From: Arthrobacter terrae
Lineage (GTDB): Bacteria; Actinomycetota; Actinomycetes; Actinomycetales; Micrococcaceae
DNA: 64,000 nucleotides
NCBI RefSeq assembly: GCF_015708085.1
Contig: NZ_JADNYM010000002.1
Location: 1-64,000, forward strand
Direction: 5' to 3'
Shown here: piece after piece, positions 1 to 64,000 of the stretch
Numbering within the stretch: position 1 is the stretch's first letter
How the letters are laid out: the number at the start of each line of letters is the position of its first letter
Position numbers and translations under genes: made by a program
Notes under the pieces: generated by a model
Told to the model about the DNA's origin: nothing
The model's input: only the letters and a program-made list of their open reading frames with translations
Database searches by the model: none

Positions 1-955
1 CACCGGGACCATGGCAGTAATGGGATACCAGCAAATCAGCGCCGAAGCCAAGAAGATCGCGTACCGCCTGGACCCACTCGCCATGCTGGCCCGGAACACG
101 AAAGCCGTCAACGACCGGCACGTCAGCCTACGCCCGGCCCCCGACGCGATGGTCCGGCTCTCCGCGCTCCTGCCCGTCGCTGAAGGCGTCGGCGTATACG
201 GCTCCCTATCCCGGGAAGCAGACACCCTCCGCGCCGGCGGAGACCACCGCGGCCGCGGACAAATCATGGCCGACACCCTGATCCACCGCACCACCGGAAC
301 ACCCAGCGGAATCAGCGGGGTGGAAATCCAACTTGTCATGACCGATAGGACCCTGTTCCAAAGCGACAGCGAACCAGCCCACCTCACCGGCTACGGAACA
401 ATCCCCGCCCACCGGGCCAGAAACATCATCCAGCACGGAACAAAGACAACCAACAATAACCCCGCCGCGGCGATGGAAGACCCGGCGTTCCGGGTCTGGA
501 TCCGCCGCCTCTACACCGCCCCCGGCACCGGGAACCTCGTCGCCATGGACTCCACCCAACGCCTCTTCCCAGCCGGACTCCGCAGATTCATCACCGCAAG
601 AGACCAAACCTGCCGAACACCTTACTGCGACGCACCCATCAGACACATCGACCACATCATCCCCCACCACACCCAACACAACAACAAAAACAACGGGAAA
701 ACCAACGAACTCAACGGCCAAGGACTCTGCGAACGCTGCAACTACCGCAAAGAAACACCCGGCTGGACCTCCACCCCACAACCCCGAACCCCACCACCAA
801 CCGGAACACCCGGACCGGTCACCGGAACACCCGGACCACCAACCGGAACACCCCCACGACACACCGTGAAAATCACCACACCCCTCGGCCTCAACTACAC
901 CTCCACAGCCCCACTGCTCCCCGGGACCCACAGGAACGAATCGTCGCCTATATAG
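1..955 (+). CDS. DUF222 / HNH endonuclease-domain protein, N-terminus outside window
   Basis: The reading frame is open to the left edge, so the gene begins upstream; the ATG at 11 is only an internal Met. The visible part matches the second half of the actinobacterial DUF222 family: the stretch around LDPLAML is the end of the DUF222 domain. An HNH-type zinc/nuclease domain follows at about residues 199-250 counted from position 11, with [15 protein letters not shown] and [10 protein letters not shown] supplying the Cys pairs and the catalytic His region. The C-terminus is Pro/Thr-rich with a repeated GTPGP/TGTP motif. These proteins occur in many copies in Arthrobacter-like genomes; a nuclease role is presumed from the domain and the biological role is not established. 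Confidence 0.85.
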
Positions 956-1286
956 GGGTCCGCACGTCCAATTCAGCAGGCACCCCGCGAAAATTGCCAC
1001 ACCGCTGTGAAACAGCTGCATCCCTCTTGCGCCACGGTTGCCCGGCACCCTGCAATTCGTGCTAGAGAAAAGGCAAGCAGCGACGGCAGGCAAGGAAACG
1101 ACGTCCACCACTTGGCAGGCTGCCAAAAGCCTGCAACGTTCCGACGTTCCCACGTTCCTAGACCTCCCCGTTCCCACGTTTCTAGGCCCGCACGTCCCAA
1201 CTTCCCTATGTCCCGGTGCGCTACCTCCAGATTGGTGCTGCCGCACGGTGACTCAGACGCTTGTAGTGCATTTGTATAGTTAATGC
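956..1286. other. Intergenic stretch with ACGTTCC-type repeats and a -10-like box before pucR
   Basis: No gene recognised here. Between about 1135 and 1215 the sequence is a run of degenerate ACGTTCC / CCCACGTT units, including two imperfect 24-bp copies at 1149-1172 and 1173-1196 that share CCCACGTTyCTAGrCC. At 1275-1280 is TATAGT, a good -10 hexamer. It lies 6 bases upstream of the ATG at 1287, a spacing that suggests a leaderless or near-leaderless transcript for the regulator. No convincing -35 was seen at the right distance. Confidence 0.5.
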
Positions 1287-2732
1287 ATGGTAATCTCTTT
1301 GGCGGATCTGCTGGCAGCGCCGCAGCTTCACCTCAAAAACCTTGGCGCCGCGCAGGGCACCTTGAAAACCCCAATCCAATGGGCCGCAGTGACCGAATTA
1401 GAGAATCCGCAGCCGTTCCTCAGCGGCGGTGAGCTGGTGCTGACTACGGGGCTCAACAGCGTCACGGCCGCCGCGCAGCGAACGTTTGTCCGCCAAGTAC
1501 AGCGTGCCGGCGCCGTTGGAATTGGTTTTGGCATCGGGCTAGGGCACGATCAGGTGCCCCCGGCGTTGATTGCGGAGGCGAACCGTTGGGGGGTTCCCGT
1601 CGTGGAGGTCCCGTACCGGACCCCATTTATTGCCATTGGCAAGCTCGTGGCGGACTCCCGTTCGGCGGATCACTACGCCAAGCTTGAGAGACTGCTGACC
1701 CAGCACCAGATTTTGGCCCAATCGCTGCTCTCCGGCGGCGGGCTAAACGCCCTTTTGGTCAAGCTGGCCGGGATGATTCGTACGGACGCAGTATTGACGC
1801 AGTTTAACAGCGAACTTTTCAGCACCTGCCCGGGCACCGCCGTCGATGACGACAGCTGGCTGCCGGTGGTTCTCGCAACGGGTAAGCGCGACGCCAGCAC
1901 CCTCTGGCTGCGTAAGCCATTCGAGGACGGAGCGATTATCGATTATGCCAAGGGTCTGATCGGCGTCGAGCTCAACAACGTGGTGCAGCGCCGGCACGCG
2001 TCACGCCAGCTCGCCGGGCAGGTGATTGCGGATATTATCCGCGGCTCGTTGGAGGGTCCCGACGCCGCTGCCCGGCTGCAGAGTGTAGGCGTCAACCCGG
2101 GGATCAAGAATATGGTGCTGCTGGTGCAGGCTCCTCCCGGCCGCGGGGGAACACTGGGCGCCATGGCACTGCCGCAGCTGCTGGAACCCGCAGTGTCCGC
2201 AGTTTTGGGCGATGGGGAGAAGCAGGAACTGCTCATAATCTGCCCGGCGGGCATCGGCTCCCCTTCGGCCTTGGGGCATGCATTGGGCCGGCAAGTGTCC
2301 GATGTGGGTGTGAATGCGCCGGTGGGGATCGGCGGTACCTATGCACAGGCTAATGGACTGCGCTGGAGCTATTTCGAAGCCAAAGAAGCCGCCTCCCGTG
2401 GGCTTGCGGTCAATGTGCCGGAACGGCTCAGTCTGACCTCGCTGCTGCTCGCAAGCGAGGACGTACCGATGGCGGACATGGCAACCGAGGCGTTGGCTCC
2501 CCTCCTGGCCTTTGACGCCGCCCACGCTGCTGAACTAGTGACCACGCTGGAAAGCTATCTGCAGCTCAATGGCTCTGTGGCTGCAGTGGCCGAAGCACTG
2601 ACATTGCACAGGAACACGGTCCGCTACCGGCTGACGCAGATCGCCGAGCTGACAGGCTATAACCCGGCTGTTACAGCGGACCGCGTCCAGTTATGGCTGG
2701 CTCTGGCCGTGCGGCGGCTAGCCCGAGCCTAA
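1287..2732 (+). CDS. PucR-family transcriptional regulator
   Basis: A 481-residue protein with the two-part architecture of PucR/CdaR-type activators. The N-terminal PucR sensor domain (about residues 1-130) begins VISLADLLAAPQLHLK and contains ELVLTTG. A central GGDEF-like region follows, and a C-terminal HTH_30 domain at about 415-475 contains VAEALTLHRNTVRYRLTQI. Family members regulate purine, allantoin, amino-acid or polyamine catabolism, but nothing next to it identifies a target. There are two ATGs four bases apart (1283 and 1287); only 1287 is in frame with the conserved domain. The TATAGT at 1275-1280 is close enough for leaderless translation. It is convergent with the topoisomerase gene. 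Confidence 0.88.
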   Translation: MVISLADLLAAPQLHLKNLGAAQGTLKTPIQWAAVTELENPQPFLSGGELVLTTGLNSVTAAAQRTFVRQVQRAGAVGIGFGIGLGHDQVPPALIAEANRWGVPVVEVPYRTPFIAIGKLVADSRSADHYAKLERLLTQHQILAQSLLSGGGLNALLVKLAGMIRTDAVLTQFNSELFSTCPGTAVDDDSWLPVVLATGKRDASTLWLRKPFEDGAIIDYAKGLIGVELNNVVQRRHASRQLAGQVIADIIRGSLEGPDAAARLQSVGVNPGIKNMVLLVQAPPGRGGTLGAMALPQLLEPAVSAVLGDGEKQELLIICPAGIGSPSALGHALGRQVSDVGVNAPVGIGGTYAQANGLRWSYFEAKEAASRGLAVNVPERLSLTSLLLASEDVPMADMATEALAPLLAFDAAHAAELVTTLESYLQLNGSVAAVAEALTLHRNTVRYRLTQIAELTGYNPAVTADRVQLWLALAVRRLARA

Positions 2733-2761
2733 CCGCTCAACCGTCCCCCGTCGTCGTCCTC

Positions 2762-2792
2762 GGTGCCCCACCACCAATGCGCCCAGGGCACC
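2762..2792. terminator. Candidate stem-loop between convergent genes
   Basis: Perfect 7-bp arms GGTGCCC (2762-2768) and GGGCACC (2786-2792) enclose a 17-nt loop in the 64-bp gap between the convergent pucR-type and topoisomerase genes. There is no U-run, so function as an intrinsic terminator is only inferred from its position. Confidence 0.35.
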
Positions 2793-2796
2793 CCGG

Positions 2797-3846
2797 TTAG
2801 GCATCTTTTGCCCCACCGGTCCTCTTACCGGGATCAGCGCTCTCCGGATGCAGACTTTTACTCAGTGGGATAACGACGCCTTCGCGGTACAGCAGCGACC
2901 GGAGCTCCGATTCCACCGAGTCCGGCCGGTGCGGGTCAACTGTCTCACCTGCGGTGTAGTGGTCCAGCAGGCGTGGGTCGACGTAACTTTTCCGCGCGAT
3001 CGTGGGCGTGTTTCCCAGGACCTGGGCCGCATCCTCAATGGCCCGGCTAATCGCTTTCTTGCGGTCGGTCACCTTTTTCTGTGGACCGATCCGCCCCAAA
3101 CTCGCCGCCGCCGCTGCAGTGCCCCGCAGGGTGCGGAAATCCTTGGCGGTAAAATCCTCACCGGTGTGGTCTTTGACATAGGCGTTAATTTCCGCACTGG
3201 TCACCGGATGCCAGCTGCGTCCATCCTTGTAGGCGAGCAGACGAGCCTTGCCGCCGCGCCGTTTCAAGGTCCTGACGATGGCCGCCAGATCGGGATCCGT
3301 GATTTCAGATGTCCATGTCTTGCCGCTCTTCGCCGGGAAATTCAGGCATAAGGTGTCCCCTTTGACGGTGACGTGAGCGCAGAGCAGGGTCGCAAGCCCG
3401 CGGCTACCGTTGTCATTCGTATATCGCTCCGACCCCACTCGAAGCGAGCCGCTGTCCAGCATTCGGAACGCCGCTGCCAGCACCCGTTCCCGGCCCATTC
3501 CATCGCTGCGCAGATCCATGGTGACGCGTCGGCGTGCGGTCGGAAGTGATTCTGCCAAGGCCAGTGCGCGGTCGAATTTGACCCTGTCCTTTTGCTCCCG
3601 CCACGTGGGGTGGTAAATATATTGGCGTCGGCCAACCGCGTCGACCCCGGTCGCTTGGATATGGCCGTTCTCAAAGGGTGCGATCCACACATCCGTCCAC
3701 GCCGGCGGGATACCGATGCTCTCAAGGCGTTCCCGGACCGCCCCGTGGACCAAAGTTTCACCGCGAAAATCCCGGTAACTGAACCCGCTGCCGGATCTGA
3801 CCCGGCGATAGCCGCGCCCGGAGGTATTGCTGCGCCGAAGCCTCAC
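2797..3846 (-). CDS. DNA topoisomerase IB (eukaryotic/poxvirus-like)
   Basis: A 349-residue protein matching bacterial type IB topoisomerases, which relax supercoils through a 3'-phosphotyrosine intermediate. The N-terminal domain (about 1-85) has SGSGFSYRDFRG and PPAWTDVWIAP. The catalytic domain contains NDNGSRGLATL, GKTWTSEI, KDFRTLRGT and, near the C-terminus, ARKSYVDP with the nucleophilic Tyr at about residue 288. Length is usual for the family. The protein is encoded alone; such genes are scattered among actinobacteria as accessory topoisomerases. The ATG at 3846 begins a basic leader (MRLRRSN) that could be longer than the true start, but no better site was seen. Confidence 0.9.
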   Translation of the reverse strand: MRLRRSNTSGRGYRRVRSGSGFSYRDFRGETLVHGAVRERLESIGIPPAWTDVWIAPFENGHIQATGVDAVGRRQYIYHPTWREQKDRVKFDRALALAESLPTARRRVTMDLRSDGMGRERVLAAAFRMLDSGSLRVGSERYTNDNGSRGLATLLCAHVTVKGDTLCLNFPAKSGKTWTSEITDPDLAAIVRTLKRRGGKARLLAYKDGRSWHPVTSAEINAYVKDHTGEDFTAKDFRTLRGTAAAAASLGRIGPQKKVTDRKKAISRAIEDAAQVLGNTPTIARKSYVDPRLLDHYTAGETVDPHRPDSVESELRSLLYREGVVIPLSKSLHPESADPGKRTGGAKDA

Positions 3847-3942
3847 CGATGTTCCTCCTGCCCACGATGGAACGAGCCGGATTACGGTGCACCGGCCTGT
3901 CGCTTTCGCCTATCGTAAGCCTACTGAACTGATTCGCCTGCC

Positions 3943-4270
3943 TCAGACCCGGATGTACGCGGCGCAGGCAACGACAAGCACATCTGTTCGTGGCACCACT
4001 TTTACGCGCTCCCGCAGGACCCGCCATACGCTGAGGCTGCAGCGTCCAGCGCCTTTTCGTGGCTGTTCCGTCCCAACCTGCCGTCCCAACCTGTGTAGTG
4101 AATGCCGCGGGATTCGAGCAGTCCGACGACGACGGCCGGGTCAGCATTAGCGGCCGCCGGTAGGTGCGCCAGGTCCCGCAGGAGGTATGTGACGGTTTCC
4201 AGCGCAACCCCCTTGGTAGGGCCGATCGGGCCGACCGGCCCGGGTTTGCTCCAGCCGGCTCGTTCACCAG
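3943..4270 (-). pseudogene. Remnant of ferredoxin-NADP reductase (FprA type), C-terminal part, frameshifted
   Basis: Reading the minus strand from about 4270 gives AGWSKPGPVGPIGPTKG, then LETVTYLLRDLAHLP and GIHYTGWDGRLG, which correspond to the GW-K-RGP-GVIGTNK segment and following helix of FprA-type flavoprotein reductases. After AYGGS the frame is lost; one frame over, the sequence continues ERVKVVPR and VLVVACAAYIRV to a TGA at 3943-3945, the usual family ending. The N-terminal FAD and NADPH domains are absent. It is therefore a 5'-deleted relic with at least one frameshift. The 280 bp upstream to the next gene hold nothing recognisable; a 43-codon plus-strand frame at 4375-4506 has no family resemblance I know. 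Confidence 0.75.
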
Positions 4271-4550
4271 CCGATGAAGATCTACCCAGGCCCGGCAGGA
4301 AGGGCTGTCCGGCTTGAACAGCTGGCTGGTAGGACTGGCCAGGTCCGCTGTTGAGGAAACCCTCTCGGAGTTTTATGGGCGATTCTGTACGTCTGGCCCT
4401 ACGGCGAAATGGCTCCGACCTGTCCGGACGACCGTTGGGGGATGCCCGGTTCGACCGGCTGGAGCTGGTCCTAAAATCCTTGGACAGTCCCTTCAAGGTG
4501 GGCTGATCCCCTGCGCGATCAGGGTCCGGGAACCTAATAATGTACGACGC

Positions 4551-5480
4551 CTATTTCGGGACGTCGGGGTTGACCTCGGCCTTCGGAATGGCCACATTGC
4601 CGACGCCCCACTCGTCGAGGATCTTCTTGTAGTCGCCATTCTCGATCAGCTTGTTCATCGCCTTGGCCACCAGGTCCGTGAACGGAAGGTCGTTTTTCGC
4701 CACGGCAATACCTACTGGAGAGGCGTCGTAGGCGTCACCTAAGGTCTCTAACTGGCCCTTGGTCTGGGTGATCGCATAGGCGATAGTGATGGAGCCTGCG
4801 GGCATGGCATCCACGTTGCCGTTGACCAATCGGGTGGTGACGTCCGTCTGGTTCTGCAGGCTGACGACCTTGATGGCCGGTTTGCCCGCCGCGACGCACT
4901 TGGCGTTCCGGTCCGTCAGATCTTTGGTCTCCTGGAACGAGCCTGTCTGCACGCCAATGCTGCGACCGCAGACATCGTCCAGGCTGAATTTCTTCGGGTT
5001 GCCCTTCTGCACGGCCCACTGGGTGCCCGCGCTGAGGTAGCTCACAAAGTTTGCAGCCTGCTTGCGCTGGTTAGTGATGAAAAAGGATGAGGCACTCAAG
5101 TCATACTTGGGCCCCAGCGAGGGCAGAATGCTGGTGAAGGCGGCGCTCTGGACCTCAACCTTGAGTCCCAGCAGCGCGCCGATGGCCTTGGTCAAATCGA
5201 CATCGTAGCCGATCGGCGTCTGGCCGTCGCTGCCGCCCAGGAATTCCGCCGGGGCATACGAGGTGTCAGAGCCCATCACCAAGGTGCCCTTGTCCCGCAG
5301 GGCCTGAGGCACCGCGGCGGCCAAAGTGTCATCCTTCTGGATGGCGGAGACATTGAACGAGGACGACGACGAGGCCGACGCTGCTGCGCCCTGCTGGGAG
5401 GCATTGGTGCAGCCGGTCAGCGCCAGGGCCGCCACGGCGAGCAGGCCTGTCGAGAGCAAAAGTATCGACTTTGCGGTCAT
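4551..5480 (-). CDS. Polar amino-acid ABC transporter substrate-binding lipoprotein (orphan)
   Basis: A 309-residue extracytoplasmic solute-binding protein of family 3. The signal peptide ends in the lipobox LTGC (lipidated Cys about residue 24), followed by a Ser-rich linker and the two-lobed domain with GSDTSYAPAEFLGG, GYDVDLTKAIG, NQTDVTTRLVNG and a closing DEWGV. No permease or ATPase lies beside it. It is strikingly similar, motif by motif, to the binding protein at 33375-34313, which does have its transporter genes. It is divergent from an M20 amidohydrolase with 134 bp between, so the pair may handle an acylated amino acid or conjugate. The ligand cannot be told from sequence. It may dock with the transporter encoded at 34-36 kb. 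Confidence 0.88.
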   Translation of the reverse strand: MTAKSILLLSTGLLAVAALALTGCTNASQQGAAASASSSSSFNVSAIQKDDTLAAAVPQALRDKGTLVMGSDTSYAPAEFLGGSDGQTPIGYDVDLTKAIGALLGLKVEVQSAAFTSILPSLGPKYDLSASSFFITNQRKQAANFVSYLSAGTQWAVQKGNPKKFSLDDVCGRSIGVQTGSFQETKDLTDRNAKCVAAGKPAIKVVSLQNQTDVTTRLVNGNVDAMPAGSITIAYAITQTKGQLETLGDAYDASPVGIAVAKNDLPFTDLVAKAMNKLIENGDYKKILDEWGVGNVAIPKAEVNPDVPK

Positions 5481-5614
5481 GGGGACCCTCCGGCTTGGGT
5501 GGGTAGGCGTGGACTGAACTGGAATCAGATTGTGTGGCGGACGCTATATTTGTCAAATTGATACGTCATATCCTGACATCGGGTACCTTGAGACAACCAA
5601 CTGTGAGGACGGAA

Positions 5615-6829
5615 ATGCAATCCATTCATGACCATGCCCAGGAGATTCGGGACGAGCTGATCGGGTTCCGGCACGAGCTGCACAGGATTCCCGAGATCGG
5701 TCTGCAGCTACCGCGGACCCAGGCCTTGGTGCTGGCGAAGATCAGCGACCTGGACGGTTTGGAAGTCAGCCTCGGCGAGCGCCAAAGCTCTGTGACGGTG
5801 GTGTTGCGCGGCGGCAAGGACAACCCCGACGGGGGCGGGCGGCAGGTGGTGCTGCTGCGCGGAGATATGGATGCGCTGCCGGTTACCGAGGAAACGGGCC
5901 TGGAATTCAGCTCAACCATCCCCGGTGTCATGCATGCCTGCGGTCACGATGTGCACACTGCAGCTCTCTACGGCGCGCTCCGGTTGCTTCACGGACGCCG
6001 GGACCAGCTGGCTGTGGACGTAGTCTTCATGTTCCAGCCCGGGGAGGAAGCCTACGATGGCGCCCGCTTCATGGTAGCCGACGGCGTGCTGGACGCGGCC
6101 GGGAGGCGTGCGGATGTGGCATTCGGACTTCATGTTTTCTCAGCCGAGTATGACAACGGCGTCTTCTACTCCAGGCCGGGCCCGCTGCTGGCCAGCTGCG
6201 ACGAACTGTTCGTCACCGTCCGCGGCGAGGGCGGCCATGGATCAACACCACATTTGACTCGTGACCCGGTCCCAGTAGCCTGCGAGATGGTGCTGGCCAT
6301 GCAAACGGTGGTGACCCGCCACTTCAACGTCTTCGATCCCGTGGTGGCCACGGTCGGCAAGCTGGTGGCCGGAACGGCCGGAAACATCATCCCGGACGAT
6401 GCGACGTTCGACGTGACGCTGCGGACCTTCTCCCCGGACCACAAGGAACGGCTGCTGGCCGAGTTGCAGCGCCTGTTCCACGGCCTCGCCCAGGGGCACG
6501 GCATGACGGTGGACATCACGGTGGCGCCGGACTATCCCGTGACGGTCAACGACGCTTCGGAATACGCCTACGCCCGCGATGTGATCACCGACGTCTTCGG
6601 CGCCGGCAGCTTCCGGGAAATGGAGTTTCCCGTGCCGGGTTCGGAGGATTTCTCCCACGTTCTGCGGGAGGTGCCAGGAGCGTTCATCATGCTCGGCGCG
6701 TCGACGGCAGCTGACCCTGGGTCCGCTGCCAGCAACCATTCGCCGCGTGCCGCCTTCGACGATGCCGTGGTCCCCAGGGCCGCGGCAGCCCTGGCGGAGC
6801 TGGCGTTTCGACGGGCCACCGGCCGCTAA
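5615..6829 (+). CDS. M20-family amidohydrolase (N-acyl / conjugated amino-acid hydrolase)
   Basis: A zinc-dependent M20D amidohydrolase, 404 residues from the ATG at 5615. The frame stays open to 5534, but the 27 extra residues are unlike the family and MQSIHDHAQEIRDELIGFRHELH is a typical start, preceded by a purine-rich GAGGACGGAA. Metal and catalytic signatures are visible: LLRGDMDALPV, HACGHDVHTA, FMFQPGEEAYDGA and, near the end, PGSEDFSHVL; the dimerisation (lid) domain lies about residues 185-300. Relatives hydrolyse N-acyl amino acids, hippurate or IAA-amino-acid conjugates. Divergence from the amino-acid-binding lipoprotein suggests uptake followed by deacylation, which is inference. 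Confidence 0.88.
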   Translation: MQSIHDHAQEIRDELIGFRHELHRIPEIGLQLPRTQALVLAKISDLDGLEVSLGERQSSVTVVLRGGKDNPDGGGRQVVLLRGDMDALPVTEETGLEFSSTIPGVMHACGHDVHTAALYGALRLLHGRRDQLAVDVVFMFQPGEEAYDGARFMVADGVLDAAGRRADVAFGLHVFSAEYDNGVFYSRPGPLLASCDELFVTVRGEGGHGSTPHLTRDPVPVACEMVLAMQTVVTRHFNVFDPVVATVGKLVAGTAGNIIPDDATFDVTLRTFSPDHKERLLAELQRLFHGLAQGHGMTVDITVAPDYPVTVNDASEYAYARDVITDVFGAGSFREMEFPVPGSEDFSHVLREVPGAFIMLGASTAADPGSAASNHSPRAAFDDAVVPRAAAALAELAFRRATGR

Positions 6830-6855
6830 CAAGGTTTCCCGAGGTACCCCACGCC

Positions 6856-7280
6856 ATGAGTCGCACTGCAGCCTTGGACGAACTACGCCTGTTGCTGCTG
6901 ACCGTTGCCAAGCCGCGGATCGTCCACTGCGACGGAGTGTACTTCCAGGGACTCTGGACACGTCCCCACACTCCTGGTCGCCTACATCCGCGAACCAGTC
7001 ATGGTTCGCTACGACCCACGGGACATCACCGAGATCTGCGTCTTCCACAAGAACCAGTTCATCTGCAAAGCCGTGAACCCCGACCACAAAAATCTCCACC
7101 TTGGCCCTCAAAAACATCCAGGCCGCACAATCGGCCTGCCGCCGGGAACTGCGCGGACAAATCAACCAGCGGATCGTCGTCGTGGCTCGGCACATGCCGA
7201 ACCTAGCATCTACGAAACCCGCTCCCACCCCGTGCCCTGTCATTGAACCTGCAAAGCGCCCCCAAAGCTACGCACTGTGA
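6856..7280 (+). pseudogene. Remnant of Mu-type (DDE/TnsB-like) transposase, C-terminal part, two frameshifts
   Basis: Three consecutive frames must be joined to read the C-terminus of a Mu-like transposase. The pieces are LLLLTVAKPRIVHCDGVYFQG (from about 6886), then VAYIREPVMVRYDPRDITEI with FHKNQFICKAVNPDH (from about 6978), then LALKNIQAAQSACRRELRGQ to a TGA at 7278-7280. The Mu-transposase C-terminal beta-barrel motif RYDPRDITEI is clear. The catalytic DDE core is missing upstream. A ribosome-binding-like GAGAGGA directly after the stop leads into the partner ATPase remnant, as expected in the intact two-gene element. The element is dead. Confidence 0.75.
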
Positions 7281-7291
7281 GAGGACGACCG

Positions 7292-7565
7292 TTGGCTTCG
7301 CCCACGACTACCGCCCATTCGTTCAGGAAGAACTGAACTTCGTTCTGGAGCGCCGATGGCACAAACTCGTTCAGAGCTCGGACCGGACGACTTCACCGAT
7401 TCCGAGGCCATCTCCGCCGTCGCCCGGGACACCAGAGGCGACTTCCGCCTCATCAACCGTCTCTTCGCCCAAATCGAACGGGTCATGAAAATCAACGAAC
7501 TCAGCACCATCACCGACGACGTCATTGAAGCTGCACGCTCAACCCTCGTCGTCGGAATCAGCTAA
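7292..7565 (+). pseudogene. Remnant of the transposon AAA ATPase (TniB/ExeA-like), internally deleted
   Basis: A TTG at 7292 starts LASPTTTAHSF, the normal beginning of the ATPase partner of these transposases, but the frame ends after about 14 codons. Homology resumes after a large internal deletion with LNFVLERRWHKL and, one frame over from about 7356, LGPDDFTDSEAISAVARD, RGDFRLINRLFAQIERVM and ITDDVIEAARSTLVVGIS. The Walker A and B motifs are gone. It cannot be functional. No clear terminal inverted repeat could be paired at the outer boundary between 7566 and 7716; that stretch holds nothing else recognisable. Confidence 0.72.
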
Positions 7566-7716
7566 ATCCCCAAACCTGACTGCGAAAAACCGCGATTCCG
7601 AACTAACAGTCAAAGGATTGCCCCGACAGCGGTCGGTGTGACCAATGACAACCCCAACGCGAAAATTGCGAACCACCTGCGGAAGGCTGCCGAGTTCATG
7701 GTCAGCCAGGCATGGG

Positions 7717-8286
7717 TTAGCAGTCGGCTGGCCTTCCTAGAAAAGCCATCAGATGACGGTGGGCTGGCGCGGTCGGGGGCGCACTTTTTTCGGGTCCGAA
7801 GATTTCAGGTGCACGGAACCGTTCCATCGTTCCCAACTCGAGCATCGTGTTCAGCAGTTGTTGCGCCAATTCTTCGTCGATGAACTCTTCCTGCGTGGTG
7901 GCGACCGCCAGGTCGATTCCGTGAACCACGACCTCGGTCAGGTGAATCAAAGCCCCCAGACGGCCTGGAACCACGCCGATGGATATGCTGAGTGGCCGAT
8001 CGAGAACACCCGGAACCCGCCAGGCTGCAAGCACCTCCGCGGCCGCAGTCCGGTATGCCTCTTTCGGACAATTGCCGAGCCAGTCACGTTCGAAGTCTGC
8101 GTCGTCGTCCGAGCCTGAGCTCGCTGCCACGAAGAGCCGATAGCCGCCCACCATATGGTTCGCCAGTGCACGTACATCCCACGCCGGACATGGTGTGGAT
8201 AGGGCCCACTGGTCATCCCTTAGGCGGTCAAACACAGCCGCTGTTGCTGCGTGAGCCCTCTGCAAGTATGCCTGCAGTGATTCCAT
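7717..8286 (-). CDS. TIGR03086-like DinB / maleylpyruvate-isomerase-fold protein
   Basis: A 189-residue protein of the mycothiol-dependent maleylpyruvate isomerase N-terminal / TIGR03086 group, a DinB-type four-helix bundle that often binds a divalent metal. Evidence is STPCPAWDVRALANHMVGG, including the family N-H-(V/M) metal-site His, and a second His in HLTEVVVHGIDLA. The ATG at 8286 (MESLQAYLQRAH) is preferred over upstream starts because family similarity begins there. The substrate is unknown. The neighbouring remnant transposon ends about 150 bp downstream of its stop; its 3' end is intact. Confidence 0.8.
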   Translation of the reverse strand: MESLQAYLQRAHAATAAVFDRLRDDQWALSTPCPAWDVRALANHMVGGYRLFVAASSGSDDDADFERDWLGNCPKEAYRTAAAEVLAAWRVPGVLDRPLSISIGVVPGRLGALIHLTEVVVHGIDLAVATTQEEFIDEELAQQLLNTMLELGTMERFRAPEIFGPEKSAPPTAPAHRHLMAFLGRPADC

Positions 8287-8320
8287 GTCTTTAACTTTCT
8301 GTGCGGTCGATTGTCGATGT

Positions 8321-9073
8321 TCAGTTTGTTGCCGGTGATGAATAGCCGGCATTGGTGGTGCTGGCCGGACTGGTGCGGCGCGTGCGCAGAATCAGCAGTC
8401 CGAAGACGAGCAGGATGACGTCGCCGCCGATCATGAGTATCCACCGCCATATGTTGCTCACATCCCCCAACTGGAGGGCGATGTCCCCGAGGGCGTGGAG
8501 GATGATCAGGGGCCACAGTGAGACGTTCCGCAGCCGCAGCGCGGCCAGGCCCATCCCAAAACACGCAGCCCCGACAACCTGTGCTGAGGTGATCGAGGGG
8601 TTCGCGCCGAAGGCAATGTTGGTCAGGTGCATAACGCCAAAGAGCGCGGAAGACAGCCAGGCGGCCCTGACCGGCGTCCACGAGGCCAAGCTTTTCAGGA
8701 CCAGCCCACGGAACCACAACTCCTCGTAGATACCGGTGGCCAGATAACCCAGGACCATTATCGTGCTGGCCTGCAGCCCGACGTTTTTGATACCAGCCGC
8801 GAAGGGCGCCAGGATGACCAGCGCGGGAACGATAAGCAGCACCGGGCGCACCCGACCGGAGGTGAACAATTTCCTGTTCGTGGCGGCAACGACAATGCAG
8901 GCGAAGAGGGCCAAGGCCAGCACGGCGATGAACCTTTGCTGCATCGGCTCCAGACCAGGGGCGAGCCAGCTGATCAGCAGCGCCGCGGCCAGGGTTGCCG
9001 CTGCGGTGATCCCTGTCAGGGCCAAGGCTGCGCGCAGGGGACGGTCCAGGGCTGCGCTTGAAGTTTCAATCAT
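8321..9073 (-). CDS. CPBP-family intramembrane metalloprotease
   Basis: A 250-residue polytopic membrane protein with the CPBP (CAAX protease / bacteriocin-processing) glutamic protease core: YEELWFRG (motif 1), FGVMHL (motif 2) and HALGD (motif 3). About seven hydrophobic segments are visible. The ATG at 9073 (MIETSSAALD) follows AAGGGAAAGCGACATC, a usable ribosome-binding site; the longer frame upstream is basic and not membrane-like. Some family members act in bacteriocin self-immunity, others in prenyl-protein or regulatory proteolysis; the target here is unknown. The next gene upstream is a small membrane protein 20 bp away, and a two-component system follows further upstream. Confidence 0.85.
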   Translation of the reverse strand: MIETSSAALDRPLRAALALTGITAAATLAAALLISWLAPGLEPMQQRFIAVLALALFACIVVAATNRKLFTSGRVRPVLLIVPALVILAPFAAGIKNVGLQASTIMVLGYLATGIYEELWFRGLVLKSLASWTPVRAAWLSSALFGVMHLTNIAFGANPSITSAQVVGAACFGMGLAALRLRNVSLWPLIILHALGDIALQLGDVSNIWRWILMIGGDVILLVFGLLILRTRRTSPASTTNAGYSSPATN

Positions 9074-9093
9074 GATGTCGCTTTCCCTTCGGC

Positions 9094-9627
9094 TTAGTAA
9101 TCGTGGGCAGGTACGGGTGCGCCCGTACCGATTCGGGCGGGCAGTGCACGGCATCGGGCCAAGGTTGTTATTACCCGGGCGGTGACCATGGACAACGCCA
9201 TGATCACGAAGGCCGCGGTCCAGGCATCGGCTCCCGTGATGGCGTTACTGATGGAAAAGTCCCTGATTCCCCTCGCGGCCCACCCGTTCGCTGACTCGGC
9301 GAACGCGATCCGCCCTCCGATGACCAGCAGCCACAACAGGGCATACAGCACCCCGGCCCTGCTGGCCACCGTTCCGTCAGCGCGGCGTTTCACCGGCATA
9401 AGCAGCGAGGCAAGGATACCCAGGGCCACGCCTGCGCCGGCTCCGATGACGTCCAAGGCGACGTCGTTACCCCGGGTCGGGACGTTGAACAGCAGCAGGA
9501 TCCCAGCGGCCGCGGCGAGCAGCAACGGCAGGGCCAGCCGGCGGCGGGTGACCGGCCGGGTGCCGAGGTTCGTGGCGAGGATGAAAATCAGGAGGCCGAT
9601 GTTGAGCAGCCATTGTGCGGTGGTCAT
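9094..9627 (-). CDS. Small integral membrane protein, function unknown (CcdC/DUF1453-like)
   Basis: A 177-residue protein with four or five hydrophobic helices (about residues 5-22, 30-50, 56-76, 92-110 and 135-160) separated by short basic loops. The topology and size resemble DUF1453/CcdC-like membrane proteins, but I do not see a diagnostic motif and the family call is tentative. It lies 20 bp upstream of the CPBP protease gene on the same strand, so the two are probably cotranscribed. The two-component system starts about 190 bp away and may regulate both. Confidence 0.6.
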   Translation of the reverse strand: MTTAQWLLNIGLLIFILATNLGTRPVTRRRLALPLLLAAAAGILLLFNVPTRGNDVALDVIGAGAGVALGILASLLMPVKRRADGTVASRAGVLYALLWLLVIGGRIAFAESANGWAARGIRDFSISNAITGADAWTAAFVIMALSMVTARVITTLARCRALPARIGTGAPVPAHDY

Positions 9628-9812
9628 GAGCTTCTCCGGTGCGTATCTGGGACTGTGGGCAGCCCGTGGGCTGTGCTTTATTCAAAGCTACGCAGGCGAA
9701 TCCAGTCGCGATTCGGCCCCTCGGTGGATTCCGCACCGGTCTGTTTATCCACCCCAAGGTGGACACCTCAGCCCGTGAGTGGAGTTGGCCGGTCGAGTTC
9801 CGCTGGTTGAGT

Positions 9813-10496
9813 TCAGCCGGTGACCAAACGGTGGCGGAAGGCGTAGCGGACCAGCTGGGCCCGGTCCCGCATGCCGGTCTTGGCGAGCAGGTGATTGATG
9901 TGGGTTTTTACCGTTGAATCGGACACGAACAAACGGGCCGCGATTTCCCGGTTGGACAAGCCTTCCGCTACGAGGACCAGGACGTCGGTTTCCCGCTGGG
10001 TCAAACCATGGGCCCGTTCGGAGGGCTGCTTGTCACCGGCGTCGGCGATAAAACCCGCATGGTCACCGCGGGTCAGGGCCTCGAGGAGGCGCCGCTGGAC
10101 GGTGGGGTCCAGCTGCGCTTCACCGGCGGCCACGGTAACGAGCGCATGCCGGATTTCCTGAGCATCAGCGTCTTTGGTCAGGAATCCCCGCGCTCCCGCC
10201 CGCAGCGCCGAGAACACCCATTGATCGCCCGCATAGGTGGTCAGGACGACTACCCTCACGGCCGGCATTTCCTGGCTGAGGAGGTCCGTAGCCTCGACCC
10301 CGTTCAAGACCGGCATATGAAGGTCCATCAGCACAACGTCAGGCTGCAGCATCCGGGCCTGACGGATGGCGTCGGCACCATCGACAGCGGCCCCGACGAC
10401 CTCGATGCCCTCAAGAAGACCCAGAATCATGGACAGGCCGTCCCTAACCACTTTCTGATCGTCCGCGATCAGCACCCGAACTCCGGTTTCACTCAC
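9813..10496 (-). CDS. NarL/LuxR-type response regulator
   Basis: The receiver domain (residues 1-120) has the acidic pair ADD near the N-terminus, the phospho-acceptor Asp in VVLMDLHMP (about residue 58), the switch Thr in VVLTTY and the Lys in FLTKDAD. A LuxR helix-turn-helix at the C-terminus reads LTQRETDVLVLVAEGLSNRE and STVKTHINHLLAKTGM. I start it at the GTG at 10496 (VSETGVRVLIADDQ), which follows GGAAGGGAGCCGGCT; the frame also opens at 10529. It is divergent from its presumed partner kinase with 140 bp between them. The CPBP/membrane-protein pair downstream is a plausible target. Confidence 0.9.
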   Translation of the reverse strand: MSETGVRVLIADDQKVVRDGLSMILGLLEGIEVVGAAVDGADAIRQARMLQPDVVLMDLHMPVLNGVEATDLLSQEMPAVRVVVLTTYAGDQWVFSALRAGARGFLTKDADAQEIRHALVTVAAGEAQLDPTVQRRLLEALTRGDHAGFIADAGDKQPSERAHGLTQRETDVLVLVAEGLSNREIAARLFVSDSTVKTHINHLLAKTGMRDRAQLVRYAFRHRLVTG

Positions 10497-10636
10497 AGCC
10501 GGCTCCCTTCCACTAAATGCCACCAGCATCTCACAGGGAAATGGCGCTGCTGGTCGACCACCCGACGGATAGTCGCGGGAGAATCTCCACTCCGGGGTGG
10601 AGCAGGACGCAGTTGGATTGTGGAAGGATTCCAGCC

Positions 10637-11824
10637 ATGACTCCTTCCCGGCAATGGCTCACACCGCTGGGCCTGGCCATGGTTGCCCTCGTGGTCCTCA
10701 CCGCAGGCCTCGGCGGTACCGGGTTCGCTACTGGCGGCCCCGGACTCGTCAATTTTGTGGCGGCACTGGTTTTCGCCGCCGCCGCTATACCTTTCCTGAT
10801 CCGTGAATCTCTTCCCCCGGGCGCTTATGCCGCACTAACGGGGCTGATGGCGCTGGCCGTGGTAGGTATGCGTACCGCGGACCCGGCAGGCGAGGTCATC
10901 GCTTTGTTCCTGCTGGCAGCGTTCGCTCCCCTGCGTCCCCCACGGCCCGTTCTGGCCGCCGTGACCATGCTGGGGGTGCTGGCGTTCAACGTCCTCCAGC
11001 TCAGCTCCGGGCATTCCGCCCTCACATTGATCCTGGCCACCGACGCAGGCGCGGCGTTCTTCTTCCTTGTTGGCACGTTGCTCCGGCGGGAAAAGGAGCA
11101 GCGGCTGCGCATTACAGGGCTCCTTCAGGAACTGCAGGCCAGCCGCGAGGCGGAGCAGGAAGCCTCCCTTGCAGCCGAGCGGGGACGCACTGCCCGGGAA
11201 ATGCACGACGTCCTGGCTCACACACTGTCGGGCCTGGCGCTCCATTTGGAAGGTGCGCGCCTACTGGCTCAAAGCACCAACGCCGATACCCGCCTGCTCG
11301 AGACGATCCAGCAGTCACAGCAGCTGGCCCGCTCCGGTCTCGCTGAGGCGCGCCGGGCCGTCCGGACCCTTCGAGGTCAGGACATCCCCGGGCCGGAACT
11401 GATCGGCTCCCTCCTTGACCAACACCGGCTCGTTTCAAACGGTGCGGCCACTTATCGCGTCGATGGACAACCCGTCCCGCTCCCCCCGGCAGCAGCGCTG
11501 GCCCTCTATCGGACCGCCCAGGAGTCGCTGTCGAACGTAAGGAAACACGCCCCCGGAGCCGACGTCGACGTCGAACTTTCCTGGCGCCCAGACACCGTGG
11601 ACCTGCAGATCACCAACATCGGCGGCGGCGGCACCCACAAGCCGGCGACGGATCCCGGTTATGGCCTCACCGGCATGTCCGAACGCGCCGACCTCGCCGG
11701 TGGCACTGTGAAAGCAGGACCCGTCCAAAACGGTTTCCGCGTGCACCTTTCCCTTCCTTACGCTCTGGCTAGGGATCAGCAACCTGCCCGGTTCCCGTCC
11801 GAGCCTCCGATATCCGGCGGGTGA
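10637..11824 (+). CDS. Sensor histidine kinase, NarL-partner (HisKA_3) type
   Basis: A 395-residue membrane kinase. The N-terminal half has about six hydrophobic segments (residues 8-140) and no large extracellular loop, typical of intramembrane-sensing kinases. Then come a short coiled linker and the HisKA_3 dimerisation helix with REMHDVLAHTLSGLALHLE (phospho-acceptor His about residue 190). The HATPase domain has the N-box ESLSNVRKHA and G-box GYGLTGMSERADLAGG. The start is the ATG at 10637 behind GGAAGG; the longer frame would run into the divergent regulator. It probably phosphorylates the regulator encoded at 9813-10496. The stimulus is unknown; envelope stress is the usual guess for this architecture. 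Confidence 0.88.
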   Translation: MTPSRQWLTPLGLAMVALVVLTAGLGGTGFATGGPGLVNFVAALVFAAAAIPFLIRESLPPGAYAALTGLMALAVVGMRTADPAGEVIALFLLAAFAPLRPPRPVLAAVTMLGVLAFNVLQLSSGHSALTLILATDAGAAFFFLVGTLLRREKEQRLRITGLLQELQASREAEQEASLAAERGRTAREMHDVLAHTLSGLALHLEGARLLAQSTNADTRLLETIQQSQQLARSGLAEARRAVRTLRGQDIPGPELIGSLLDQHRLVSNGAATYRVDGQPVPLPPAAALALYRTAQESLSNVRKHAPGADVDVELSWRPDTVDLQITNIGGGGTHKPATDPGYGLTGMSERADLAGGTVKAGPVQNGFRVHLSLPYALARDQQPARFPSEPPISGG

Positions 11825-11921
11825 AGGACGGGCACCACGAACAATCAACCTGCAAGCCCGCCGCGACCGAGCCTCAAATGTAGGAGCCCGGTGGCCGAAG
11901 TAGCCGTCGGCTAAGAACCGT

Positions 11922-11949
11922 GGCGCACACATACCTCCTGGTGTGCGCC
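11922..11949. terminator. Perfect 9-bp stem-loop downstream of histidine kinase gene
   Basis: GGCGCACAC (11922-11930) pairs exactly with GTGTGCGCC (11941-11949) around a 10-nt loop, about 100 bp after the kinase stop codon. There is no U-tract. It could be a factor-assisted terminator or an operator; the sequence does not decide. Confidence 0.4.
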
Positions 11950-12292
11950 TCTGCCGGCCACGTTCTGCAAAGATTATTGAGTTTACGGCCCGTTCATTGG
12001 CCGGCAGAGCAGCCACGGTGACGAGCGAATCCAAAGGGAGCAACTTCAGGTCATCAACAGCTCTTGCCGGCGGACAAAAACTCGTACTGCTTTTTGGTGG
12101 GGGCGCTTCGCACGCGTCCACTGATACGGACGTTGCAAAACTAGGATAACCAGTCTACGAACATGTATGTAGTTTACAAGCTGGCCGCTAGGTGAGGCCC
12201 AAGGACAGCTGTCGTACCCCATATCCAAATATTTCCACCTGAAAGGACCGTTCCAGTTGACTATCATCCAGCGCGTAGTGACAGACTCATCG

Positions 12293-12321
12293 TTGTGGTG
12301 TGTGGGGTCACGTCCGATACT
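12293..12321 (+). promoter_or_regulatory. Candidate sigma-A promoter for a leaderless response-regulator transcript
   Basis: TTGTGG at 12293-12298 and GATACT at 12316-12321 are separated by exactly 17 bp. Transcription would start about 7 bp after the -10, within a few bases of the ATG at 12331, so the mRNA may be leaderless; no Shine-Dalgarno sequence is present before that ATG. Confidence 0.4.
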
Positions 12322-12330
12322 TAGGTAAGC

Positions 12331-13023
12331 ATGGAGCGCGTGAATGGGATAGGAGTGGGTGTGGGCGAAATCCGCGTTTTCCTAGTCGACGATCACCGGG
12401 TCGTTCGCACTGGGCTAGCCGCCTATCTGGGTGGGGAGCCGGGTATGCGAGTGGTCGGTCAGGCCTCGGACGGAATCGCGGCGTTGGCGGAGATCGCGGT
12501 GCTCGACCGGGCAGGTGAGCGGCCGGACGTGATCTTAATGGACCTGATGATGCCTCGGATGGATGGGATCGCCACGACCAGAGAAGTGAAGAAGCGGTGG
12601 CCGGAGATCGAGGTCGTCGCGGTGACCAGCTTTGTGGAGGAGGAGAAGGTCCGGGGCGCCCTCGAGGCCGGTGCAGCCGGTTACTTACTCAAGGACGCCG
12701 ACGCGCCGGATGTTACCGCCGCCATCAGGTCGGCGGTCGCGGGTGAGGTCAACCTCGATCCGGCTGCCGCCCGCGCGCTGACTGCTTCCCTGCGCGCACC
12801 AAAGCACGAGCAGGCGCCGCTGACCACGCGCGAACGTGAAGTCATCGTTGCGATCGCCTCCGGCGCGACGAATCGCCAGATCGCCCGCACTCTGGGACTG
12901 GCCGAACGCACGGCCCGGACCCATGTCTCCAATATCCTGGCCAAGCTCGGGCTGACCAGCCGCACACAGGCTGCGATGTGGGCAGTGCGCGAAGGACTAG
13001 TTGACAAAGCCGGTGAACCGTAG
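12331..13023 (+). CDS. NarL/LuxR-type response regulator
   Basis: A 230-residue regulator. The receiver domain has FLVDDH, the phospho-acceptor Asp in DVILMDLMMPRMDG (about residue 71), the switch Thr in VAVTSF and the Lys in YLLKDAD. The LuxR-type DNA-binding domain has LTTREREVIVAIASGATN and ERTARTHVSNILAKLGL. It is followed after only 2 bp by its kinase gene, so the pair is one transcription unit. The regulator precedes the kinase and the unit runs on towards a small basic protein and an MFS transporter, suggesting that the exporter is under its control. Confidence 0.92.
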   Translation: MERVNGIGVGVGEIRVFLVDDHRVVRTGLAAYLGGEPGMRVVGQASDGIAALAEIAVLDRAGERPDVILMDLMMPRMDGIATTREVKKRWPEIEVVAVTSFVEEEKVRGALEAGAAGYLLKDADAPDVTAAIRSAVAGEVNLDPAAARALTASLRAPKHEQAPLTTREREVIVAIASGATNRQIARTLGLAERTARTHVSNILAKLGLTSRTQAAMWAVREGLVDKAGEP

Positions 13024-13025
13024 CC

Positions 13026-14693
13026 ATGAAGGAAGGCCGAGGCGCCCTGGCCCATTCATCCTCTGATGGCGTCCCCGCGGCTGCCGAGCGTGATCCCCTG
13101 CGCAGCACCTCGATGCCCACCGAACCGGTGGTCGATGACGTGCCGCTGAGCGACTCGCCGCTCGACAGTCAGCTGCTCGAGATCTTTTTCGACCGGGTGC
13201 CGATGGGTATCGCCATTTTCGACACTGACCTGCGTCTGCACCGCTGCAACAAGACATGGACAGCATTCTTCGAGCACTACCTGGGGGTTTCGGCGGATCA
13301 CACCACCCCTGGGCGGCACCTCAATGAGCTGATCCCGGGGAACGAGCAGGCCATTCGGCAGATGGCCGACATCGCACTCGCCGGCCAAGTGATTCGTCAA
13401 GCGGCGCAACGGATCACTATTCCCGGAACTGATACTTACTGGGACGTGGTGTTCGCGCCGCTGTTCGGCGACGGCCGTGTAGTCGGCATGGTCGACATCG
13501 TCACCGATGCCACCGATCGCGTGCGGTCCTTCCAGCGCCTGGAAGCACGGATCGCGACGTTCTCCCAAGTCGCAGCCGGGATGAGTGTGGACCAGCCGCT
13601 GTCGGCGACGTTGTCACTGGTGGTCAACGCCGTCCATCAGACCACCGAAGGGCTTGCCTGCAGCATTGTGTGCTGGGACGAGGACGGCCGCGGACCGGCC
13701 ATCGCCTGGGCCGACACAGTCCTCGGTGAGGGCTTCGCGGGAGCCATCGAAGAGGTATGGAATATCCGCGGTAGGCGTCCGGTTGGGGTCGAAGAGTACG
13801 AGGGCACCATACGCCGTGGGTTCCGCGATGCAGCCCTCGCCGACCCATCACTGGCACCCGTTCACCCATATCTCACCGAGGCCACGCCCTGGGGGGACGT
13901 GGCGTTGCTGCCTCTCGTTGTATCCGGGGTGGTAGTAGGCGAGGTTGCCGTCTATCTCGCGCCCGGGCAGGACCTCGACGACGATGATCGGGGCTACCTC
14001 GTGGCTCTGGCCGATCAGGCTGCGGTAGCGGTACGCAACAGCACGCTGTACCGGGCGGCCGAACGGAACGCCGCTTTGGAGGAGCGGCAGCGGCTGTCCC
14101 GTGAGCTCCACGACTCGGTGAGCCAATCGTTGTTCTCCATGACCCTGCGTGCCCGGACCGCTCAGCGCTACCTCGAATCGACGGATCTGCCCAGTGATCA
14201 CCCCGTCGCGATCGAGATCGAGCAGCTTCACAGCTTGGCGCAGGGAGCCTTGGCGGAGATGCGCGCTCTGATCTTCGAGCTTCGCCCGCGCACTTTGGAA
14301 GCCGCGGGCCTTGCCGTGGCACTGTCCAAGCAGGCCGCCGCCATCACCGCCCGTGAAGGACTCACAGTCAATGTGTATGCACCGGAGTCCCGGCTCCGAC
14401 TCGATCCAGCGGTTGAGGAGCACCTTTACCGGATCGCTTTGGAAGCGCTGCACAACATCGTCAGGCACGCTGGCGCTACCCGGGTCGACGTCGGCGTCGA
14501 GTGCACCGACGCCGGATTGGTGCTTCGGGTGCGCGACGACGGGGCAGGGTTTGATCCATCCATAAAGCGGCCCGGGCACCTCGGCCTGATGACGATGCGA
14601 GAGCGGGCTGAGGTGATCGGTGCAACCTTCGATTCCGATTCCGGTCCCGGTCGAGGATGCGAGATCACGGTCGCGGTGCCGTTTACCGCCTGA
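13026..14693 (+). CDS. Soluble PAS-GAF sensor histidine kinase (HisKA_3)
   Basis: A 555-residue protein without membrane segments. In order there are a PAS domain at about 48-170 (GIAIFDTDLRLHRCN through VGMVDIVTDATD), a GAF domain at about 185-340, a HisKA_3 helix with QRLSRELHDSVSQSLFSMT (phospho-acceptor His about residue 362) and an HATPase domain with LEALHNIVRHAGA, VRDDGAGFDP and GHLGLMTMRERAEVIGA. The architecture matches GAF-containing NarL-partner kinases such as the DevS/LiaS-like group. The ligand of the GAF domain is not evident; no conserved haem-binding His could be assigned. It starts 2 bp after the regulator stop, implying cotranslation. Confidence 0.9.
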   Translation: MKEGRGALAHSSSDGVPAAAERDPLRSTSMPTEPVVDDVPLSDSPLDSQLLEIFFDRVPMGIAIFDTDLRLHRCNKTWTAFFEHYLGVSADHTTPGRHLNELIPGNEQAIRQMADIALAGQVIRQAAQRITIPGTDTYWDVVFAPLFGDGRVVGMVDIVTDATDRVRSFQRLEARIATFSQVAAGMSVDQPLSATLSLVVNAVHQTTEGLACSIVCWDEDGRGPAIAWADTVLGEGFAGAIEEVWNIRGRRPVGVEEYEGTIRRGFRDAALADPSLAPVHPYLTEATPWGDVALLPLVVSGVVVGEVAVYLAPGQDLDDDDRGYLVALADQAAVAVRNSTLYRAAERNAALEERQRLSRELHDSVSQSLFSMTLRARTAQRYLESTDLPSDHPVAIEIEQLHSLAQGALAEMRALIFELRPRTLEAAGLAVALSKQAAAITAREGLTVNVYAPESRLRLDPAVEEHLYRIALEALHNIVRHAGATRVDVGVECTDAGLVLRVRDDGAGFDPSIKRPGHLGLMTMRERAEVIGATFDSDSGPGRGCEITVAVPFTA

Positions 14694-14830
14694 CCGTCTA
14701 CGTCATCGCGCCGATGCTGCACCGGCCACAGGCCCCACCTGATCCGGCGATTGTGCCGATGTGAAGGCCACCCTGCTCGAGCGATGCTTTTCCTGTACAC
14801 CAAGCGGTGCACAACGAAAGGACATCAATC

Positions 14831-15034
14831 ATGGACCCCTATTACGCGCAGCAACTGGCACAGGCCCACTTCAATGATCTGCTGCGGTACCGGCAGACCC
14901 ACGTCCCGAGTGGCCAGCGTCAGACCATACCGATACGCCGAAGGCTGCATCTTCTCTTCCCGCGCTGGACCGGCAGAACCTATGCACGCCGGATCTTCCA
15001 CTTGGCCGACTTACTCAAGCGCTTCGGCCAATGA
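14831..15034 (+). CDS. Small basic protein, function unknown, coupled to MFS gene
   Basis: A 67-residue protein, strongly basic (RQTIPIRRRLHLLFPRW, GRTYARRIF) with a weakly amphipathic middle and no signal peptide. The ATG at 14831 is chosen because it follows GAAAGGACATCAATC, a good ribosome-binding site; an ATG at 14807 is in frame but lacks one. Its TGA overlaps the ATG of the MFS gene (ATGA at 15031-15034), so the two are translationally coupled. I do not recognise the family. The position between a two-component system and an exporter suggests a regulatory or accessory role for the transporter. Confidence 0.65.
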   Translation: MDPYYAQQLAQAHFNDLLRYRQTHVPSGQRQTIPIRRRLHLLFPRWTGRTYARRIFHLADLLKRFGQ

Positions 15035-16452
15035 GAAGCATGCTGTCCCGGCTGAGGAGCACCGTCATGAGAATCACAGCGAAGCCACCCAGCCTCCTCC
15101 CGCAACCAGTGACGGAGGCACCAACCGGTCCGTCAGAGGGACTCTGGCGGAACTTGGACTACGTGTGGTGGCTATCCACCGACACCGGGGGCGCTTTGGC
15201 GCGGAGCCTGCATAACTTCGCCGTCCCGCTTCTGGCTCTTTATGTGACTGGCAGCCCAGTCCAGGCAGGAATGGTCGCTGCCATTGGCCAAGTCGGCCGG
15301 CTGTTGACGACCGTGCCCGGCGGGGTCCTCGCCGATAGGTATAACCGCCGGCGGCTCATCGTGATCGGGGCGGCCTCCGGTGCCGTGCTCGCCTTAGCTT
15401 TGGCGGCGATGCAACTCGCCGGGTTCATGAGCTTCTGGTTGTTGAGCACCTTGAACCTGCTGATGAACATCCGCGGTGGACTGTTCGACTCCACAACGAA
15501 TGCCGCGCTGAAATCGGTGGTCGCCCCGCGCAGCGTCGGCTCGGCCGTTGCCGCTAATGAGGGCCGTGACGCCGTCGTCGCGCTCTCCGGAGGTCCTCTG
15601 GGCGGCGTGCTGATGGTGCTCGGCCATGCAGTCCCGTTCCTGGTCACCTGCATCCTGGAGGTGATCAGTGCACTGTCTGTGCTTCGCATCCGCGCTGATC
15701 TGCGCCCCGCGCGCGAGCCCGCCGCGCGAACCGGGTACCTGAATGAGGCGCGGGAGGGACTGTCATGGCTGTTCCACCGACCCGAACTTCGCGGGGTCAT
15801 GATAATTTCTACGATCGTGAACCTCGGCATCAACGCCGCGCTGACCACTGTAGTGTTCGGCCTGCAACAGCGCGGCGAATCCCCTGCGACGATCGGTCTG
15901 ACCACGTCGGCCATCGGGGTCGGTATGCTGGCCGGGGCCTTGGTCGCCCCGGTACTGGTTCGTCGCGTGCCTACCGGCCGGCTGAGCGCCCTCGGGCTGA
16001 TCTTTGTCGCAGGATCCGTGGCGGTCCTCCCGTTCGTTCAAACCCTGCCAGCGATCTGTGCCGCGCTGGCGGCCAGCATGGTCGCCGCGCCGGCGATCAA
16101 TGCCTCTCTGCTCGGCTATTTCATGGTGGCCGTCCCCACGCGGCTACTCGGCCGCGCCACCAGTGCCTTGGACGTGCTGGCCATGGGCGCTGTCCCACTG
16201 GCACCGCTGGTCGCCGGCTTCGGATACGCGGCCTGGGGGTGGGCAGGGGCGCTGGTCCTGTGCTCCGGGATCTGCGCGACGGCGGCCGTCTTGGCCATGT
16301 TCGACCGTGGTCTACGGACGTTGCCCAACTCCGAGCGATGGCCGGACCATGCCGCTGAGATCGCCCGGACTGCGCAGAGCCCTGGGGTCCGGCGTCGGCG
16401 AACTGACCGATCTGTTCCCGGACGGCCGATCCACCGTTTCCAGGGCCATTGA
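15031..16452 (+). CDS. MFS transporter (MFS_3 / EntS-like efflux family)
   Basis: A 473-residue major-facilitator protein with about 12 hydrophobic helices and the MFS_3 signature LADRYNRRRLIVIG between helices 2 and 3. Other matching segments are LGINAALTTVVF and GRATSALDVLAMGAVPLAP. Its relatives export siderophores, macrolides or other drugs. The ATG overlaps the stop of the small basic protein gene. The C-terminal roughly 45 residues are Arg-rich and hydrophilic (GVRRRRTDRSV), longer than the family usually has, so a 3' frameshift that extended the frame is possible. Probably the output of the regulator-kinase pair upstream. Confidence 0.85.
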   Translation: MRSMLSRLRSTVMRITAKPPSLLPQPVTEAPTGPSEGLWRNLDYVWWLSTDTGGALARSLHNFAVPLLALYVTGSPVQAGMVAAIGQVGRLLTTVPGGVLADRYNRRRLIVIGAASGAVLALALAAMQLAGFMSFWLLSTLNLLMNIRGGLFDSTTNAALKSVVAPRSVGSAVAANEGRDAVVALSGGPLGGVLMVLGHAVPFLVTCILEVISALSVLRIRADLRPAREPAARTGYLNEAREGLSWLFHRPELRGVMIISTIVNLGINAALTTVVFGLQQRGESPATIGLTTSAIGVGMLAGALVAPVLVRRVPTGRLSALGLIFVAGSVAVLPFVQTLPAICAALAASMVAAPAINASLLGYFMVAVPTRLLGRATSALDVLAMGAVPLAPLVAGFGYAAWGWAGALVLCSGICATAAVLAMFDRGLRTLPNSERWPDHAAEIARTAQSPGVRRRRTDRSVPGRPIHRFQGH

Positions 16453-16534
16453 AAGTGGACACAGCACGGCATTCGGGCCAAGGTGGCCCTAATGCTTGTG
16501 CCGACGACTTCTGACCCCCTCCGGCTCAGATCAT

Positions 16535-18019
16535 CTACCGCTCATCCTCATGGTCGCCGGGATGGTCCTTGACCAGTCCGGCGGCCAGGATGTTGCCGTA
16601 CAGCGGATCAATGACCAGGAACGCTCCGGTGCGCCGGTGCCGCGCGTACGGTTCAACGGGCAGCGCTGAAGCCAGCCGGATCTGCACGCTGCCAATGTCG
16701 TTTAATTCCAGACCGGAAGCCGCCTGTTCCTGAAAGCTGGCCAGGTCCAGCTTCCCCGTGACGGCGCGAACCAGTGCCGTCACGGTCCTGCTGCCGTGCT
16801 TGATCAGGACTTTGGCGCCTTCGCACAGTGGTTTAGGCGAGAGCCAGCAGAGCTCGGCGTGCAGGTCCTGCGTTGGAGCGACGAATGTTCCCGCGGCCGC
16901 GATGAGGTCCCCGCGGGCAATGTCGATCTCATCGGCCAGCCGGAGCGAGACGGACTGCGGCGCCACTGCAACGCTGATGTCAGTTCCGGCAAAATCGATG
17001 CCAACGACGGTGCTGCTAAGCCCGGAAGGAAGTACCGTCACGCGGTCCCCCACGGCGACGGACCCGGAGGCCAGCTGGCCCGCATAGGCGCGGTAATCAC
17101 GGAAGGTGTCCGGGCCGCCGTCGCCCGTTTCCGCAGGCTCTGCAGCCAGCTCGGGCGCCAACGCACCCTGCGGCCGGATCACCAGCTGAACGGGAAATCG
17201 GAAGGGCTCCTGCCCGCGTTCCAGCTCATCGGTGGAGGGCAGCGCCTGCAGAATCTGAAGCAGACTCGGTCCCGTGTACCAGGAAGTGCGTGCGGACCGA
17301 TCCACCACGTTGTCTCCGGAGAGCGCTGAAATCGGGACCACCAGCACATCCGCCAGCCCCAGCCGGGCACTGACTTTCCGTACCTCGTCGGCAATGGCGG
17401 TGAACACCTCTGCGCTGTAGCCGACCAGATCAATCTTGTTCACAGCCACCACCACGTGCGGCACACGCAGCAGCCGCAGCACGCAAAGATGCCGCCGGGT
17501 CTGTTCCAGCACGCCCTTGCGCGCGTCAATGAGGACGACGACGGCGTCGGCCGTGGAGGCGCCGGTCACCGTGTTTTTGGTGTACTGCACGTGCCCGGGG
17601 CAGTCCGCCAGGATGAAGCTGCGCTGGTCGGTGGCGAAGTAGCGGTAGGCGACGTCGATGGTGATGCCCTGTTCGCGTTCCGCGCGGAGTCCGTCTGTGA
17701 GCAGCGCCAGGTCGATCTGCTGGCCACCGGGCTCGCCGCCGGGTTCGCTGCCGGGTTCGCTGCCGGGTTCGCTGCCGGGCTCGCCACCGTTAAAACCGCG
17801 CGCCGCAGAGGCCCGGGTGACCGACTCCAACTGGTCGGCCAGGATGGCTTTGCTGTCATGCAGCAGCCGGCCCACGAGCGTTGATTTGCCGTCGTCCACG
17901 GATCCGGCGGTGGCGAAGCGGAAGAGCGTCCCCACCCGTTCCCTAACCTCTCGCTCGGCCAGGGAACCGTGCGGGCGTGGGCCCACACCGGACGCGAATG
18001 TCTGTGTGCTGATAGTCAT
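16535..18019 (-). CDS. cysN: Sulfate adenylyltransferase subunit 1 (GTPase subunit)
   Basis: CysN, 494 residues, is the GTP-hydrolysing subunit that drives ATP sulfurylase (sulfate + ATP to APS + pyrophosphate) with CysD. The GTPase motifs are G1 GSVDDGKST (about residues 39-47), the switch region EREQGITIDVAYRYF, G3 DCPGH and G4 NKID, followed by EF-Tu-like beta-barrels with RDYRAYAGQLASG. No C-terminal APS kinase domain is present. Five 12-bp tandem repeats (17727-17786) insert a Gly-Ser-Glu-Pro string at residues about 79-99, between G1 and G2. Its ATG shares one base with the cysD stop (TAATG), so the operon is coupled. Confidence 0.95.
   Translation of the reverse strand: MTISTQTFASGVGPRPHGSLAEREVRERVGTLFRFATAGSVDDGKSTLVGRLLHDSKAILADQLESVTRASAARGFNGGEPGSEPGSEPGSEPGGEPGGQQIDLALLTDGLRAEREQGITIDVAYRYFATDQRSFILADCPGHVQYTKNTVTGASTADAVVVLIDARKGVLEQTRRHLCVLRLLRVPHVVVAVNKIDLVGYSAEVFTAIADEVRKVSARLGLADVLVVPISALSGDNVVDRSARTSWYTGPSLLQILQALPSTDELERGQEPFRFPVQLVIRPQGALAPELAAEPAETGDGGPDTFRDYRAYAGQLASGSVAVGDRVTVLPSGLSSTVVGIDFAGTDISVAVAPQSVSLRLADEIDIARGDLIAAAGTFVAPTQDLHAELCWLSPKPLCEGAKVLIKHGSRTVTALVRAVTGKLDLASFQEQAASGLELNDIGSVQIRLASALPVEPYARHRRTGAFLVIDPLYGNILAAGLVKDHPGDHEDER
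17727..17786 (-). repeat. Five 12-bp tandem repeats inside cysN
   Basis: Consecutive units at 17727, 17739, 17751, 17763 and 17775 read CCGGGyTCGCyG on the plus strand; three are identical. They encode (E/G)PG(S/G) repeats in CysN. The array keeps the reading frame and lies in a surface loop before switch I by comparison with other CysN GTPases. Confidence 0.9.
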
Positions 18020-19014
18020 TAGAAATAGCCGTCCTTCTTGCGGTCTTCCATGGCTGCCTCGGAAATCCGGTCATCGGCCCGGGTGGCACCACGTTCGGTA
18101 ATGGTGGATGCCGCTACTTCGCGGATCACCTCCGCCACGGTGGCAGCGGTGGATTCGACGGCGCCGGTGCAGGACATGTCACCGGCGGTGCGGTAGCGCA
18201 CCATTTTGGTGAGGACGGGCTCGTCTGCGCGGGGAAGCGAGACATCGCCGACGGCCCGCCACATGCCGTCGCGGGCATATACCTCGCGTTGGTGTGCGTA
18301 GTACAGGCCCGGCAGCTCAATGCCAACGCGTTCGATGTACCGCCAGATATCCAGTTCGGTCCAGTTGCTGATTGGGAACGCCCGCACATGCTGCCCTACG
18401 GTGTGCCTGCCGTTGTACAGATTCCACAGCTCGGGGCGCTGATTGCGCGGATCCCATTGGCCGAAATCGTCGCGGAGGCTCAAAATCCGCTCCTTGGCCC
18501 GAGCCTTGTCCTCATCGCGGCGGGCGCCGCCGAAGACCGCGTCGAACCTATTGGCTCTAATGGCTTCCAGCAGCGGCGCTGTCTGCAGCGGGTTGCGGGT
18601 GCCGTCGGCACGCTCGGCCAGCTCACCGCTGTCAATGTGGTCCTGAACGCGGCCAACGACCAGTCGCAGCCCCAACCGCTCAACGGTGCGGTCACGGAAC
18701 GCGATCACTTCCGGGAAATTGTGGCCGGTGTCCACATGGACCACGGGAAACGGGACCTTACCGGGCCAGAACGCCTTTGTTGCCAGATGCAACATGACCA
18801 CGGAGTCTTTCCCGCCGGAAAACAGCAGTGCCGGACGTTCAAACTCTGCCACCACCTCGCGGATGATGTGGAGGGCCTCGGACTCCAATACATCCAGGGA
18901 GGTCATCCGCGGCGGTGCCGCCGCAGCGCCGAATGCCGCGCCGGCGCTGACTTTGGCGCCTGCGCGGGTGTCATCGGAGGCCAGCGTAGTGTCCTCGGTC
19001 GTGTAAATACTCAT
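18019..19014 (-). CDS. cysD: Sulfate adenylyltransferase subunit 2
   Basis: CysD, 331 residues, is the catalytic ATP-sulfurylase subunit of the ATP pyrophosphatase fold. The PP-loop is LLFSGGKDSVVML; other family segments are VHVDTGHNFPEVI, FDAVFGGARRDEDKARAKER and the C-terminal GDMSCTGAVES with ERGATRADDR. The start is the ATG at 19014, which overlaps the cysH stop as ATGA; the frame continues further upstream but that part is only a shadow of cysH. The protein has a roughly 40-residue Ala/Thr-rich N-terminal leader before the core. It pairs with CysN encoded directly downstream. Confidence 0.95.
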   Translation of the reverse strand: MSIYTTEDTTLASDDTRAGAKVSAGAAFGAAAAPPRMTSLDVLESEALHIIREVVAEFERPALLFSGGKDSVVMLHLATKAFWPGKVPFPVVHVDTGHNFPEVIAFRDRTVERLGLRLVVGRVQDHIDSGELAERADGTRNPLQTAPLLEAIRANRFDAVFGGARRDEDKARAKERILSLRDDFGQWDPRNQRPELWNLYNGRHTVGQHVRAFPISNWTELDIWRYIERVGIELPGLYYAHQREVYARDGMWRAVGDVSLPRADEPVLTKMVRYRTAGDMSCTGAVESTAATVAEVIREVAASTITERGATRADDRISEAAMEDRKKDGYF

Positions 19015-19811
19015 GTATGCAGTCCGCATTCTGTCTTGGAGGTTCCGGCCCAACGGCCGGCACGGGGGTCTTCGCCGGTAGCAACCTTGCGGGTGCAGGG
19101 CAGACAGCCAATCGAGGGATAGCCCTGGCTCAGCAACGGGTTGACGGGGAGCAGATTGTCCTCCGAATACCGCACCACCGCGTCGAAGGTCCAGGACGCG
19201 ATCGGGTTGACTTTGACTAGACCGTTGGCTCCATCCCAGCTGACCAGCGGTGTGTTGATCCGCGTCGGAGCCTCTTCGCGGCGCACTCCGGTGAACCAAA
19301 GTTCATACCCGGACAGCGATTTCCGCAGCGGGGCCACCTTGCGCAGCGCGCAGCACCGGCCGGGATCGCGGGCAAAGAGGTCCTTACCGAGCAGCGAATC
19401 CTGCTCGGCCACGGTGTGCTCCGGAAGGACGTCGACGACGTTCACGTTCAGGTTCGCGGCGACTTCATCCCGCGTGGCATAGGTTTCCGGGAAGTGGTAA
19501 CCGGTCTCCAGGAAGAGCACGTCGACCCCGGGCAGCTGATCCGCGACCAGGGCCGGCAGCACGGCATCGGCCATGGAGCAGGCAACGGCGACGTCGCGGA
19601 CATCGAAGTTCCGCCCTGCCCAGGCGATAACATCTTCCGCGGGAGCATTCCAGCCCAGCTCGGCAGCACCGGATTCCGCCAGGGCCTTCAGCTCTTCCCG
19701 GCTGCGACGGGGGACCTCCAAGCGCCAGCCGGGGCTCCCTTGGCCGATCACCGCAGTTGCCGGTGGTCGACCAAGGCCGGCCGCGGCCGCGTGGAGAGCC
19801 GCGACGCTCAT
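19011..19811 (-). CDS. cysH: Assimilatory APS reductase (CysH family)
   Basis: A 266-residue reductase that converts adenylyl sulfate to sulfite and AMP using thioredoxin. The PP-loop-like region is VAVACSMADAVLPAL, followed by FLETGYHFPET. The paired cysteines RCCALRKVAPL and CLPCT give the CC...CxxC signature of [4Fe-4S] APS reductases rather than PAPS reductases, and the C-terminal ECGLHT tail has the catalytic Cys. No cysC (APS kinase) gene is seen in the window, which agrees. The ATG at 19811 overlaps the nirA stop (ATGA). It is the second gene of the nirA-cysH-cysD-cysN unit. Confidence 0.93.
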   Translation of the reverse strand: MSVAALHAAAAGLGRPPATAVIGQGSPGWRLEVPRRSREELKALAESGAAELGWNAPAEDVIAWAGRNFDVRDVAVACSMADAVLPALVADQLPGVDVLFLETGYHFPETYATRDEVAANLNVNVVDVLPEHTVAEQDSLLGKDLFARDPGRCCALRKVAPLRKSLSGYELWFTGVRREEAPTRINTPLVSWDGANGLVKVNPIASWTFDAVVRYSEDNLLPVNPLLSQGYPSIGCLPCTRKVATGEDPRAGRWAGTSKTECGLHT

Positions 19812-21571
19812 TGCAGCACACTCTCGTCGGCCAGCAGCGCCCATTGTGCGAATGACTCGTCCCCGGAACGGCCGGCAACGTACGCCCGCACCACGCGTTC
19901 CACATAGTCCGGCAGCTGAGCCACAGTGACCTTGAGTCCGCGGATGGTACGGCCCAGCCCGGCCTCGGCCCGGTCCACGGCAGCCAGCCCGCCGCCCAAG
20001 TGAACCTGGAAGCCCGGCGTGGGGTCGCCGTCGGGCGTTGGCAGCATCATGCCTTTCAGACCGATGTCCGCAGTCTGGATCCGCGCGCAGGAGTTGGGGC
20101 AACCATTGATGTGCAGCGCAATGGGCTGCGTCAGCTCGCCGCTGTCGGTCAGATCCGCCAGCCGCCGCTCCATCTCCGCGATCGCTGTCGCCGCCGTGTC
20201 CTTCGTGTTCACGATGGCGAGCTTGCAGAACTCGATGCCGGTGCAGGCGATGGTGGAACGGCGAAACAGCGACGGCCGCGCGCTCAGGCCCAGCTTCTCC
20301 AGCTCGGTGACCAGAAATTCCACCCGGTCCCCGGGTACGTCCAGGATCACGATTTTCTGGTGCGGAGTGGTGCGCAATCGGAAGGAACCGTGTGCCTCCA
20401 GCGTATCCGCGAGCGCTGTCAGGGTTTCCCCGGACAGCCGGCCGACGGTGGGCGCGGCGCCGACGAAGAAATTGCCGTCCTTTTGCTCATGGATGCCGAT
20501 GTGGTCCCCGGGAGTTGTCGGCTTCGGCGCAGCAGGACCATCGGGGAGCTTGTACCCGAGGTATTCGTCCTCCAGGATCTGCCGGAATTTTTCCGTTCCC
20601 CAGTCCGCCAGCAGGAATTTCAGCCGCGCCTTGTTGCGCATCCGCCGGTAGCCGTAGTCGCGGAAAATGCTGGTCACACCCACCCATGCATCCGCCGCAA
20701 TTTCGGCCGCGACAAACGCGCCGAGCCGCTCGGCCAGCCGCGGATAGGTTGAAAGAGCGCCGCCCACCCACAGGTCATAACCCGGGCCCAGCTCCGGATG
20801 CACCACGCCCACCAGGGCGAAGTCATTGATTTCATGCACCACGTCCTGGGACGGGTGCCCGGTGATGGCAGTCTTGTACTTGCGCGGCAGGTTCGCAAAG
20901 TCCGGGTCCCCGATGAAACGCGCGCTGAGCTCGCTGATCAGCTCCGACGGGTCAATGACCTCGTCCTTGGCGATCCCCGCCACGGGGCTGCCCAGGATCA
21001 CCCGGGGAACATCCCCGCAGGCCTCCGTGGTGGAGAGCCCGACGGATTCCAGCCGTCGCCAGATTTCCGGCATGTTCTCGATCTCAATCCAATGCAGCTG
21101 GATGTTCTGCCGGTCCGTCAGATCCGCCGAGCCGCGGGCAAACTCGGTGGAGATACCGCCGATCACCCGCAGCTGTTCCGTACTCAGCGCACCACCGTCG
21201 ATCCTTACCCGCAGCATGAAGTACCTGTCCTCCAACTCGCGCGGCTCCAGGGTGGCGGTCTTGCCGCCGTCGATCCCCTGCCGGCGCTGGGTGTACAGCC
21301 CCCACCAGCGGAACCGGCCGTGCAGATCATCGGAACTGATGCTGTCAAAACCCTGCTTCGCGTAGACCGTCTCGATCCGGGTCCGGCAACTCAGACCGCC
21401 GTCTTCCTGCTTCCACACCTCGTTGGCATTGAGCGGCTCGGTGCCGTCCACCTTCCACTGACCGTGCGGCTTGGCGGCGGGACGGGTTGGACGTGTGGGG
21501 CGGTCGGGACGGCCGGGACGGTCAGAGCCTGCGGACTCCGGGATCGTGCCGGCTATAGCTGTCTGTGTCAT
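19808..21571 (-). CDS. nirA: Ferredoxin-dependent sulfite reductase (NirA/SirA type)
   Basis: A 587-residue siroheme protein that reduces sulfite to sulfide with six electrons from ferredoxin. The [4Fe-4S]-siroheme ligands are present as TGIEFCKLA and NGCPNSCAR. The paired nitrite/sulfite-reductase ferredoxin-like domains appear around GALSTEQLRVIGGIST and DGNFFVGAAPTVGRL. The start is taken at the ATG at 21571 (MTQTAIAGTIPES); ten residues more are possible from 21601. The N-terminal Pro/Arg-rich leader has short DRPGRP/TRPTRP repeats. It is the first gene of the sulfur operon, and context with cysHDN favours sulfite over nitrite. Confidence 0.93.
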   Translation of the reverse strand: MTQTAIAGTIPESAGSDRPGRPDRPTRPTRPAAKPHGQWKVDGTEPLNANEVWKQEDGGLSCRTRIETVYAKQGFDSISSDDLHGRFRWWGLYTQRRQGIDGGKTATLEPRELEDRYFMLRVRIDGGALSTEQLRVIGGISTEFARGSADLTDRQNIQLHWIEIENMPEIWRRLESVGLSTTEACGDVPRVILGSPVAGIAKDEVIDPSELISELSARFIGDPDFANLPRKYKTAITGHPSQDVVHEINDFALVGVVHPELGPGYDLWVGGALSTYPRLAERLGAFVAAEIAADAWVGVTSIFRDYGYRRMRNKARLKFLLADWGTEKFRQILEDEYLGYKLPDGPAAPKPTTPGDHIGIHEQKDGNFFVGAAPTVGRLSGETLTALADTLEAHGSFRLRTTPHQKIVILDVPGDRVEFLVTELEKLGLSARPSLFRRSTIACTGIEFCKLAIVNTKDTAATAIAEMERRLADLTDSGELTQPIALHINGCPNSCARIQTADIGLKGMMLPTPDGDPTPGFQVHLGGGLAAVDRAEAGLGRTIRGLKVTVAQLPDYVERVVRAYVAGRSGDESFAQWALLADESVLQ

Positions 21572-21585
21572 GTCCCGAGCGTAGG

Positions 21586-21650
21586 TGCGTCGTTTACGCA
21601 CTCAAAAGAAGGCGAAATGCAAAGTCACGTGCGGAAATATTGCGTCACGT
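21586..21650. promoter_or_regulatory. Putative control region of the sulfur operon
   Basis: In the 169-bp gap between divergent nirA and the methyltransferase there is an inverted repeat TGCGT/ACGCA at 21586-21600 and a direct repeat of TCACGT at 21625-21630 and 21645-21650, 20 bp apart (two helical turns). The spacing would suit a dimeric regulator acting on the sulfur operon. No regulator gene lies nearby. Confidence 0.35.
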
Positions 21651-21740
21651 TGCCGGGACGACAACCGGTGGCCGACACTTAAGGAAGCCCCGGCAGCGAT
21701 GTCGAAGGAACCCGCGGTACGCCGCCTCGAAAGGACAACC

Positions 21741-22370
21741 ATGGACGCGCAGAGTTGGGACGAGCGGTATAGTGCAGCACGCGACGGAGAGGGTCTTTGG
21801 TCCGCGCAGCCTCACGCCGCCCTTGCACAGATCGTGACCCCACTGGCACCGGGCACTGCCCTTGACCTGGCCACCGGGGATGGCCGGAACGGAATCTGGC
21901 TGGCGGAACGCGGCTGGCAGGTCACCGCAGTCGACTTTTCCGCGGCGGGGCTTGCCGTTGCCCGTACCCGTGACACGGGCGCCGGCGCCCAGCGGACCGG
22001 CAGCATTGACTGGCAGCTGGCCGATGTCACCCGTTGGAACGCTGCGCGGGCGTACGATCTGATCACGATGACCTATCTGCAGCTGGCTGAGCAAGCCATC
22101 GCTGAGGTGATCACGCGGGCTTCGCGCTGGCTCGCTCCAGGCGGGACGTTGGTGGTGATTGGCCATGACCGGGACAATCTCACCGGCGGCACGGGCGGCC
22201 CGCAGGATCCGGCGGTACTGTATACCCCTGATATGCTCCGCGCGGCCGCGGATGGCCTGCGCATCCTTGCCGCGCGGCAGCTGACCCGGAATCCTGCCAC
22301 GGATCCGGAAAGTCCCGGGGACAACGGACAGAGCGCGATAGATACGCTGCTGCACGCGGTCAAAGACTAA
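21741..22370 (+). CDS. Class I SAM-dependent methyltransferase
   Basis: A 209-residue Rossmann-fold methyltransferase of the Methyltransf_25/11 type. Motif I is ALDLATGDGRNGIWLAERGW, post-I is VTAVDFSAAGL, and motif III is around APGGTLVVIGHDRDN. The ATG at 21741 is preferred to in-frame upstream starts because GAAAGGACAACC precedes it and MDAQSWDERY is the usual family beginning. Similar proteins are annotated as TehB- or UbiE-like, and the substrate is not predictable. It is divergent from nirA and convergent with the chelatase gene, overlapping it by 4 bp at the stops. A link to sulfur metabolism is possible from context only. Confidence 0.85.
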   Translation: MDAQSWDERYSAARDGEGLWSAQPHAALAQIVTPLAPGTALDLATGDGRNGIWLAERGWQVTAVDFSAAGLAVARTRDTGAGAQRTGSIDWQLADVTRWNAARAYDLITMTYLQLAEQAIAEVITRASRWLAPGGTLVVIGHDRDNLTGGTGGPQDPAVLYTPDMLRAAADGLRILAARQLTRNPATDPESPGDNGQSAIDTLLHAVKD

Positions 22371-23116
22371 CCCTGCGGGGTGCCGAGTGCAGACTGCGCC
22401 GCGTGGTCGAACCTTTCCAACGCGATCCGGGCCAGAACGGCCGTCCCGGTGGGCAGCAGCGGTGCAGCCACGCAGTCAGCTCCTGCACCGGCAAGCTGAT
22501 CGTGGAAGAATCCGGGAGCCAGCAGATAGCAGGCGATGGCTACGCTGCTGGAGCCTTGTGCCCGCAGCCCCGTGACAGCGGCGGCCACGGTCGGGTCCGC
22601 GCCGGCCCCGTAGCCGGCCAGGACCGCACGAGGTGTCAGCTGCCGCAGTGCATCCGCAACCGATTCCACGCTCAGCGCTGCGGCTGGATCCGAGGACCCT
22701 GCGGCAGCCAGCACAATCCCGCCGGCTGTCCCGCCGTCATGGCCTCCAGGCACATCCGGTAGCCGGTCATAAAGCAGCTGCGCCAGCCGCGGATCCGGCC
22801 CCAGTGGACCTGCTGCGGTCAGTTCTTCCCGGCCGGTAACGGCTTGTGCGATGTCCACCCGCAGGTGAAATCCGACGGACAGCAGCAGTGGCACGACGAC
22901 GGCGCGCGTCCCGGCGGGCAGCGCGGCGACGACGTCGGGCAGGGCTGGTTCCTGCACATCCACGTACGCCTCAAGCACCCTCAACCCCGGACGCTGGGCC
23001 GCGATTTCCGCCCGAAGGGCGTCGATGCACCGCTGGCCCTCGGGGCTGCGCGTTCCATGCGCGCAGGCGATGAGAACCGGCTGCAGTGCTGAGGTCAGCG
23101 GCGGCGTAACGTTCAC
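22367..23116 (-). CDS. Sirohydrochlorin chelatase (CbiX/SirB family)
   Basis: A 249-residue CbiX-type chelatase that inserts iron (siroheme) or cobalt (cobalamin) into sirohydrochlorin. The N-terminal half has the catalytic His in LIACAHGTRSPEGQRC and LSVGFHLRVDIAQAV. The second half repeats the fold with IVLAAAGSSDPAA and IACYLLAPGFFHDQL. It is likely to supply siroheme to NirA encoded 0.8 kb away. The gene begins inside the stop of the ABC permease gene (ATGA at 23113-23116), so it is translated as the third gene of that transporter unit rather than with nirA, which is unusual. Confidence 0.88.
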   Translation of the reverse strand: MNVTPPLTSALQPVLIACAHGTRSPEGQRCIDALRAEIAAQRPGLRVLEAYVDVQEPALPDVVAALPAGTRAVVVPLLLSVGFHLRVDIAQAVTGREELTAAGPLGPDPRLAQLLYDRLPDVPGGHDGGTAGGIVLAAAGSSDPAAALSVESVADALRQLTPRAVLAGYGAGADPTVAAAVTGLRAQGSSSVAIACYLLAPGFFHDQLAGAGADCVAAPLLPTGTAVLARIALERFDHAAQSALGTPQG

Positions 23117-24429
23117 CGACCCGCCCGCTGGCGGGTCCGCCGTCGAACGTCAGCTGGAGCCGCTTGCGCCGCAGCTGCAACCGCAGACGCATCCGCACGT
23201 ACCGCTGGCTTCCGGCCCGTGCCCAGCACGGTTTTCAGCGACAGCTTGCGGGAATATTCAATAGAGCCGTAGCGGAAGAGGTACACGGCGAGCCGCAGCG
23301 CCAGGAAGCCGAGCGCAAACAACTCCACAATGACGGTGCCCGACTCCACCGGACTCATCGAACCGAAGGCATTTCGCAGCATCGCGGTGACCGGGGCGGA
23401 CAGCGGGAAATAGGTGAAGATCTGCACAATCAGCGCCTGGGGATCGCTCACAACCAGCGTCACGATGTAGAACGGGATGAAGATCAGCGCCATGATCGGC
23501 CCAAAGACCGTGCCCGCTTCCTTGGCCGAAGGCATGACCGCGCCGATAGCCACCAGCACCCCGGTGAACAGGATGAAACCGCTGATCAACAACAGCGCGC
23601 CCACCAGCAAGGGGCCAGGCTGCAGGATCAGATGCGAGAGATCGAAATCCGGGAAATTGAGTTTGTTCCGGAAAAACAGGTAGCCCACCACCATTGGCGT
23701 GCTGAACACCAGCATCTGCAGCAAACCCACCATGAACAACGAAATCACTTTGCCGACAACCAGCGTGGTCGGATTCAACGTGGTCAGGATCATTTCCGTG
23801 ACCCGGTTTTCTTTTTCCTCCAAGGTGGAGGCGAGCATCTGATTGGCAAGCAAAATAATGGTGACATAAAAAATCACCAGGAAAAGCAGTGGCGGCACCA
23901 CCGTCCCAAGTCCGCCGGATTCAGCGCCGTCCTTGTACGTCTTGGAGTCAGTCTCGAAATTGCCCTGCACCAGCGCACTCAGTTGCGCCGAGCCAACCTT
24001 TTCCTGCGCGGAGAGCACCATCAGCTGCTTCGCCACGGCGTCATAGGCACCGTTGTTGAAAATGCCCTTGTCCTTGCCGTAAACGGCAGTGACGTCCTTG
24101 GTGGGATCCGCCGGGTACGCGAAATAGGCATCCAGTGTTCCCTCCTTGACAGCGTCGATAGCGGCAGCGGGATCCGTCGCAGGCTTCCCGCCAAAACCGG
24201 CCGCAAGCTGCGCACTGACGAGATTCGAATTGTCCGTATAGCTGAAGGCGAGATTTTCGTTCTTCTGCGCGTCTGCCGAGCTGCTCGTGGTGGAGTTGCT
24301 GAGATAGACCAGCCCGAACACAATGCCCAGAACTATGGGTATGGCCAAGGTTGCGATCCAAAAGCGACGTTTCTTCACGGTGCGGAGAAACTCGAAGGAG
24401 ACGACGGTGCCGAGGTTGTGCCGTGTCAT
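23113..24429 (-). CDS. ABC transporter permease (NatB-like, ABC2_membrane_3)
   Basis: A 438-residue permease. A first membrane helix at about residues 22-45 is followed by a large extracytoplasmic domain (about 46-180) and then five helices between about 185 and 385. The conserved segment MLASTLEEKENRVTEMILT is the family hallmark. Such permeases work with a NatA-type ATPase, here encoded just upstream, as exporters (Na+, drugs or unknown). The C-terminal cytoplasmic tail is Ala/Arg-rich. Its ATG is 2 bp after the ATPase stop. Confidence 0.88.
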   Translation of the reverse strand: MTRHNLGTVVSFEFLRTVKKRRFWIATLAIPIVLGIVFGLVYLSNSTTSSSADAQKNENLAFSYTDNSNLVSAQLAAGFGGKPATDPAAAIDAVKEGTLDAYFAYPADPTKDVTAVYGKDKGIFNNGAYDAVAKQLMVLSAQEKVGSAQLSALVQGNFETDSKTYKDGAESGGLGTVVPPLLFLVIFYVTIILLANQMLASTLEEKENRVTEMILTTLNPTTLVVGKVISLFMVGLLQMLVFSTPMVVGYLFFRNKLNFPDFDLSHLILQPGPLLVGALLLISGFILFTGVLVAIGAVMPSAKEAGTVFGPIMALIFIPFYIVTLVVSDPQALIVQIFTYFPLSAPVTAMLRNAFGSMSPVESGTVIVELFALGFLALRLAVYLFRYGSIEYSRKLSLKTVLGTGRKPAVRADASAVAAAAQAAPADVRRRTRQRAGR

Positions 24430-24431
24430 GG

Positions 24432-25382
24432 TCAGCGCCCCCCGGCATTCACTGGCGTGGGTGCTTGGTTCTGATCCCCATAAACCTGAATGAAAATGTC
24501 CTCCAGGGAACGCTTGGCGGCAATGAATCCCCTGACGGTGACGCCGGCGGCCACTAGTTCCTTGAGCACCTCGGCCTCGTCGACGCCGTCGTGCAGGGCG
24601 AGTTCGGCATAGTTGGTTTCCTGCAGCAGCACGTCATAAAGGTCCGACGGCGGGACGGCACCGGAGTAGCGCAGCCGAATGGTGCGTCCACCGTACTGGT
24701 TCTGGACCTCGTCGATGCTGCCGTAGGCCTCTGCCCGGCCGTCTTTGAGCAGGACGATTCTGTCGCAGAGCCGTTCCACTTCTTCCATCTGGTGCGTCAC
24801 CATCACCACCGTCGCCCCTGCCCTCTTACTGTCCTCAATGATGTCCATCAGCAGCCGCCGGTTGACCGGATCAAAACCCTTCGTAGGTTCGTCAAGGATC
24901 AGCAGCTGGGGATCATTCATGATGGTGACTCCCAGCTGGATCTTTTGCTGCTGGCCGCCGGAGAGCTTGTCTACACGGGCCTTGGCCTTGTCCGCCAGAT
25001 CCACCCGCTCCAAATACGCCAGCGAGAAGTCCCTGGCGGCCTGGGTGCTGAGCCCCTTGAGCCTGCCGAAGTACACCATGACGTCCAGCACGGCCTCCTT
25101 CTTGTACAGCCCGCGCTCCTCCGGCAGGTACCCCAGTCGGGAGCCATAACTGTCGCTGAACACCTTCCCGCCAATGTGCAGCGTGCCCGCGGTCGGCCGG
25201 TAGATCCCCAGCAGCGCACGGATCGTCGTCGTCTTACCCGAGCCGTTGCTGCCCAAAAGGCCGAATGTTTCGCCTTCATGGACGTCAAAGGACAGGTCCT
25301 GGATCACGGTTTGATCGCCGAAGTCCATCCGGAAGTCTTCTATGTGCACCAAGGGCGCGGCCGTGGCTGTGGCAGAGGTCAT
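24432..25382 (-). CDS. ABC transporter ATP-binding protein (NatA-like)
   Basis: A 316-residue ATPase with Walker A LLGSNGSGKTTT, the ABC signature KLSGGQQQKIQLG, Walker B LLILDEPTKGFD and an H-loop in MVTHQMEE. The C-terminal DUF4162 domain (about 235-305) is typical of NatA/YhaQ-type exporters. The ATG at 25382 (MTSATATAAPLVH) is taken because family similarity begins there; the frame continues to 25436. It forms a unit with the permease downstream. Confidence 0.92.
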   Translation of the reverse strand: MTSATATAAPLVHIEDFRMDFGDQTVIQDLSFDVHEGETFGLLGSNGSGKTTTIRALLGIYRPTAGTLHIGGKVFSDSYGSRLGYLPEERGLYKKEAVLDVMVYFGRLKGLSTQAARDFSLAYLERVDLADKAKARVDKLSGGQQQKIQLGVTIMNDPQLLILDEPTKGFDPVNRRLLMDIIEDSKRAGATVVMVTHQMEEVERLCDRIVLLKDGRAEAYGSIDEVQNQYGGRTIRLRYSGAVPPSDLYDVLLQETNYAELALHDGVDEAEVLKELVAAGVTVRGFIAAKRSLEDIFIQVYGDQNQAPTPVNAGGR

Positions 25383-25435
25383 AACGCCCAGCCTAACTAA
25401 TTCGACGTTTCCTTTGCTCCCGACCGCCAGCCGCA

Positions 25436-25690
25436 CCGATCGTCGGATCGCTGCTGCCCGGCGTGACGACTGCAGTGGGCGGCGGGCTGCTGCGCGATAT
25501 TACGGCCAACGAGGTGCCCCAACTCCTCGATTCAAAGGACCTGCCCGGGATTCCAGCCTTCCTCGGCGCGGGGCTGACCACCGTGCTCTTTAGCACCGGT
25601 TCGCTGAATCTGTTCACCGGCAGTGCTGCCGCCGTCGCGGTTTTTGTCTTTCGGATTTTGGCGTGGACTTTGGCTGGCACGCCCCGCTGG
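25436..25690 (+). pseudogene. Remnant of a TRIC cation-channel (UPF0126) protein, C-terminal half
   Basis: The plus-strand frame reads PIVGSLLPGVTTAVGGGLLR, then ANEVPQLL and IPAFLGAGLT, then FVFRILAWTLAGTPRW. This matches the second three-helix repeat of TRIC/UPF0126 membrane proteins, including the GG-G-(I/L)RD motif. The first repeat is absent and a stop lies 36 bp upstream of the homology, so the protein is half length. Translation from the GTG at 25463 is conceivable but would give a half channel, so a truncated relic is the better reading. It sits between the ABC ATPase and the SUKH-like gene. Confidence 0.65.
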
Positions 25691-25766
25691 CCACACGCTG
25701 GAATCGGGCGGGAGCCATTCGCGGCTAGGATTGTGAATCAGATCCCCACTGACTCGGAGCCTAAGT

Positions 25767-26213
25767 ATGAGCGACATGTTCCTTAACAATTTCCGTGCGT
25801 TGGTAGCGAAATATCTCGACGAGCCGTGGCTGGAGGCCGATGGAATCCCGCTGGCCGAGCTCGATGAGCTGCTGGCCGGTCACAACATCACGGTCCCACA
25901 GGTGCTGCGCGAATTCCTGCATGCCGTCGGCGGCTGCGAGGATCTGATGGAGGCGTACTACTATTTCTGGGATCCTGAGGAACTTCAGATCGAGGACGGC
26001 TACCTGTTATTTCTCGAGGATGAGGACGAGGAGTTCACCTGGGGCTTCCGCGCGGAGCAGCTGGCCGTCCCCGATCCGATTATCTGGCGGCGCAACAACG
26101 CCACGGGGGCCTGGACCAGCGAGGACGGTACGTTCAGCGAGTTCGTCTTCGATATGTTCGACTGGGTCTTCTCGGAGGACGACGACGACGTGGATATGGA
26201 TGTGGACGACTGA
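25767..26213 (+). CDS. Acidic SMI1/KNR4 (SUKH)-like protein
   Basis: A 148-residue, very acidic protein ending in a run of Asp (EDDDDVDMDVDD). The segment ITVPQVLREFLHAVGG and the following aromatic FWDPEEL and FTWGFRAEQLAVPDPIIW have the pattern of the SMI1/KNR4 (SUKH) superfamily, in which many bacterial members are immunity proteins against nuclease toxins. No toxin gene is adjacent, so an immunity role is speculative. A monocistronic gene; a ribosome-binding site before ATG 25767 is weak. Confidence 0.6.
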   Translation: MSDMFLNNFRALVAKYLDEPWLEADGIPLAELDELLAGHNITVPQVLREFLHAVGGCEDLMEAYYYFWDPEELQIEDGYLLFLEDEDEEFTWGFRAEQLAVPDPIIWRRNNATGAWTSEDGTFSEFVFDMFDWVFSEDDDDVDMDVDD

Positions 26214-26310
26214 TCCGTTCTGTTCCCGGGCCGTGAACAACCTTTGGGCATGGCCCGAGTCGCTACCTGATTTAGTCACAGGCTCCGTCTAGCCTTGGAC
26301 ACAGCCGACA

Positions 26311-26378
26311 CTGGTGGTTCCACAATACTGGTGGTTCAACAATACTGTCGGTTCGACAATACTGCCGGTTCCACGACA
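26311..26378 (+). repeat. Four 17-bp tandem repeats at the 5' end of the acyltransferase gene
   Basis: Units at 26311, 26328, 26345 and 26362 share CTGnyGGTTCnACAATA; the fourth diverges at its end and its last base is the A of the first in-frame ATG (26378). A further partial unit (TGGCGGTTGCGAGGA) follows. The spacing of 17 bp places each copy about 1.6 helical turns apart. The array lies in the untranslated leader if translation starts at 26426. Confidence 0.9.
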
Positions 26379-26425
26379 TGGCGGTTGCGAGGATGGGGCG
26401 CACAATGAGCATGGAGGAACGGGCC

Positions 26426-28405
26426 ATGAAACGCGGGGTAACTGCGCAGATGGCCGTTGAGGAATACAGTCGGCCGATAATCGGGCGGATTAATGGCTTG
26501 GACGGACTGCGTGCCATTGCGGTGCTTGCGGTGCTTGTCTACCATTTGTACGCCGGTCTGCTGCCCGGCGGTTTCCTTGGAGTCGACGTGTTTTTTGTTG
26601 TCTCCGGCTTCCTCATCACCACGCTGCTGCTGCGTGAGGTCCGTAGTACCGGCGTGATCTCCCTCGGTCAGTTCTGGCTACGCCGGGCGCGCCGCCTGCT
26701 TCCGGCCCTGCTCGTGGTCATCCTGGTCAGCACAGCGCTCGGATTCCTCATCGGCAAGGACCTGCTGGTCGGTATCGGCCGCCAGACGCTCGGTGCCATG
26801 ACGTTCTCGAACAACTGGCTTGAAATCGCCGCCGGCTCCAGTTACTTCGCGCATACGGCACCGCAACTGTTCGTTAACTTCTGGTCTCTGGCGGTGGAAG
26901 AGCAGTTCTACCTCCTGTGGCCGTTCGGTTTTCTGCTGCTCATGCGGTGCGTGCGCAGCCGCGTGAGACGCTTGGGCGTTGCCGCTGGCTGCGCTCTTGC
27001 ATCCGCCCTCTTGATGGCCATCCTGTATGTGCCCGGCACGGATGCCACCCGCGTGTACTACGGCACCGACACGCACGCCTTCGGCCTGCTGATCGGCGTT
27101 GCCCTGGCCTTCGCTTGGTCCGGCGGAACCGGGATGGACCTGAGCCGTCCCAACTGGCGGCACCGCCGCAAGTTCATCGGCCTGGGTGCCCTTGCCCTGC
27201 TGATCGGCTGCATGTTCATCGTGGATGCGGCTTCACCGTTCGCATACCGAGGCGGGATCCTGTTGGCCTGCGTATTGACCGCGGTGCTGATCCTGACCCT
27301 GTTGGAGGGAACGGGCCCGCTCCAGACCATGCTTAATTTTCCTGCGCTGACGTGGGTAGGTCAGCGCTCCTACGGCATTTATCTGTGGCACTGGCCCGCC
27401 CTGGTCATCTCCGATGCCGTGGCCCCGCAGGCGATAGGCACACCGGGGTGGTGGATCATCCGGATCCTCGCGCTGGCGCTGACCGTGCTGGTGTCCGCTC
27501 TCTCCTTCCGGTACCTGGAGGAGCCCGTGCGCAGGCAAGGCTTCCGCGCAACCTGGGCGGCTGCGTCCGGCGCGGTAGCCCGCGGCGGTATGAAGGTCAA
27601 CGGGGCAAAGCTGACCGCTGGGCTCGGAGCCACGCTGGCACTGCTGGCAATCGCGGGCATCCTCACCGCCCCGGCAAAGTCACAGGTGCAGACCGCGCTG
27701 GAACGCAACCAGTCGATTGTCTCGGCTGCGACACCGCCAACACTGGTGCCCTCGGCCGCCGCTTCAGCCACGGCGGACAAACCGACGGACAAACCCGCAG
27801 CCGCGCCGTCGGCACCGGCGCCGGGCGCCGGCAACGCGCCGGCTGCGGCAACCCCGTCCGGCACCCCGATGGCTTACCCCAACGGCGATGAGGTCATCGC
27901 GATCGGGGATTCGCTGGTGGTGACCAGCGCGGACGGACTCCGTGACAGGTTCCCCGGCATGGCGTTCGACGCTGCCTCCAACAGGCAGTGGCCCGACGGG
28001 GTCGCAGCCATCGGCGCCAGACTCGCCAACGACAGTATGCGCCGGGCGGTTATCGTGCACTTCGGCACGAACGCCGGCGTTGACCAAACGGTGGTCTCCA
28101 AGGCACTGGACATGCTCGGTCCGGACCGTATGGTAGTGCTCGTGAATCTCTATGGGGCCAGTTCGTGGGTCCCGAACGCGAACGACGCCCTCACAAACGC
28201 CGTAAAGGGGCGCCGAAACGTCATCATTGCCGACTGGAACAAGGCGATCAGCCAGCGGCCTGACCTTCTTCAGCCGGATCAAATTCATCCCGGAATTTTC
28301 GGCGCACACCTTTACGCGGACACGATCAAGAAGGCCTTTCATGACCTCGCCGTGCGCACGGGCGGCGCCGTACCGGCGGACTATACGATCGTCGACGACT
28401 ACTAG
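26426..28405 (+). CDS. Acyltransferase-3 (OafA/YrhL type) with C-terminal SGNH domain
   Basis: A 659-residue membrane O-acyltransferase. The N-terminal acyltransferase-3 domain (about 10-385) has ten or so helices with GLDGLRAIAVLAVLVYHL, FLGVDVFFVVSGFLIT, FWSLAVEEQFYLLWP and GIYLWHWP. A helix near 405-425 is followed by an Ala/Pro/Ser linker (about 440-490) and an extracytoplasmic SGNH-like domain with IAIGDSLVVTSADGL, VIVHFGTNAG and QIHPGIFGAHLYAD. Such proteins transfer acetyl groups to cell-wall or surface glycans. The ATG at 26426 is chosen because GGAGGAAC (26413-26420) precedes it; in-frame ATGs at 26378, 26405 and 26411 lack a comparable site. The catalytic pair in the SGNH domain is Ser/Asp-His (DSLV and IHP). 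Confidence 0.9.
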   Translation: MKRGVTAQMAVEEYSRPIIGRINGLDGLRAIAVLAVLVYHLYAGLLPGGFLGVDVFFVVSGFLITTLLLREVRSTGVISLGQFWLRRARRLLPALLVVILVSTALGFLIGKDLLVGIGRQTLGAMTFSNNWLEIAAGSSYFAHTAPQLFVNFWSLAVEEQFYLLWPFGFLLLMRCVRSRVRRLGVAAGCALASALLMAILYVPGTDATRVYYGTDTHAFGLLIGVALAFAWSGGTGMDLSRPNWRHRRKFIGLGALALLIGCMFIVDAASPFAYRGGILLACVLTAVLILTLLEGTGPLQTMLNFPALTWVGQRSYGIYLWHWPALVISDAVAPQAIGTPGWWIIRILALALTVLVSALSFRYLEEPVRRQGFRATWAAASGAVARGGMKVNGAKLTAGLGATLALLAIAGILTAPAKSQVQTALERNQSIVSAATPPTLVPSAAASATADKPTDKPAAAPSAPAPGAGNAPAAATPSGTPMAYPNGDEVIAIGDSLVVTSADGLRDRFPGMAFDAASNRQWPDGVAAIGARLANDSMRRAVIVHFGTNAGVDQTVVSKALDMLGPDRMVVLVNLYGASSWVPNANDALTNAVKGRRNVIIADWNKAISQRPDLLQPDQIHPGIFGAHLYADTIKKAFHDLAVRTGGAVPADYTIVDDY

Positions 28406-28432
28406 GACAACGGCTGCCGCTGCGGCACAGAA

Positions 28433-29533
28433 TCAGGCGGAACGGTCGACGATTGCCCGGGCAAACCCGACCAGCGCGGACTTCACCACACCATCCGGAA
28501 TCGGCGCCAGCGCGTCCACCGCCGCCTCAGCCCACTGCCGGGCAATTGCCCAGGATTCGGCGGTCACGGCATGGGCTTGCAAGGCCGCCACCGCCCGGGC
28601 CAGAGCATCATCGCTGGTCAAATCCCCCTCCACGAGGGCCAGCACCTCAGCGGCAGACGGATCGGTCGCGGCCGCTTTGCGCAGCAGCAAAACCGGCAGG
28701 GTCGACACACCCTCGCGCAGATCCGTTCCCGGCGACTTCCCCGACACCTGCTTCAAACCAGTGACGTCAATGACGTCGTCGGCCAGCTGGAAGGCAACGC
28801 CTGCCTTCTCGCCGTATTCCACCAGTACCCGCTGGATTGGCTCCTGGACACCGGCAAAAATCGCACCCAGCTGACCGGAGGCTGCGACCAGGGAACCGGT
28901 CTTGTCCGCGATCACGGACAGGTAGTGTTCCACCGGATCCTGATCCGGACGCGGGCCAACAGTCTCATGCAACTGACCCAGGCAGAGACGCTCAAAAGTC
29001 CGCGCCTGGATCCCCAGTGCCTGTGCACCCAGCTCCGAAACCAGAATGGATGCGCGGGCAAAAATCAGGTCGCCGGTCAAGATGGCAACAGTGTTCCCCC
29101 ACACCTCGTGCGCTGTGGGGGCACCGCGGCGGTACGGCGCTGAGTCCATGACGTCGTCGTGATACAGCGTGGCCAGGTGGGTAAGCTCGACGACGACGGC
29201 GGCTTGGATGACCTCCGGGCGGCTGGCGTCCCCCAACTGGGCTGCCAGCAGCGTCAACAACGGCCGGATGCGCTTGCCGCCGGCCTCCATCAGGTGCCTG
29301 GTGGTGGCATCGGCGAGCGGATCCGAGTTGGCGATGGCAATATGCAGCTGTTTCTCCACCTTCGCCAGCGACATCGAAATGGCGGGCCCAAGGTCGGCAT
29401 CGGCGGCAATGGAGGCAAACCCTTTGGGCAATTGCAGACCCGTGGCGATGCCCATCGTGGTCGGCTCCGGTTCATCGGATTCGGGACGGCCATGGCCGGC
29501 GTGGGTCCAGCCGGAGTCTGCGGAAGTAGTCAC
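28433..29533 (-). CDS. Polyprenyl diphosphate synthase (menaquinone side chain)
   Basis: A 366-residue long-chain trans-prenyltransferase of the IspB/GrcC/HepT type that makes the prenyl tail of menaquinone. The first Asp-rich motif is LYHDDVMDSAPYRRG and the second is QLADDVIDVTG; GGKRIRPLLTLL supplies the pyrophosphate-binding region. It starts with GTG at 29533; the first 27 residues are a variable hydrophilic leader common in relatives, and an ATG at 29455 is an alternative. It lies at the end of a minus-strand menaquinone set with menJ and menG, 70 bp after the menJ stop. Chain length is not predictable from sequence by eye. Confidence 0.88.
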   Translation of the reverse strand: MTTSADSGWTHAGHGRPESDEPEPTTMGIATGLQLPKGFASIAADADLGPAISMSLAKVEKQLHIAIANSDPLADATTRHLMEAGGKRIRPLLTLLAAQLGDASRPEVIQAAVVVELTHLATLYHDDVMDSAPYRRGAPTAHEVWGNTVAILTGDLIFARASILVSELGAQALGIQARTFERLCLGQLHETVGPRPDQDPVEHYLSVIADKTGSLVAASGQLGAIFAGVQEPIQRVLVEYGEKAGVAFQLADDVIDVTGLKQVSGKSPGTDLREGVSTLPVLLLRKAAATDPSAAEVLALVEGDLTSDDALARAVAALQAHAVTAESWAIARQWAEAAVDALAPIPDGVVKSALVGFARAIVDRSA

Positions 29534-29603
29534 TGCTTAACACTAGCTTTCGTAAGGGGGCGAATGTGCCGTCCCGTTGCCGCGGGCGCGGCGTCCCCAA
29601 CGG

Positions 29604-30878
29604 TCAGGCGAGCTGATTGTCCGTGGCCGGGACCAGCTTTTCGAGCAGATGAATCACTCTATCCTCAAAGCTCTTGCCGCCGCTGTCCGTCAAATTGGCC
29701 AGCATCCGCACGACAAAGCGCATCAGAACGGGGATGGGCATCCCGGTCCGCAGCGCCAGCTTCATCACCTTGGGCCGGCCTATCAGCGTCGCGAACATCC
29801 GGCCCAGGGTGAAGTGGCTGCCCCATTGCTGCCGTACATACCCGCTGTAGCCGGAGAGCACATGGTCCCGGGCCAGCAGTGAATTGGTGCGGTCAGCGGT
29901 TTCAATGACCTCTGCCGCGTACCGCGCGGATTCCATAGCGTAGGAGATACCTTCGCCATTAAAGGGGCTCACCATGCCGCCGGCATCGCCGAGCAGCAGC
30001 AGTCCTGGCGAATAATGCGGGGTGCGGTTGAACCCCATCGGCAGGGCCGCACCCCGGATTTCACCCATCTGGTTGTCCGGGTTGAAGCCCCACTGCGCCG
30101 GCATGGCCGCCGTCCAGTCCCGCAGCACCTGCTTGTAATCCAGCTTGCCGAATTCCCGGGACGAATTCAGGATTCCCAGGCCAACGTTGGAGGTACCGTC
30201 GCCCACGCCGAAGACCCAGCCGTAGCCGGGCAGCGGATTCCCGGCCTTGTCGGGCAGCTCCAGCCAGCCTTCCATCCAGTCATCGTCCGTCCGCGGGCTG
30301 GTGAAATAGGTCCGCACGGCCACGCCCAGCGGCCGGTCATCACGCTTATGCAGTCCCAGCGAGACGGCAGTCCGGGTGGAATTCCCGTCCGCTGCAAGCA
30401 CCACATCGGCCGCAAAATCCTCGGTGGCCCCGGTTTTGCGCCCCGCCCCGTCCAGCAGCGCCGCAGTGACACCGATGACACGGCCGCCGGCGTCCCTGCG
30501 CGCGGTGGTGACGCTGTGGCGTTCAAGGACGACGGCTCCCGCAGCCTGCGCATGCCGGGCCAGCGATTCATCAAAACCGAGCCGCGTCCGGATCAAACCA
30601 TACTGCGGGAAGTCACTGAGTTCGGGCCATGGAACCTCGACAGTCCGTCCGCCCGCGATCAGCCGCAGGCCCTTGTTCCGCCGCCAGCCCTCGGCCTCGC
30701 TGTGCGGCAAATCCAGCAGCTGAATCTCGCGCACGGCCCGGGGCGTGAGACCATCGCCACAGACCTTCTCGCGCGGAAAAGCGGTCTTCTCCAACACCGT
30801 GACCGCAATACCCGCCCGGGCCAGATAATAGGCGGCGGTGGACCCGGCCGGGCCTGCCCCGACAATCAGGACCTTCAC
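29604..30878 (-). CDS. menJ: FAD-dependent geranylgeranyl-type reductase, probably menaquinone side-chain reductase
   Basis: A 424-residue flavoprotein. The dinucleotide-binding motif is [21 protein letters not shown], followed by [20 protein letters not shown] (the geranylgeranyl-reductase PxxxxCGG/CGDG region), and [14 protein letters not shown] and [18 protein letters not shown] for FAD binding. In mycobacteria MenJ saturates one isoprene of menaquinone, and Micrococcaceae commonly contain dihydro-menaquinones. The location immediately after menG (4-bp overlap at 30875-30878) supports that role. Reduction of archaeal-type lipids is unlikely here. Confidence 0.8.
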
Positions 30879-31684
30879 TTAGCGGTTGGTCCGGTACCGG
30901 ACGGCTTGACAGCACCGGCTGGTCCTGCAGTTCCGGACGGCTTGGTGCGATGCGTCTTTGCCACCGGGCCCACGCCGCCGCGGTCCCCACGTCCGGGCTT
31001 AACCGCGCGGTGCACGGCCACAATGCCGCCGCTGAGGTTACGGTAAGCCACCTCCTGCCAGCCAACGTCCCGCAGCCACTGTGCGAGATGATCCTGATCC
31101 GGCCAGGCCCGGATGGACTCCGCGAGATATACGTAGGCCACCGGGTTGGAGGAAACCTTGGTGGCGATGGCCGGCAGCGCGCGCATCAGGTACTCGGTGT
31201 ACATGGTCCGCCAGAGGGCCACGGTGGGCGAGGAAAATTCCGCAATAACCAGTCTGCCGCCGGGCTTGGTGACCCGGAGCATTTCCGCCAGCGCCTGGTG
31301 CGGCGCGCTGACGTTGCGCAGCCCGAAGGAAATTGTGGTGGCATCGAAGGAATTGTCCGCGAACGGCAGGTTAGTGGCGTCCCCGGCAATGAAGTCGATG
31401 TCCGGGCGCCGGCGCTTGCCTACTTTGAGCATGCCCACCGAGAAATCGCAGGCCACCACGGCGATCCCGGCATCGGCATACGGCTCACTCGACGTGCCGG
31501 TTCCAGCGGCCACATCCAGTACCCGCTGGCCTGGTTTGGCATCGACGGCGCCCACCACGATCCGCCGCCACCGGCGGGTCTGTCCCATCGACAGCACGTC
31601 ATTAACGACGTCATACTTGGGCGCAACGTCGTCAAACATTGCGGCAACTTCTTCCGGACGCTTCTCCAACGATGCTCGGTTCAC
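30875..31684 (-). CDS. menG: Demethylmenaquinone methyltransferase
   Basis: A 269-residue MenG/UbiE methyltransferase, the last methylation of menaquinone. It has the UbiE signature [20 protein letters not shown] near the N-terminus, motif [20 protein letters not shown], and [20 protein letters not shown]. The C-terminal extension past [17 protein letters not shown] is a Gly/Pro/Thr-rich tail of about 35 residues with repeated PSGT/TAGPAG/TGPTAK, beyond the usual family end. The stop overlaps the menJ start by 4 bp. It is divergent from menF. Confidence 0.92.
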
Positions 31685-31770
31685 CCCATCATTATCTCAA
31701 AGATCGCCCGCGCACGGGTATTTTGCGCCCGTGCTGCCACAGGGCTACTGCGGAGTAGTGTTAAATCATC

Positions 31771-33180
31771 ATGACTGCGTCCCTGACCGCCCTCACCGTG
31801 CCGCTCGATCTGTCCTTTTTCACCATCTCCGGGCACCTGAGGCAAAAGTCGGAACAGTACGGGCTGAGCGACCTGTTGTGCATTGACGGCGCGTTGTGCT
31901 GGATCCGCCGCGGCGAGGGCCTGGTGGCCTTCGGAGAGTTGACGCGCTTCAGCGGAACCGGACCGGAGCGTTTTGCCGATGCTGAGCAATGGTGGAAAGC
32001 GCTGTTGTCCAGCTCACACGCCCAGGATTCCGTCCGACTTCCCGGTACCGGCCCGGTGGCCTTCGGCTCCTTCGCCTTCTCCAAAACTTCGTCCTTTGAG
32101 TCCCGGTTGATTATCCCCGCTCTGGTGGTCGGCTTCCGCGCCGGGCTCGTCTGGTTGACGCAGATGACGCTCGACGGCGGCCCGCTCACAGCCGCCGGCG
32201 CGCACGCCGCCCTTGGCCTGCTGATTGACAGCGCCGCCCGGCCACAGCCGGGCAGTCCCGGGCCGTTGAGTCCTGAGCCGTTGAGCCCTGAGCCGTTGAG
32301 CCCTGAGCCGTTGAGCCCTGAAGAGGCAAATACCGAGCCGCCGGAAGCAGTGGTCTCCAGCGGAGCCCTCAGCGAGCAGGATTGGCTGGCCGCCGTCGCA
32401 GCCGGAGTCAGCGCGATCGAATCCGGAGCGCTGGAAAAAGTGGTGCTGGCACGGGACATCGTCGCCACCTTCGCAGAGCCCGTCTCCCGCCCCGCCATTT
32501 TGCAGGCGCTGACGGAGCGCTACAGCGAATGCTGGACGTACGGGGTGGAAGGGCTGGTCGGAGCCACCCCGGAAATCCTCATCAAAGTAGAGGGACGCAC
32601 CGCGCAGGCGCGGGTGCTGGCGGGCACGCTGGACCGCGAGGACGCGCCGGAGGATGCCGCCGGGTTTGCCCGCGAGGTGCTGGCCGGATCGATAAAGCAG
32701 CGGCAGGAACACGATTTCGCCGTCCGGTCACTGACCCGCCAATTGGCCCCCTTCGCCGTCGACCTCTTCTTCCCGCCGGAGCCCTTCATCCTGGAGCTGC
32801 CCAACGTCTGGCATCTGGCCTCCGACGTCAACGCGGAACTGGCGGACGTGGATGGCCATCTCCCCACCTCGCTGGCGCTGGTGGAGGCGCTGCATCCTAC
32901 TGCCGCCGTTTGCGGAACGCCGCGCAGCGAAGCGGGGGCGCTGATCCGCGAGCTGGAGGGGCTTGACCGCGGTCCCTACGCCGGACCGGTGGGCTGGCTG
33001 GACGGTTCCGGCAACGGCGAGTGGGGCATTGCCCTGCGCGGTGCGGTTCTGGAAAATCCGACGACGGCGCGGCTGTATGCCGGTTGCGGCATCGTGGCCG
33101 CGTCGGATCCGGAAGCTGAACTCGCCGAGACCTGGGCTAAATTCCGTCCGATGCTGCAGGCGTTGGGCCTGCGCGCCTAA
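31771..33180 (+). CDS. menF: Isochorismate synthase, menaquinone pathway
   Basis: A 469-residue chorismate-utilising enzyme that makes isochorismate for MenD. The C-terminal chorismate-binding domain has EKVVLARDIVATF, TYGVEGLVGATPEILI, LAGTLDR, LPNVWHLASDVNAEL, LHPTAAVCGTPRSEA and LDRGPYAGPVGWLD. Between the N-terminal domain and this core, four 15-bp tandem repeats (32263-32322) encode PLSPE repeated at residues about 165-184. The gene is divergent from menG and is followed by an amino-acid transporter, with menD and menC further on, so the pathway genes are loosely grouped. Confidence 0.92.
   Translation: MTASLTALTVPLDLSFFTISGHLRQKSEQYGLSDLLCIDGALCWIRRGEGLVAFGELTRFSGTGPERFADAEQWWKALLSSSHAQDSVRLPGTGPVAFGSFAFSKTSSFESRLIIPALVVGFRAGLVWLTQMTLDGGPLTAAGAHAALGLLIDSAARPQPGSPGPLSPEPLSPEPLSPEPLSPEEANTEPPEAVVSSGALSEQDWLAAVAAGVSAIESGALEKVVLARDIVATFAEPVSRPAILQALTERYSECWTYGVEGLVGATPEILIKVEGRTAQARVLAGTLDREDAPEDAAGFAREVLAGSIKQRQEHDFAVRSLTRQLAPFAVDLFFPPEPFILELPNVWHLASDVNAELADVDGHLPTSLALVEALHPTAAVCGTPRSEAGALIRELEGLDRGPYAGPVGWLDGSGNGEWGIALRGAVLENPTTARLYAGCGIVAASDPEAELAETWAKFRPMLQALGLRA
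32263..32322 (+). repeat. Four 15-bp tandem repeats inside menF
   Basis: Units starting at 32263, 32278, 32293 and 32308 read CCGTTGAGyCCTGAr; the second and third are identical. They encode (PLSPE)4 in the linker before the chorismate-binding domain and keep the frame. Confidence 0.9.
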
Positions 33181-33211
33181 ACGCTCCTCCCGACGGCCCG
33201 CGCGATTCCCG

Positions 33212-33241
33212 GCGCGGGATCCGGGGTCCCGGTTCCCGCGC
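33212..33241. terminator. GC-rich stem-loop after menF
   Basis: GCGCGGG at 33212-33218 pairs with CCCGCGC at 33235-33241, with an inner CCGGG/CCCGG stem in the loop. It lies 32 bp after the menF stop. There is no T-run, so its terminator role rests on position and stability only. Confidence 0.4.
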
Positions 33242-33281
33242 GCGTCGCCCGCTTGCCTTTCGCCCACTAAGGTTGTCTGAT

Positions 33282-33330
33282 AGTAAAACGTTGTTTACTG
33301 TGATGCATATCTCTTTCGGCTATACACTAT
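33282..33330 (+). promoter_or_regulatory. AT-rich promoter region with dyad upstream of the amino-acid transporter
   Basis: AGTAAA and TTTACT (33282-33299) form an inverted repeat in an otherwise GC-rich neighbourhood, and TATACACTATAAG (33321-33333) offers a -10-like box about 45 bp before the ATG at 33375. This is the most AT-rich spot in the region. A regulator of the transporter may bind the dyad; none is identified. Confidence 0.4.
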
Positions 33331-33374
33331 AAGACGGATAACTCCTTCCAGCCTCAGAAACAAAGGGTAAATCG

Positions 33375-34313
33375 ATGCCGTTCTCCCCCAAACTGTCCGC
33401 CAAAATCCTCACGGTTGCCGCCGTGGCAGCTCTAGCGCTCACCGGCTGCACCACCGCCTCGCAGACCAACGCCGGGGCTCCCGCCAATTCCTCCGGCGCT
33501 GCGAGCTTTGACCCCTCCGCCGTCAAGAAGGACGACGCCCTGGCAGCTGCGGTCCCCGCCGCAATCAAGAGCAAGGGCACACTGACCGTTGGTTCGGATA
33601 CCTCCTATGCTCCCGCGGAGTTCCTGGGCGGCTCGGACGGCCAGACACCGCAGGGCTACGACGTCGATCTCGCCAAGGCAATCGGGGCGACCCTTGGGAT
33701 GCCGGTGAAGGTGCAGACCGCGGAGTTCACCAGCATCCTGCCCGCGCTCGGTGCCAAGTACGATCTGGGCATGTCCTCCTTCACGATCACCCCCGAGCGC
33801 TCGCAGGCCGTGAATTTTGTCAGCTACTTCAACGCCGGCGTGCTGTGGGCCGTCCAGAAGGGCAACCCCAAGAACATCTCCCTCGATGACATCTGCGGCA
33901 AGACGGTCGGGGTCCAGACCGGCACGGTGGAGGAGGACCCGGACGTTTCGGGACGTTCCAAAAAGTGCACCGATGAGGGCAAGCCCGCGATCACCATCGT
34001 CACGCTGAAAAACCAGACCGATGTCACCACCCGCCTGGTTAACGGCAGCATCGATGCGATGTCCGCCGATTCCCCCATCATCGGTTACGCACTCTCCCAG
34101 ACCGGCGACAAGCTGGAAACGCTCGGAGACGTCTACGACGCCGCCCCGCAGGGAATCGCCATCGCCAAATCTGATACTGCCTTCGCGGATTTGATCGGCA
34201 AGGTCATGAACAAGCTCATCGACGATGGCGACTACAAAAAGATTCTGGACGGCTGGAACAATAGCAAGGGCGCATTGACCAAGGCCGAGGTAAATCCGAC
34301 GGTGGGCAGTTGA
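33375..34313 (+). CDS. Polar amino-acid ABC transporter substrate-binding lipoprotein
   Basis: A 312-residue family-3 binding protein with lipobox LTGC (Cys about residue 25), a Ser/Ala linker, and the binding-lobe motifs GSDTSYAPAEFLGG, GYDVDLAKAIG, NQTDVTTRLVNG and ILDGWNN. It is the paralogue of the orphan at 4551-5480. The stop overlaps the permease frame, and an ATPase follows, so this is a complete three-gene importer. The ligand is probably a polar or cationic amino acid, judged only from family. Confidence 0.92.
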   Translation: MPFSPKLSAKILTVAAVAALALTGCTTASQTNAGAPANSSGAASFDPSAVKKDDALAAAVPAAIKSKGTLTVGSDTSYAPAEFLGGSDGQTPQGYDVDLAKAIGATLGMPVKVQTAEFTSILPALGAKYDLGMSSFTITPERSQAVNFVSYFNAGVLWAVQKGNPKNISLDDICGKTVGVQTGTVEEDPDVSGRSKKCTDEGKPAITIVTLKNQTDVTTRLVNGSIDAMSADSPIIGYALSQTGDKLETLGDVYDAAPQGIAIAKSDTAFADLIGKVMNKLIDDGDYKKILDGWNNSKGALTKAEVNPTVGS

Positions 34314-34351
34314 GCCGCTCGGCACCCAGCACCGGAACAAGGAAAAACGGC

Positions 34352-35308
34352 ATGACTGCATCAGCGAGCAGCCGCACCGGGGGCCCGGACCTGATCAAAG
34401 CAGTCCCGGTGCGGCACCCGGGCCGATGGGTCGGCGTCGTCATCATCGCGCTTTTCGTGTTCCTGCTGGTGCAGTCCCTCGTGACCAACCAGAACTTCCA
34501 TTGGGACACCGTGGGAACGTACCTGATGGATGTGCTGGTCATTCAGGGCATCGGCTGGACCCTGCTGTTGACGGTGCTGTCCATGGTGCTGGCCACTGTG
34601 CTGGCCATCATCCTGGCGTTCATGCGGCAGTCGGACAACCCGCTGTTCCGGTACATCAGCTGGGTCTGGGTCTGGTTCTTCCGTGGGACTCCCGTCTACA
34701 CGCAGCTGGTTTTCTGGGGCCTCGTCGCGGTGCTGTATCCAAAGATTGCCGCCGGCGTCCCGTGGGGACCGGAGCTCTTCAGCTTCAACACCCAGGACCT
34801 CATTCAGCCTTTCCTGGCCGCTATGCTGGGCCTGGGGCTCAATGAGTCCGCCTACCTGGCGGAAATCTTCCGTGCCGGTCTGAAGTCGGTGGATGCCGGG
34901 CAGATGGAAGCAGCAGAGGCGCTGGGAATGCGCAGATCCAAAATCATGTGGCGGATCATTTTGCCCCAGGCCATGCGCGTGATTGTCCCGCCCACCGGCA
35001 ACGAGACCATCGGCATGCTCAAGACCACGTCGCTGGTGCTCGCGGTACCGTTCACCTTGGATCTGACGTTCGTGACCAGTTCCATTGCCAACCGGATTTA
35101 CCTGCCCATCCCGCTGCTGATCGTGGCGGCCATCTGGTACCTGGTGATCACCAGCGTGCTCATGGTGGGCCAGCACTTCATTGAACGCCACTATGGGAAG
35201 GGTGTGGACAATCTGGTGCCCGCTCCCGTGAAAGCCACGCAGGCAGTGACAGCTGCCCACACAACGCCGGAAGCGGCAGCAGCGACGGAAGAAGGTGGCC
35301 ACGTATGA
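34352..35308 (+). CDS. Polar amino-acid ABC transporter permease (HisM/GlnP type)
   Basis: A 318-residue inner-membrane permease with about six helices. The ATPase-docking EAA loop is [20 protein letters not shown], and the N-terminal BPD segment reads [16 protein letters not shown]. The ATG at 34352 follows an AAGGA; a TTG at 34310 overlapping the binding-protein stop is an alternative and would add 14 residues. A single permease gene implies a homodimer. Its stop overlaps the ATPase start (ATGA at 35305-35308). Confidence 0.9.
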
Positions 35309-36132
35309 GTACGCCGATCAATGACATCACCGCTCCGCACCCGGCCGGGACCCAGGCGGATTCCGCGGCCGGCGACCCGCTGGTCCGGATCCAGGACGTG
35401 CATAAGTTCTTCGGCAGCCATCACGTGCTCTGCGGCATCGACATGACGGTCCGTCAGGGCGAGGTTTCCGTCATCATCGGGCCCTCCGGCTCCGGTAAAT
35501 CAACCCTGCTGCGCTGTATCAACATGCTCGAGACCATCAGCGCCGGCCGCATCTACGTGCGCGAGGACCTGATCGGTTTTAGGGAAGTTAAGGGCCAGCT
35601 GCATGACCTGACGCCCAAGCAGGTTGCCGTCCAGCGCCGGGACATCGGCATGGTTTTCCAGCGGTTCAACCTCTTCCCGCACCGGACCGCCCTGCAGAAC
35701 ATCATCGAGGCGCCCACACAGGTCAAAAGGGTCAGTAAAACGTCCGCGCGTACCAAGGCCATGGAGCTGCTGGACCGCGTGGGGCTGGCGGACCATGCCA
35801 ATCACTACCCGGCGCAGCTCTCCGGCGGCCAGCAGCAACGGGTTGCCATTGCCCGCGCACTGGCGATGGAACCTGAGCTGATGCTCTTTGACGAGCCCAC
35901 CTCAGCCCTGGATCCGGAGCTGGTGGGGGATGTGCTCAATGTAATGAAGGATCTGGCAAAGTCCGGTATGACCATGATCGTGGTCACGCACGAGATCGGT
36001 TTTGCCCGCGAGGTGGGAGACACGCTGACCTTCATGGACGCCGGCGTTGTGGTGGAAAGCGGGGATCCGCGCGAGTTGATTGCGAACCCTCAGCATGCCC
36101 GCACCCAGGAGTTCCTCAGCCGGGTGCTCTAG
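35305..36132 (+). CDS. Polar amino-acid ABC transporter ATP-binding protein (GlnQ type)
   Basis: A 275-residue ATPase with Walker [15 protein letters not shown]-loop [15 protein letters not shown], signature [16 protein letters not shown], Walker [15 protein letters not shown] and H-loop VVTHEIG. This is the standard GlnQ/HisP set. It begins inside the permease stop. Convergent with menD, with only 21 bp between the stops. It may also energise uptake for the orphan binding protein at 4.5 kb. Confidence 0.95.
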
Positions 36133-36153
36133 CTCCGGGGCCTGCCTCGCCGG

Positions 36154-37923
36154 TCAGTTTCGCGGCAGGATCGGCGCCACTTTCAGCGTCACCACCCGTG
36201 CGAGGTTTTCGTGCAGCACGCGCAGTCCGGACCGGTCCGCCCGCACCTCCAGCAGGGAGCGCCCGCGAACCGGTTCGGCCAGCGCCGCGGTCAGTTCCGC
36301 CGTCGTGCTGATGCTCCGATGCGTGACGCCGTAGCCGGCTGCAAGGGCCGCAAGATCGGCTGTGTGCGGCGTGCCAAAGAGGCGTTCGACGGCGGCGGCG
36401 TAGTCCGTGCGGCCGGCCAGAACGCCGTGCTCCAGGGTGCTGAAAATCCCTCCCCCGCCATCGTTAAGCACCACCAGCTGCAGATCCGGTTCGGCCTCAC
36501 CGGTACCCAGCAGCAGCGCCCCGGCATCGTGCAGGAAGGTCAGATCGCCCAGCAGAATCCGGGTCGGCACTCCACCGGCGAGCGCAATTCCAGTACCGGT
36601 AGAAATTGTGCCATCGATCCCTGCCAGGCCCCGGTTGGCAAAGACCTGGACCGACTTCGGCCGCGGTCTCCCTGCCAGATCCACGTCCCGGATGGGATTG
36701 GACGAGCCCAGCACCAGGTTGCCCTGCGTCTGTTTCCACACCGCCCGCGCTACATGCAATCCGGTCAGCGGCGGCACCCCGGCCGAAGGTCCCGGCCCGG
36801 CGAGCACTTCCTCCAACGCCGCTTCAGCACCCAGAGCGGCAATCCTCCAGGACTCCAGCCAGCCGGTGGGACCCTGGCCGGCGAATTCGAGCAGGTCGTC
36901 CCATGCTGTAAGTACCAGTTCGGTGCGGCGCCCCGGTTCAAACCAAGCCGCCGGCCGGGGCAGGTACAGTGCCCGCTCAATGTCAGTGCGGGCCAGCAGC
37001 GCGGCCACCGGTCTGGAGAGCGTGGGCCGGCCAAAGACCACCACGCGATCGATGGGCTCCGCCGAATCCGCCCCAAAGTGCCCCAGCAGCAGCCGGTATG
37101 GCCCCACCGCGTTCGGTCCGAAGCGGGCGTTCGACGACGGCTCCGCCAGCAGCGGCAGACCCAGGCTGCGGGCAAAATACTCCGCGGATGGACCCGCAGC
37201 ATGTCCGGCGATCACGACGGTCCGTCGCTGGGCGCCGGTCCTAACCGCTGCCGGTGGTGCCGCCGCGGCATTAGCTGCCGAGAGCCAGTCTTCGTTCCCC
37301 TCCGCCGGACCGCTGCCGGCCCCCAGCTCCGCGGGCGTCCGGTATTGCGGCTGCTCCCAGTCGCTGCCGTCCAATGCAGGGGTCAATGGATCGCGGAAGG
37401 CCAGATTGAGCTGCACCGGTCCCGCCGGCGTGCCCGGAAGCCTGCCCTGGGCCGCGCTCAACGCCGTGCCGATTGCCGCCGTCGGATCCGTTCCGGCGCC
37501 AACATCGGCGGCGAAACGTACATGCTCGCCGAAGAGATCGAGCTGAAGAGTGGTCTGGTTGGCCCCTGTCCCCCGCAGCTCCTCCGGACGATCCGCGGAG
37601 AGCACCAGCAGCGCAACCGCGGCATGGTTGGCTTCCATCACGGCGGGCAGCAGATTCCCCACCGCTGTCCCAGACGTGGTCAGCACTGCCGCCGGGCCAT
37701 CGCTGCCCAGCGCCAGACCCAGCGCGGTGAACCCGGCCACCCGCTCATCAATGCGCACATGCAGCCGGAGCAGGCCCGCCGCTTCCGCCTCGGCCAGCGC
37801 GTAGGACATCGGCGCGCTGCGGGAGCCCGGCGCCAGCACCACTTGGCGCACTCCCCCTGTCACCAGGGCCCGAACCGCGAGCCGGGCCGCATCCATTGAG
37901 TTAGGAGAAGTCACACCACCCAT
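36154..37923 (-). CDS. menD: SEPHCHC synthase (2-succinyl-5-enolpyruvyl-6-hydroxy-3-cyclohexene-1-carboxylate synthase)
   Basis: MenD, 589 residues, is a thiamine-diphosphate enzyme joining isochorismate and 2-oxoglutarate. The N-terminal Pyr domain starts NSMDAARLAVRALVTGGVRQ and has VLAPGSRSAPM and the catalytic Glu-type region HVRIDERVAGFTALGLA. The C-terminal PP domain has SSNPIRDVDL, GIDGTISTGTGIALA and the ThDP/Mg motif GDLTFLHDAGALLL...NDGGGGIF. Length is normal. It is on the opposite strand to menF, downstream of menC, with a strong inverted repeat between them. Confidence 0.95.
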   Translation of the reverse strand: MGGVTSPNSMDAARLAVRALVTGGVRQVVLAPGSRSAPMSYALAEAEAAGLLRLHVRIDERVAGFTALGLALGSDGPAAVLTTSGTAVGNLLPAVMEANHAAVALLVLSADRPEELRGTGANQTTLQLDLFGEHVRFAADVGAGTDPTAAIGTALSAAQGRLPGTPAGPVQLNLAFRDPLTPALDGSDWEQPQYRTPAELGAGSGPAEGNEDWLSAANAAAAPPAAVRTGAQRRTVVIAGHAAGPSAEYFARSLGLPLLAEPSSNARFGPNAVGPYRLLLGHFGADSAEPIDRVVVFGRPTLSRPVAALLARTDIERALYLPRPAAWFEPGRRTELVLTAWDDLLEFAGQGPTGWLESWRIAALGAEAALEEVLAGPGPSAGVPPLTGLHVARAVWKQTQGNLVLGSSNPIRDVDLAGRPRPKSVQVFANRGLAGIDGTISTGTGIALAGGVPTRILLGDLTFLHDAGALLLGTGEAEPDLQLVVLNDGGGGIFSTLEHGVLAGRTDYAAAVERLFGTPHTADLAALAAGYGVTHRSISTTAELTAALAEPVRGRSLLEVRADRSGLRVLHENLARVVTLKVAPILPRN

Positions 37924-37955
37924 CTAACCTCATCCCTTCCTTTACCATCGCCTGT

Positions 37956-37997
37956 GCCGCAAATGCCCCTTTGAGCGCCGTATCGTGCATTTGCGGC
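37956..37997 (-). terminator. Perfect 11-bp inverted repeat between menC and menD
   Basis: GCCGCAAATGC (37956-37966) and GCATTTGCGGC (37987-37997) are exact complements with a 20-nt loop, in the 93-bp gap between the menC stop and the menD start on the minus strand. It may be a terminator, an attenuator or a protein-binding dyad. It lacks a U-tract. Confidence 0.5.
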
Positions 37998-38016
37998 GCA
38001 GTCGATCCGTAAATAA

Positions 38017-39018
38017 TTAGACCCGGGCCTCTGCAGCCAGCACGGCATAGCTTCGCCGCAGGCGGTCCAGCCACCAGGAACGGCGCTGCCCGGAGAGTGC
38101 GTACCGCTCAAGCAAATCCGGCTCCGGGGCCACGTCCCGAACGGCAATATGTCCCTCGGAAGCAATCAGCGGATCGTGCACTACGTCCGCTTCGAACAAG
38201 GACACCGTCCCCAACCCGCAGGCATACGGCAACTCGGGCAGCGCGGCGGCCAGCGCCACCCCGGCCCTAATGCCCACCGAGCTATCCAACGCGGAACTCA
38301 CTACCGCGGGCAGGCCGGCCGCTGCGACGATTTCCAGTGCGCGCCGGACTCCGCGCAGCGGAGCGACTTTAACTATGATCAGGTCCGCCGCACCGGCGCG
38401 GGCGACGGCCAGCGGGTCTGTTTCCTTACGCACACTTTCATCGGCAGCAATCAGTACCGGGACCCGGCGCGCCGCCAACGTCCGCCGGACGGCTGCCAGC
38501 GCGGCAATGTCCGGTACCGGCTGCTCGGCATATTCCAGCCCGAAATCGGCCAGTCGCGTCAAGGCGTGGACGGCCTCATCTACGGACCAACCGCCGTTGG
38601 CATCGACCCGGATGGCCGCGGCGGGCAAGGCCGCACGGACGGCGCCAACCCGGGCAACGTCGTCGTCCAGTGTTTGCCCGGGCTCCGCTACCTTGACCTT
38701 GACGGCCACGGTGGTATCAAACGAGGCGAGTATCTCCGGGACGCGGACGGCAGGCACGGCAGGAACCGTTGCGTTGACCGGAATCAGGGCGCGCCGCGGT
38801 TCGGGGAAGCCCTCCCAGCCAGCTTCGATGGCCGCAGCCAGCCAGCGCGCCGATTCAGCGTCGTCGTACTCGGTAAAGGGGGAAAACTCAGACCAGCCGC
38901 TGGGTCCGTTCAGGAGCACCATCTCCCGCGACATGATGCCGCGGAACCTGACCCGCATGGGCAGTATCACCACATGGCTTGCCGCAATGAGCTCGTCTAG
39001 ATCGGGCAAGGGGAGCAT
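38017..39018 (-). CDS. menC: o-Succinylbenzoate synthase
   Basis: A 333-residue enolase-superfamily enzyme that dehydrates SHCHC to o-succinylbenzoate. Catalytic Lys in VAVKVKVAEPG, metal ligands Asp in IRVDANGGWSVDEA, Glu in GLEYAEQPV, Asp in LIAADESVRK and Lys in LIIVKVAPLRG are all present. Actinobacterial MenC of this type is usually about 320-330 residues. The frame starts with ATG 39018. Downstream is menD, 93 bp away. Confidence 0.92.
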   Translation of the reverse strand: MLPLPDLDELIAASHVVILPMRVRFRGIMSREMVLLNGPSGWSEFSPFTEYDDAESARWLAAAIEAGWEGFPEPRRALIPVNATVPAVPAVRVPEILASFDTTVAVKVKVAEPGQTLDDDVARVGAVRAALPAAAIRVDANGGWSVDEAVHALTRLADFGLEYAEQPVPDIAALAAVRRTLAARRVPVLIAADESVRKETDPLAVARAGAADLIIVKVAPLRGVRRALEIVAAAGLPAVVSSALDSSVGIRAGVALAAALPELPYACGLGTVSLFEADVVHDPLIASEGHIAVRDVAPEPDLLERYALSGQRRSWWLDRLRRSYAVLAAEARV

Positions 39019-39138
39019 TCATCCACTTTAGCTTCTGGTTTCCATCCGGAATGTCCCCGGGCAAGTAACCGGTGCCTACCCGTGCCGAAGAAGAGCCTGC
39101 ACAGCTTGCTTCAATGAATGTGTGGGAGCCTATAGGGG

Positions 39139-40059
39139 ATGAGATCGAGCTCCCCGACCGCCAGGAAGAAACGGCAGGCCCCGCAGGCGGCACAGCACCC
39201 CGTCTATTTTTGGCTCGCGGCTGCGATCTCGGTCGTGGCCGGCATCGCCACCTACCTGTTCTACGTCCGCACCACCACCGGACAATACATTGATGAATCC
39301 GCGCTGGACGAGGCCGCCCGGGCCCAAGCCAGAATCGGGACTCCGAGCGCCACATTCCTGGATGCCCTCCCGGTGATCTCGGTGGTGATCGCGGCCGTCG
39401 TTGTGCTTTTCGTGACGCTGGCCCGGCGCCGCTGGCTGTCCGCCGGGGTCGCGGTGGCCGCCATGATCGCGGCTAACCTGTGCACGCAGCTGATTAAGTC
39501 ATCGCTGCCGGACCGTCCGGACCGTGGGGTGCTGACGCTGGGGCTGAATTCGCTGCCGTCGGGGCACAGCACTTTGGCGGCTTCTTCGGCCGCGGCCGTC
39601 TTTTTGGTGGTATCGCCGCGGTGGCGCCCAGCGGTGGCATTTTTCGGGGGCAGCTATGCCGTGTTTGCCGGCGTCGCAACCCTGATCAACCAGTGGCACC
39701 GGCCCGCGGATGTGATCACCGCCTTTTTGGTCGTCGCCGGCTGGACAGCGCTGGCCGGGTTGGTGATCATGCGCACGGGCTCGAGCTGGAACGTCTGGGA
39801 CGGCTACGGCGAACACTGGGCTGCCTCCCGGCTCTGGCCGTTCCTGTCAGTGCTCGCGGGGGTGCTGGCTGCAGCCGTGGCCGTCCTGGTGCTGCGGGAA
39901 CTTACACCGGCCGGCGGGAGCAAGGTCAGCATCACGGATTATTTCTGGACCGGTGTGGCCCTGATTGTGATCACCGGTTACCTGCTGACCGTGGCCGGGA
40001 CTCTCCTGTTCGGGATGGAAGCCCGCCGAAGGCGGCGTTCGCGCAGGCCTAAGACCTAA
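39139..40059 (+). CDS. PAP2-superfamily membrane phosphatase
   Basis: A 306-residue integral membrane protein with about seven helices and the three PAP2 phosphatase motifs: IKSSLPDRPDRG (K-x6-RP), LPSGHSTLAAS (PSGH) and INQWHRPADV (SR-x5-H-x3-D variant). The active site faces the outside of the membrane; substrates in the family include phosphatidic acid and undecaprenyl diphosphate. AGGGG lies directly before the ATG at 39139. The last 4 bases overlap the convergent MFS gene. Confidence 0.87.
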   Translation: MRSSSPTARKKRQAPQAAQHPVYFWLAAAISVVAGIATYLFYVRTTTGQYIDESALDEAARAQARIGTPSATFLDALPVISVVIAAVVVLFVTLARRRWLSAGVAVAAMIAANLCTQLIKSSLPDRPDRGVLTLGLNSLPSGHSTLAASSAAAVFLVVSPRWRPAVAFFGGSYAVFAGVATLINQWHRPADVITAFLVVAGWTALAGLVIMRTGSSWNVWDGYGEHWAASRLWPFLSVLAGVLAAAVAVLVLRELTPAGGSKVSITDYFWTGVALIVITGYLLTVAGTLLFGMEARRRRRSRRPKT

Positions 40060-41291
40060 GACCTGATCTGCCGCCGCATTGCGGAACCGCCAGGCGGGAT
40101 GTTGCGGGGAATCCAGTACCAGAGTGCCGTTGCCGCGACCATGCCGAGAATCCCCGTGGCCGCAATACCGACAGCGAGCGTGGCGATTGCCGTCAGCCCG
40201 GCCAGCAGGGCCGGCCCACCCGAGCTGCCCACATCGGAGAGGAAACGCCAGATGCCCAGAAACTGTGCCCGGCCAGGAGAGGGTGAATAGTCTGCACCTA
40301 AGGTCATGATCATCCCGGATCCTATTCCATTGCCGAAACCGATCAGCAAGGACACCAGCAGCAGCGATCCGGCGCCAACCGTAAGCGGCATGAGCAGCAG
40401 AGCAAGGCCCATCAGGACCATCGACGGGACCGCCACCCAGGTCCTGCCTTTGCGGTCCATGACCTTTCCCGCCGGATAAAAGACAAGCATGTCAATGGCC
40501 CCGGACAGCCCGTAAATCAAGGAGGTCGTTGCGGCGTCAAGGCCCAGATTCTCCGACCACAGCGGGATGACAGCCTGGCGCGAGGCACGGACGGCGCTCA
40601 CCAGCAGGACGCCCAGCCCCACGGTCAGAAATATTCGCCGATGGCTCACTAACAGCGAACGGACGCCTGCGGGACGCGCTGCGACGGGGCCGGGAGATTC
40701 AGCTTCCGGGTGCACAACAAGGTCAGGAAGCGTCCAGGCGACGGCTCCAGCGGCCACCACTGCCACGGCGCCCACCCAATAGGCTCCTGGCAGGCCCAGC
40801 ACCCCGATCGCCAGCGCACCAGCGAAGGGCCCGGCAAACACACCAATCCGCATGACCCCGCCGAGGGTGGACAAGGCCCGGGCCCGGAACTGCACCGGAA
40901 CGGCCTCGGTGAGATAGCTCTGCCGGGCTAGGTTAAAAACGGCTGATGCGGCGCCAATCAGTAAAATCCCGGCGGAGAACACCCAGATGTTCGGGGCCTT
41001 CGCGCAGCACACCATGGCGATCATGCTCAGCGCGGCCGCCGCAATAATTGCCCGTCGCTCACCGTATCTCGCGGTCAGCAAGGATGCGGGGATGTTGCTG
41101 AGCAGGGACCCGATGCCCAGCAAGGTCACGATCAAGGCCGCCGCCGCTACCGAGGTACCCAGGGAACGGGAGCTCAGGGCAATGACGGGGAGAATTGCGC
41201 CCTCACCGAGGCCGAAAAGGAGCGAAGGCCCGAAGGCGGGGATGGCGATCCTGCGCAGATTCAGTCTGTCTGCGCTATCGTTTTCGCTCAC
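40056..41291 (-). CDS. MFS transporter
   Basis: A 411-residue major-facilitator protein with 12 predicted helices. The loop 2-3 motif is LLTARYGERRAI and the equivalent loop 8-9 motif is GKVMDRKGRTWV; helix 5 has LRIGVFAGPFAGAL. It resembles drug or sugar exporters of the MFS_1 group, with no specific substrate. It stands alone and is convergent with the PAP2 gene. Confidence 0.85.
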   Translation of the reverse strand: MSENDSADRLNLRRIAIPAFGPSLLFGLGEGAILPVIALSSRSLGTSVAAAALIVTLLGIGSLLSNIPASLLTARYGERRAIIAAAALSMIAMVCCAKAPNIWVFSAGILLIGAASAVFNLARQSYLTEAVPVQFRARALSTLGGVMRIGVFAGPFAGALAIGVLGLPGAYWVGAVAVVAAGAVAWTLPDLVVHPEAESPGPVAARPAGVRSLLVSHRRIFLTVGLGVLLVSAVRASRQAVIPLWSENLGLDAATTSLIYGLSGAIDMLVFYPAGKVMDRKGRTWVAVPSMVLMGLALLLMPLTVGAGSLLLVSLLIGFGNGIGSGMIMTLGADYSPSPGRAQFLGIWRFLSDVGSSGGPALLAGLTAIATLAVGIAATGILGMVAATALWYWIPRNIPPGGSAMRRQIRS

Positions 41292-41354
41292 CCGCCCATT
41301 TTAGGCCCCCCGTACCCGCACCCAATTCCGTGGCCCGGTTCCGCCACCGGCTGA

Positions 41355-42194
41355 TTACGCACTGGTTTCCTGCAGTCGTTTAATGAACCATCTGGATTGA
41401 TCCGGCCCGTAGGGCAGAATAGGGATGGCTTTGGTGGCCAGGTCCGGCATCTCGCGGCTGGCCTGCCTGGCCTGCCGGACCGCTGTTGCCATGGTGCCTG
41501 CCATCACCTTGACAAAATCGTCGCTGACCGGAAGTCCGTGTCCAGGGACCAGGAATTCGTAGCGGCCCCGCAGTGCCGACAGCTGCCGCAGCGTGTTGGC
41601 CCAGTCCGCCGGATAGGAGTCTTCAAAGGACGGATGGGCCCCCTGTTCCACCAGATCACCGGCAAAAAGTGCGCTCTGCGCCCCAACCAGAAGGTCACCG
41701 TCGGTATGGCCCCGTCCCAGATAGAACAATGTTGCGGCACGGCCACCCAGATCAATGAGTACCGGCTGATCCTTGACCGTCGCGGTAGGCAGCACAATCT
41801 TCACGTACGAGCCCTCCGCGGCCGCCATTTCCGGCTCTGCCGTCTCTGCGTCAGGTCCGGGGGATCCGGCAGGGCGCAGCAGCGCACGCTGGGACTCGGA
41901 GGATTCCGCGATCTCCCGTGCGGCGTTTTCATGCGCCCAAAATTCCGTGACTCCATCCGCTGCGAACACGGCATTGCCGAAGAAGTGGTCGTAATGCGCG
42001 TGGGTGTTCACCACTGTCAGTGGCAGATCAGTCACCTCGCGGACTGCTGCCAAAATTTCCGCTGCCTGCCGGGGCCCGCAGCCGGTGTCAATCACCAATG
42101 CCCGGTCCCGCCCGATCACCAGCCCGGTGTTAAGCAGAGCCCCTGCCGTACCGAGCACATAGTTTCCTGTACCGACATCCCGCCGCTGCGCCAT
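41355..42194 (-). CDS. Metallo-beta-lactamase-fold hydrolase
   Basis: A 279-residue MBL-fold protein. The zinc motif is VVNTHAHYDHFFGN (HxHxDH), with further ligands in GRGHTDGDLLV, FAGDLVEQGAHPSF and VPGHGLPV. The closest look is to the glyoxalase II / QuiP-like hydrolase group. The substrate is unknown. It starts with ATG at 42194 and ends 63 bp from the MFS start on the same strand. A 68-bp gap separates it from the 2-oxoacid dehydrogenase operon upstream, so readthrough is possible. Confidence 0.85.
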   Translation of the reverse strand: MAQRRDVGTGNYVLGTAGALLNTGLVIGRDRALVIDTGCGPRQAAEILAAVREVTDLPLTVVNTHAHYDHFFGNAVFAADGVTEFWAHENAAREIAESSESQRALLRPAGSPGPDAETAEPEMAAAEGSYVKIVLPTATVKDQPVLIDLGGRAATLFYLGRGHTDGDLLVGAQSALFAGDLVEQGAHPSFEDSYPADWANTLRQLSALRGRYEFLVPGHGLPVSDDFVKVMAGTMATAVRQARQASREMPDLATKAIPILPYGPDQSRWFIKRLQETSA

Positions 42195-42262
42195 GGATCT
42201 CCCCGTTTTTTGCGCTATCTTTCTTTAGCCCACCCTATTCCAGCGGCGCGACAATTTCGGCC

Positions 42263-43699
42263 CTACATGTCCGCCAGGACAGATCCCGGATTCTCAATCG
42301 CATCCGCAACATAGCGCAGGAACCCGCCTGCCGTGCCGCCGTCGCACACCCGATGGTCAAAGACCAGCGTAAGCTCGGTGAGCTTACGAACGGCCAGTGC
42401 GCCGTCCACCACCCAGGGCTTGTCGATGATCCGGCCAATGCCGAGGATCGCGGATTCGGGGTAGTTAATGATGGCAGCCGATCCGTCCACACCGAAGACA
42501 CCGTAGTTATTGAGCGTAAAGGTGCCGCGGGACAGCTCAGCCGGCGTCGCCTTTCCTGCACGGGCAACGGTGGTCAGCCGGCGGATCTCCACGTCAAGTT
42601 CCCTGGCACTGAGCTTTTCCGCGTGCTCGACCGACGGGACCATTAGACCCCGCTCGGTCTGGGCCGCGAAACCCAGATTAATGCCGTCGAGGGTGACGAT
42701 CTGCTGTCCTACTGCAGTGCCCTCAATCCGGGAATTGAGTTCCGGATATCTCGCCAAACCTGCGGTGACGAAACGCGCAATGAAGGCCAGCAGGCCAGGG
42801 GTGTTGTCCGGATTCCGTTGCTTGAGGCTGCTGCGCAGTTCCACCAGCGCCGTGGCGTCGACGTCCACCCATACGGTGGCTTCGGGGATTTCACTGCGGC
42901 TCCGGCTCAGGTTTTCCGCAACCGTCTTCCGCAGCCCCTTCAGCGCGGTGCGGCTGCGGATGGTCAGGCCAGTTCGTGCATCACGCTGCTCCGCACTGCC
43001 TGCACTGCCTGCATCGCCTGCACTGCCTGCACTGCCTGCACTGCCTGCACTGCCTGCACTGGATTGTCCTGCCAGCGCGGCTTCGACATCGCGGCGCAGG
43101 ATCAGGCCCTGCGGCCCGGAACCCGCAATGGAATGCAGCAGAAGACCGCCGTCGCGGGCCAGCTTGCGGACCAGCGGTGAAATCACCAGCGGGCTGCGGT
43201 GATTGACGGAAACCGCCGACGGCGCGACGGGGACCGCCGCAGAGGCGACGGAGACCGGCGCAGACGCAGTGGAGACCGCCGCAGACGCAGGGGAGACCGC
43301 GACGGGGCCGGTTGCCGCTGCACTGGCAGAACTCGCTTGCCCCACCGCTGACTTCTTGCGCGGTCGCGTCCGGCCGCCGGCTCCGTGGCCGGAGGTGCCA
43401 TAGCCGATCAGGACATTTCCGGACCCCTTTGAGCCACCGGTCTCCACCGGTTCAGTCATCGCTGACTGAACCGATATCAGCGGCTTGCCCACATCCATCG
43501 TCTGTCCCGCTTCGCCGTGCAGCACCGCCACCTGACCGGCAAAGGGCGACGGCACCTCAACGACTGATTTGGCCGTTTCAACCTCTGCGATCGGCTGGTC
43601 CACGGCGACCTCATCTCCCACCCGGACCAGCCAGTTAACCAACTCCGCCTCGGTTAGACCTTCACCGAGATCGGGCAGCAAAAATACCTGAAGACTCAC
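42263..43699 (-). CDS. Branched-chain 2-oxoacid dehydrogenase E2 (dihydrolipoyl acyltransferase)
   Basis: A 478-residue E2. The lipoyl domain (about 1-76) has the lipoylated Lys in EVETAKSVVEVPSP. A peripheral subunit-binding domain at about 155-195 reads SPLVRKLARDGGLLLHSIAG. The catalytic domain (about 250-478) carries LVFDHRVCDGGTAGGFL (HxxxDG). The two linkers are repetitive: an Ala/Ser/Val-rich stretch near 120-150 and a (GSA)n run near 220-240 from seven 9-bp repeats. The GTG start at 43699 overlaps the E1-beta stop (GTGA), which is better than the in-frame ATG at 43711. No E3 gene is adjacent. Confidence 0.9.
   Translation of the reverse strand: MSLQVFLLPDLGEGLTEAELVNWLVRVGDEVAVDQPIAEVETAKSVVEVPSPFAGQVAVLHGEAGQTMDVGKPLISVQSAMTEPVETGGSKGSGNVLIGYGTSGHGAGGRTRPRKKSAVGQASSASAAATGPVAVSPASAAVSTASAPVSVASAAVPVAPSAVSVNHRSPLVISPLVRKLARDGGLLLHSIAGSGPQGLILRRDVEAALAGQSSAGSAGSAGSAGSAGDAGSAGSAEQRDARTGLTIRSRTALKGLRKTVAENLSRSRSEIPEATVWVDVDATALVELRSSLKQRNPDNTPGLLAFIARFVTAGLARYPELNSRIEGTAVGQQIVTLDGINLGFAAQTERGLMVPSVEHAEKLSARELDVEIRRLTTVARAGKATPAELSRGTFTLNNYGVFGVDGSAAIINYPESAILGIGRIIDKPWVVDGALAVRKLTELTLVFDHRVCDGGTAGGFLRYVADAIENPGSVLADM
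42994..43056 (-). repeat. Seven 9-bp tandem repeats inside the E2 gene
   Basis: CACTGCCTG is repeated from 42994 to 43056 (seven units; the third is CATCGCCTG). They encode (GSA)n in the linker before the catalytic domain. A second, looser periodic stretch lies at about 43215-43315 in the other linker. Confidence 0.9.
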
Positions 43700-44811
43700 T
43701 GGTCCTCCCACTGAAGTTCATCGACGACATCCAGGATGCGGTCCACCCCGGGCAGATAATGCTGCTCAAGCTTCGGCGCCGGATACGGAATGTCGAATCC
43801 GGTCACGCGCCGCACCGGGGCGGCGAGTGAATGGAAACAACGCTCCTGCACCCTTGCAACGATCTCGGCGGCTACGGAGGCAAATCCGGGGGCTTCGGCA
43901 ATTACCACGGCCCGCCCGGTCCGGCGGACCGCGGCGCAGACCGTTTCATCGTCGAACGGCACAAGCGAGCGCACATCGATGACCTGCAGGGATCTTCCCT
44001 CCGCGGCGGCCGCCTCGGCAGCGGCCAGAGCCGTCGGCACAGATGGCCCATAAGCGATCAGCGTTGCATCCGTTCCCTCCCTGGCAATCACGGCCCGGCC
44101 AATGGACGTAGCCTGTGCCGTCGATTCGTACGCTGCCCGAAGGGCGTCTATATCCACGTCCTCCTTGGCAAAATACAGCTTCTTCGGCTCAAGGAAAACC
44201 ACTGGATCCGGGCTTCTGATCGCATCCCGGAGCATGAGATAGGCATCCACCGCCGTCGAAGGCGCCAGTACTGTCAGCCCGGGGGTGTGGACGTAGTACG
44301 CCTCCGAGGAATCACAATGGTGCTCCACACCGCCGATCCCACCCGCGTACGGGATGCGGATAACCATCGGCAGCCGCACCTTGCCCTTGGTGCGGTTGGC
44401 CATTTTTGCGACATGACTGACAACCTGTTCGAAGGCGGGGTACGCGAAAGCATCGAACTGCATCTCCACCACCGGCTTCATCCCGTTCATGGCCATCCCC
44501 ACGGCCATGCCCACAATGCCGGATTCGGCCAGCGGTGTGTCAAAACAGCGCTCTTGGCCAAAGCGCTTATTCAGACCTTCGGTAATCCGGAAAACGCCGC
44601 CAAGCACACCTACGTCCTCACCAAAGACGACGACGGCGTCATCGGCCGCCATCGAATCGGCCATTGCCAGCGTGAGCGCCTTCGCAAACGTTAAGGACTG
44701 CTGCTTGCCTGCTGCAGGGCCTGCCGTTGCCGCAGCAGGCGACTCTGCCGTTGCCGGTGGCGTCTGCACTGACGGATCCGCCGCCGTCGGCCTTGCTGAT
44801 ATTGCGGTCAT
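43696..44811 (-). CDS. Branched-chain 2-oxoacid dehydrogenase E1 beta subunit
   Basis: A 371-residue ThDP-enzyme beta subunit. Key segments are VVVFGEDVGVLGGVFRITEG, RCFDTPLAESGIVGMAVGMA, MQFDAFAYPAFEQVVSH and HHCDSSEAYYVHTPGL. An unusual Pro/Ala/Thr-rich extension of about 38 residues precedes the core. Start and stop codons overlap E1-alpha (ATGA) and E2 (GTGA), so the three genes are translated in concert. The complex decarboxylates the 2-oxo acids from Val, Leu and Ile. Confidence 0.92.
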   Translation of the reverse strand: MTAISARPTAADPSVQTPPATAESPAAATAGPAAGKQQSLTFAKALTLAMADSMAADDAVVVFGEDVGVLGGVFRITEGLNKRFGQERCFDTPLAESGIVGMAVGMAMNGMKPVVEMQFDAFAYPAFEQVVSHVAKMANRTKGKVRLPMVIRIPYAGGIGGVEHHCDSSEAYYVHTPGLTVLAPSTAVDAYLMLRDAIRSPDPVVFLEPKKLYFAKEDVDIDALRAAYESTAQATSIGRAVIAREGTDATLIAYGPSVPTALAAAEAAAAEGRSLQVIDVRSLVPFDDETVCAAVRRTGRAVVIAEAPGFASVAAEIVARVQERCFHSLAAPVRRVTGFDIPYPAPKLEQHYLPGVDRILDVVDELQWEDQ

Positions 44812-45932
44812 GACGTGGCTCCTTCGCGGCTGAGTTCTTCGCCCAGCAGCTGTGCCTGTTCCAGCAGCTGGGGTGTGGGCTCACTGTAGACAAACCGGAA
44901 CAGGTCCTGCGGGTCCACGGAAACGTCCGCATTCAGTCCATCGCGGAGCACCTTGGCCACTGATTCGGCCTCGGCCGCGATCCGCCCTTCATCGGCTTCC
45001 GTGAGCAGATTCGCCCCGAGCAGGTACGTCCGCAGGCGCAGCAGCGGATCACGTGGCTCCCACGCGCTTACCTCATCCGCGGTACGGTAGCGGCTGGCGT
45101 CGTCGGCATTGGTATGGGACTGCATCCGGTAGGTATGCGCCTCCACCAGGGACGGACCGCCACCCGAGCGGGCACGCTGCACGGCGTTCCCGAGCACGGC
45201 AAGCAGCGCCGCCAGATCGTTGCCGTCCACCCGCTCACCGGGCATTCCGTAGCCGATGGCCTTATGCGCCAGTGACGGCGCCACGCTCTGCTGGCTCAGC
45301 GGCACGGAAATGGCGTACTCGTTGTTCTGCACAAAAAACACGACCGGAACGTGGAACACCGCGGCAAAGTTAAGCGCCTCATGAAAGTCGCCTTCGCTGC
45401 TGGCGCCGTCTCCGCACAGTGCGACGACGACGGTGTCCTGTCCCTTGAGCTTGGCCGCGTGCGCGACACCCACCGCGTGCAGCAGTTGGGTGGCCAGCGG
45501 CGTGGACTGTGTGGCCACGTTATGTTCGTAGGGGTCATAACCGCTGTGCCAACTGCCGCGCAGCAGTTCCATCACCTGCACCGGATCGACGCCGCGTGCC
45601 ATTACCGCAACGGTGTCCCGGTACGTAGGGAACAACCAGTCACCGTCTGCCAGGCACATCGCCGCGGCCACCTGGCAGGCCTCCTGGCCATGCGAGGAGG
45701 GGTAGACAGCCATGCGACCCTGCCGCACCAGCGCCGAGGCCTGGTCATTAATGCGGCGGCCCGTCACCAGCTGAGCGTATCCGCGCAGCAGCGTCTGCTC
45801 CGCGGGGAGCGGATAGTTCTCCTTATACGTCCGGCCGACGGCGGCAGTACCGCTTTCGTCGATCAGCCGCACAGGCTGCTGCGACGGCAGCATCTGCTCT
45901 TGAGTTAGCGCCGGCGTTGACAATTGATTCAT
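44808..45932 (-). CDS. Branched-chain 2-oxoacid dehydrogenase E1 alpha subunit
   Basis: A 374-residue ThDP-binding alpha subunit. The ThDP motif is VALCGDGASSEGDFHEALNF with VQNNEYAISVP, and the phosphorylation-loop region is YRMQSHTNADDASRYR. It is distinguished from pyruvate dehydrogenase E1-alpha by the E1-beta/E2 partners and the divergent Lrp-family regulator. The first gene of the operon, starting at ATG 45932; the stop overlaps E1-beta by 4 bp. Confidence 0.9.
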   Translation of the reverse strand: MNQLSTPALTQEQMLPSQQPVRLIDESGTAAVGRTYKENYPLPAEQTLLRGYAQLVTGRRINDQASALVRQGRMAVYPSSHGQEACQVAAAMCLADGDWLFPTYRDTVAVMARGVDPVQVMELLRGSWHSGYDPYEHNVATQSTPLATQLLHAVGVAHAAKLKGQDTVVVALCGDGASSEGDFHEALNFAAVFHVPVVFFVQNNEYAISVPLSQQSVAPSLAHKAIGYGMPGERVDGNDLAALLAVLGNAVQRARSGGGPSLVEAHTYRMQSHTNADDASRYRTADEVSAWEPRDPLLRLRTYLLGANLLTEADEGRIAAEAESVAKVLRDGLNADVSVDPQDLFRFVYSEPTPQLLEQAQLLGEELSREGATS

Positions 45933-45975
45933 GGCCTCATCATCCTTGATCCATGGTGGATGCTTTGAGCTTCAA

Positions 45976-46067
45976 GTATGCACTTTATGGACGTTTCGTA
46001 TGCTGTAACCAGAATAATTCTGGAAATTCTCCGATGGAAAAGCTAGTATGAGAGACGAAATGCATAC
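45976..46067. promoter_or_regulatory. Putative Lrp/AsnC-type operator region between the 2-oxoacid dehydrogenase operon and its regulator
   Basis: The 204-bp divergent gap holds a perfect 15-bp palindrome CCAGAATAATTCTGG at 46009-46023, and GTATGC hexamers at 45976-45981 and 45998-46003 with an inverted GCATAC at 46062-46067. The area is AT-rich against the surrounding genes. Divergent autoregulated control by an Lrp-like protein is typical for such operons; which of these sites it uses is unknown. Confidence 0.5.
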
Positions 46068-46136
46068 GTGAGACAGATTACCTTTCGTTTTGCCATCCTC
46101 CGCCAGGCCCTTAGATACGCGACCCGGGAGCTGACC

Positions 46137-46589
46137 ATGCCCGATCCGAGCACTGCACCGTTGGATGACGTGGATCGCAGAATCATTGCCGAACTCACCC
46201 GCGATGGACGAATGTCTGTGACCGCCGTCGCGGATAACGTCCACATCTCACGGGCCCACGCCTACTCGAGAATTTCCCGGCTTACCGATACCGGCGTGCT
46301 GACCAAATTCACCGCCCTGGTGGATCCCATCAAAGCGGGTCTGCGTTCCTCCGCCTACGTGACGTTGAAGGTCCGGCAGCATTCCTGGCGCGAGCTGAAG
46401 GAAAAGCTGCGAGCTATTGAAGAAATCCACCACATCGCGCTGGTCGGCGGAGACTTCGACGTAATCCTGCTGGTCCGGGCCGTGGACAATGTGGACCTGC
46501 GGCGCGTGATCTTTGATCAGCTGCAGTCGATGCCCGGTGTGCTGGACACCCAAACGTTCCTGATCTTCGAGGACGTCGACACCCGCTGA
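46137..46589 (+). CDS. Lrp/AsnC-family regulator, probable regulator of the 2-oxoacid dehydrogenase operon
   Basis: A 150-residue regulator. The N-terminal HTH reads LDDVDRRIIAELTRDGRMSV and SRAHAYSRISRLTDTGVL; the C-terminal RAM/effector domain includes AYVTLKVRQHSW and VALVGGDFDVILLV-like (HHIALVGGDFDVILLVRA). The ATG at 46137 behind CGGGAGCTGACC is chosen over a GTG at 46068. In other bacteria such BkdR-like regulators respond to branched-chain amino acids, which is inferred here from position. Confidence 0.88.
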   Translation: MPDPSTAPLDDVDRRIIAELTRDGRMSVTAVADNVHISRAHAYSRISRLTDTGVLTKFTALVDPIKAGLRSSAYVTLKVRQHSWRELKEKLRAIEEIHHIALVGGDFDVILLVRAVDNVDLRRVIFDQLQSMPGVLDTQTFLIFEDVDTR

Positions 46590-46590
46590 C

Positions 46591-46629
46591 CCACGGCCCG
46601 GGTCGAGTAGCAGGCAAACCTGCCCGTGG
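46591..46629 (+). terminator. Nested stem-loop after the Lrp-family gene
   Basis: Outer arms CCACGG (46591-46596) and CCGTGG (46624-46629) enclose an inner hairpin GCAGG (46610-46614) / CCTGC (46619-46623). It begins 2 bp after the TGA. A short pyrimidine stretch (TACTCCTGTCTG) follows rather than a pure T-run. Confidence 0.5.
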
Positions 46630-46752
46630 TACTCCTGTCTGCCCTACGCCGCTAATCCGGAAATAGAGGTGGGGTTGGCTGGGTGGCGTGTGGGGATACG
46701 TCCCGCGGGATGGGTCTGCGCCGGTGGTGGTTGAGTGAAGCTGTTGCGTGCC

Positions 46753-46875
46753 TCAGGCTGCGGGGGTGAGGGTTACGGTGTAGCCGAGGGCTTCGAGCTG
46801 CCGGACGTGAGTGTGTGTTCCGACCGCTGCCTCTCCCAGGGTGCGTGCCAGGCAGCGGTTGCCGTGCCCGGTTGA
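46753..46875 (-). pseudogene. Remnant of an IS110-family transposase C-terminus with internal deletion
   Basis: The minus-strand reading is HGNRCLARTLGEAAVG fused to HVRQLEALGYTVTLTPAA and a stop at 46753-46755. In IS110-family transposases these two blocks are conserved (GN-LAR-LGEAA, and the C-terminal HxRQLEALGY) but are normally separated by about 60-70 residues. The relic has lost that segment in frame and everything upstream. It is not functional. The roughly 250 bp to the SDR gene contain no recognisable gene; a 60-codon frame from about 46914 has no known family. Confidence 0.65.
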
Positions 46876-47129
46876 GCCGTTACCCTAGTTCGCCTCCCGC
46901 GGAGGAGGACTTGATGCCGGGTGAAAACTTCGCCCGGACGTCGTGGAGCTATAACGTGGCGGCCGCAGTGGACGGTTTCAGCACGCAGCGATTGCCGATG
47001 ATCGGTACGGCATTCCGAAGCGAACCCGTCGAGGCCGGCTTCCCCGCGCGCTGCGGCAGGTCTGCTGCTGGGCGTGCCGGAAGCGTCAGCAGGTAGCCCG
47101 TTCCGCGGTTTCGGCAGGGCTTGCGGATA

Positions 47130-47828
47130 TTAGTGGGCAGATTCCGGGGCCGGCTGGTACAGAATTTCCCCATGGCGTGCGCCGGTGAAAAGTTCCCAGT
47201 AGGACTGCGCAATCAGATCCGGGTCGAAGAAGGTCCCCGGCTTCACTACGCCTCCTATGGTGACGGTGCCGACTCTAAGACCCAGTGGGGCCAGCTCATC
47301 GGACAGCGTGAACGCCAGGTTCCGCAGGCCTGCCTTTGAAATGGAGGCGGAGGTCCTCGAAGCAACGGGCTTTAGGCCAAGCATGCCGCCGGTGAACAGA
47401 ATGGTGCCTGATCCCCGCTCGGCCATCTGCGGAATGACCAGCCGTGAGCAGCTCAACGCACCCACAACGTTCACGGTGAAGTCGCTGATTAGGTCCTCTT
47501 CGGCCAGGACGGACGGATTGCTGATCGTGTTGGCGCCAGCGTTGTAGACCAGAACCTCCGGGACCCCGAAGTTCTCCTCCAGCAGGGCGAATGCTTCCGC
47601 CAGGCTCCCCTTTTCCGAGGCGTCGGCAACCAGCCCGTGCGCATCGACACCCCGGACCTCCAGTTCGGCAACCTGGCGGTCCAGCGACGCCCGGGTCCTA
47701 GCCAACAGGACCACGACAAAGCCGTTCCCGCCAAATTTTCGAGCTATGCCGGCACTTACTCCAGCGCCTGCTCCGACGATTGCTATGACTGGTTTGCTCA
47801 ACTCCACTGCCTCCGATGAATTCATCAT
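47130..47828 (-). CDS. Atypical short-chain dehydrogenase/reductase
   Basis: A 232-residue Rossmann protein. The nucleotide motif is IAIVGAGAGVSAGIA, with LVYNAGA in place of NNAG and TVNVVGAL for the helix-4 Asn. At the catalytic position the usual YxxxK reads A-S-I-S-K (SASISKAGLRNLAF), and the usual Ser strand is ILFTGG. The active-site Tyr and Ser are therefore not where expected. A group of SDR-like proteins with TGG and SIxK substitutions exists, so this may be a subfamily trait rather than damage. The ATG at 47828 gives a family-sized protein; the longer upstream frame is not SDR-like. Confidence 0.75.
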   Translation of the reverse strand: MMNSSEAVELSKPVIAIVGAGAGVSAGIARKFGGNGFVVVLLARTRASLDRQVAELEVRGVDAHGLVADASEKGSLAEAFALLEENFGVPEVLVYNAGANTISNPSVLAEEDLISDFTVNVVGALSCSRLVIPQMAERGSGTILFTGGMLGLKPVASRTSASISKAGLRNLAFTLSDELAPLGLRVGTVTIGGVVKPGTFFDPDLIAQSYWELFTGARHGEILYQPAPESAH

Positions 47829-48429
47829 GTCGGGCGTCAACTGACGGCCGATTCCGACACAGCCTCCGCGCGGGGGCTGCCAGGGCTGGTACACGGCGGC
47901 ATCAGGCCCTGGCGTCAACTCTCTGAAAGTATCACGCCTTCGCCCGCAGCCACTCCGACGCTGAATTTTGCCGACCCGGCCATCTGGCAACTGGGTACTG
48001 ACGGCCGCCACCGACAGTCTCCTACACGCGGTATTTGTCCGACACGCACCCTGTGAGCACGACCAAACGCATCTCTTACAACGGTCCCCCGAGCCAGATC
48101 GTGTTGCCGCGGCCATGAAACCGCGAAACTATCCCGGTCAAGGTTCCCGCTACGGACAGACTCTGGATGGCTTCCAGCGACAATCCCCGACCCACTGTTT
48201 ACCGGCCACCGAGCTTTCGTTGCGTGGGATATTTACTTTTCACAAGCTACTCCTGAAAAGATCCAGGCCCTGAACCGCACCCCGGCGAACCCGCCACTGA
48301 CTCCAACACACGCGTCCCTATGCCCCAGGGCGCCGGAGCGTTGCCGTCTGGGTAGACTTGCAGGAGTATCTGGGTCGGGTGCACCGGGAGGCAGGGACGG
48401 TGCACACTATTTCGTTAACCGGGTAAAAG
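47829..48429. other. 601-bp gap with no recognised gene
   Basis: Frames here are short and show no family motif on either strand. The only notable structure is a direct repeat of GGTGCAC near 48378-48406 (ggGTGCACcggg and cGGTGCACac) just before the MFS start at 48430, which could be part of that gene's promoter. The gap may contain decayed sequence. Confidence 0.4.
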
Positions 48430-49758
48430 ATGACCACACCAAAACCCGCGCCTGCCGACGCTATGGCCTGGTCCTGCCCCGAACCGGCCTGCAGCCCCTC
48501 AGTGAGCCCGGGTCCGGCGAATAGAGTGGGCCGCTATGGTCTTCTTCCGCGCCTGGCCGGGAACGCCTATATCCCGCTGGGCCTGTTTGCCCGTGTGCCG
48601 CTCGCCATGCTCACCATCGGCGTACTCACCCTCGTTACGGCCATCAGCGGGTCCTATGCCATTGGCGGCTTTGCCGCCGGTTCCGTCGGTGCCGGTGCGG
48701 CTGTCGGTGCGCCGCTGGTTGGCTACCTGGCGGACCGGCTCGGCCAAAAGCCGGTGCTGTTGGTCGCCGCGGTGGCCAACTCGCTGATCGTTGGCGCCGT
48801 CGTCGCCTTGGTGTACGCCACAGGGGAATACACTTCCGGGCGTACCTTGGCTGTCCTGGCCGCGGCGCTGCTGGCCGGGGCCACCTCCCCGCAGGTGGGG
48901 CCGCTGTCGCGGGTGAGGTGGATGGCGCTGAGCAGGAGGCTGCCCAGGGGCCAGCGCGGGGCGGTCGTTGACACGGCGCTGTCGCTGGAAGGCACGGCGG
49001 ACGAGGTCACCTTTGTGCTGGGGCCAGCCCTGGTGAGCCTGCTGGCCTCGCTCGTGGCGCCGTGGCTACCGCTGGTTTTGGCCGCCGCCATGACCCTGGT
49101 CCTCGTAACGCTGTTCGCCGTCCACCCCACCCACACGGTTGTCGGCGCCCGCAGCGTCGGGTATTCCGGAAACGCCGGCTACGTGCCCAAGGAATCGGTG
49201 AACTGGCTCAAGGTGGCGGTCCCGGTGGCCGGCATGCTGTGCATGGGGACGTTCTTCGGCTCTGCCCAGACCGCATTGACGGCCTTCACCGGCGTCCATG
49301 GCTCGGTGGACCAGGCAGGGCTCATGTACGCCGCCATGGGTGCAAGCTCGGCCCTCGCCTCTTTGTCCGTGGCCTACTGGCCGCTCGCTTTCACCCATGC
49401 CTGGCGGTGGGTGCTGGTATCCGTGCTCATGGTGGCCGGCGCCGCCGCGTTCTTCCTGCCGGGATCCCTGGGCACCATGATCGTGGTGTTGCTGCTGGTG
49501 GGCATCCCGGTGGGACCGGCCATGGTCACTATCTTCAGCGTGGGCAGTGTCATCGCCCCTCCGCAGTGGATGGGCACGGTCATGACGGCGCTGGCCAGCG
49601 GCATTCTCGCGGGCATCGCGGTAGGTTCCTCGATCTCCGGTGCGCTGGCACAGTCTGCCGGCTATCAGGCGGCATTCATTGTCCCGCTCGCCGCCGCCGG
49701 GGCGCTCCTGCTCCTGGGCCTGGTGTCCGCCATGGTGCTGCGTCAGGTGAAGGCCTAG
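48430..49758 (+). CDS. MFS transporter
   Basis: A 442-residue major-facilitator protein with 12 helices. After a hydrophilic N-terminus of about 40 residues the first helix starts near IPLGLFARVPLAML; the loop 2-3 motif is GYLADRLGQKPVLL, and VVDTALSLEGTADEVTFVLGP is a charged loop segment found in related actinobacterial transporters. The second half has KVAVPVAGMLCMGTFFGSAQ. The substrate is unknown. It stands alone and the nearest downstream feature is a transposase relic. Confidence 0.85.
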   Translation: MTTPKPAPADAMAWSCPEPACSPSVSPGPANRVGRYGLLPRLAGNAYIPLGLFARVPLAMLTIGVLTLVTAISGSYAIGGFAAGSVGAGAAVGAPLVGYLADRLGQKPVLLVAAVANSLIVGAVVALVYATGEYTSGRTLAVLAAALLAGATSPQVGPLSRVRWMALSRRLPRGQRGAVVDTALSLEGTADEVTFVLGPALVSLLASLVAPWLPLVLAAAMTLVLVTLFAVHPTHTVVGARSVGYSGNAGYVPKESVNWLKVAVPVAGMLCMGTFFGSAQTALTAFTGVHGSVDQAGLMYAAMGASSALASLSVAYWPLAFTHAWRWVLVSVLMVAGAAAFFLPGSLGTMIVVLLLVGIPVGPAMVTIFSVGSVIAPPQWMGTVMTALASGILAGIAVGSSISGALAQSAGYQAAFIVPLAAAGALLLLGLVSAMVLRQVKA

Positions 49759-49759
49759 T

Positions 49760-49915
49760 GTCACATGTGACTGGGTTGTTTGGTTTCATTTTGCCGAGTA
49801 GGTGGTCGGTGGATTTGGTCCAGCGGAAGGGTGTGGCGGTTTCGTTGTAGCTAGCTACGCAGTGCCGCAGGTTCCTCTGGATCCGGGAGGGGATCCTCTG
49901 TCTGAACATCCAAAC
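49760..49915 (-). pseudogene. Remnant of a transposase C-terminus (IS630-like)
   Basis: The minus strand reads NLRHCVASYNETATPFRWTK followed by STDHLLGKM, resembling the C-terminal end of IS630-type transposases (N-x6-PF-W-TK, then A-(D/E)-IL-K). Only about 40 residues are recognisable and no upstream DDE core is present. The family call is moderate. It is close to other degraded sequence (21-bp repeat, DHFR-family relic). Confidence 0.5.
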
Positions 49916-49957
49916 GCACTTACGATTTGCGGCTGAGGCATTTGGTGAGTACTGGCG

Positions 49958-49999
49958 ATCTGCTTGTCTGCGCGGGCAATCTGCTTGTCTGCGCGGGCA
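49958..49999. repeat. Two perfect 21-bp direct repeats
   Basis: A 21-bp unit beginning ATCTGCTTGTCTGCG occurs at 49958-49978 and again at 49979-49999, with a further ATCTGCAG start of a third copy. It lies between the transposase relic and the DHFR-family relic. Confidence 0.9.
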
Positions 50000-50031
50000 A
50001 TCTGCAGTGGCCGTGCGACGTCGGAATCCCG

Positions 50032-50429
50032 CTATGAGGTTCCGGTCGGCAAGACGACGTGCCACTCACCGCACCACGGCGAGCCGGGTGCAGACTGGAT
50101 CCAAACCTCGTCAAGCAGCCCGTTGTCAGCGAACAGTCCGACCAGCTCCCCGCCGCCCACAAGCCACACGTTTCTACCACCGAAGGCCTCAATGTCCCGG
50201 TGAGTAAAAACCCAGTATGGGATGGAGTAGGGTCAGTCGCCGGCATTATTGTAGCGGATCCACTCGTATGTCGTGGCACCCATCGCCATCGCGCCGACAG
50301 TGTCGATGAAGCCGTCATAACCCATCGGTCCCCGACCGTCCACGCCCCGCGAGAGTAACCACGAGAGCGAGTTATCGGGGTCGGCAATGAATCCATCAGG
50401 GAACTCGCGGCGAAATAGATCGATTTCAT
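50032..50429 (-). pseudogene. Broken dihydrofolate-reductase-family (RibD C-terminal-like) gene
   Basis: The minus-strand ATG at 50429 starts KSIYFAASSL; a one-base deletion near 50398 then shifts the frame, after which DGFIADPDNSLSWLL, RGPMGYDGFIDTVGAMAMG, TTYEWIRYNNAGD, a TGA stop at 50233-50235, and PYSIPYWVFTHRD, NVWLVGGGELVGLFADNGLL and LDEVWIQSAPG can be read to TAG at 50032. This is the complete course of a small RibD_C/DHFR-like reductase. Both the frameshift and the in-frame stop must be repaired, so the gene is inactive. Confidence 0.8.
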
Positions 50430-50443
50430 TAATTTAGCGTTCT

Positions 50444-51232
50444 TTACGGGTATCGGCGGCCAAAATCGGGTTTGCGCTTGGCAGCGAAGGCGGCAAAACC
50501 TTCGGCGTAATCGGACGTCGTAGACAGCCCGGCCTGCGCCATGTTTTCCTGCCCGACGGCGGACCAGAGTCCCAGCCGCTCGTCGCGGATTGCGGCCACC
50601 AGGTCCTTGCTGGCGGCAAAGGCCAGGGTTGGGCCCGCCGCGACCTTGGCTGCGGTGGCTCGGGTGAAGTCAAGTAGGTCCGCAGCGGGGAGGGACCGGC
50701 TGAATAGGCCCGATGCTACGGCTTCGGCACCGCTCATCAGCTCGGTGGTGTAGATCAGATCCAAAGTCCGGTGGGCCCCCAGGCGCTCCGTAAAGAGCCA
50801 GTGTCCGCCGGAGTCAAGGGTGGCGCCGAGGTTGGCGAACGGGGAACCGATCTTGGCGGTGTCCGCGATGTACACGACGTCGGTGGCGATCAGCAGACCA
50901 AGGCCGACGCCCAGACAGGCGCCGTGCGCCGCGGCAAAGGTGGGTGCGGGGAACGCGCTCATTTTCTGCAGCAATGGAGTCAGCAGATCGCCCAGGTAGC
51001 CCATCGCGTCGTCGTTGTCCGGCGTGACCTTTGAGATATCCCGACCGGCGCAGAAAGCACGGCCTTCGCCGCGAAGCAGCAGAGCGCGGACTGAACCGTC
51101 TGCGGCGGCAGCAGCGGCGTCGTCGTATGCCCTGCTGAGCTCTGCCAGCGCAGACTCGTCCAAAGCATTGAGCTTGGCCGGGGCGTTGAGGACTATTTCC
51201 GCGACATGGTCCGAAATGGTCAGGTCGATCAT
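50444..51232 (-). CDS. Enoyl-CoA hydratase/isomerase (probable phenylacetate-pathway member)
   Basis: A 262-residue crotonase-fold enzyme. The oxyanion-hole segments are GRAFCAGRDISK and AAHGACLGVGLGLLIATDV; Asp/Glu residues in FANLGATLDSGGHW occupy the region that decides hydratase versus isomerase activity. The ATG at 51232 (MIDLTISDHVAEIVLN) follows AAGGATCC. It is directly downstream of paaE on the same strand, so it may be the oxepin-forming 1,2-epoxyphenylacetyl-CoA isomerase (PaaG) or the 2,3-dehydroadipyl-CoA hydratase (PaaF). The absence of the canonical hydratase Glu pair favours PaaG, with limited certainty. The 92-bp gap to paaE contains two GGTCGATCACCGG repeats. Confidence 0.8.
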   Translation of the reverse strand: MIDLTISDHVAEIVLNAPAKLNALDESALAELSRAYDDAAAAAADGSVRALLLRGEGRAFCAGRDISKVTPDNDDAMGYLGDLLTPLLQKMSAFPAPTFAAAHGACLGVGLGLLIATDVVYIADTAKIGSPFANLGATLDSGGHWLFTERLGAHRTLDLIYTTELMSGAEAVASGLFSRSLPAADLLDFTRATAAKVAAGPTLAFAASKDLVAAIRDERLGLWSAVGQENMAQAGLSTTSDYAEGFAAFAAKRKPDFGRRYP

Positions 51233-51324
51233 GGATGGATCCTTGCTGTGGGACAGGACTGGACGAGATCTCCACGCAGCCGCGGACACCCTTGGTCGAT
51301 CACCGGCACGGGTCGATCACCGGA

Positions 51325-52551
51325 TCAGACGTCGTAGTCAACACTTACCGCGTCGCTTGTCGGACGGGCCTGGCAGGTCAGAATGTAGCCCTTTTCCACT
51401 TCATCGGGCTCCAGCGCATAGTTCTCCGCCATTTCCACCGTGCCGGTCACCAGTTTCGCGCGGCACGTGCCGCAGACACCGCCGGCGCAGGCAAACGGGA
51501 CATCCGGGCGCACCCGCAGGGCCGCATTCAGGATGGACTCCCGTGCATGCGTTGGACTATCCACCTTGCCTTCCAGCCCGTCCAGCTTGAAGGTGATTTT
51601 GTACGATTCCGCGCTGTCGTCGGTACTGACCTTGCGGCCGGCCTGACCCTCCGGACGGTCCGGACGCCCCGTGGTGAAGAGCTCAAACCGGACCTGCTCG
51701 GCCGGAACACCGCGTTCTGCCAGGGTGTCGCGGCAGAGCTGGACCAGTTCAAAGGGCCCACAGAGAAACCACTCATCGATGTCATCTGCATGGATAGCGG
51801 CGCGCAGGAGCGAATCCAGCTTTTCGGCGTCGATCCGGCCGGTCATCAGCGGCGCTATGCGCTGTTCGCGGGACAGAACATGGTGCAGGGCCAGCCGCGC
51901 CGGATATCTGTCTTTGAGGTCCGCCAGTTCCTCCAGGAACATCACGTCCATGGCCGCTTTGTTGGCATACACCAGGTCAAAGCGGGTCTGCGGATCCGCG
52001 GCCAGCAGGGTGCGGGCAATGGAAATCACCGGAGTAATTCCGGACCCCGCCGCAATCGCCACGTAGCTGCCCGCGGTCCCGGCCAGCTGTTCGGGGTGGT
52101 TCATGCTGTTCATGACATTGTGCTTTGCACCGTGCTTGGAGATGAAGGCGCCCGCCGGGCTCATCACGTCGAGGGCGTCTCCGGTCTTCAGTTCGGCATT
52201 GGCCCAGGTGGAAAACAACCCACCCAGATCCCGCTTGATCGCCACCCGTATTTCGGAACTGCCGTCAGCGAAATGCATTGGTACCGCGCAGATCGAGTAG
52301 CTGCGGCGTAGTTCCTGCGGCTCCCCCGCCTCATCCGGCAGCGTTGTCCGCAGTGCCACATACTGCCCGGGGAGGTAGTCGAACGCACCTGCCAGTTCCG
52401 GCGGGACCGCGAACGTTACCTCAATGGCGTCCTCGGTCAGCCTGCGGACGGCGGACACCAGAAGCGTATGGAAAGAGGCGCGGCGTTTGGCCGGAGTGTC
52501 GTTTATCGTCTCGTCAAGTTCGCTGGACGGGGAGGTTGATGAAACGGTCAC
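51325..52551 (-). CDS. paaE: Phenylacetyl-CoA epoxidase reductase subunit
   Basis: A 408-residue electron-transfer subunit that passes electrons from NADPH to the PaaA diiron site. An N-terminal FAD-binding ferredoxin-reductase domain (RRSYSICAVP, about 75-85) is followed by the nucleotide-binding domain (AAGSGITPVISIARTLL) and a C-terminal plant-type [2Fe-2S] ferredoxin domain with CAGGVCGTCRAKL and YILTCQARP. The GTG start at 52551 shares its G with the paaD stop TAG; the longer frame is a shadow of paaD. Last of the paaABCDE set. Confidence 0.93.
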   Translation of the reverse strand: MTVSSTSPSSELDETINDTPAKRRASFHTLLVSAVRRLTEDAIEVTFAVPPELAGAFDYLPGQYVALRTTLPDEAGEPQELRRSYSICAVPMHFADGSSEIRVAIKRDLGGLFSTWANAELKTGDALDVMSPAGAFISKHGAKHNVMNSMNHPEQLAGTAGSYVAIAAGSGITPVISIARTLLAADPQTRFDLVYANKAAMDVMFLEELADLKDRYPARLALHHVLSREQRIAPLMTGRIDAEKLDSLLRAAIHADDIDEWFLCGPFELVQLCRDTLAERGVPAEQVRFELFTTGRPDRPEGQAGRKVSTDDSAESYKITFKLDGLEGKVDSPTHARESILNAALRVRPDVPFACAGGVCGTCRAKLVTGTVEMAENYALEPDEVEKGYILTCQARPTSDAVSVDYDV

Positions 52552-53069
52552 TAGAGCACCTTGAAGTAGTCGAAGGGTTCCTTGCAGTCCTGGCAGACAT
52601 AGAGTGCCTTGCAGGCGGTAGATCCAAAACGAGTGAGCTCTTTGGTGTTTAGCGACGAACACTGCGGGCATTTTACCTGCAGCGACAGCCTTACCTGGCC
52701 CCTTGCCGTATGCCCAATGCCGCCCGCTGCGGACGTCCCGGAAGGAGGCGCGATTCCGTATTCACGCAGCTTCGTCTTGCCCTCCGCACTCATCCAGTCC
52801 GTGGTCCAAGCCGGGGAGAGCACGAGTTTTACATGAACGCAGGGGTAGCCCGCCTGCTCAAATGCGCGGGCCAGATCGTCCCGGATCGCGTCCATTGCAG
52901 GGCAACCCGAGTAGGTCGGCGTAATGGTGACCTCAACGGCGGGAACAAAACCGCCGTCGTCGACCAAACGCACCTCACGCAGGATACCCAGATCGGCGAT
53001 ACTGAGCACCGGAATTTCCGGATCGCAGACGGCGGCGGCAATGTCCCAGGCCTTCTGATCCGCACTCAT
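52551..53069 (-). CDS. paaD: Phenylacetyl-CoA epoxidase maturation protein
   Basis: A 172-residue MIP18/DUF59-family protein with a C-terminal zinc ribbon, needed for assembly of the epoxidase. The N-terminal domain has VCDPEIPVLSIADLGILREV and the metal-binding TYSGCPAMDAI; the C-terminus has CPQCSS, GSTACKALYVCQDCKEPFDY. The ATG at 53069 with GCGGAG is chosen. An alternative GTG at 53117 overlaps the paaC stop and would add 16 residues without family similarity. Confidence 0.92.
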   Translation of the reverse strand: MSADQKAWDIAAAVCDPEIPVLSIADLGILREVRLVDDGGFVPAVEVTITPTYSGCPAMDAIRDDLARAFEQAGYPCVHVKLVLSPAWTTDWMSAEGKTKLREYGIAPPSGTSAAGGIGHTARGQVRLSLQVKCPQCSSLNTKELTRFGSTACKALYVCQDCKEPFDYFKVL

Positions 53070-53113
53070 CAGTGCTCCGCGTTTAACCCCATTTGCGTGC
53101 GGTTCCACAACCA

Positions 53114-54112
53114 TCACCAGCTTGCCCCCGGATATTCCCGCGCCAGCACCTGCATCTCGGCCAAAATATAGCCCAGATGCTCCGAATGCTGTCCACGCCG
53201 GCCGCCACCGAGCGCCGACGGCACGTCGGGAACGTCGATTTCGGCCTCCGTCAATACCTCGTTGGTCAGGCGATCAAAATCGGCACGCATTGAGGAAGGC
53301 GCGACGGCGGCGTCCCCGAGTCGTGCGGTCAGCGCATCGTCCTCGAAGAGTTCACCAACGTAGGGCCAGAGCAGCCGCAGTCCGGCCAACAAACGGCTGC
53401 GGGATTCATCGGTGCCCAAGGCCAGCCGCAGGACCCACTGCGCGCTGTGATCACGGTGGTAATCCACCTCCTTGACCGCCTTGGCAGCGATTGCGGCGAC
53501 GGTGGCATCCGTGGAGGCGGTCAACCTCCGGTACAGCTCGTACTGGTAATAGGAGACGATGAACTGCCGGACGATGGTGACGGCGAAATCGCCGTTGGGC
53601 TGCTCAAAAAGATGCGCTGAACGGAACTCCGGCTCCCGCCGAAAGTAGGCAAGCTCGTCCTCGGTCTTCCCCCATGCGGCACCGGCGTAGGTCAGGAGGG
53701 AGCGGGCATGGCCCAACTGATCGAGGGCAATGTTGCCCAGCGCCACATCTTCTTCCAGCTCGGGAGCGCGCGAGATCCAGTGGCCCAACCGCTGGGCCAG
53801 GATCAGGGCGTCGTCTCCGAGCCGCAGGGCGTATTCGCCCACGTCTTCGCTGGGCTTAGCTTCGCCGCGCTGCACTTCCAGAGCAATGTCCTCCGGTCGC
53901 AGGGCATTGCCGGGGGTAATGCGGGTAGCGCTTGCTGGGCCCACGCCGGCGAGGGACCCGGCCTGAGCCTGCGAAGGTTGGGAGCCGGTGGATGGGCCCA
54001 CGCCGGCGAGGGACCCGGCCTGAGCCTGCGAAGGTTGGGAGCCGGTGGATGGGCCCACGCCGGCGAGGGACCCGGCCTGAGCCTGCGAAGGTTGGGAGCC
54101 GGTGGGGATCAC
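53114..54112 (-). CDS. paaC: Phenylacetyl-CoA epoxidase structural subunit, repeat-extended N-terminus
   Basis: PaaC partners PaaA in the epoxidase heart. The family core (from about residue 72, EDIALEVQRG) contains YALRLGDDALILAQRLGHW, EEDVALGNIALDQLGHAR and YYQYELYRRL, and ends YILAEMQVLAREYPGASW. Typical PaaC is about 250-270 residues; this one has 332 because residues about 4-60 are three copies of a 19-residue unit ([17 protein letters not shown] plus two residues) encoded by three exact 57-bp repeats. The last few bases overlap paaB (54109-54112). The extension is probably disordered and must be tolerated in the complex or removed. Confidence 0.93.
   Translation of the reverse strand: MIPTGSQPSQAQAGSLAGVGPSTGSQPSQAQAGSLAGVGPSTGSQPSQAQAGSLAGVGPASATRITPGNALRPEDIALEVQRGEAKPSEDVGEYALRLGDDALILAQRLGHWISRAPELEEDVALGNIALDQLGHARSLLTYAGAAWGKTEDELAYFRREPEFRSAHLFEQPNGDFAVTIVRQFIVSYYQYELYRRLTASTDATVAAIAAKAVKEVDYHRDHSAQWVLRLALGTDESRSRLLAGLRLLWPYVGELFEDDALTARLGDAAVAPSSMRADFDRLTNEVLTEAEIDVPDVPSALGGGRRGQHSEHLGYILAEMQVLAREYPGASW
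53936..54106 (-). repeat. Three 57-bp tandem repeats in the 5' part of paaC
   Basis: Units at 53936-53992, 53993-54049 and 54050-54106 are essentially identical. Each has a CGCCGGCG core flanked by GGGCCCA and AGGGACCC, an imperfect dyad that could fold as a hairpin, followed by GCCTGCGAAGGTTGGGAGCC. The length is a multiple of three and all copies read in the same frame. Confidence 0.95.
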
Positions 54113-54507
54113 AGGTGCTTCACGCCTTCACTCTTCACGTAATAAGTCGCGTGGCGGTAGTCCTTGCCCTGCGGGGACTCGAAAAAGGATCCCTTGGAGT
54201 CAGGGTCGCTGGCCGCAATCGCATCCGCGGGAACCACCCAGATGGAGACGCCCTCATTACGCCGCGTATAGAGATCCCGCGCGTTGCGAAGGGCCATCGC
54301 AGCATCCGGTGCGTGCAGGGATCCGGCGTGCACATGGGAAAGTCCGCGGCTGGACCGGACAAAGACTTCCCACAACGGCCAGCCGGTGGCTGTTCCGCTG
54401 GTGGTGGACCCGGTCTGTGGGCCCACGCCGGCGAGGGACCCGGCCTGAGCCTGCGAAGGTTGGGAGCCGGTGGGGACCTGCGAAGGTTGGGGGTTGCTTG
54501 GGCTCAC
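54109..54507 (-). CDS. paaB: Phenylacetyl-CoA epoxidase subunit B, repeat-extended N-terminus
   Basis: The small non-catalytic PaaB subunit. The family domain starts at [14 protein letters not shown] (about residue 44) and continues [35 protein letters not shown] and the end [18 protein letters not shown]. Typical PaaB is about 95 residues; here 132, because one copy of the 57-bp repeat also found in paaC, plus a partial copy (PQPSQ), is fused in frame to the start. It begins with GTG overlapping the paaA stop (GTGA). Confidence 0.92.
54418..54474 (-). repeat. Single copy of the paaC 57-bp repeat in paaB, with an adjacent fragment
   Basis: 54418-54474 matches the paaC unit over its full length apart from the terminal bases. 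A 15-bp piece CCTGCGAAGGTTGGG at 54477-54491 is a partial second copy. Confidence 0.93.
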
Positions 54508-55505
54508 GCTGCAGCCTCATTCTTCGCTGCCATTTTCGCCGCGTATGCCGTCGCTGCCTCGCGGACCCAGCCGCCGTCGTCGTGCGCCTGGCGCCGACGC
54601 TCCAGCCGCTGAGCGTTGCACGGTCCCCGACCGGCCAGAACCTGCTTGAACTCTTCCCAGTCCAGCGGACCGTGCTCCCACGTCTTCGTGTCCTCATTGA
54701 AGCGGACCTCGGGATCGGGTAGGGAGAGTCCCAGCACTCTAACCTGCTCGGCCATCATCCCGACGAACCTCGAACGCAGCTCGTCGTTGCTGAACCGCTT
54801 GATGTTCCAGGCCATGGACTGCTTTGAATTAGGCGAATCATCATCCGGGGGCCCGAACATCATCAGGGACGGGGCATACCAGCGGTTAACGGCGTCCTGC
54901 GCCATCTGCTTCTGCGCCGGATTTCCATTGGCGAGCTCCAGTAGAATCTCAAAGCCCTGGCGCTGGTGGAAGGATTCTTCCTTGCAGACCCTGACCATTG
55001 CCCGTCCGTACGGGCCATACGATGCGCGGCAGAGCGGCACCTGATTGCAGATCGCAGCGCCGTCGACCATCCAGCCGATCGCACCCATGTCTGCCCAAGT
55101 CACCGTCGGGTAGTTGAAGATGCTCGAATACCGGGCCTTGCCGGCCACCAGCTGGCCCATCATCTCATCGCGGGAAGTGCCAAGCGTCTCCGCTGCGGAA
55201 TAGAGATACAGCCCGTGGCCCGCCTCGTCCTGCACCTTGGCCATCAGGATTGCTTTGCGTTTCAGGCTCGGGGCACGGCTGATCCAGTTTGCCTCCGGCT
55301 GCATGCCGATGATTTCGGAGTGCGCGTGCTGGGAGATCTGGCGCACCAATGTCCGGCGGTAGGCATCCGGCATCCAGTCGCGGGGCTCGATCCGCGAGTC
55401 CTCCGCCATGACATGGTCGAAGTAGGCCTGTCCGGCGTCCGCGTCCAGCTGGGATTGCGGCTGCGAAGGGGTAACGGACCCGACTGCCTGTAGATTCTGC
55501 GCCAT
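54504..55505 (-). CDS. paaA: Phenylacetyl-CoA epoxidase catalytic subunit
   Basis: A 333-residue diiron oxygenase subunit that converts phenylacetyl-CoA to the ring-1,2-epoxide. The iron ligands are visible in [27 protein letters not shown] (ExxH) and [15 protein letters not shown] (ExxH). The C-terminus is Ala-rich (the end AAKNEAAA-like). It is the first gene of paaABCDE; all five have overlapping or near-touching starts. A TetR-type dyad (55523-55544) lies 18 bp upstream of the ATG, where repressor binding would block initiation. Confidence 0.95.
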
Positions 55506-55522
55506 GATTGCTCCTCAAGGAA

Positions 55523-55544
55523 TTACCGACCGTTCGTTCAGGAT
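55523..55544. promoter_or_regulatory. Putative PaaR operator upstream of paaA
   Basis: TTACCGA-CCG-TTCGTTC-AGG (22 bp) aligns with the better dyad at 59554-59575 upstream of paaI: shared bases are TTACC, the A two bases on, the central G-nn-C with its flanking pyrimidines, and GG near the end. Actinobacterial PaaR proteins of the TetR family bind 22-bp palindromes with ACCG/CGGT-type arms. The match suggests that both paa arms share one repressor. Confidence 0.65.
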
Positions 55545-55753
55545 ATCGGGACACTGTGATATGAGTCAACCACCGGTGTACCAGCAATTCCGCTTGCCCG
55601 CCCCGCGAGCTGCACTGTGCAGTATAGTCGGCTTCAAAGTCCTAAGACCACAGCGGAAGGGATCGCCGTGCTGCCAACACTTTCAATCCGTCGGACCGCC
55701 GGCGCAGACCGTGCAGGCCTGGCACCCCAAACCGTCTGCCGGAGCCGCGGGTA

Positions 55754-57241
55754 ATGTCCCGGCCAAGCAGTGGCCGCCTGCGGGTAGCCCTTGATGCGCT
55801 GGGCTCCCTGCTGTGGCCGCTGCCTGCCATCGCGGTACTCGTCGCCCTGGCTGCAGGAATCGTGCTGCCGCTGGTGGATGTCGCCCTTACCGATGATCTG
55901 CCGTCCGATGTGACGACATATCTATTCGGCGGGGGTCCGGCGGCGGCACGTGCGGTGCTGGAAGCCATCGCCAGCTCACTGGTTACGGTAACGTCCCTGA
56001 CCTTTTCGCTGACCGTCATCACACTGCAGCTGGCCAGCAGCCAATTCTCGCCACGGCTGCTGCGCAACTTCACCGCCGACCGAACGGTCCATGTCGTCCT
56101 GACGCTTTTTCTGGGCACGTTTACCTTCGCGCTGACCGTACTGCGGACCGTGCGCTCCGGCAGTGGCCAGCAGGGCGACTTCGTGCCCCAGATTTCCGTT
56201 TCCCTGGCGTTCATTCTGGAGATTGCCAGCATTATGGGACTGGTATTTTTCCTGGCTCACCTGGCCCGGGAGATCCGCGTGGACACGGTCATGGCCAATG
56301 TGCACCGCGAGACGACCGCCACCATCAGCAGGCTCTTCCCGGACCGCGTCGACGACGCCGGGAACGACAACGACGACGACGACGCGGGCGGGCACGACGG
56401 CGGCAGGGAGTCCACAGGCGACGGCGGGAGCGCAGGTGGCGGCGGGAGCGCAGGTGACCGGGGGCGCCCGCAGCCGGTGCCGGAATCGCGGACGGCCATC
56501 CTGATTGAGTCAGTGAAATCGGGCTTTTTGCTTAGTATCGATCCGGACGACCTGCAGGAAGCAGCCGAGGCGAACAACGCCGTCATCCGCATTGATCGTG
56601 AACCCGGAAGTTCCATCGTCCGGGGTACGCCGCTGGCAACGGCGTGGCCGGTGGCGTCGAATCAGCCGTTGACGGAACAGAACACCGAAGCACTCCGCAA
56701 GGCTGTTTCGAGTGCGGCCACCATTGGTTTTGAGCGCACCATTGTCCAGGACGTCAGCTTCGGTCTGCGCCAGCTGACCGATGTGGCCGCACGGGCGCTT
56801 TCCCCCGGCGTCAACGACCCGACCACCGCCGTCCATGTGCTCGGCCATCTTTCCGCCATCCTGTGCGACCTTGCCGGCCGAAAGCTGGGCCCGCACACTT
56901 GGGCGGACCACAACGGCCAGATCCGGGTCATTGTGGCCCGGCCAGGATTTGCGTCCTTACTGGACCTGGCCATCGGCCAGCCCCGCAGGTACGGCATCGC
57001 AGATCCAGTAGTGGCGTCCCGGATCTTCGACCTGCTCAAGGAGGTGGCGTGGTGCAGCTCAACACCCTCGCTTAGAGCTGACTTGGCGGATCAGCTGACC
57101 CGGGTGGAACAACAGATGCAGGAACAGACATATGTTCCTGCAGACCGGGATCACCTGCAGTCCTTGGGCGGGGGCGTGCGTGCTGCGCTGCAGGGTGTGT
57201 GGTTGGAGGAGGCGTTTACGCGCGACCAGCAGCCCCGGTGA
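55754..57241 (+). CDS. DUF2254 membrane protein
   Basis: A 495-residue protein of the DUF2254 family with four hydrophobic helices at about residues 18-42, 65-90, 112-132 and 145-165, including SLTFSLTVITLQLASSQFSP. A soluble C-terminal domain has DVSFGLRQLTDVAARALSPG and NDPTTAVHVLGHL. An Asp/Gly-rich spacer near residues 200-245 (DDDDAGGHDGG, GDGGSAGGGGSAG) contains degenerate 6- to 18-bp repeats. The function of the family is unknown. Both flanks belong to the phenylacetate cluster, but nothing ties it to that pathway. Confidence 0.85.
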   Translation: MSRPSSGRLRVALDALGSLLWPLPAIAVLVALAAGIVLPLVDVALTDDLPSDVTTYLFGGGPAAARAVLEAIASSLVTVTSLTFSLTVITLQLASSQFSPRLLRNFTADRTVHVVLTLFLGTFTFALTVLRTVRSGSGQQGDFVPQISVSLAFILEIASIMGLVFFLAHLAREIRVDTVMANVHRETTATISRLFPDRVDDAGNDNDDDDAGGHDGGRESTGDGGSAGGGGSAGDRGRPQPVPESRTAILIESVKSGFLLSIDPDDLQEAAEANNAVIRIDREPGSSIVRGTPLATAWPVASNQPLTEQNTEALRKAVSSAATIGFERTIVQDVSFGLRQLTDVAARALSPGVNDPTTAVHVLGHLSAILCDLAGRKLGPHTWADHNGQIRVIVARPGFASLLDLAIGQPRRYGIADPVVASRIFDLLKEVAWCSSTPSLRADLADQLTRVEQQMQEQTYVPADRDHLQSLGGGVRAALQGVWLEEAFTRDQQPR

Positions 57242-57331
57242 CCAGCAGCCGGTTGCCCAGCGGCCCGGTACTGGACCGGGTCGATCTGTCCGCAACGAGA
57301 ACTGTCGGCCCACCTCGCTAGAGTGGCATCC

Positions 57332-59533
57332 ATGATGAAAACAACCGCCCCTACCCCGCCCGTCGCCAAAAAGGTGCCTACCACCCGGACTCATCATGGG
57401 GACGCTTTCACCGACAACTACGAGTGGCTCCGCGAGAAGGAAGATCCAGCGGTTAGGGCTCATCTGGAAGCGGAGCAGGCGTACACCGATGAGGTCACCG
57501 CGGGCCAGGAGCCACTGCGGCAGGCCATTTTCAAAGAAATCAAGAACCGCACGCAGGAAACCGACCTCTCCGTGCCCACCCGTAAGGACGGCTGGTGGTA
57601 CTACACCCGCACCGAAGAGGGCAAGGCCTACGGTGTGCACTGCCGCGTGCAGGCTGCGGACACGGGGAACAGTGTTCAGGACTGGACGCCGCCGCTGATT
57701 GAGGCGGGCCAAGCGGTGCCGGGTGAGCAGATTCTGCTGGACAGCAACGCGGAAGCGGAGGGAAAGCCCTTCTTTTCACTCGGCGGTGCCACCGTCACCA
57801 AGGACGGCAGGCTCTACGCGTACGGCCAGGACAACTCCGGGGATGAGCTGTTCACGGTGCGGGTCAAGGATCTGCATAATGACACGCTCCTTGATGACGT
57901 GATCGAGAATGTCTTCTACGGGCTGGTCTTCGCCCCCGATGGCAGCAGGCTTTTCTACATGCTCGCCGACGAATCCTGGCGCCCCTATCAGGTGAAATCC
58001 CATGTGCTGGGCACGCCCACCTCCACCGATGAAGTCCTCTATCAGGAGGATGATGTGGCCATGTGGACGGGCTTTGAGCTCTCCGCCGACCACCGCTCAC
58101 TGGTCATCAGCATCGGCTGCTCGGAGTTCAGCGAGACCCGCTACCTCCAGCTGGCCGCTCCCGAAAAAGGTCTGCAGATGGTGATTCCGCGGACGGAAAA
58201 GATCCTCTATGACGCAGAGCCTTTCCTGCTGGACGGCGTGGAAAAGATCCTGCTCACGCACAATAAAGACGCGGTGAATTCGATGATTTCGCTGCTGGAT
58301 ACGGTGCAGCTGGGCAGCCCCGTAGCGGATCAGCGGTGGGCAACGGTGCTGGGGCACGACGACGGCGTCAAGGTTAACGGCGCGACGGTCACCGCCACGC
58401 ATCTGGTCCTGTCCATCCGGTCAGACACGATCGAACGGGTGCAGGTGATTGAACTGCCCGGTCTGGGCACCGCTGGCCAGGCGGACGCGGTGGAGCCGGC
58501 CTTCGACGAGGAGCTGTACACCACCAGCATGAGCGGATCCGATTACGAAGCTCCGGTCATCCGTCTTGGCTACACCTCGTATTTGACCCCGCCACGAATG
58601 TACGATTTCGTGCTGCCGCTGACCGCGGCCGGCACCGCCGGCCGCTCCGGCGAGCTCTTGCTGCGCAAGGAATCCCCCGTGCTGGGCGGCTACAGCGCCA
58701 GCGCCTATGTCGCCGAGCGGGAATGGGCCCAGGCAACGGACGGCACGCAGGTTCCGCTATCTGTGATCCGCCGCGCGGACCTGGCCAGGGACGGCTCGCA
58801 GGCGGGCGTGGTCTACGGTTACGGTTCCTATGAAGTCAGCATGGACCCCGGGTTTTCGATTGCCCGGCTCTCGCTGCTGGACCGCGGAATTGTCTTTGTG
58901 GTTGCCCACATCCGCGGCGGCGGAGAAATGGGACGGCACTGGTATGAGCAGGGCAAAAAGACCGCGAAGAAAAACACTTTTACGGATTTCATTGCCGCGA
59001 CGGACTGGCTGGCCGCTTCGGGCTGGGTTGACCGGACACGGATTGCCGCCCTGGGCGGATCCGCCGGCGGCCTGCTGATGGGAGCGGTAGCCAACCTGGC
59101 CCCGGAAAAGTATGCCGCCGTCGTCGCCCAGGTTCCTTTCGTGGATGCGCTGACCACCATTCTGGACCCGGACCTGCCGCTGTCCGCGCTGGAGTGGGAG
59201 GAATGGGGAAATCCGATTACGGACGCCGAGGTCTACCACTACATGAAGGGCTACACGCCGTACGAGAATATCCGCCCGGTTGCTTATCCGCGGATCGCCG
59301 CAGTGACCAGTTTCAACGACACACGCGTGCTCTATGTAGAACCGGCCAAATGGGTGCAGGCCCTGCGGGATGTCAGCGCCGGCAGCGAACCGATCGTGCT
59401 GAAAATTGAAATGGACGGGGGCCATGGTGGTGCGTCCGGCCGGTATGAAGGCTGGAAAGCGCGCGCCTGGGATTACGCCTTCCTTGCGGATGCGTTGGGC
59501 GCCACCGAGCTGACCGGACCCGTGCCCGCTTGA
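57332..59533 (+). CDS. Prolyl oligopeptidase / oligopeptidase B (S9A serine peptidase)
   Basis: A 733-residue S9A peptidase. The N-terminal beta-propeller region (about 70-410) includes GVHCRVQAAD and VIENVFYGLVFAPDG. The catalytic alpha/beta-hydrolase domain has VYGYGSYEVSMDPGF, HIRGGGEMGRHWYEQGK, the nucleophile in ALGGSAGGLLMG (Ser about residue 577), Asp in TSFNDTRV, and His in MDGGHGGASGRY (about residue 698). Cuts short peptides after basic residues or proline; the oligopeptidase B versus prolyl oligopeptidase distinction is not settled by eye, though GGGEMGR favours the PtrB group. The ATG at 57332 is chosen over an in-frame GTG at 57323. Confidence 0.92.
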   Translation: MMKTTAPTPPVAKKVPTTRTHHGDAFTDNYEWLREKEDPAVRAHLEAEQAYTDEVTAGQEPLRQAIFKEIKNRTQETDLSVPTRKDGWWYYTRTEEGKAYGVHCRVQAADTGNSVQDWTPPLIEAGQAVPGEQILLDSNAEAEGKPFFSLGGATVTKDGRLYAYGQDNSGDELFTVRVKDLHNDTLLDDVIENVFYGLVFAPDGSRLFYMLADESWRPYQVKSHVLGTPTSTDEVLYQEDDVAMWTGFELSADHRSLVISIGCSEFSETRYLQLAAPEKGLQMVIPRTEKILYDAEPFLLDGVEKILLTHNKDAVNSMISLLDTVQLGSPVADQRWATVLGHDDGVKVNGATVTATHLVLSIRSDTIERVQVIELPGLGTAGQADAVEPAFDEELYTTSMSGSDYEAPVIRLGYTSYLTPPRMYDFVLPLTAAGTAGRSGELLLRKESPVLGGYSASAYVAEREWAQATDGTQVPLSVIRRADLARDGSQAGVVYGYGSYEVSMDPGFSIARLSLLDRGIVFVVAHIRGGGEMGRHWYEQGKKTAKKNTFTDFIAATDWLAASGWVDRTRIAALGGSAGGLLMGAVANLAPEKYAAVVAQVPFVDALTTILDPDLPLSALEWEEWGNPITDAEVYHYMKGYTPYENIRPVAYPRIAAVTSFNDTRVLYVEPAKWVQALRDVSAGSEPIVLKIEMDGGHGGASGRYEGWKARAWDYAFLADALGATELTGPVPA

Positions 59534-59553
59534 CACGGAGCGCCGCAAGGGTA

Positions 59554-59575
59554 TTACCTAATGAACATTCGGTAA
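59554..59575. promoter_or_regulatory. Putative PaaR operator upstream of paaI
   Basis: A 22-bp near-perfect inverted repeat: TTACC-T-AATG-AA-CATT-C-GGTAA. Every base of the TTACC/GGTAA and AATG/CATT arms pairs. It ends 19 bp before the ATG at 59595. The dyad size and its companion upstream of paaA point to the TetR-type PaaR encoded at 61480. Confidence 0.75.
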
Positions 59576-59594
59576 GTCAGGTGAGAGGAATCAC

Positions 59595-60125
59595 ATGGTC
59601 GGCAGCAGTACCAGTCTGAGCCACCCCATGCTGGCCAACGACCACGCCTCGGCGTGGCTGGGCATCGAGGTCCTCGAGCTGGGGGACGGGCACGCAACCA
59701 TCGCGATGACGCTGCGCAAGGAGATGATGAACGGCTTCGGTGTGACGCACGGCGGGATGATTTTCGCGTTCGCGGACTCCGCCTTCGCGCTGGCCTGCAA
59801 TCCCGCCGACGGCGACGGCAGCACCATAACGGTGGGCTCCGGCGTCGACGTCAATTTCCTCAAGCCCAGCCGGGAAGGGCAGCGGATCACCGCCGCGGCC
59901 AAACGGCGGAGCAGCCAGGGGCGCAGCGGCATTTACGACGTGAGGATCTTCGCCGGATCGCCCGAGGACCGCGACGTAATCGCCGAGTTCCGCGGCCGGA
60001 GCCGGACGGTGCTTAATAAGGCAGCGGCGACCACAGTAGCCTCAACCACGGCGGCGGCGAAGACAGTCCCCGTCACCACCACCGCCACATCAGACCCAAG
60101 CAGCAGAGAGGTCGGTCAACGATGA
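59595..60125 (+). CDS. paaI: Phenylacetate-pathway hotdog thioesterase
   Basis: A 176-residue hotdog-fold thioesterase. The PaaI signature GFGVTHGGMIFAFADSAFALACN contains the catalytic region; VGSGVDVNFLKPSREGQRIT and KRRSSQGRSGIYDV complete the fold. It releases CoA from hydroxyphenylacetyl-CoA dead-end products. A Thr/Ala-rich tail of about 40 residues (TTVASTTAAAKTV) follows the core and is longer than usual. It is the first gene of the plus-strand paa unit; GAGAGGAATCAC precedes the ATG, and its stop overlaps the paaK start (ATGA). Confidence 0.93.
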   Translation: MVGSSTSLSHPMLANDHASAWLGIEVLELGDGHATIAMTLRKEMMNGFGVTHGGMIFAFADSAFALACNPADGDGSTITVGSGVDVNFLKPSREGQRITAAAKRRSSQGRSGIYDVRIFAGSPEDRDVIAEFRGRSRTVLNKAAATTVASTTAAAKTVPVTTTATSDPSSREVGQR

Positions 60126-61474
60126 CAGACACCGTAGTACCGTCAGTGACCCACCACGACCCGGGAGCACTGGACCCGGCGGAAACCATGAGCCGGGATG
60201 AGCTCGAGGTGCTGCAGCTGCGCCGTCTGCAGCAGACGCTGGCATACGCCTATGAGCGGGTTCCCCTGTATAAGCGCAAGTTTGACGAGGTGGGAGTGCG
60301 CCCCGATGATCTGCGCGAGCTGTCCGACCTGGCGAATTTCCCGTACACCACCAAGGAAGACCTGCGCTCCGAGTACCCGTTCGGCATGTTCGCCGTCCCG
60401 CAAAACAAGATAGTCCGAATCCACGCCAGCTCGGGAACCACCGGCAGGCCTACCGTCGTCGGTTACACGCAGAACGATTTGGATATGTGGGCCTCCCTGG
60501 TAGCCCGCTCCATGCGCGCCTCCGGCGTGCGCCCCGGCAACAAGGTCCACATTGCCTACGGTTATGGACTCTTTACCGGCGGTTTGGGTGCCCATTACGG
60601 TGCCGAAGCCTTGGGCACCACTGTCATCCCGATGTCCGGTGGCCAGACGGAGAAGCAGGTCCAGCTCATCACCGACTTTGAGCCGGACGTGATTATGTGT
60701 ACACCGACCTATCTGCTGACCATCATGGATGCGATGCGCCAGCAGGGCCTGGATCCACGCAAGTCGTCGCTGAAAACCGCCGTTTGCGGGGCGGAGCCGT
60801 GGACGGATGAGATGCGCCATGAACTCGAAACAGGCATGGACCTGGATGCCTGCGACATTTATGGTCTCTCCGAGGTGATGGGGCCCGGCGTTGCCGGCGA
60901 GTCGGTGGAAACCAAGGACGGCTGCCACATCTGGGAGGATCATTTCCGCCCGGAAATCATCGACCCGTTCGACCCCCGCCTTGGCAAAGACGCCGTGCTC
61001 AGCGACGGCCAGCACGGGGAGCTCGTTTTTACCTCGCTGACCAAGGAGGCCCTGCCGATCATCCGATACCGGACAAAGGACCTCACCCGTCTGCTGCCCG
61101 GTACTGCCCGGCCGTCAATGCGCCGGATGGGACGGATCACCGGACGTAGCGATGACATGATCATCCTGCGCGGGGTGAACATGTTCCCCTCCCAGGTCGA
61201 GGAAATTGCGCTGCGCATCCCGGCACTGAGCCCGCATTTCCAGATGGAGCTGTCCCGGCCGCAGGGGCGCCGGATGGATGAGCTGGCCATCCGGATCGAA
61301 CCCCGTGAGGGGACAACGCAGCAGGAACGAACCGCGGCGGCCGTCAAGCTCCAGGAACAGATCAAGATTCACATCGGCTCCTCGGCCCGGATCATCCTGG
61401 TGGAGCCCGGCGAGTTGGAACGTTCCAACGGGAAGCTCCGCCGGATCTACGATCTGCGGCCAAAAACGTTCTAG
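60122..61474 (+). CDS. paaK: Phenylacetate-CoA ligase
   Basis: A 450-residue adenylate-forming enzyme that activates phenylacetate, the first step of the pathway. The P-loop is HASSGTTGRPTVVGYTQNDL; other motifs are YGYGLFTGGLGAHYGAE, CGAEPWTDEMR, DIYGLSEVMGPGVAGE, RYRTKDLTRLL and GRSDDMIILRGVNMFPSQVE, with the C-terminal catalytic Lys in SNGKLRRIYDLR. Length is typical. It is coupled to paaI and followed after 5 bp by the regulator gene. Confidence 0.95.
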   Translation: MTDTVVPSVTHHDPGALDPAETMSRDELEVLQLRRLQQTLAYAYERVPLYKRKFDEVGVRPDDLRELSDLANFPYTTKEDLRSEYPFGMFAVPQNKIVRIHASSGTTGRPTVVGYTQNDLDMWASLVARSMRASGVRPGNKVHIAYGYGLFTGGLGAHYGAEALGTTVIPMSGGQTEKQVQLITDFEPDVIMCTPTYLLTIMDAMRQQGLDPRKSSLKTAVCGAEPWTDEMRHELETGMDLDACDIYGLSEVMGPGVAGESVETKDGCHIWEDHFRPEIIDPFDPRLGKDAVLSDGQHGELVFTSLTKEALPIIRYRTKDLTRLLPGTARPSMRRMGRITGRSDDMIILRGVNMFPSQVEEIALRIPALSPHFQMELSRPQGRRMDELAIRIEPREGTTQQERTAAAVKLQEQIKIHIGSSARIILVEPGELERSNGKLRRIYDLRPKTF

Positions 61475-61479
61475 CGATC

Positions 61480-62127
61480 GTGAAAGACGAAAGGATTACG
61501 ACCATCGAGTCACAGCGGATCGCCGCTACCCTGCCCGCCGTGTCGCTGACCAAACGCGGCCGCCCAGGCTACGACCAACAGTCAGTGCTGCGCATCTGCG
61601 TAGAGGTTTTCAATAAGCATGGCTATGATGCGACGTCGATGGGCGTGCTGGCGGAGAACCTGGGGATCTCCAAGTCGGCGATTTATCATCACGTTCCGTC
61701 CAAAGAAGATTTGCTCCGGCTGGCGCTGGACGAAGCATTGGGCGCGTTGGAAGGAATTCTGGCTGAGCCCGGAGCCGCAGGCGGAGCGGCAGATGCCCGG
61801 CTCGAGTTCGTGCTGCGCCGCACTGTCGCAGTCCTGACAGACAAGCTGCCGTTTGTCACCCTGCTGCTGCGTCTGCGCGGCAACACGGAGATGGAACGCG
61901 ACGCGCTGGGCCGTCGCCGCGAATTCGACCGGCGGGTGGCCGGCCTGATCGCCGATGCCCAGCGGGACGGCGCACTGCGCCGGGACATCGATCCGCGGAC
62001 CATTACCCGGCTGCTCTTTGGCACCATCAATTCCATTGTGGAATGGTACAAACCGGGCGGTTCACTGACCACAGAACGCCTGGCCAACGACGTCATCGCC
62101 ATGGTGTTCGGCGGCCTGCACCGCTGA
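61480..62127 (+). CDS. paaR: TetR-family regulator of phenylacetate catabolism
   Basis: A 215-residue TetR/AcrR regulator. The N-terminal HTH (about 30-75) reads CVEVFNKHGYDATSMGVLAE and ISKSAIYHHVPSKEDLLRLA. The C-terminal ligand domain is typical of actinobacterial PaaR proteins, with LFGTINSIVEWYKPGGSL near the end. The start is taken at GTG 61480, five bases after the paaK stop. It is expected to repress both paa units, with phenylacetyl-CoA as inducer, from other PaaR systems. No separate operator is seen in front of it, so it is regulated with paaI-paaK. Confidence 0.9.
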   Translation: MKDERITTIESQRIAATLPAVSLTKRGRPGYDQQSVLRICVEVFNKHGYDATSMGVLAENLGISKSAIYHHVPSKEDLLRLALDEALGALEGILAEPGAAGGAADARLEFVLRRTVAVLTDKLPFVTLLLRLRGNTEMERDALGRRREFDRRVAGLIADAQRDGALRRDIDPRTITRLLFGTINSIVEWYKPGGSLTTERLANDVIAMVFGGLHR

Positions 62128-62169
62128 GGCAGCTGCAGCTGCAGTGCCCGGCCGGGAAGGATGCATCGC

Positions 62170-63447
62170 TCAGACCTTGCCGAACACCACAACGGCGTTT
62201 TGGCCGCCGAACCCAAAAGCATTCGTCATAGCCGTCTGCACGGGAACCGTCCGGGCCGCATTGGGCACATAGTCCAGATCGCACTCGGGATCCGGCGTGC
62301 GGTAGTTGATCGTCGGAGGGATCACGCCGTCAGTCAACACCCTGGCGCAGACCAGCCCCGCCAGCGCACCGGCGGCTCCGATCAGATGACCGGTCATGGA
62401 CTTTGGCGCTGACACGGCCACGGTGTCCGCAGCGGGGCCAAAAACCTGCCGGATGGCGGCCGTTTCGGTCCGGTCGTTGGCCTTCGTGGACGTGCCATGG
62501 GCACAAATATAGTCAATGTCCGCCGGCTCCAGCCCGGCGTTGCGCAACCCGCGGCGGATCGCCTCGGCCGCGTACTTCCCGCTGGGTTCCGGTGCCACCG
62601 TGTGAAAGGCATCGGAGGTCAGTGCGCCGCCCCTGACCTCCGCATAGACACGGGCTCCACGGGCGCGCGCCGTCGGGAGCCGTTCGAGCACAAAGACCAC
62701 GGCTCCCTCGCCAAAGACAAACCCGTCCCGGTCCGCGTCAAAGGGACGGGACGCCTCGGCGGGGTTGTCATTGTGTGTCGAAAGGGCGCGCATGGCGCTG
62801 AGACCGCCAAACATCACCGGCGTGATCGCGGCATCGGCCCCGCCGGCAATGACATAGTCAGCGTCGCCGGCCAGCAGCGAACGCCGGGCTTCGAGCAGCG
62901 CATAGGCGCCGCTTGCGCAGGCCAGTGCGCTGGCATTGACGGGACCATGCACGCTCAGGCTAATGGCGACCTCGCAGGCCGGCATGTTCGTTAGCGATGC
63001 GGCCACGAAGTTCGCACTGATCCGGCGCAGCCCCTGTTCGGACTGGATCTTGGTGGCGTCCTCGATCTCCGTGAAGCCGGAAACCGCACAGTTTATGAAT
63101 ACTGCCGCTTCCAGTTCGGAAAGATCGGACGGCAGCCCGGCATCGGCGACGGCCTCGTGAGCAGCCGTCACCGCCATCTGTGAGGTCCGGGAGGAGCGTT
63201 TACGGGCTTTGAACGACATCTGCCCGGTAGGTTCGAAGTCCTTGACCTCCCCGGCTATCCGGGTAGGAAAGTCCGCAGCGTCAAAGAGGGTAATGGGCCC
63301 CACCCCGCTTCTGCCCTCGATCAACGCGTCCCACGTCTGCCCCGCCGTCTTACCGACCGGGGTAACGGCGCCCAGACCGGTGATAACTATCCTGTCCCGG
63401 TCCGGGTCCTGAGCTGATTCCCCGGCCAAGGTACCGGCCGGACTCAT
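62170..63447 (-). CDS. Beta-ketoacyl-ACP synthase II-like ketosynthase
   Basis: A 425-residue FabF/KAS-type condensing enzyme with the complete Cys-His-His triad: Cys about residue 177 in NASALACASGAY, His in CAHGTSTKANDRTE, and His in PKSMTGHLIGAAGA. It begins after a short Ser/Ala leader at RIVITGLGAVTPVG. It overlaps the end of an acyl-CoA synthetase gene by 4 bp and is not next to other fab genes, which would normally be expected for housekeeping FabF. A biosynthetic use of an activated acyl group by this pair is therefore possible. Confidence 0.88.
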   Translation of the reverse strand: MSPAGTLAGESAQDPDRDRIVITGLGAVTPVGKTAGQTWDALIEGRSGVGPITLFDAADFPTRIAGEVKDFEPTGQMSFKARKRSSRTSQMAVTAAHEAVADAGLPSDLSELEAAVFINCAVSGFTEIEDATKIQSEQGLRRISANFVAASLTNMPACEVAISLSVHGPVNASALACASGAYALLEARRSLLAGDADYVIAGGADAAITPVMFGGLSAMRALSTHNDNPAEASRPFDADRDGFVFGEGAVVFVLERLPTARARGARVYAEVRGGALTSDAFHTVAPEPSGKYAAEAIRRGLRNAGLEPADIDYICAHGTSTKANDRTETAAIRQVFGPAADTVAVSAPKSMTGHLIGAAGALAGLVCARVLTDGVIPPTINYRTPDPECDLDYVPNAARTVPVQTAMTNAFGFGGQNAVVVFGKV

Positions 63448-64000
63448 TTGGCGGCTCCATCGCCGGCGACCGCCGGCTCGGGAGCCCTGCCTGGCTCCGC
63501 GGCTCCGTCGCCGGGGCTGCCCCCGGCCGTAGGCGAGACCAGTAGTCCGGCGCCGTCGTCCGCGATAGCCTGCTCGGCAACTTTGAAATGCATCTTTTTT
63601 CCGGTGGCCGTCAGCGGCAGGTCCGGCACAAAACGGTACGCCCGCGGCCGCTTGAAATTGGACAGCAGCGGATGTTCAAAGCAGTGCCGGTCCAGCTCAT
63701 CGACGGACACGTCGCCGTGCGTAATCACATATGCCACCACCTTCTGGCCCCAGTGCGGATCGGGAAGTCCGACGACCACGGCGTCGCTGACACCGGGGTA
63801 CTCGCCGAGCACCTCCTCCACCTGAACCGGATGAATATTCTCCCCACCGGAAATGATCATGTCGTCCTTGCGGCCCACAATAGTCACAAACCCGTCCTCA
63901 TCCCAGCTGGCCAGATCCCCCGGATACAGCCAACCTTGGTGGAATTTTTCTTCTTCCTTCTGAGGCAGGTTGAAGTAGGAAAAGCCGGATTTTGGTGAGC
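63444..64000 (-). CDS. Acyl-CoA synthetase / AMP-binding enzyme, C-terminal part, cut by window end
   Basis: The minus-strand frame is open to the right edge; the visible part is the C-terminal roughly 185 residues. It has FHQGWLYPGDLASWDEDGF, then GRKDDMIISGGENIHPVQVE, the hinge and A8 motif of adenylate-forming enzymes, and LTATGKKMHFKVAEQAI with the catalytic Lys (A10). The tail after this is Gly/Pro/Ala-rich (PTAGGSPGDGAAEPG). The internal GTG that would begin a shorter protein at 63887 is not a real start. The stop overlaps the ketosynthase start (ATGA). Confidence 0.9.
   Translation of the reverse strand, partial: SPKSGFSYFNLPQKEEEKFHQGWLYPGDLASWDEDGFVTIVGRKDDMIISGGENIHPVQVEEVLGEYPGVSDAVVVGLPDPHWGQKVVAYVITHGDVSVDELDRHCFEHPLLSNFKRPRAYRFVPDLPLTATGKKMHFKVAEQAIADDGAGLLVSPTAGGSPGDGAAEPGRAPEPAVAGDGAAK

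Follow-up and report, generated by a model that had tools for sequence, protein, structure and literature searches.

A hairpin-forming repeat of the Micrococcaceae with a preference for the position behind stop codons, and its probable entry into PaaB and PaaC through four-base gene overlaps

The paaABCD genes on the minus strand of the window (the whole stretch of Arthrobacter terrae DNA analyzed in this study, 64,000 nucleotides) raise the question of how one and the same repeat came to lie in frame at the start of two adjacent genes. An earlier note on this DNA had described a 57-bp repeat inserted in frame into paaB and paaC, which was confirmed by Tandem Repeats Finder, the open reading frames and a covariance model (Table 1). 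The array at 53936-54105 contained 3.0 copies of 57 bp with 100% matches, a 23-mer core of the unit was found four times in the window when up to 3 mismatches were allowed (0.00 expected from shuffling), and the units in both genes all shared one reading frame and opened the coding sequence. Moreover, the extension was present relative to the orthologues of the nearest element-free relative, Paenarthrobacter sp. PH39-S1 (locus L050). PaaC, lengthened by three exact units, comprised 332 aa as compared with 276 aa, which gave 56 extra residues where 57 had been claimed, and the PaaB core, WPLWEVF, began at residue 43 instead of residue 7, which agreed in length (about 36 extra residues) with the claimed extension of about 37. 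As the note had also stated, both insertions kept the frame and lay upstream of the conserved domains, which began at residue 43 of PaaB and, for the PaaA_PaaC domain, at residue 86 of PaaC. The description of the PaaB insertion as one unit plus a fragment, however, had to be given up. By eye, paaB appears to contain an older outer copy, the loop of which is interrupted by a complete unit, and similar nesting was seen by eye in paaC of L090 and in paaB of L052. The note had also held that the repeat crossed a gene boundary. In the window, the units in paaB matched those in paaC exactly across the 53-nt profile, which suggests copying between both sites, yet each site also looks like a typical stop-abutting site, and such a crossing is therefore no more than possible.

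Table 1. Positions of the paa genes, the element units and the cysN copy in the window
Feature	Position	Strand	Evidence
cysN carrying an antisense copy	16535..18019	-	ORF; TIGR02034 CysN
Diverged element copy, antisense, read in frame near the cysN N-terminus	17929..17985	+	covariance model 59.7 bits, E 5.7e-9
paaC, 332 aa, N-terminal extension of three units	53114..54112	-	ORF; PF05138 residues 86-332; TIGR02158
paaC element unit 3	53936..53992	-	Tandem Repeats Finder; covariance model 72.0 bits
paaC element unit 2	53993..54049	-	covariance model 72.0 bits
paaC element unit 1, full 59 nt, adjoining the paaB stop codon	54050..54108	-	covariance model 83.6 bits; flank CACCTGTGA followed by TCCCC
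GTGA, paaB stop TGA overlapping paaC start GTG	54109..54112	-	ORF coordinates
paaB, 132 aa, with N-terminal extension	54109..54507	-	ORF; PF06243 residues 43-128; TIGR02157
paaB outer copy, probable right half (CAGACCGGGTCC...), short	54400..54417	-	by eye
paaB complete element unit	54418..54476	-	covariance model 83.6 bits
paaB broken outer copy, left half (GCCCAAGCAACCCCCAACCTTCGCAGG), loop interrupted by the complete unit	54477..54503	-	by eye
GTGA, paaA stop TGA overlapping paaB start GTG	54504..54507	-	ORF coordinates
paaA	54504..55505	-	TIGR02156

The repeat had been taken for an interspersed palindromic element, and this interpretation held, as further copies were found in its own genome and in relatives, and in-frame copies in unrelated genes. 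A profile grown from the unit collected 67 units in 35 loci. A DNA search, in which up to 4 candidates per genome were scored, found the element in 41 of 197 genomes of the family and in 15 of 32 genera, and a covariance model built on a 30-unit alignment, with up to 55 candidates scored per genome, found it in 30 of 100 genomes, spread over 11 of 32 genera, with up to 39 copies per genome. In an order-wide sample of 198 genomes, six matched at E<=1e-6, all of which belonged to the window's own family, and as far as sampled the element appears to be confined to the Micrococcaceae. The window's own genome contained eight matches at E<0.01 (nine at E<=1), namely four in paaB and paaC, one in cysN and three elsewhere. 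The five intragenic copies were the best-scoring ones; one of the three others abutted a TAG and two lay 4 to about 20 bases behind a TAG. The unit measured 59 nt, tandem spacings ranged from 54 to 59 bp, and most loci in one listing of copies seemed by eye to be intergenic. Being interspersed, hairpin-forming and largely extragenic (the extragenic share was judged by eye), the element is a REP in the wide sense. Rfam searches of eight loci returned three matches up to E 5, none of which overlapped the element, and no description of it was found in the literature searched, including the available portions of PMC12306157, PMC3733652 and PMC13186573. Of the three copies that the window's genome has outside paaB, paaC and cysN, one (L341, at the same site as L004) followed a gene read by eye as aceE. 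Similar longer flanks, with GTGCCCG directly before the element, were observed at L140, L142, L182, L183 and L229, as if a larger composite element were present, and L011 had a shorter version of this flank (CGCCCG).

The hairpin had been placed in a core centred on CGCCGGCG, whereas covariation pointed instead to a two-helix structure spanning the whole 59 nt. In 30 diverse aligned units, an outer and an inner helix comprised 17 pairs, in which 87.6% of the cells were paired (71.4 when shuffled) and 73 cells were changed on both sides (22.1 when shuffled). The covariation score was 0.366 as compared with 0.096 for shuffled alignments, none of 500 shuffles was as high, and slid controls reached at most 0.054; two of the five covariation measures lay within the shuffles, namely the 9 double-change pairs (54 of 500 as high) and the 23 further pair types (80 of 500). 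Furthermore, 19 units that are read as protein (18 distinct) gave a score of 0.277 as compared with 0.063, with all five measures attained by 0 or 1 of 500 shuffles, and this covariation may be older than their insertions. Single units folded by energy no better than shuffled ones (z of -0.25 to -0.89 in three foldings), and the structure therefore rests on covariation. With regard to MITEs, which have terminal inverted repeats and target-site duplications, the ends of the element were complementary (TCCCCA and TGGGCCCA), and no target-site duplication was seen by eye among the few clean empty sites. All six frames were open in 70 of 120 units as compared with 28.3 after shuffling, for part of which composition accounts. 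Insertion into hairpin loops was considered as a general rule and rejected, given that flank complementarity was unenriched (11 of 118 arrays over the 95% point and 1 of 118 over the 99% point); by eye, the loop position was confined to nested copies (L090, L052, paaB of the window and others) and L192.

The commonest single position of the element was directly behind a stop codon. Among 118 arrays from 119 sources searched, the left edge lay exactly at the end of a stop codon (offset -3) in 40, as compared with a mean of 2.5 at offsets -60 to -5. The 118 include some paa loci picked for paa as well as some units further along in a tandem array, and orthologous copies are counted more than once among them. 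Thirteen duplicate entries (L151-L153, L155, L156, L159-L161, L165, L167, L181, L186 and L205) had been dropped before the count. Thirty-five of the 40 stops closed open frames of at least 120 codons, the adjacency was limited to the sense side (the opposite side abutted a stop in 1 of 118 arrays), and 32 sites were left when the eight paa loci were set aside. Because 78 of the 118 arrays did not abut a stop codon, stop adjacency is at most a strong preference. In addition, a pattern search of 295 genomes, which required a non-C at -3, gave matches in 43 genomes; among the 150 matches listed, the trinucleotides of which were transcribed by hand and the loci of which are partly shared with the 118 arrays, 86 had a stop codon at -3 (TAG 50, TGA 19 and TAA 17), where 3 in 48 would be expected if letters were even. 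Long coding-like frames at these loci ended mostly in TGA (67, as compared with 36 TAG and 19 TAA), and against this background TAG was over-represented at the element edge. At four sites (L125, L128, L204 and L212), orthologues without a full copy had their stop at this very codon, in some cases as a different trinucleotide, and the stop position at these sites is therefore native. Five orthologues that lack the full element at the L125 site (L241, L242, L243, L247 and L250) had TCCCCAC-like letters directly behind the stop, as if these were the scars of earlier copies, and some sites may thus be old and decaying rather than freshly hit.

Selection rather than an insertion preference could account for this position if the element were a functional 3'-end RNA that tunes translation or mRNA decay, an explanation that we consider possible and still somewhat unlikely. 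The sense-only position at the stop codon agrees with it, as do the compensatory changes found even in protein-read copies, and earlier work cited in the available part of PMC12306157 has tied E. coli REPs within 15 nt of a stop codon to lower translation. In those REPs a hairpin likewise lies in the path of the terminating ribosome, whereas the distance here was zero in the 40 arrays, and the downstream gene can itself contain the hairpin. However, the presence and copy number of the element change between sister species, only the minority of family genomes given above (41 of 197) carry it, the compensatory differences may predate insertion, and at 2 of the 40 stop-abutting sites a strict scan showed a T-tailed hairpin further downstream, so that the element is not the sole terminator there; two sites are too small a number to judge a terminator role by. 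The explanation that we prefer is that a hairpin-forming interspersed element would insert directly behind stop codons in the sense direction, with a strong preference, and that its copies would then multiply locally in tandem.

Where two genes overlap by four bases, the position behind a stop codon has a further consequence. The overlap of paaB and paaC had the form xTGA in frame in 79 of 82 junctions, and that of paaA and paaB the form RTGA in frame in 40 of 83 junctions. In a GTGA overlap, an insert behind the upstream TGA therefore also lies behind the downstream start codon, and because stop and start share four bases, the element there is read as MIP[T/N/S].S..SQAR or close to it. A search of 395 genomes for RTGATCCCC with the element core gave 29 loci in 23 genomes. 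At 22 of the 29 loci, belonging to five gene pairs, the downstream frame ran through the insert into a recognisable gene. These genes were paaC (12, an over-representation), paaB (4), bsaP behind bioB (3), accE (2) and, downstream of an NMN adenylyltransferase-like gene, a Nudix regulator (1); family searches covered 8 of the 22 (L308, L313, L314, L320, L321, L324, L332 and paaC of the window), and the rest were named by eye. Since it was the open frame by which the 22 loci had been recognised, their total taken by itself is circular, and the loci were also sorted by the upstream gene alone; the frame was kept at all 12 junctions behind paaB, all 4 behind paaA and all 3 behind bioB, counts that yield no probability, as related sequences are not independent. 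The element seldom contained a stop in the read-in frame, and at L320 another element lay upstream of the ATGA. Seven of the 29 RTGA loci were without N-terminal read-in; a downstream gene overlapping the stop was absent at L312, L316, L317, L333 and L334, and the sequence of L311 runs off the contig. At L307, the upstream gene, an open frame of 523 codons, was read through the element, which forms its C-terminal end, a mirror of the N-terminal read-in. The longest extension among the loci listed was that of L321 (1501-2679), in which a PaaC of 393 aa contained repeated nested copies and matched PaaA_PaaC from residue 141.

These data bear on the remark that the element had learned to live inside coding sequence. 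Its in-frame position stands; as most of the copies listed seem by eye to be intergenic and no other position is as frequent as that adjoining a stop codon, the geometry of the four-base stop/start overlap explains this better than an adaptation of the element. A copy behind the upstream TGA of a GTGA pair would also follow immediately upon the start codon of the downstream gene, and where the frame is kept, the element would become an N-terminal extension of the downstream protein, which is predicted to be disordered (PaaC residues 4-69 had a pLDDT <50 with an alignment of 18 sequences). The account as a whole, in which an element of this family lies behind stops, meets the GTGA overlap and extends the N-termini of PaaB and PaaC, is regarded as probable. 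The element was presumably inserted at these sites rather than lost elsewhere, and the extension would be translated and harmless.

L050, the window and the sister species (G002) formed a clade of three rows (99%); in L050 the overlap GTGA is directly followed by GTGAAGCAAGCG, and in the window GTGA is followed by three units and GCAAGCG. The window contained one unit in paaB and three in paaC, and the sister species three and two, respectively. On the paa tree, which was built by a quick method and has 22 of 77 inner branches open, parsimony required 6 changes for paaB and 3 for paaC, each of which may be a gain or a loss; 3 of 83 paa loci (L103, L116 and L122) had been dropped before the tree was built, being without all three motifs. 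Across the 80 relatives listed, PaaB and PaaC differed at their N-termini both in sequence and in how long these were. A fixed loss of two bases upon insertion, suggested by the nested copies, was discarded, as the L050 comparison showed five bases replaced; a two-base loss is moreover uninformative because the coding frame demands it. L107, labelled Vibrio cholerae strain 35D, fell inside Arthrobacter in the tree and is probably a mislabelled or contaminated assembly.

The repeats might lie in the open frame without being translated, with initiation at the in-frame GTG of the last unit, so that they would form a leader between the two genes, and we judge this to be quite unlikely. Every unit of the window has such a GTG (GGC GTG GGC CCA). 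If the last of them served as the start, PaaC would begin MGPASATRIT, which is close to MSEASATRIT of L050, and would have nearly the L050 length; translation of the repeats is for this reason put no higher than probable, and the available part of PMC3733652 urges the same caution on internal starts for N-terminal REPs. That GTG, however, had no Shine-Dalgarno-like sequence upstream by eye, and the frame from the native start was kept behind paaB, paaA and bioB, in all of the loci counted above, across inserts of differing length, which counts against an internal start because such a start would leave the upstream frame free. Seven bases upstream of the paaB start, the window, the sister species and L050 shared an identical Shine-Dalgarno-like GAGG. 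Translation from the native start codon is the reading followed here.

With respect to known repeats, the element works like the Rickettsia palindromic elements (RPE) and the REPs but fails the GTAG, CGTC and RAYT tests. The comparison with RPE that had been drawn at the outset holds as a likeness in mode, since RPE are also palindromic and occur in frame in unrelated proteins, both internally and N-terminally. It does not hold further: RPE belong to another phylum, and many copies of the present element are extragenic, its edge often abuts stops and the CGTC tag is not the rule (CG before the left edge and TC behind it in 12 of 118 arrays; CGTC or GACG near the right end in 1 of 118). The GTAG- and CGTC-tagged REPs described in the available part of PMC3733652 are likewise short hairpin repeats near gene 3' ends; according to that source (Di Nocera 2013), GTAG termini often supply a TAG stop and some REPs lie within ORFs. 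In contrast, the element described here has all three stops at its edge, a longer unit (59 nt) and a stop position that, at the four sites examined, is common to orthologues without a full copy. That it might be a REP of the GTAG type, mobilised by a RAYT (IS200/IS605-type) transposase, is accordingly very improbable. It is palindromic, interspersed and close to gene 3' ends with TAG common at the edge, but of the 118 left edges 2 carried GTAG and 16 carried CTAG, GTAG or CTAC was near the right end in 1 of 118, and a RAYT-type transposase (Y1_Tnp) was detected in none of 30 genomes, 15 of which carried the element, when 5 of 14 control genomes matched. A large number of REPs has been predicted by RepRanger in Arthrobacter livingstonensis, in a table without sequences in the available part of PMC12306157; these are palindromic repeats in one species of the same group, and the present element may or may not be among them. 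Local tandem duplication of a variable linker without any mobile family, which would fit the variable PaaB and PaaC N-termini and the exact tandem copies, is hardly credible in view of homologous units at many unrelated loci in many genera and of covariation across loci.

A wider reading is offered tentatively, in which a mobile hairpin would have an insertion machinery that recognises the stop-codon gene ends of the coding strand and, by way of four-base overlaps, would keep making N-terminal extensions. If true, this would offer extragenic repeats a general way into the proteins of operons. The overlap geometry itself gives a simple rule, namely that a repeat behind a stop becomes protein if those four bases also hold the start of the following gene. 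From this rule follow the genes that are hit (the second of RTGA pairs), the reading frame and the peptide (MIP..S..SQAR..), and five gene pairs bore the rule out. The position of the element also raises the question of what places the hairpin exactly at stops on one strand, with no RAYT found in the genomes searched.

As in RPE, in-frame copies occurred inside unrelated genes, namely acs, hrpA, lhr, cysN, paaB, paaC, bsaP, accE and the Nudix regulator gene. The copy in acs (L210) lay within the PF13193 match (AMP-binding C-terminal domain), that in hrpA (L192) lay within PF11898 (DUF3418) and was nested, by eye, in a second palindromic repeat, and that in lhr (L136) lay where the winged-helix match splits into two stretches; in an amidohydrolase-like gene (L144), the copy was in another frame by eye. 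The second palindromic repeat, with the reading STGSTTGPVVEPVETK, was seen by eye at the same PaaB and Lhr linker sites (at the paaB N-terminus of L044 before 3001, and in L278) as well as around the nested hrpA copy, and we take it to be the STGSTTG..VVEPVET palindromic repeat of actinobacteria. It shares the PaaB and Lhr linker sites with the element and differs from it in sequence. The cysN gene of the window contained an in-frame 12-bp repeat (GEPGSEPGSEPGSEPGGEPGG) at 17723-17789, and thus holds a simple repeat as well as an element copy. Two more tandem repeats were observed in the window, one of 15 bp at 32262-32321 (4.0 copies) and one of 9 bp at 42993-43061 (7.7 copies).
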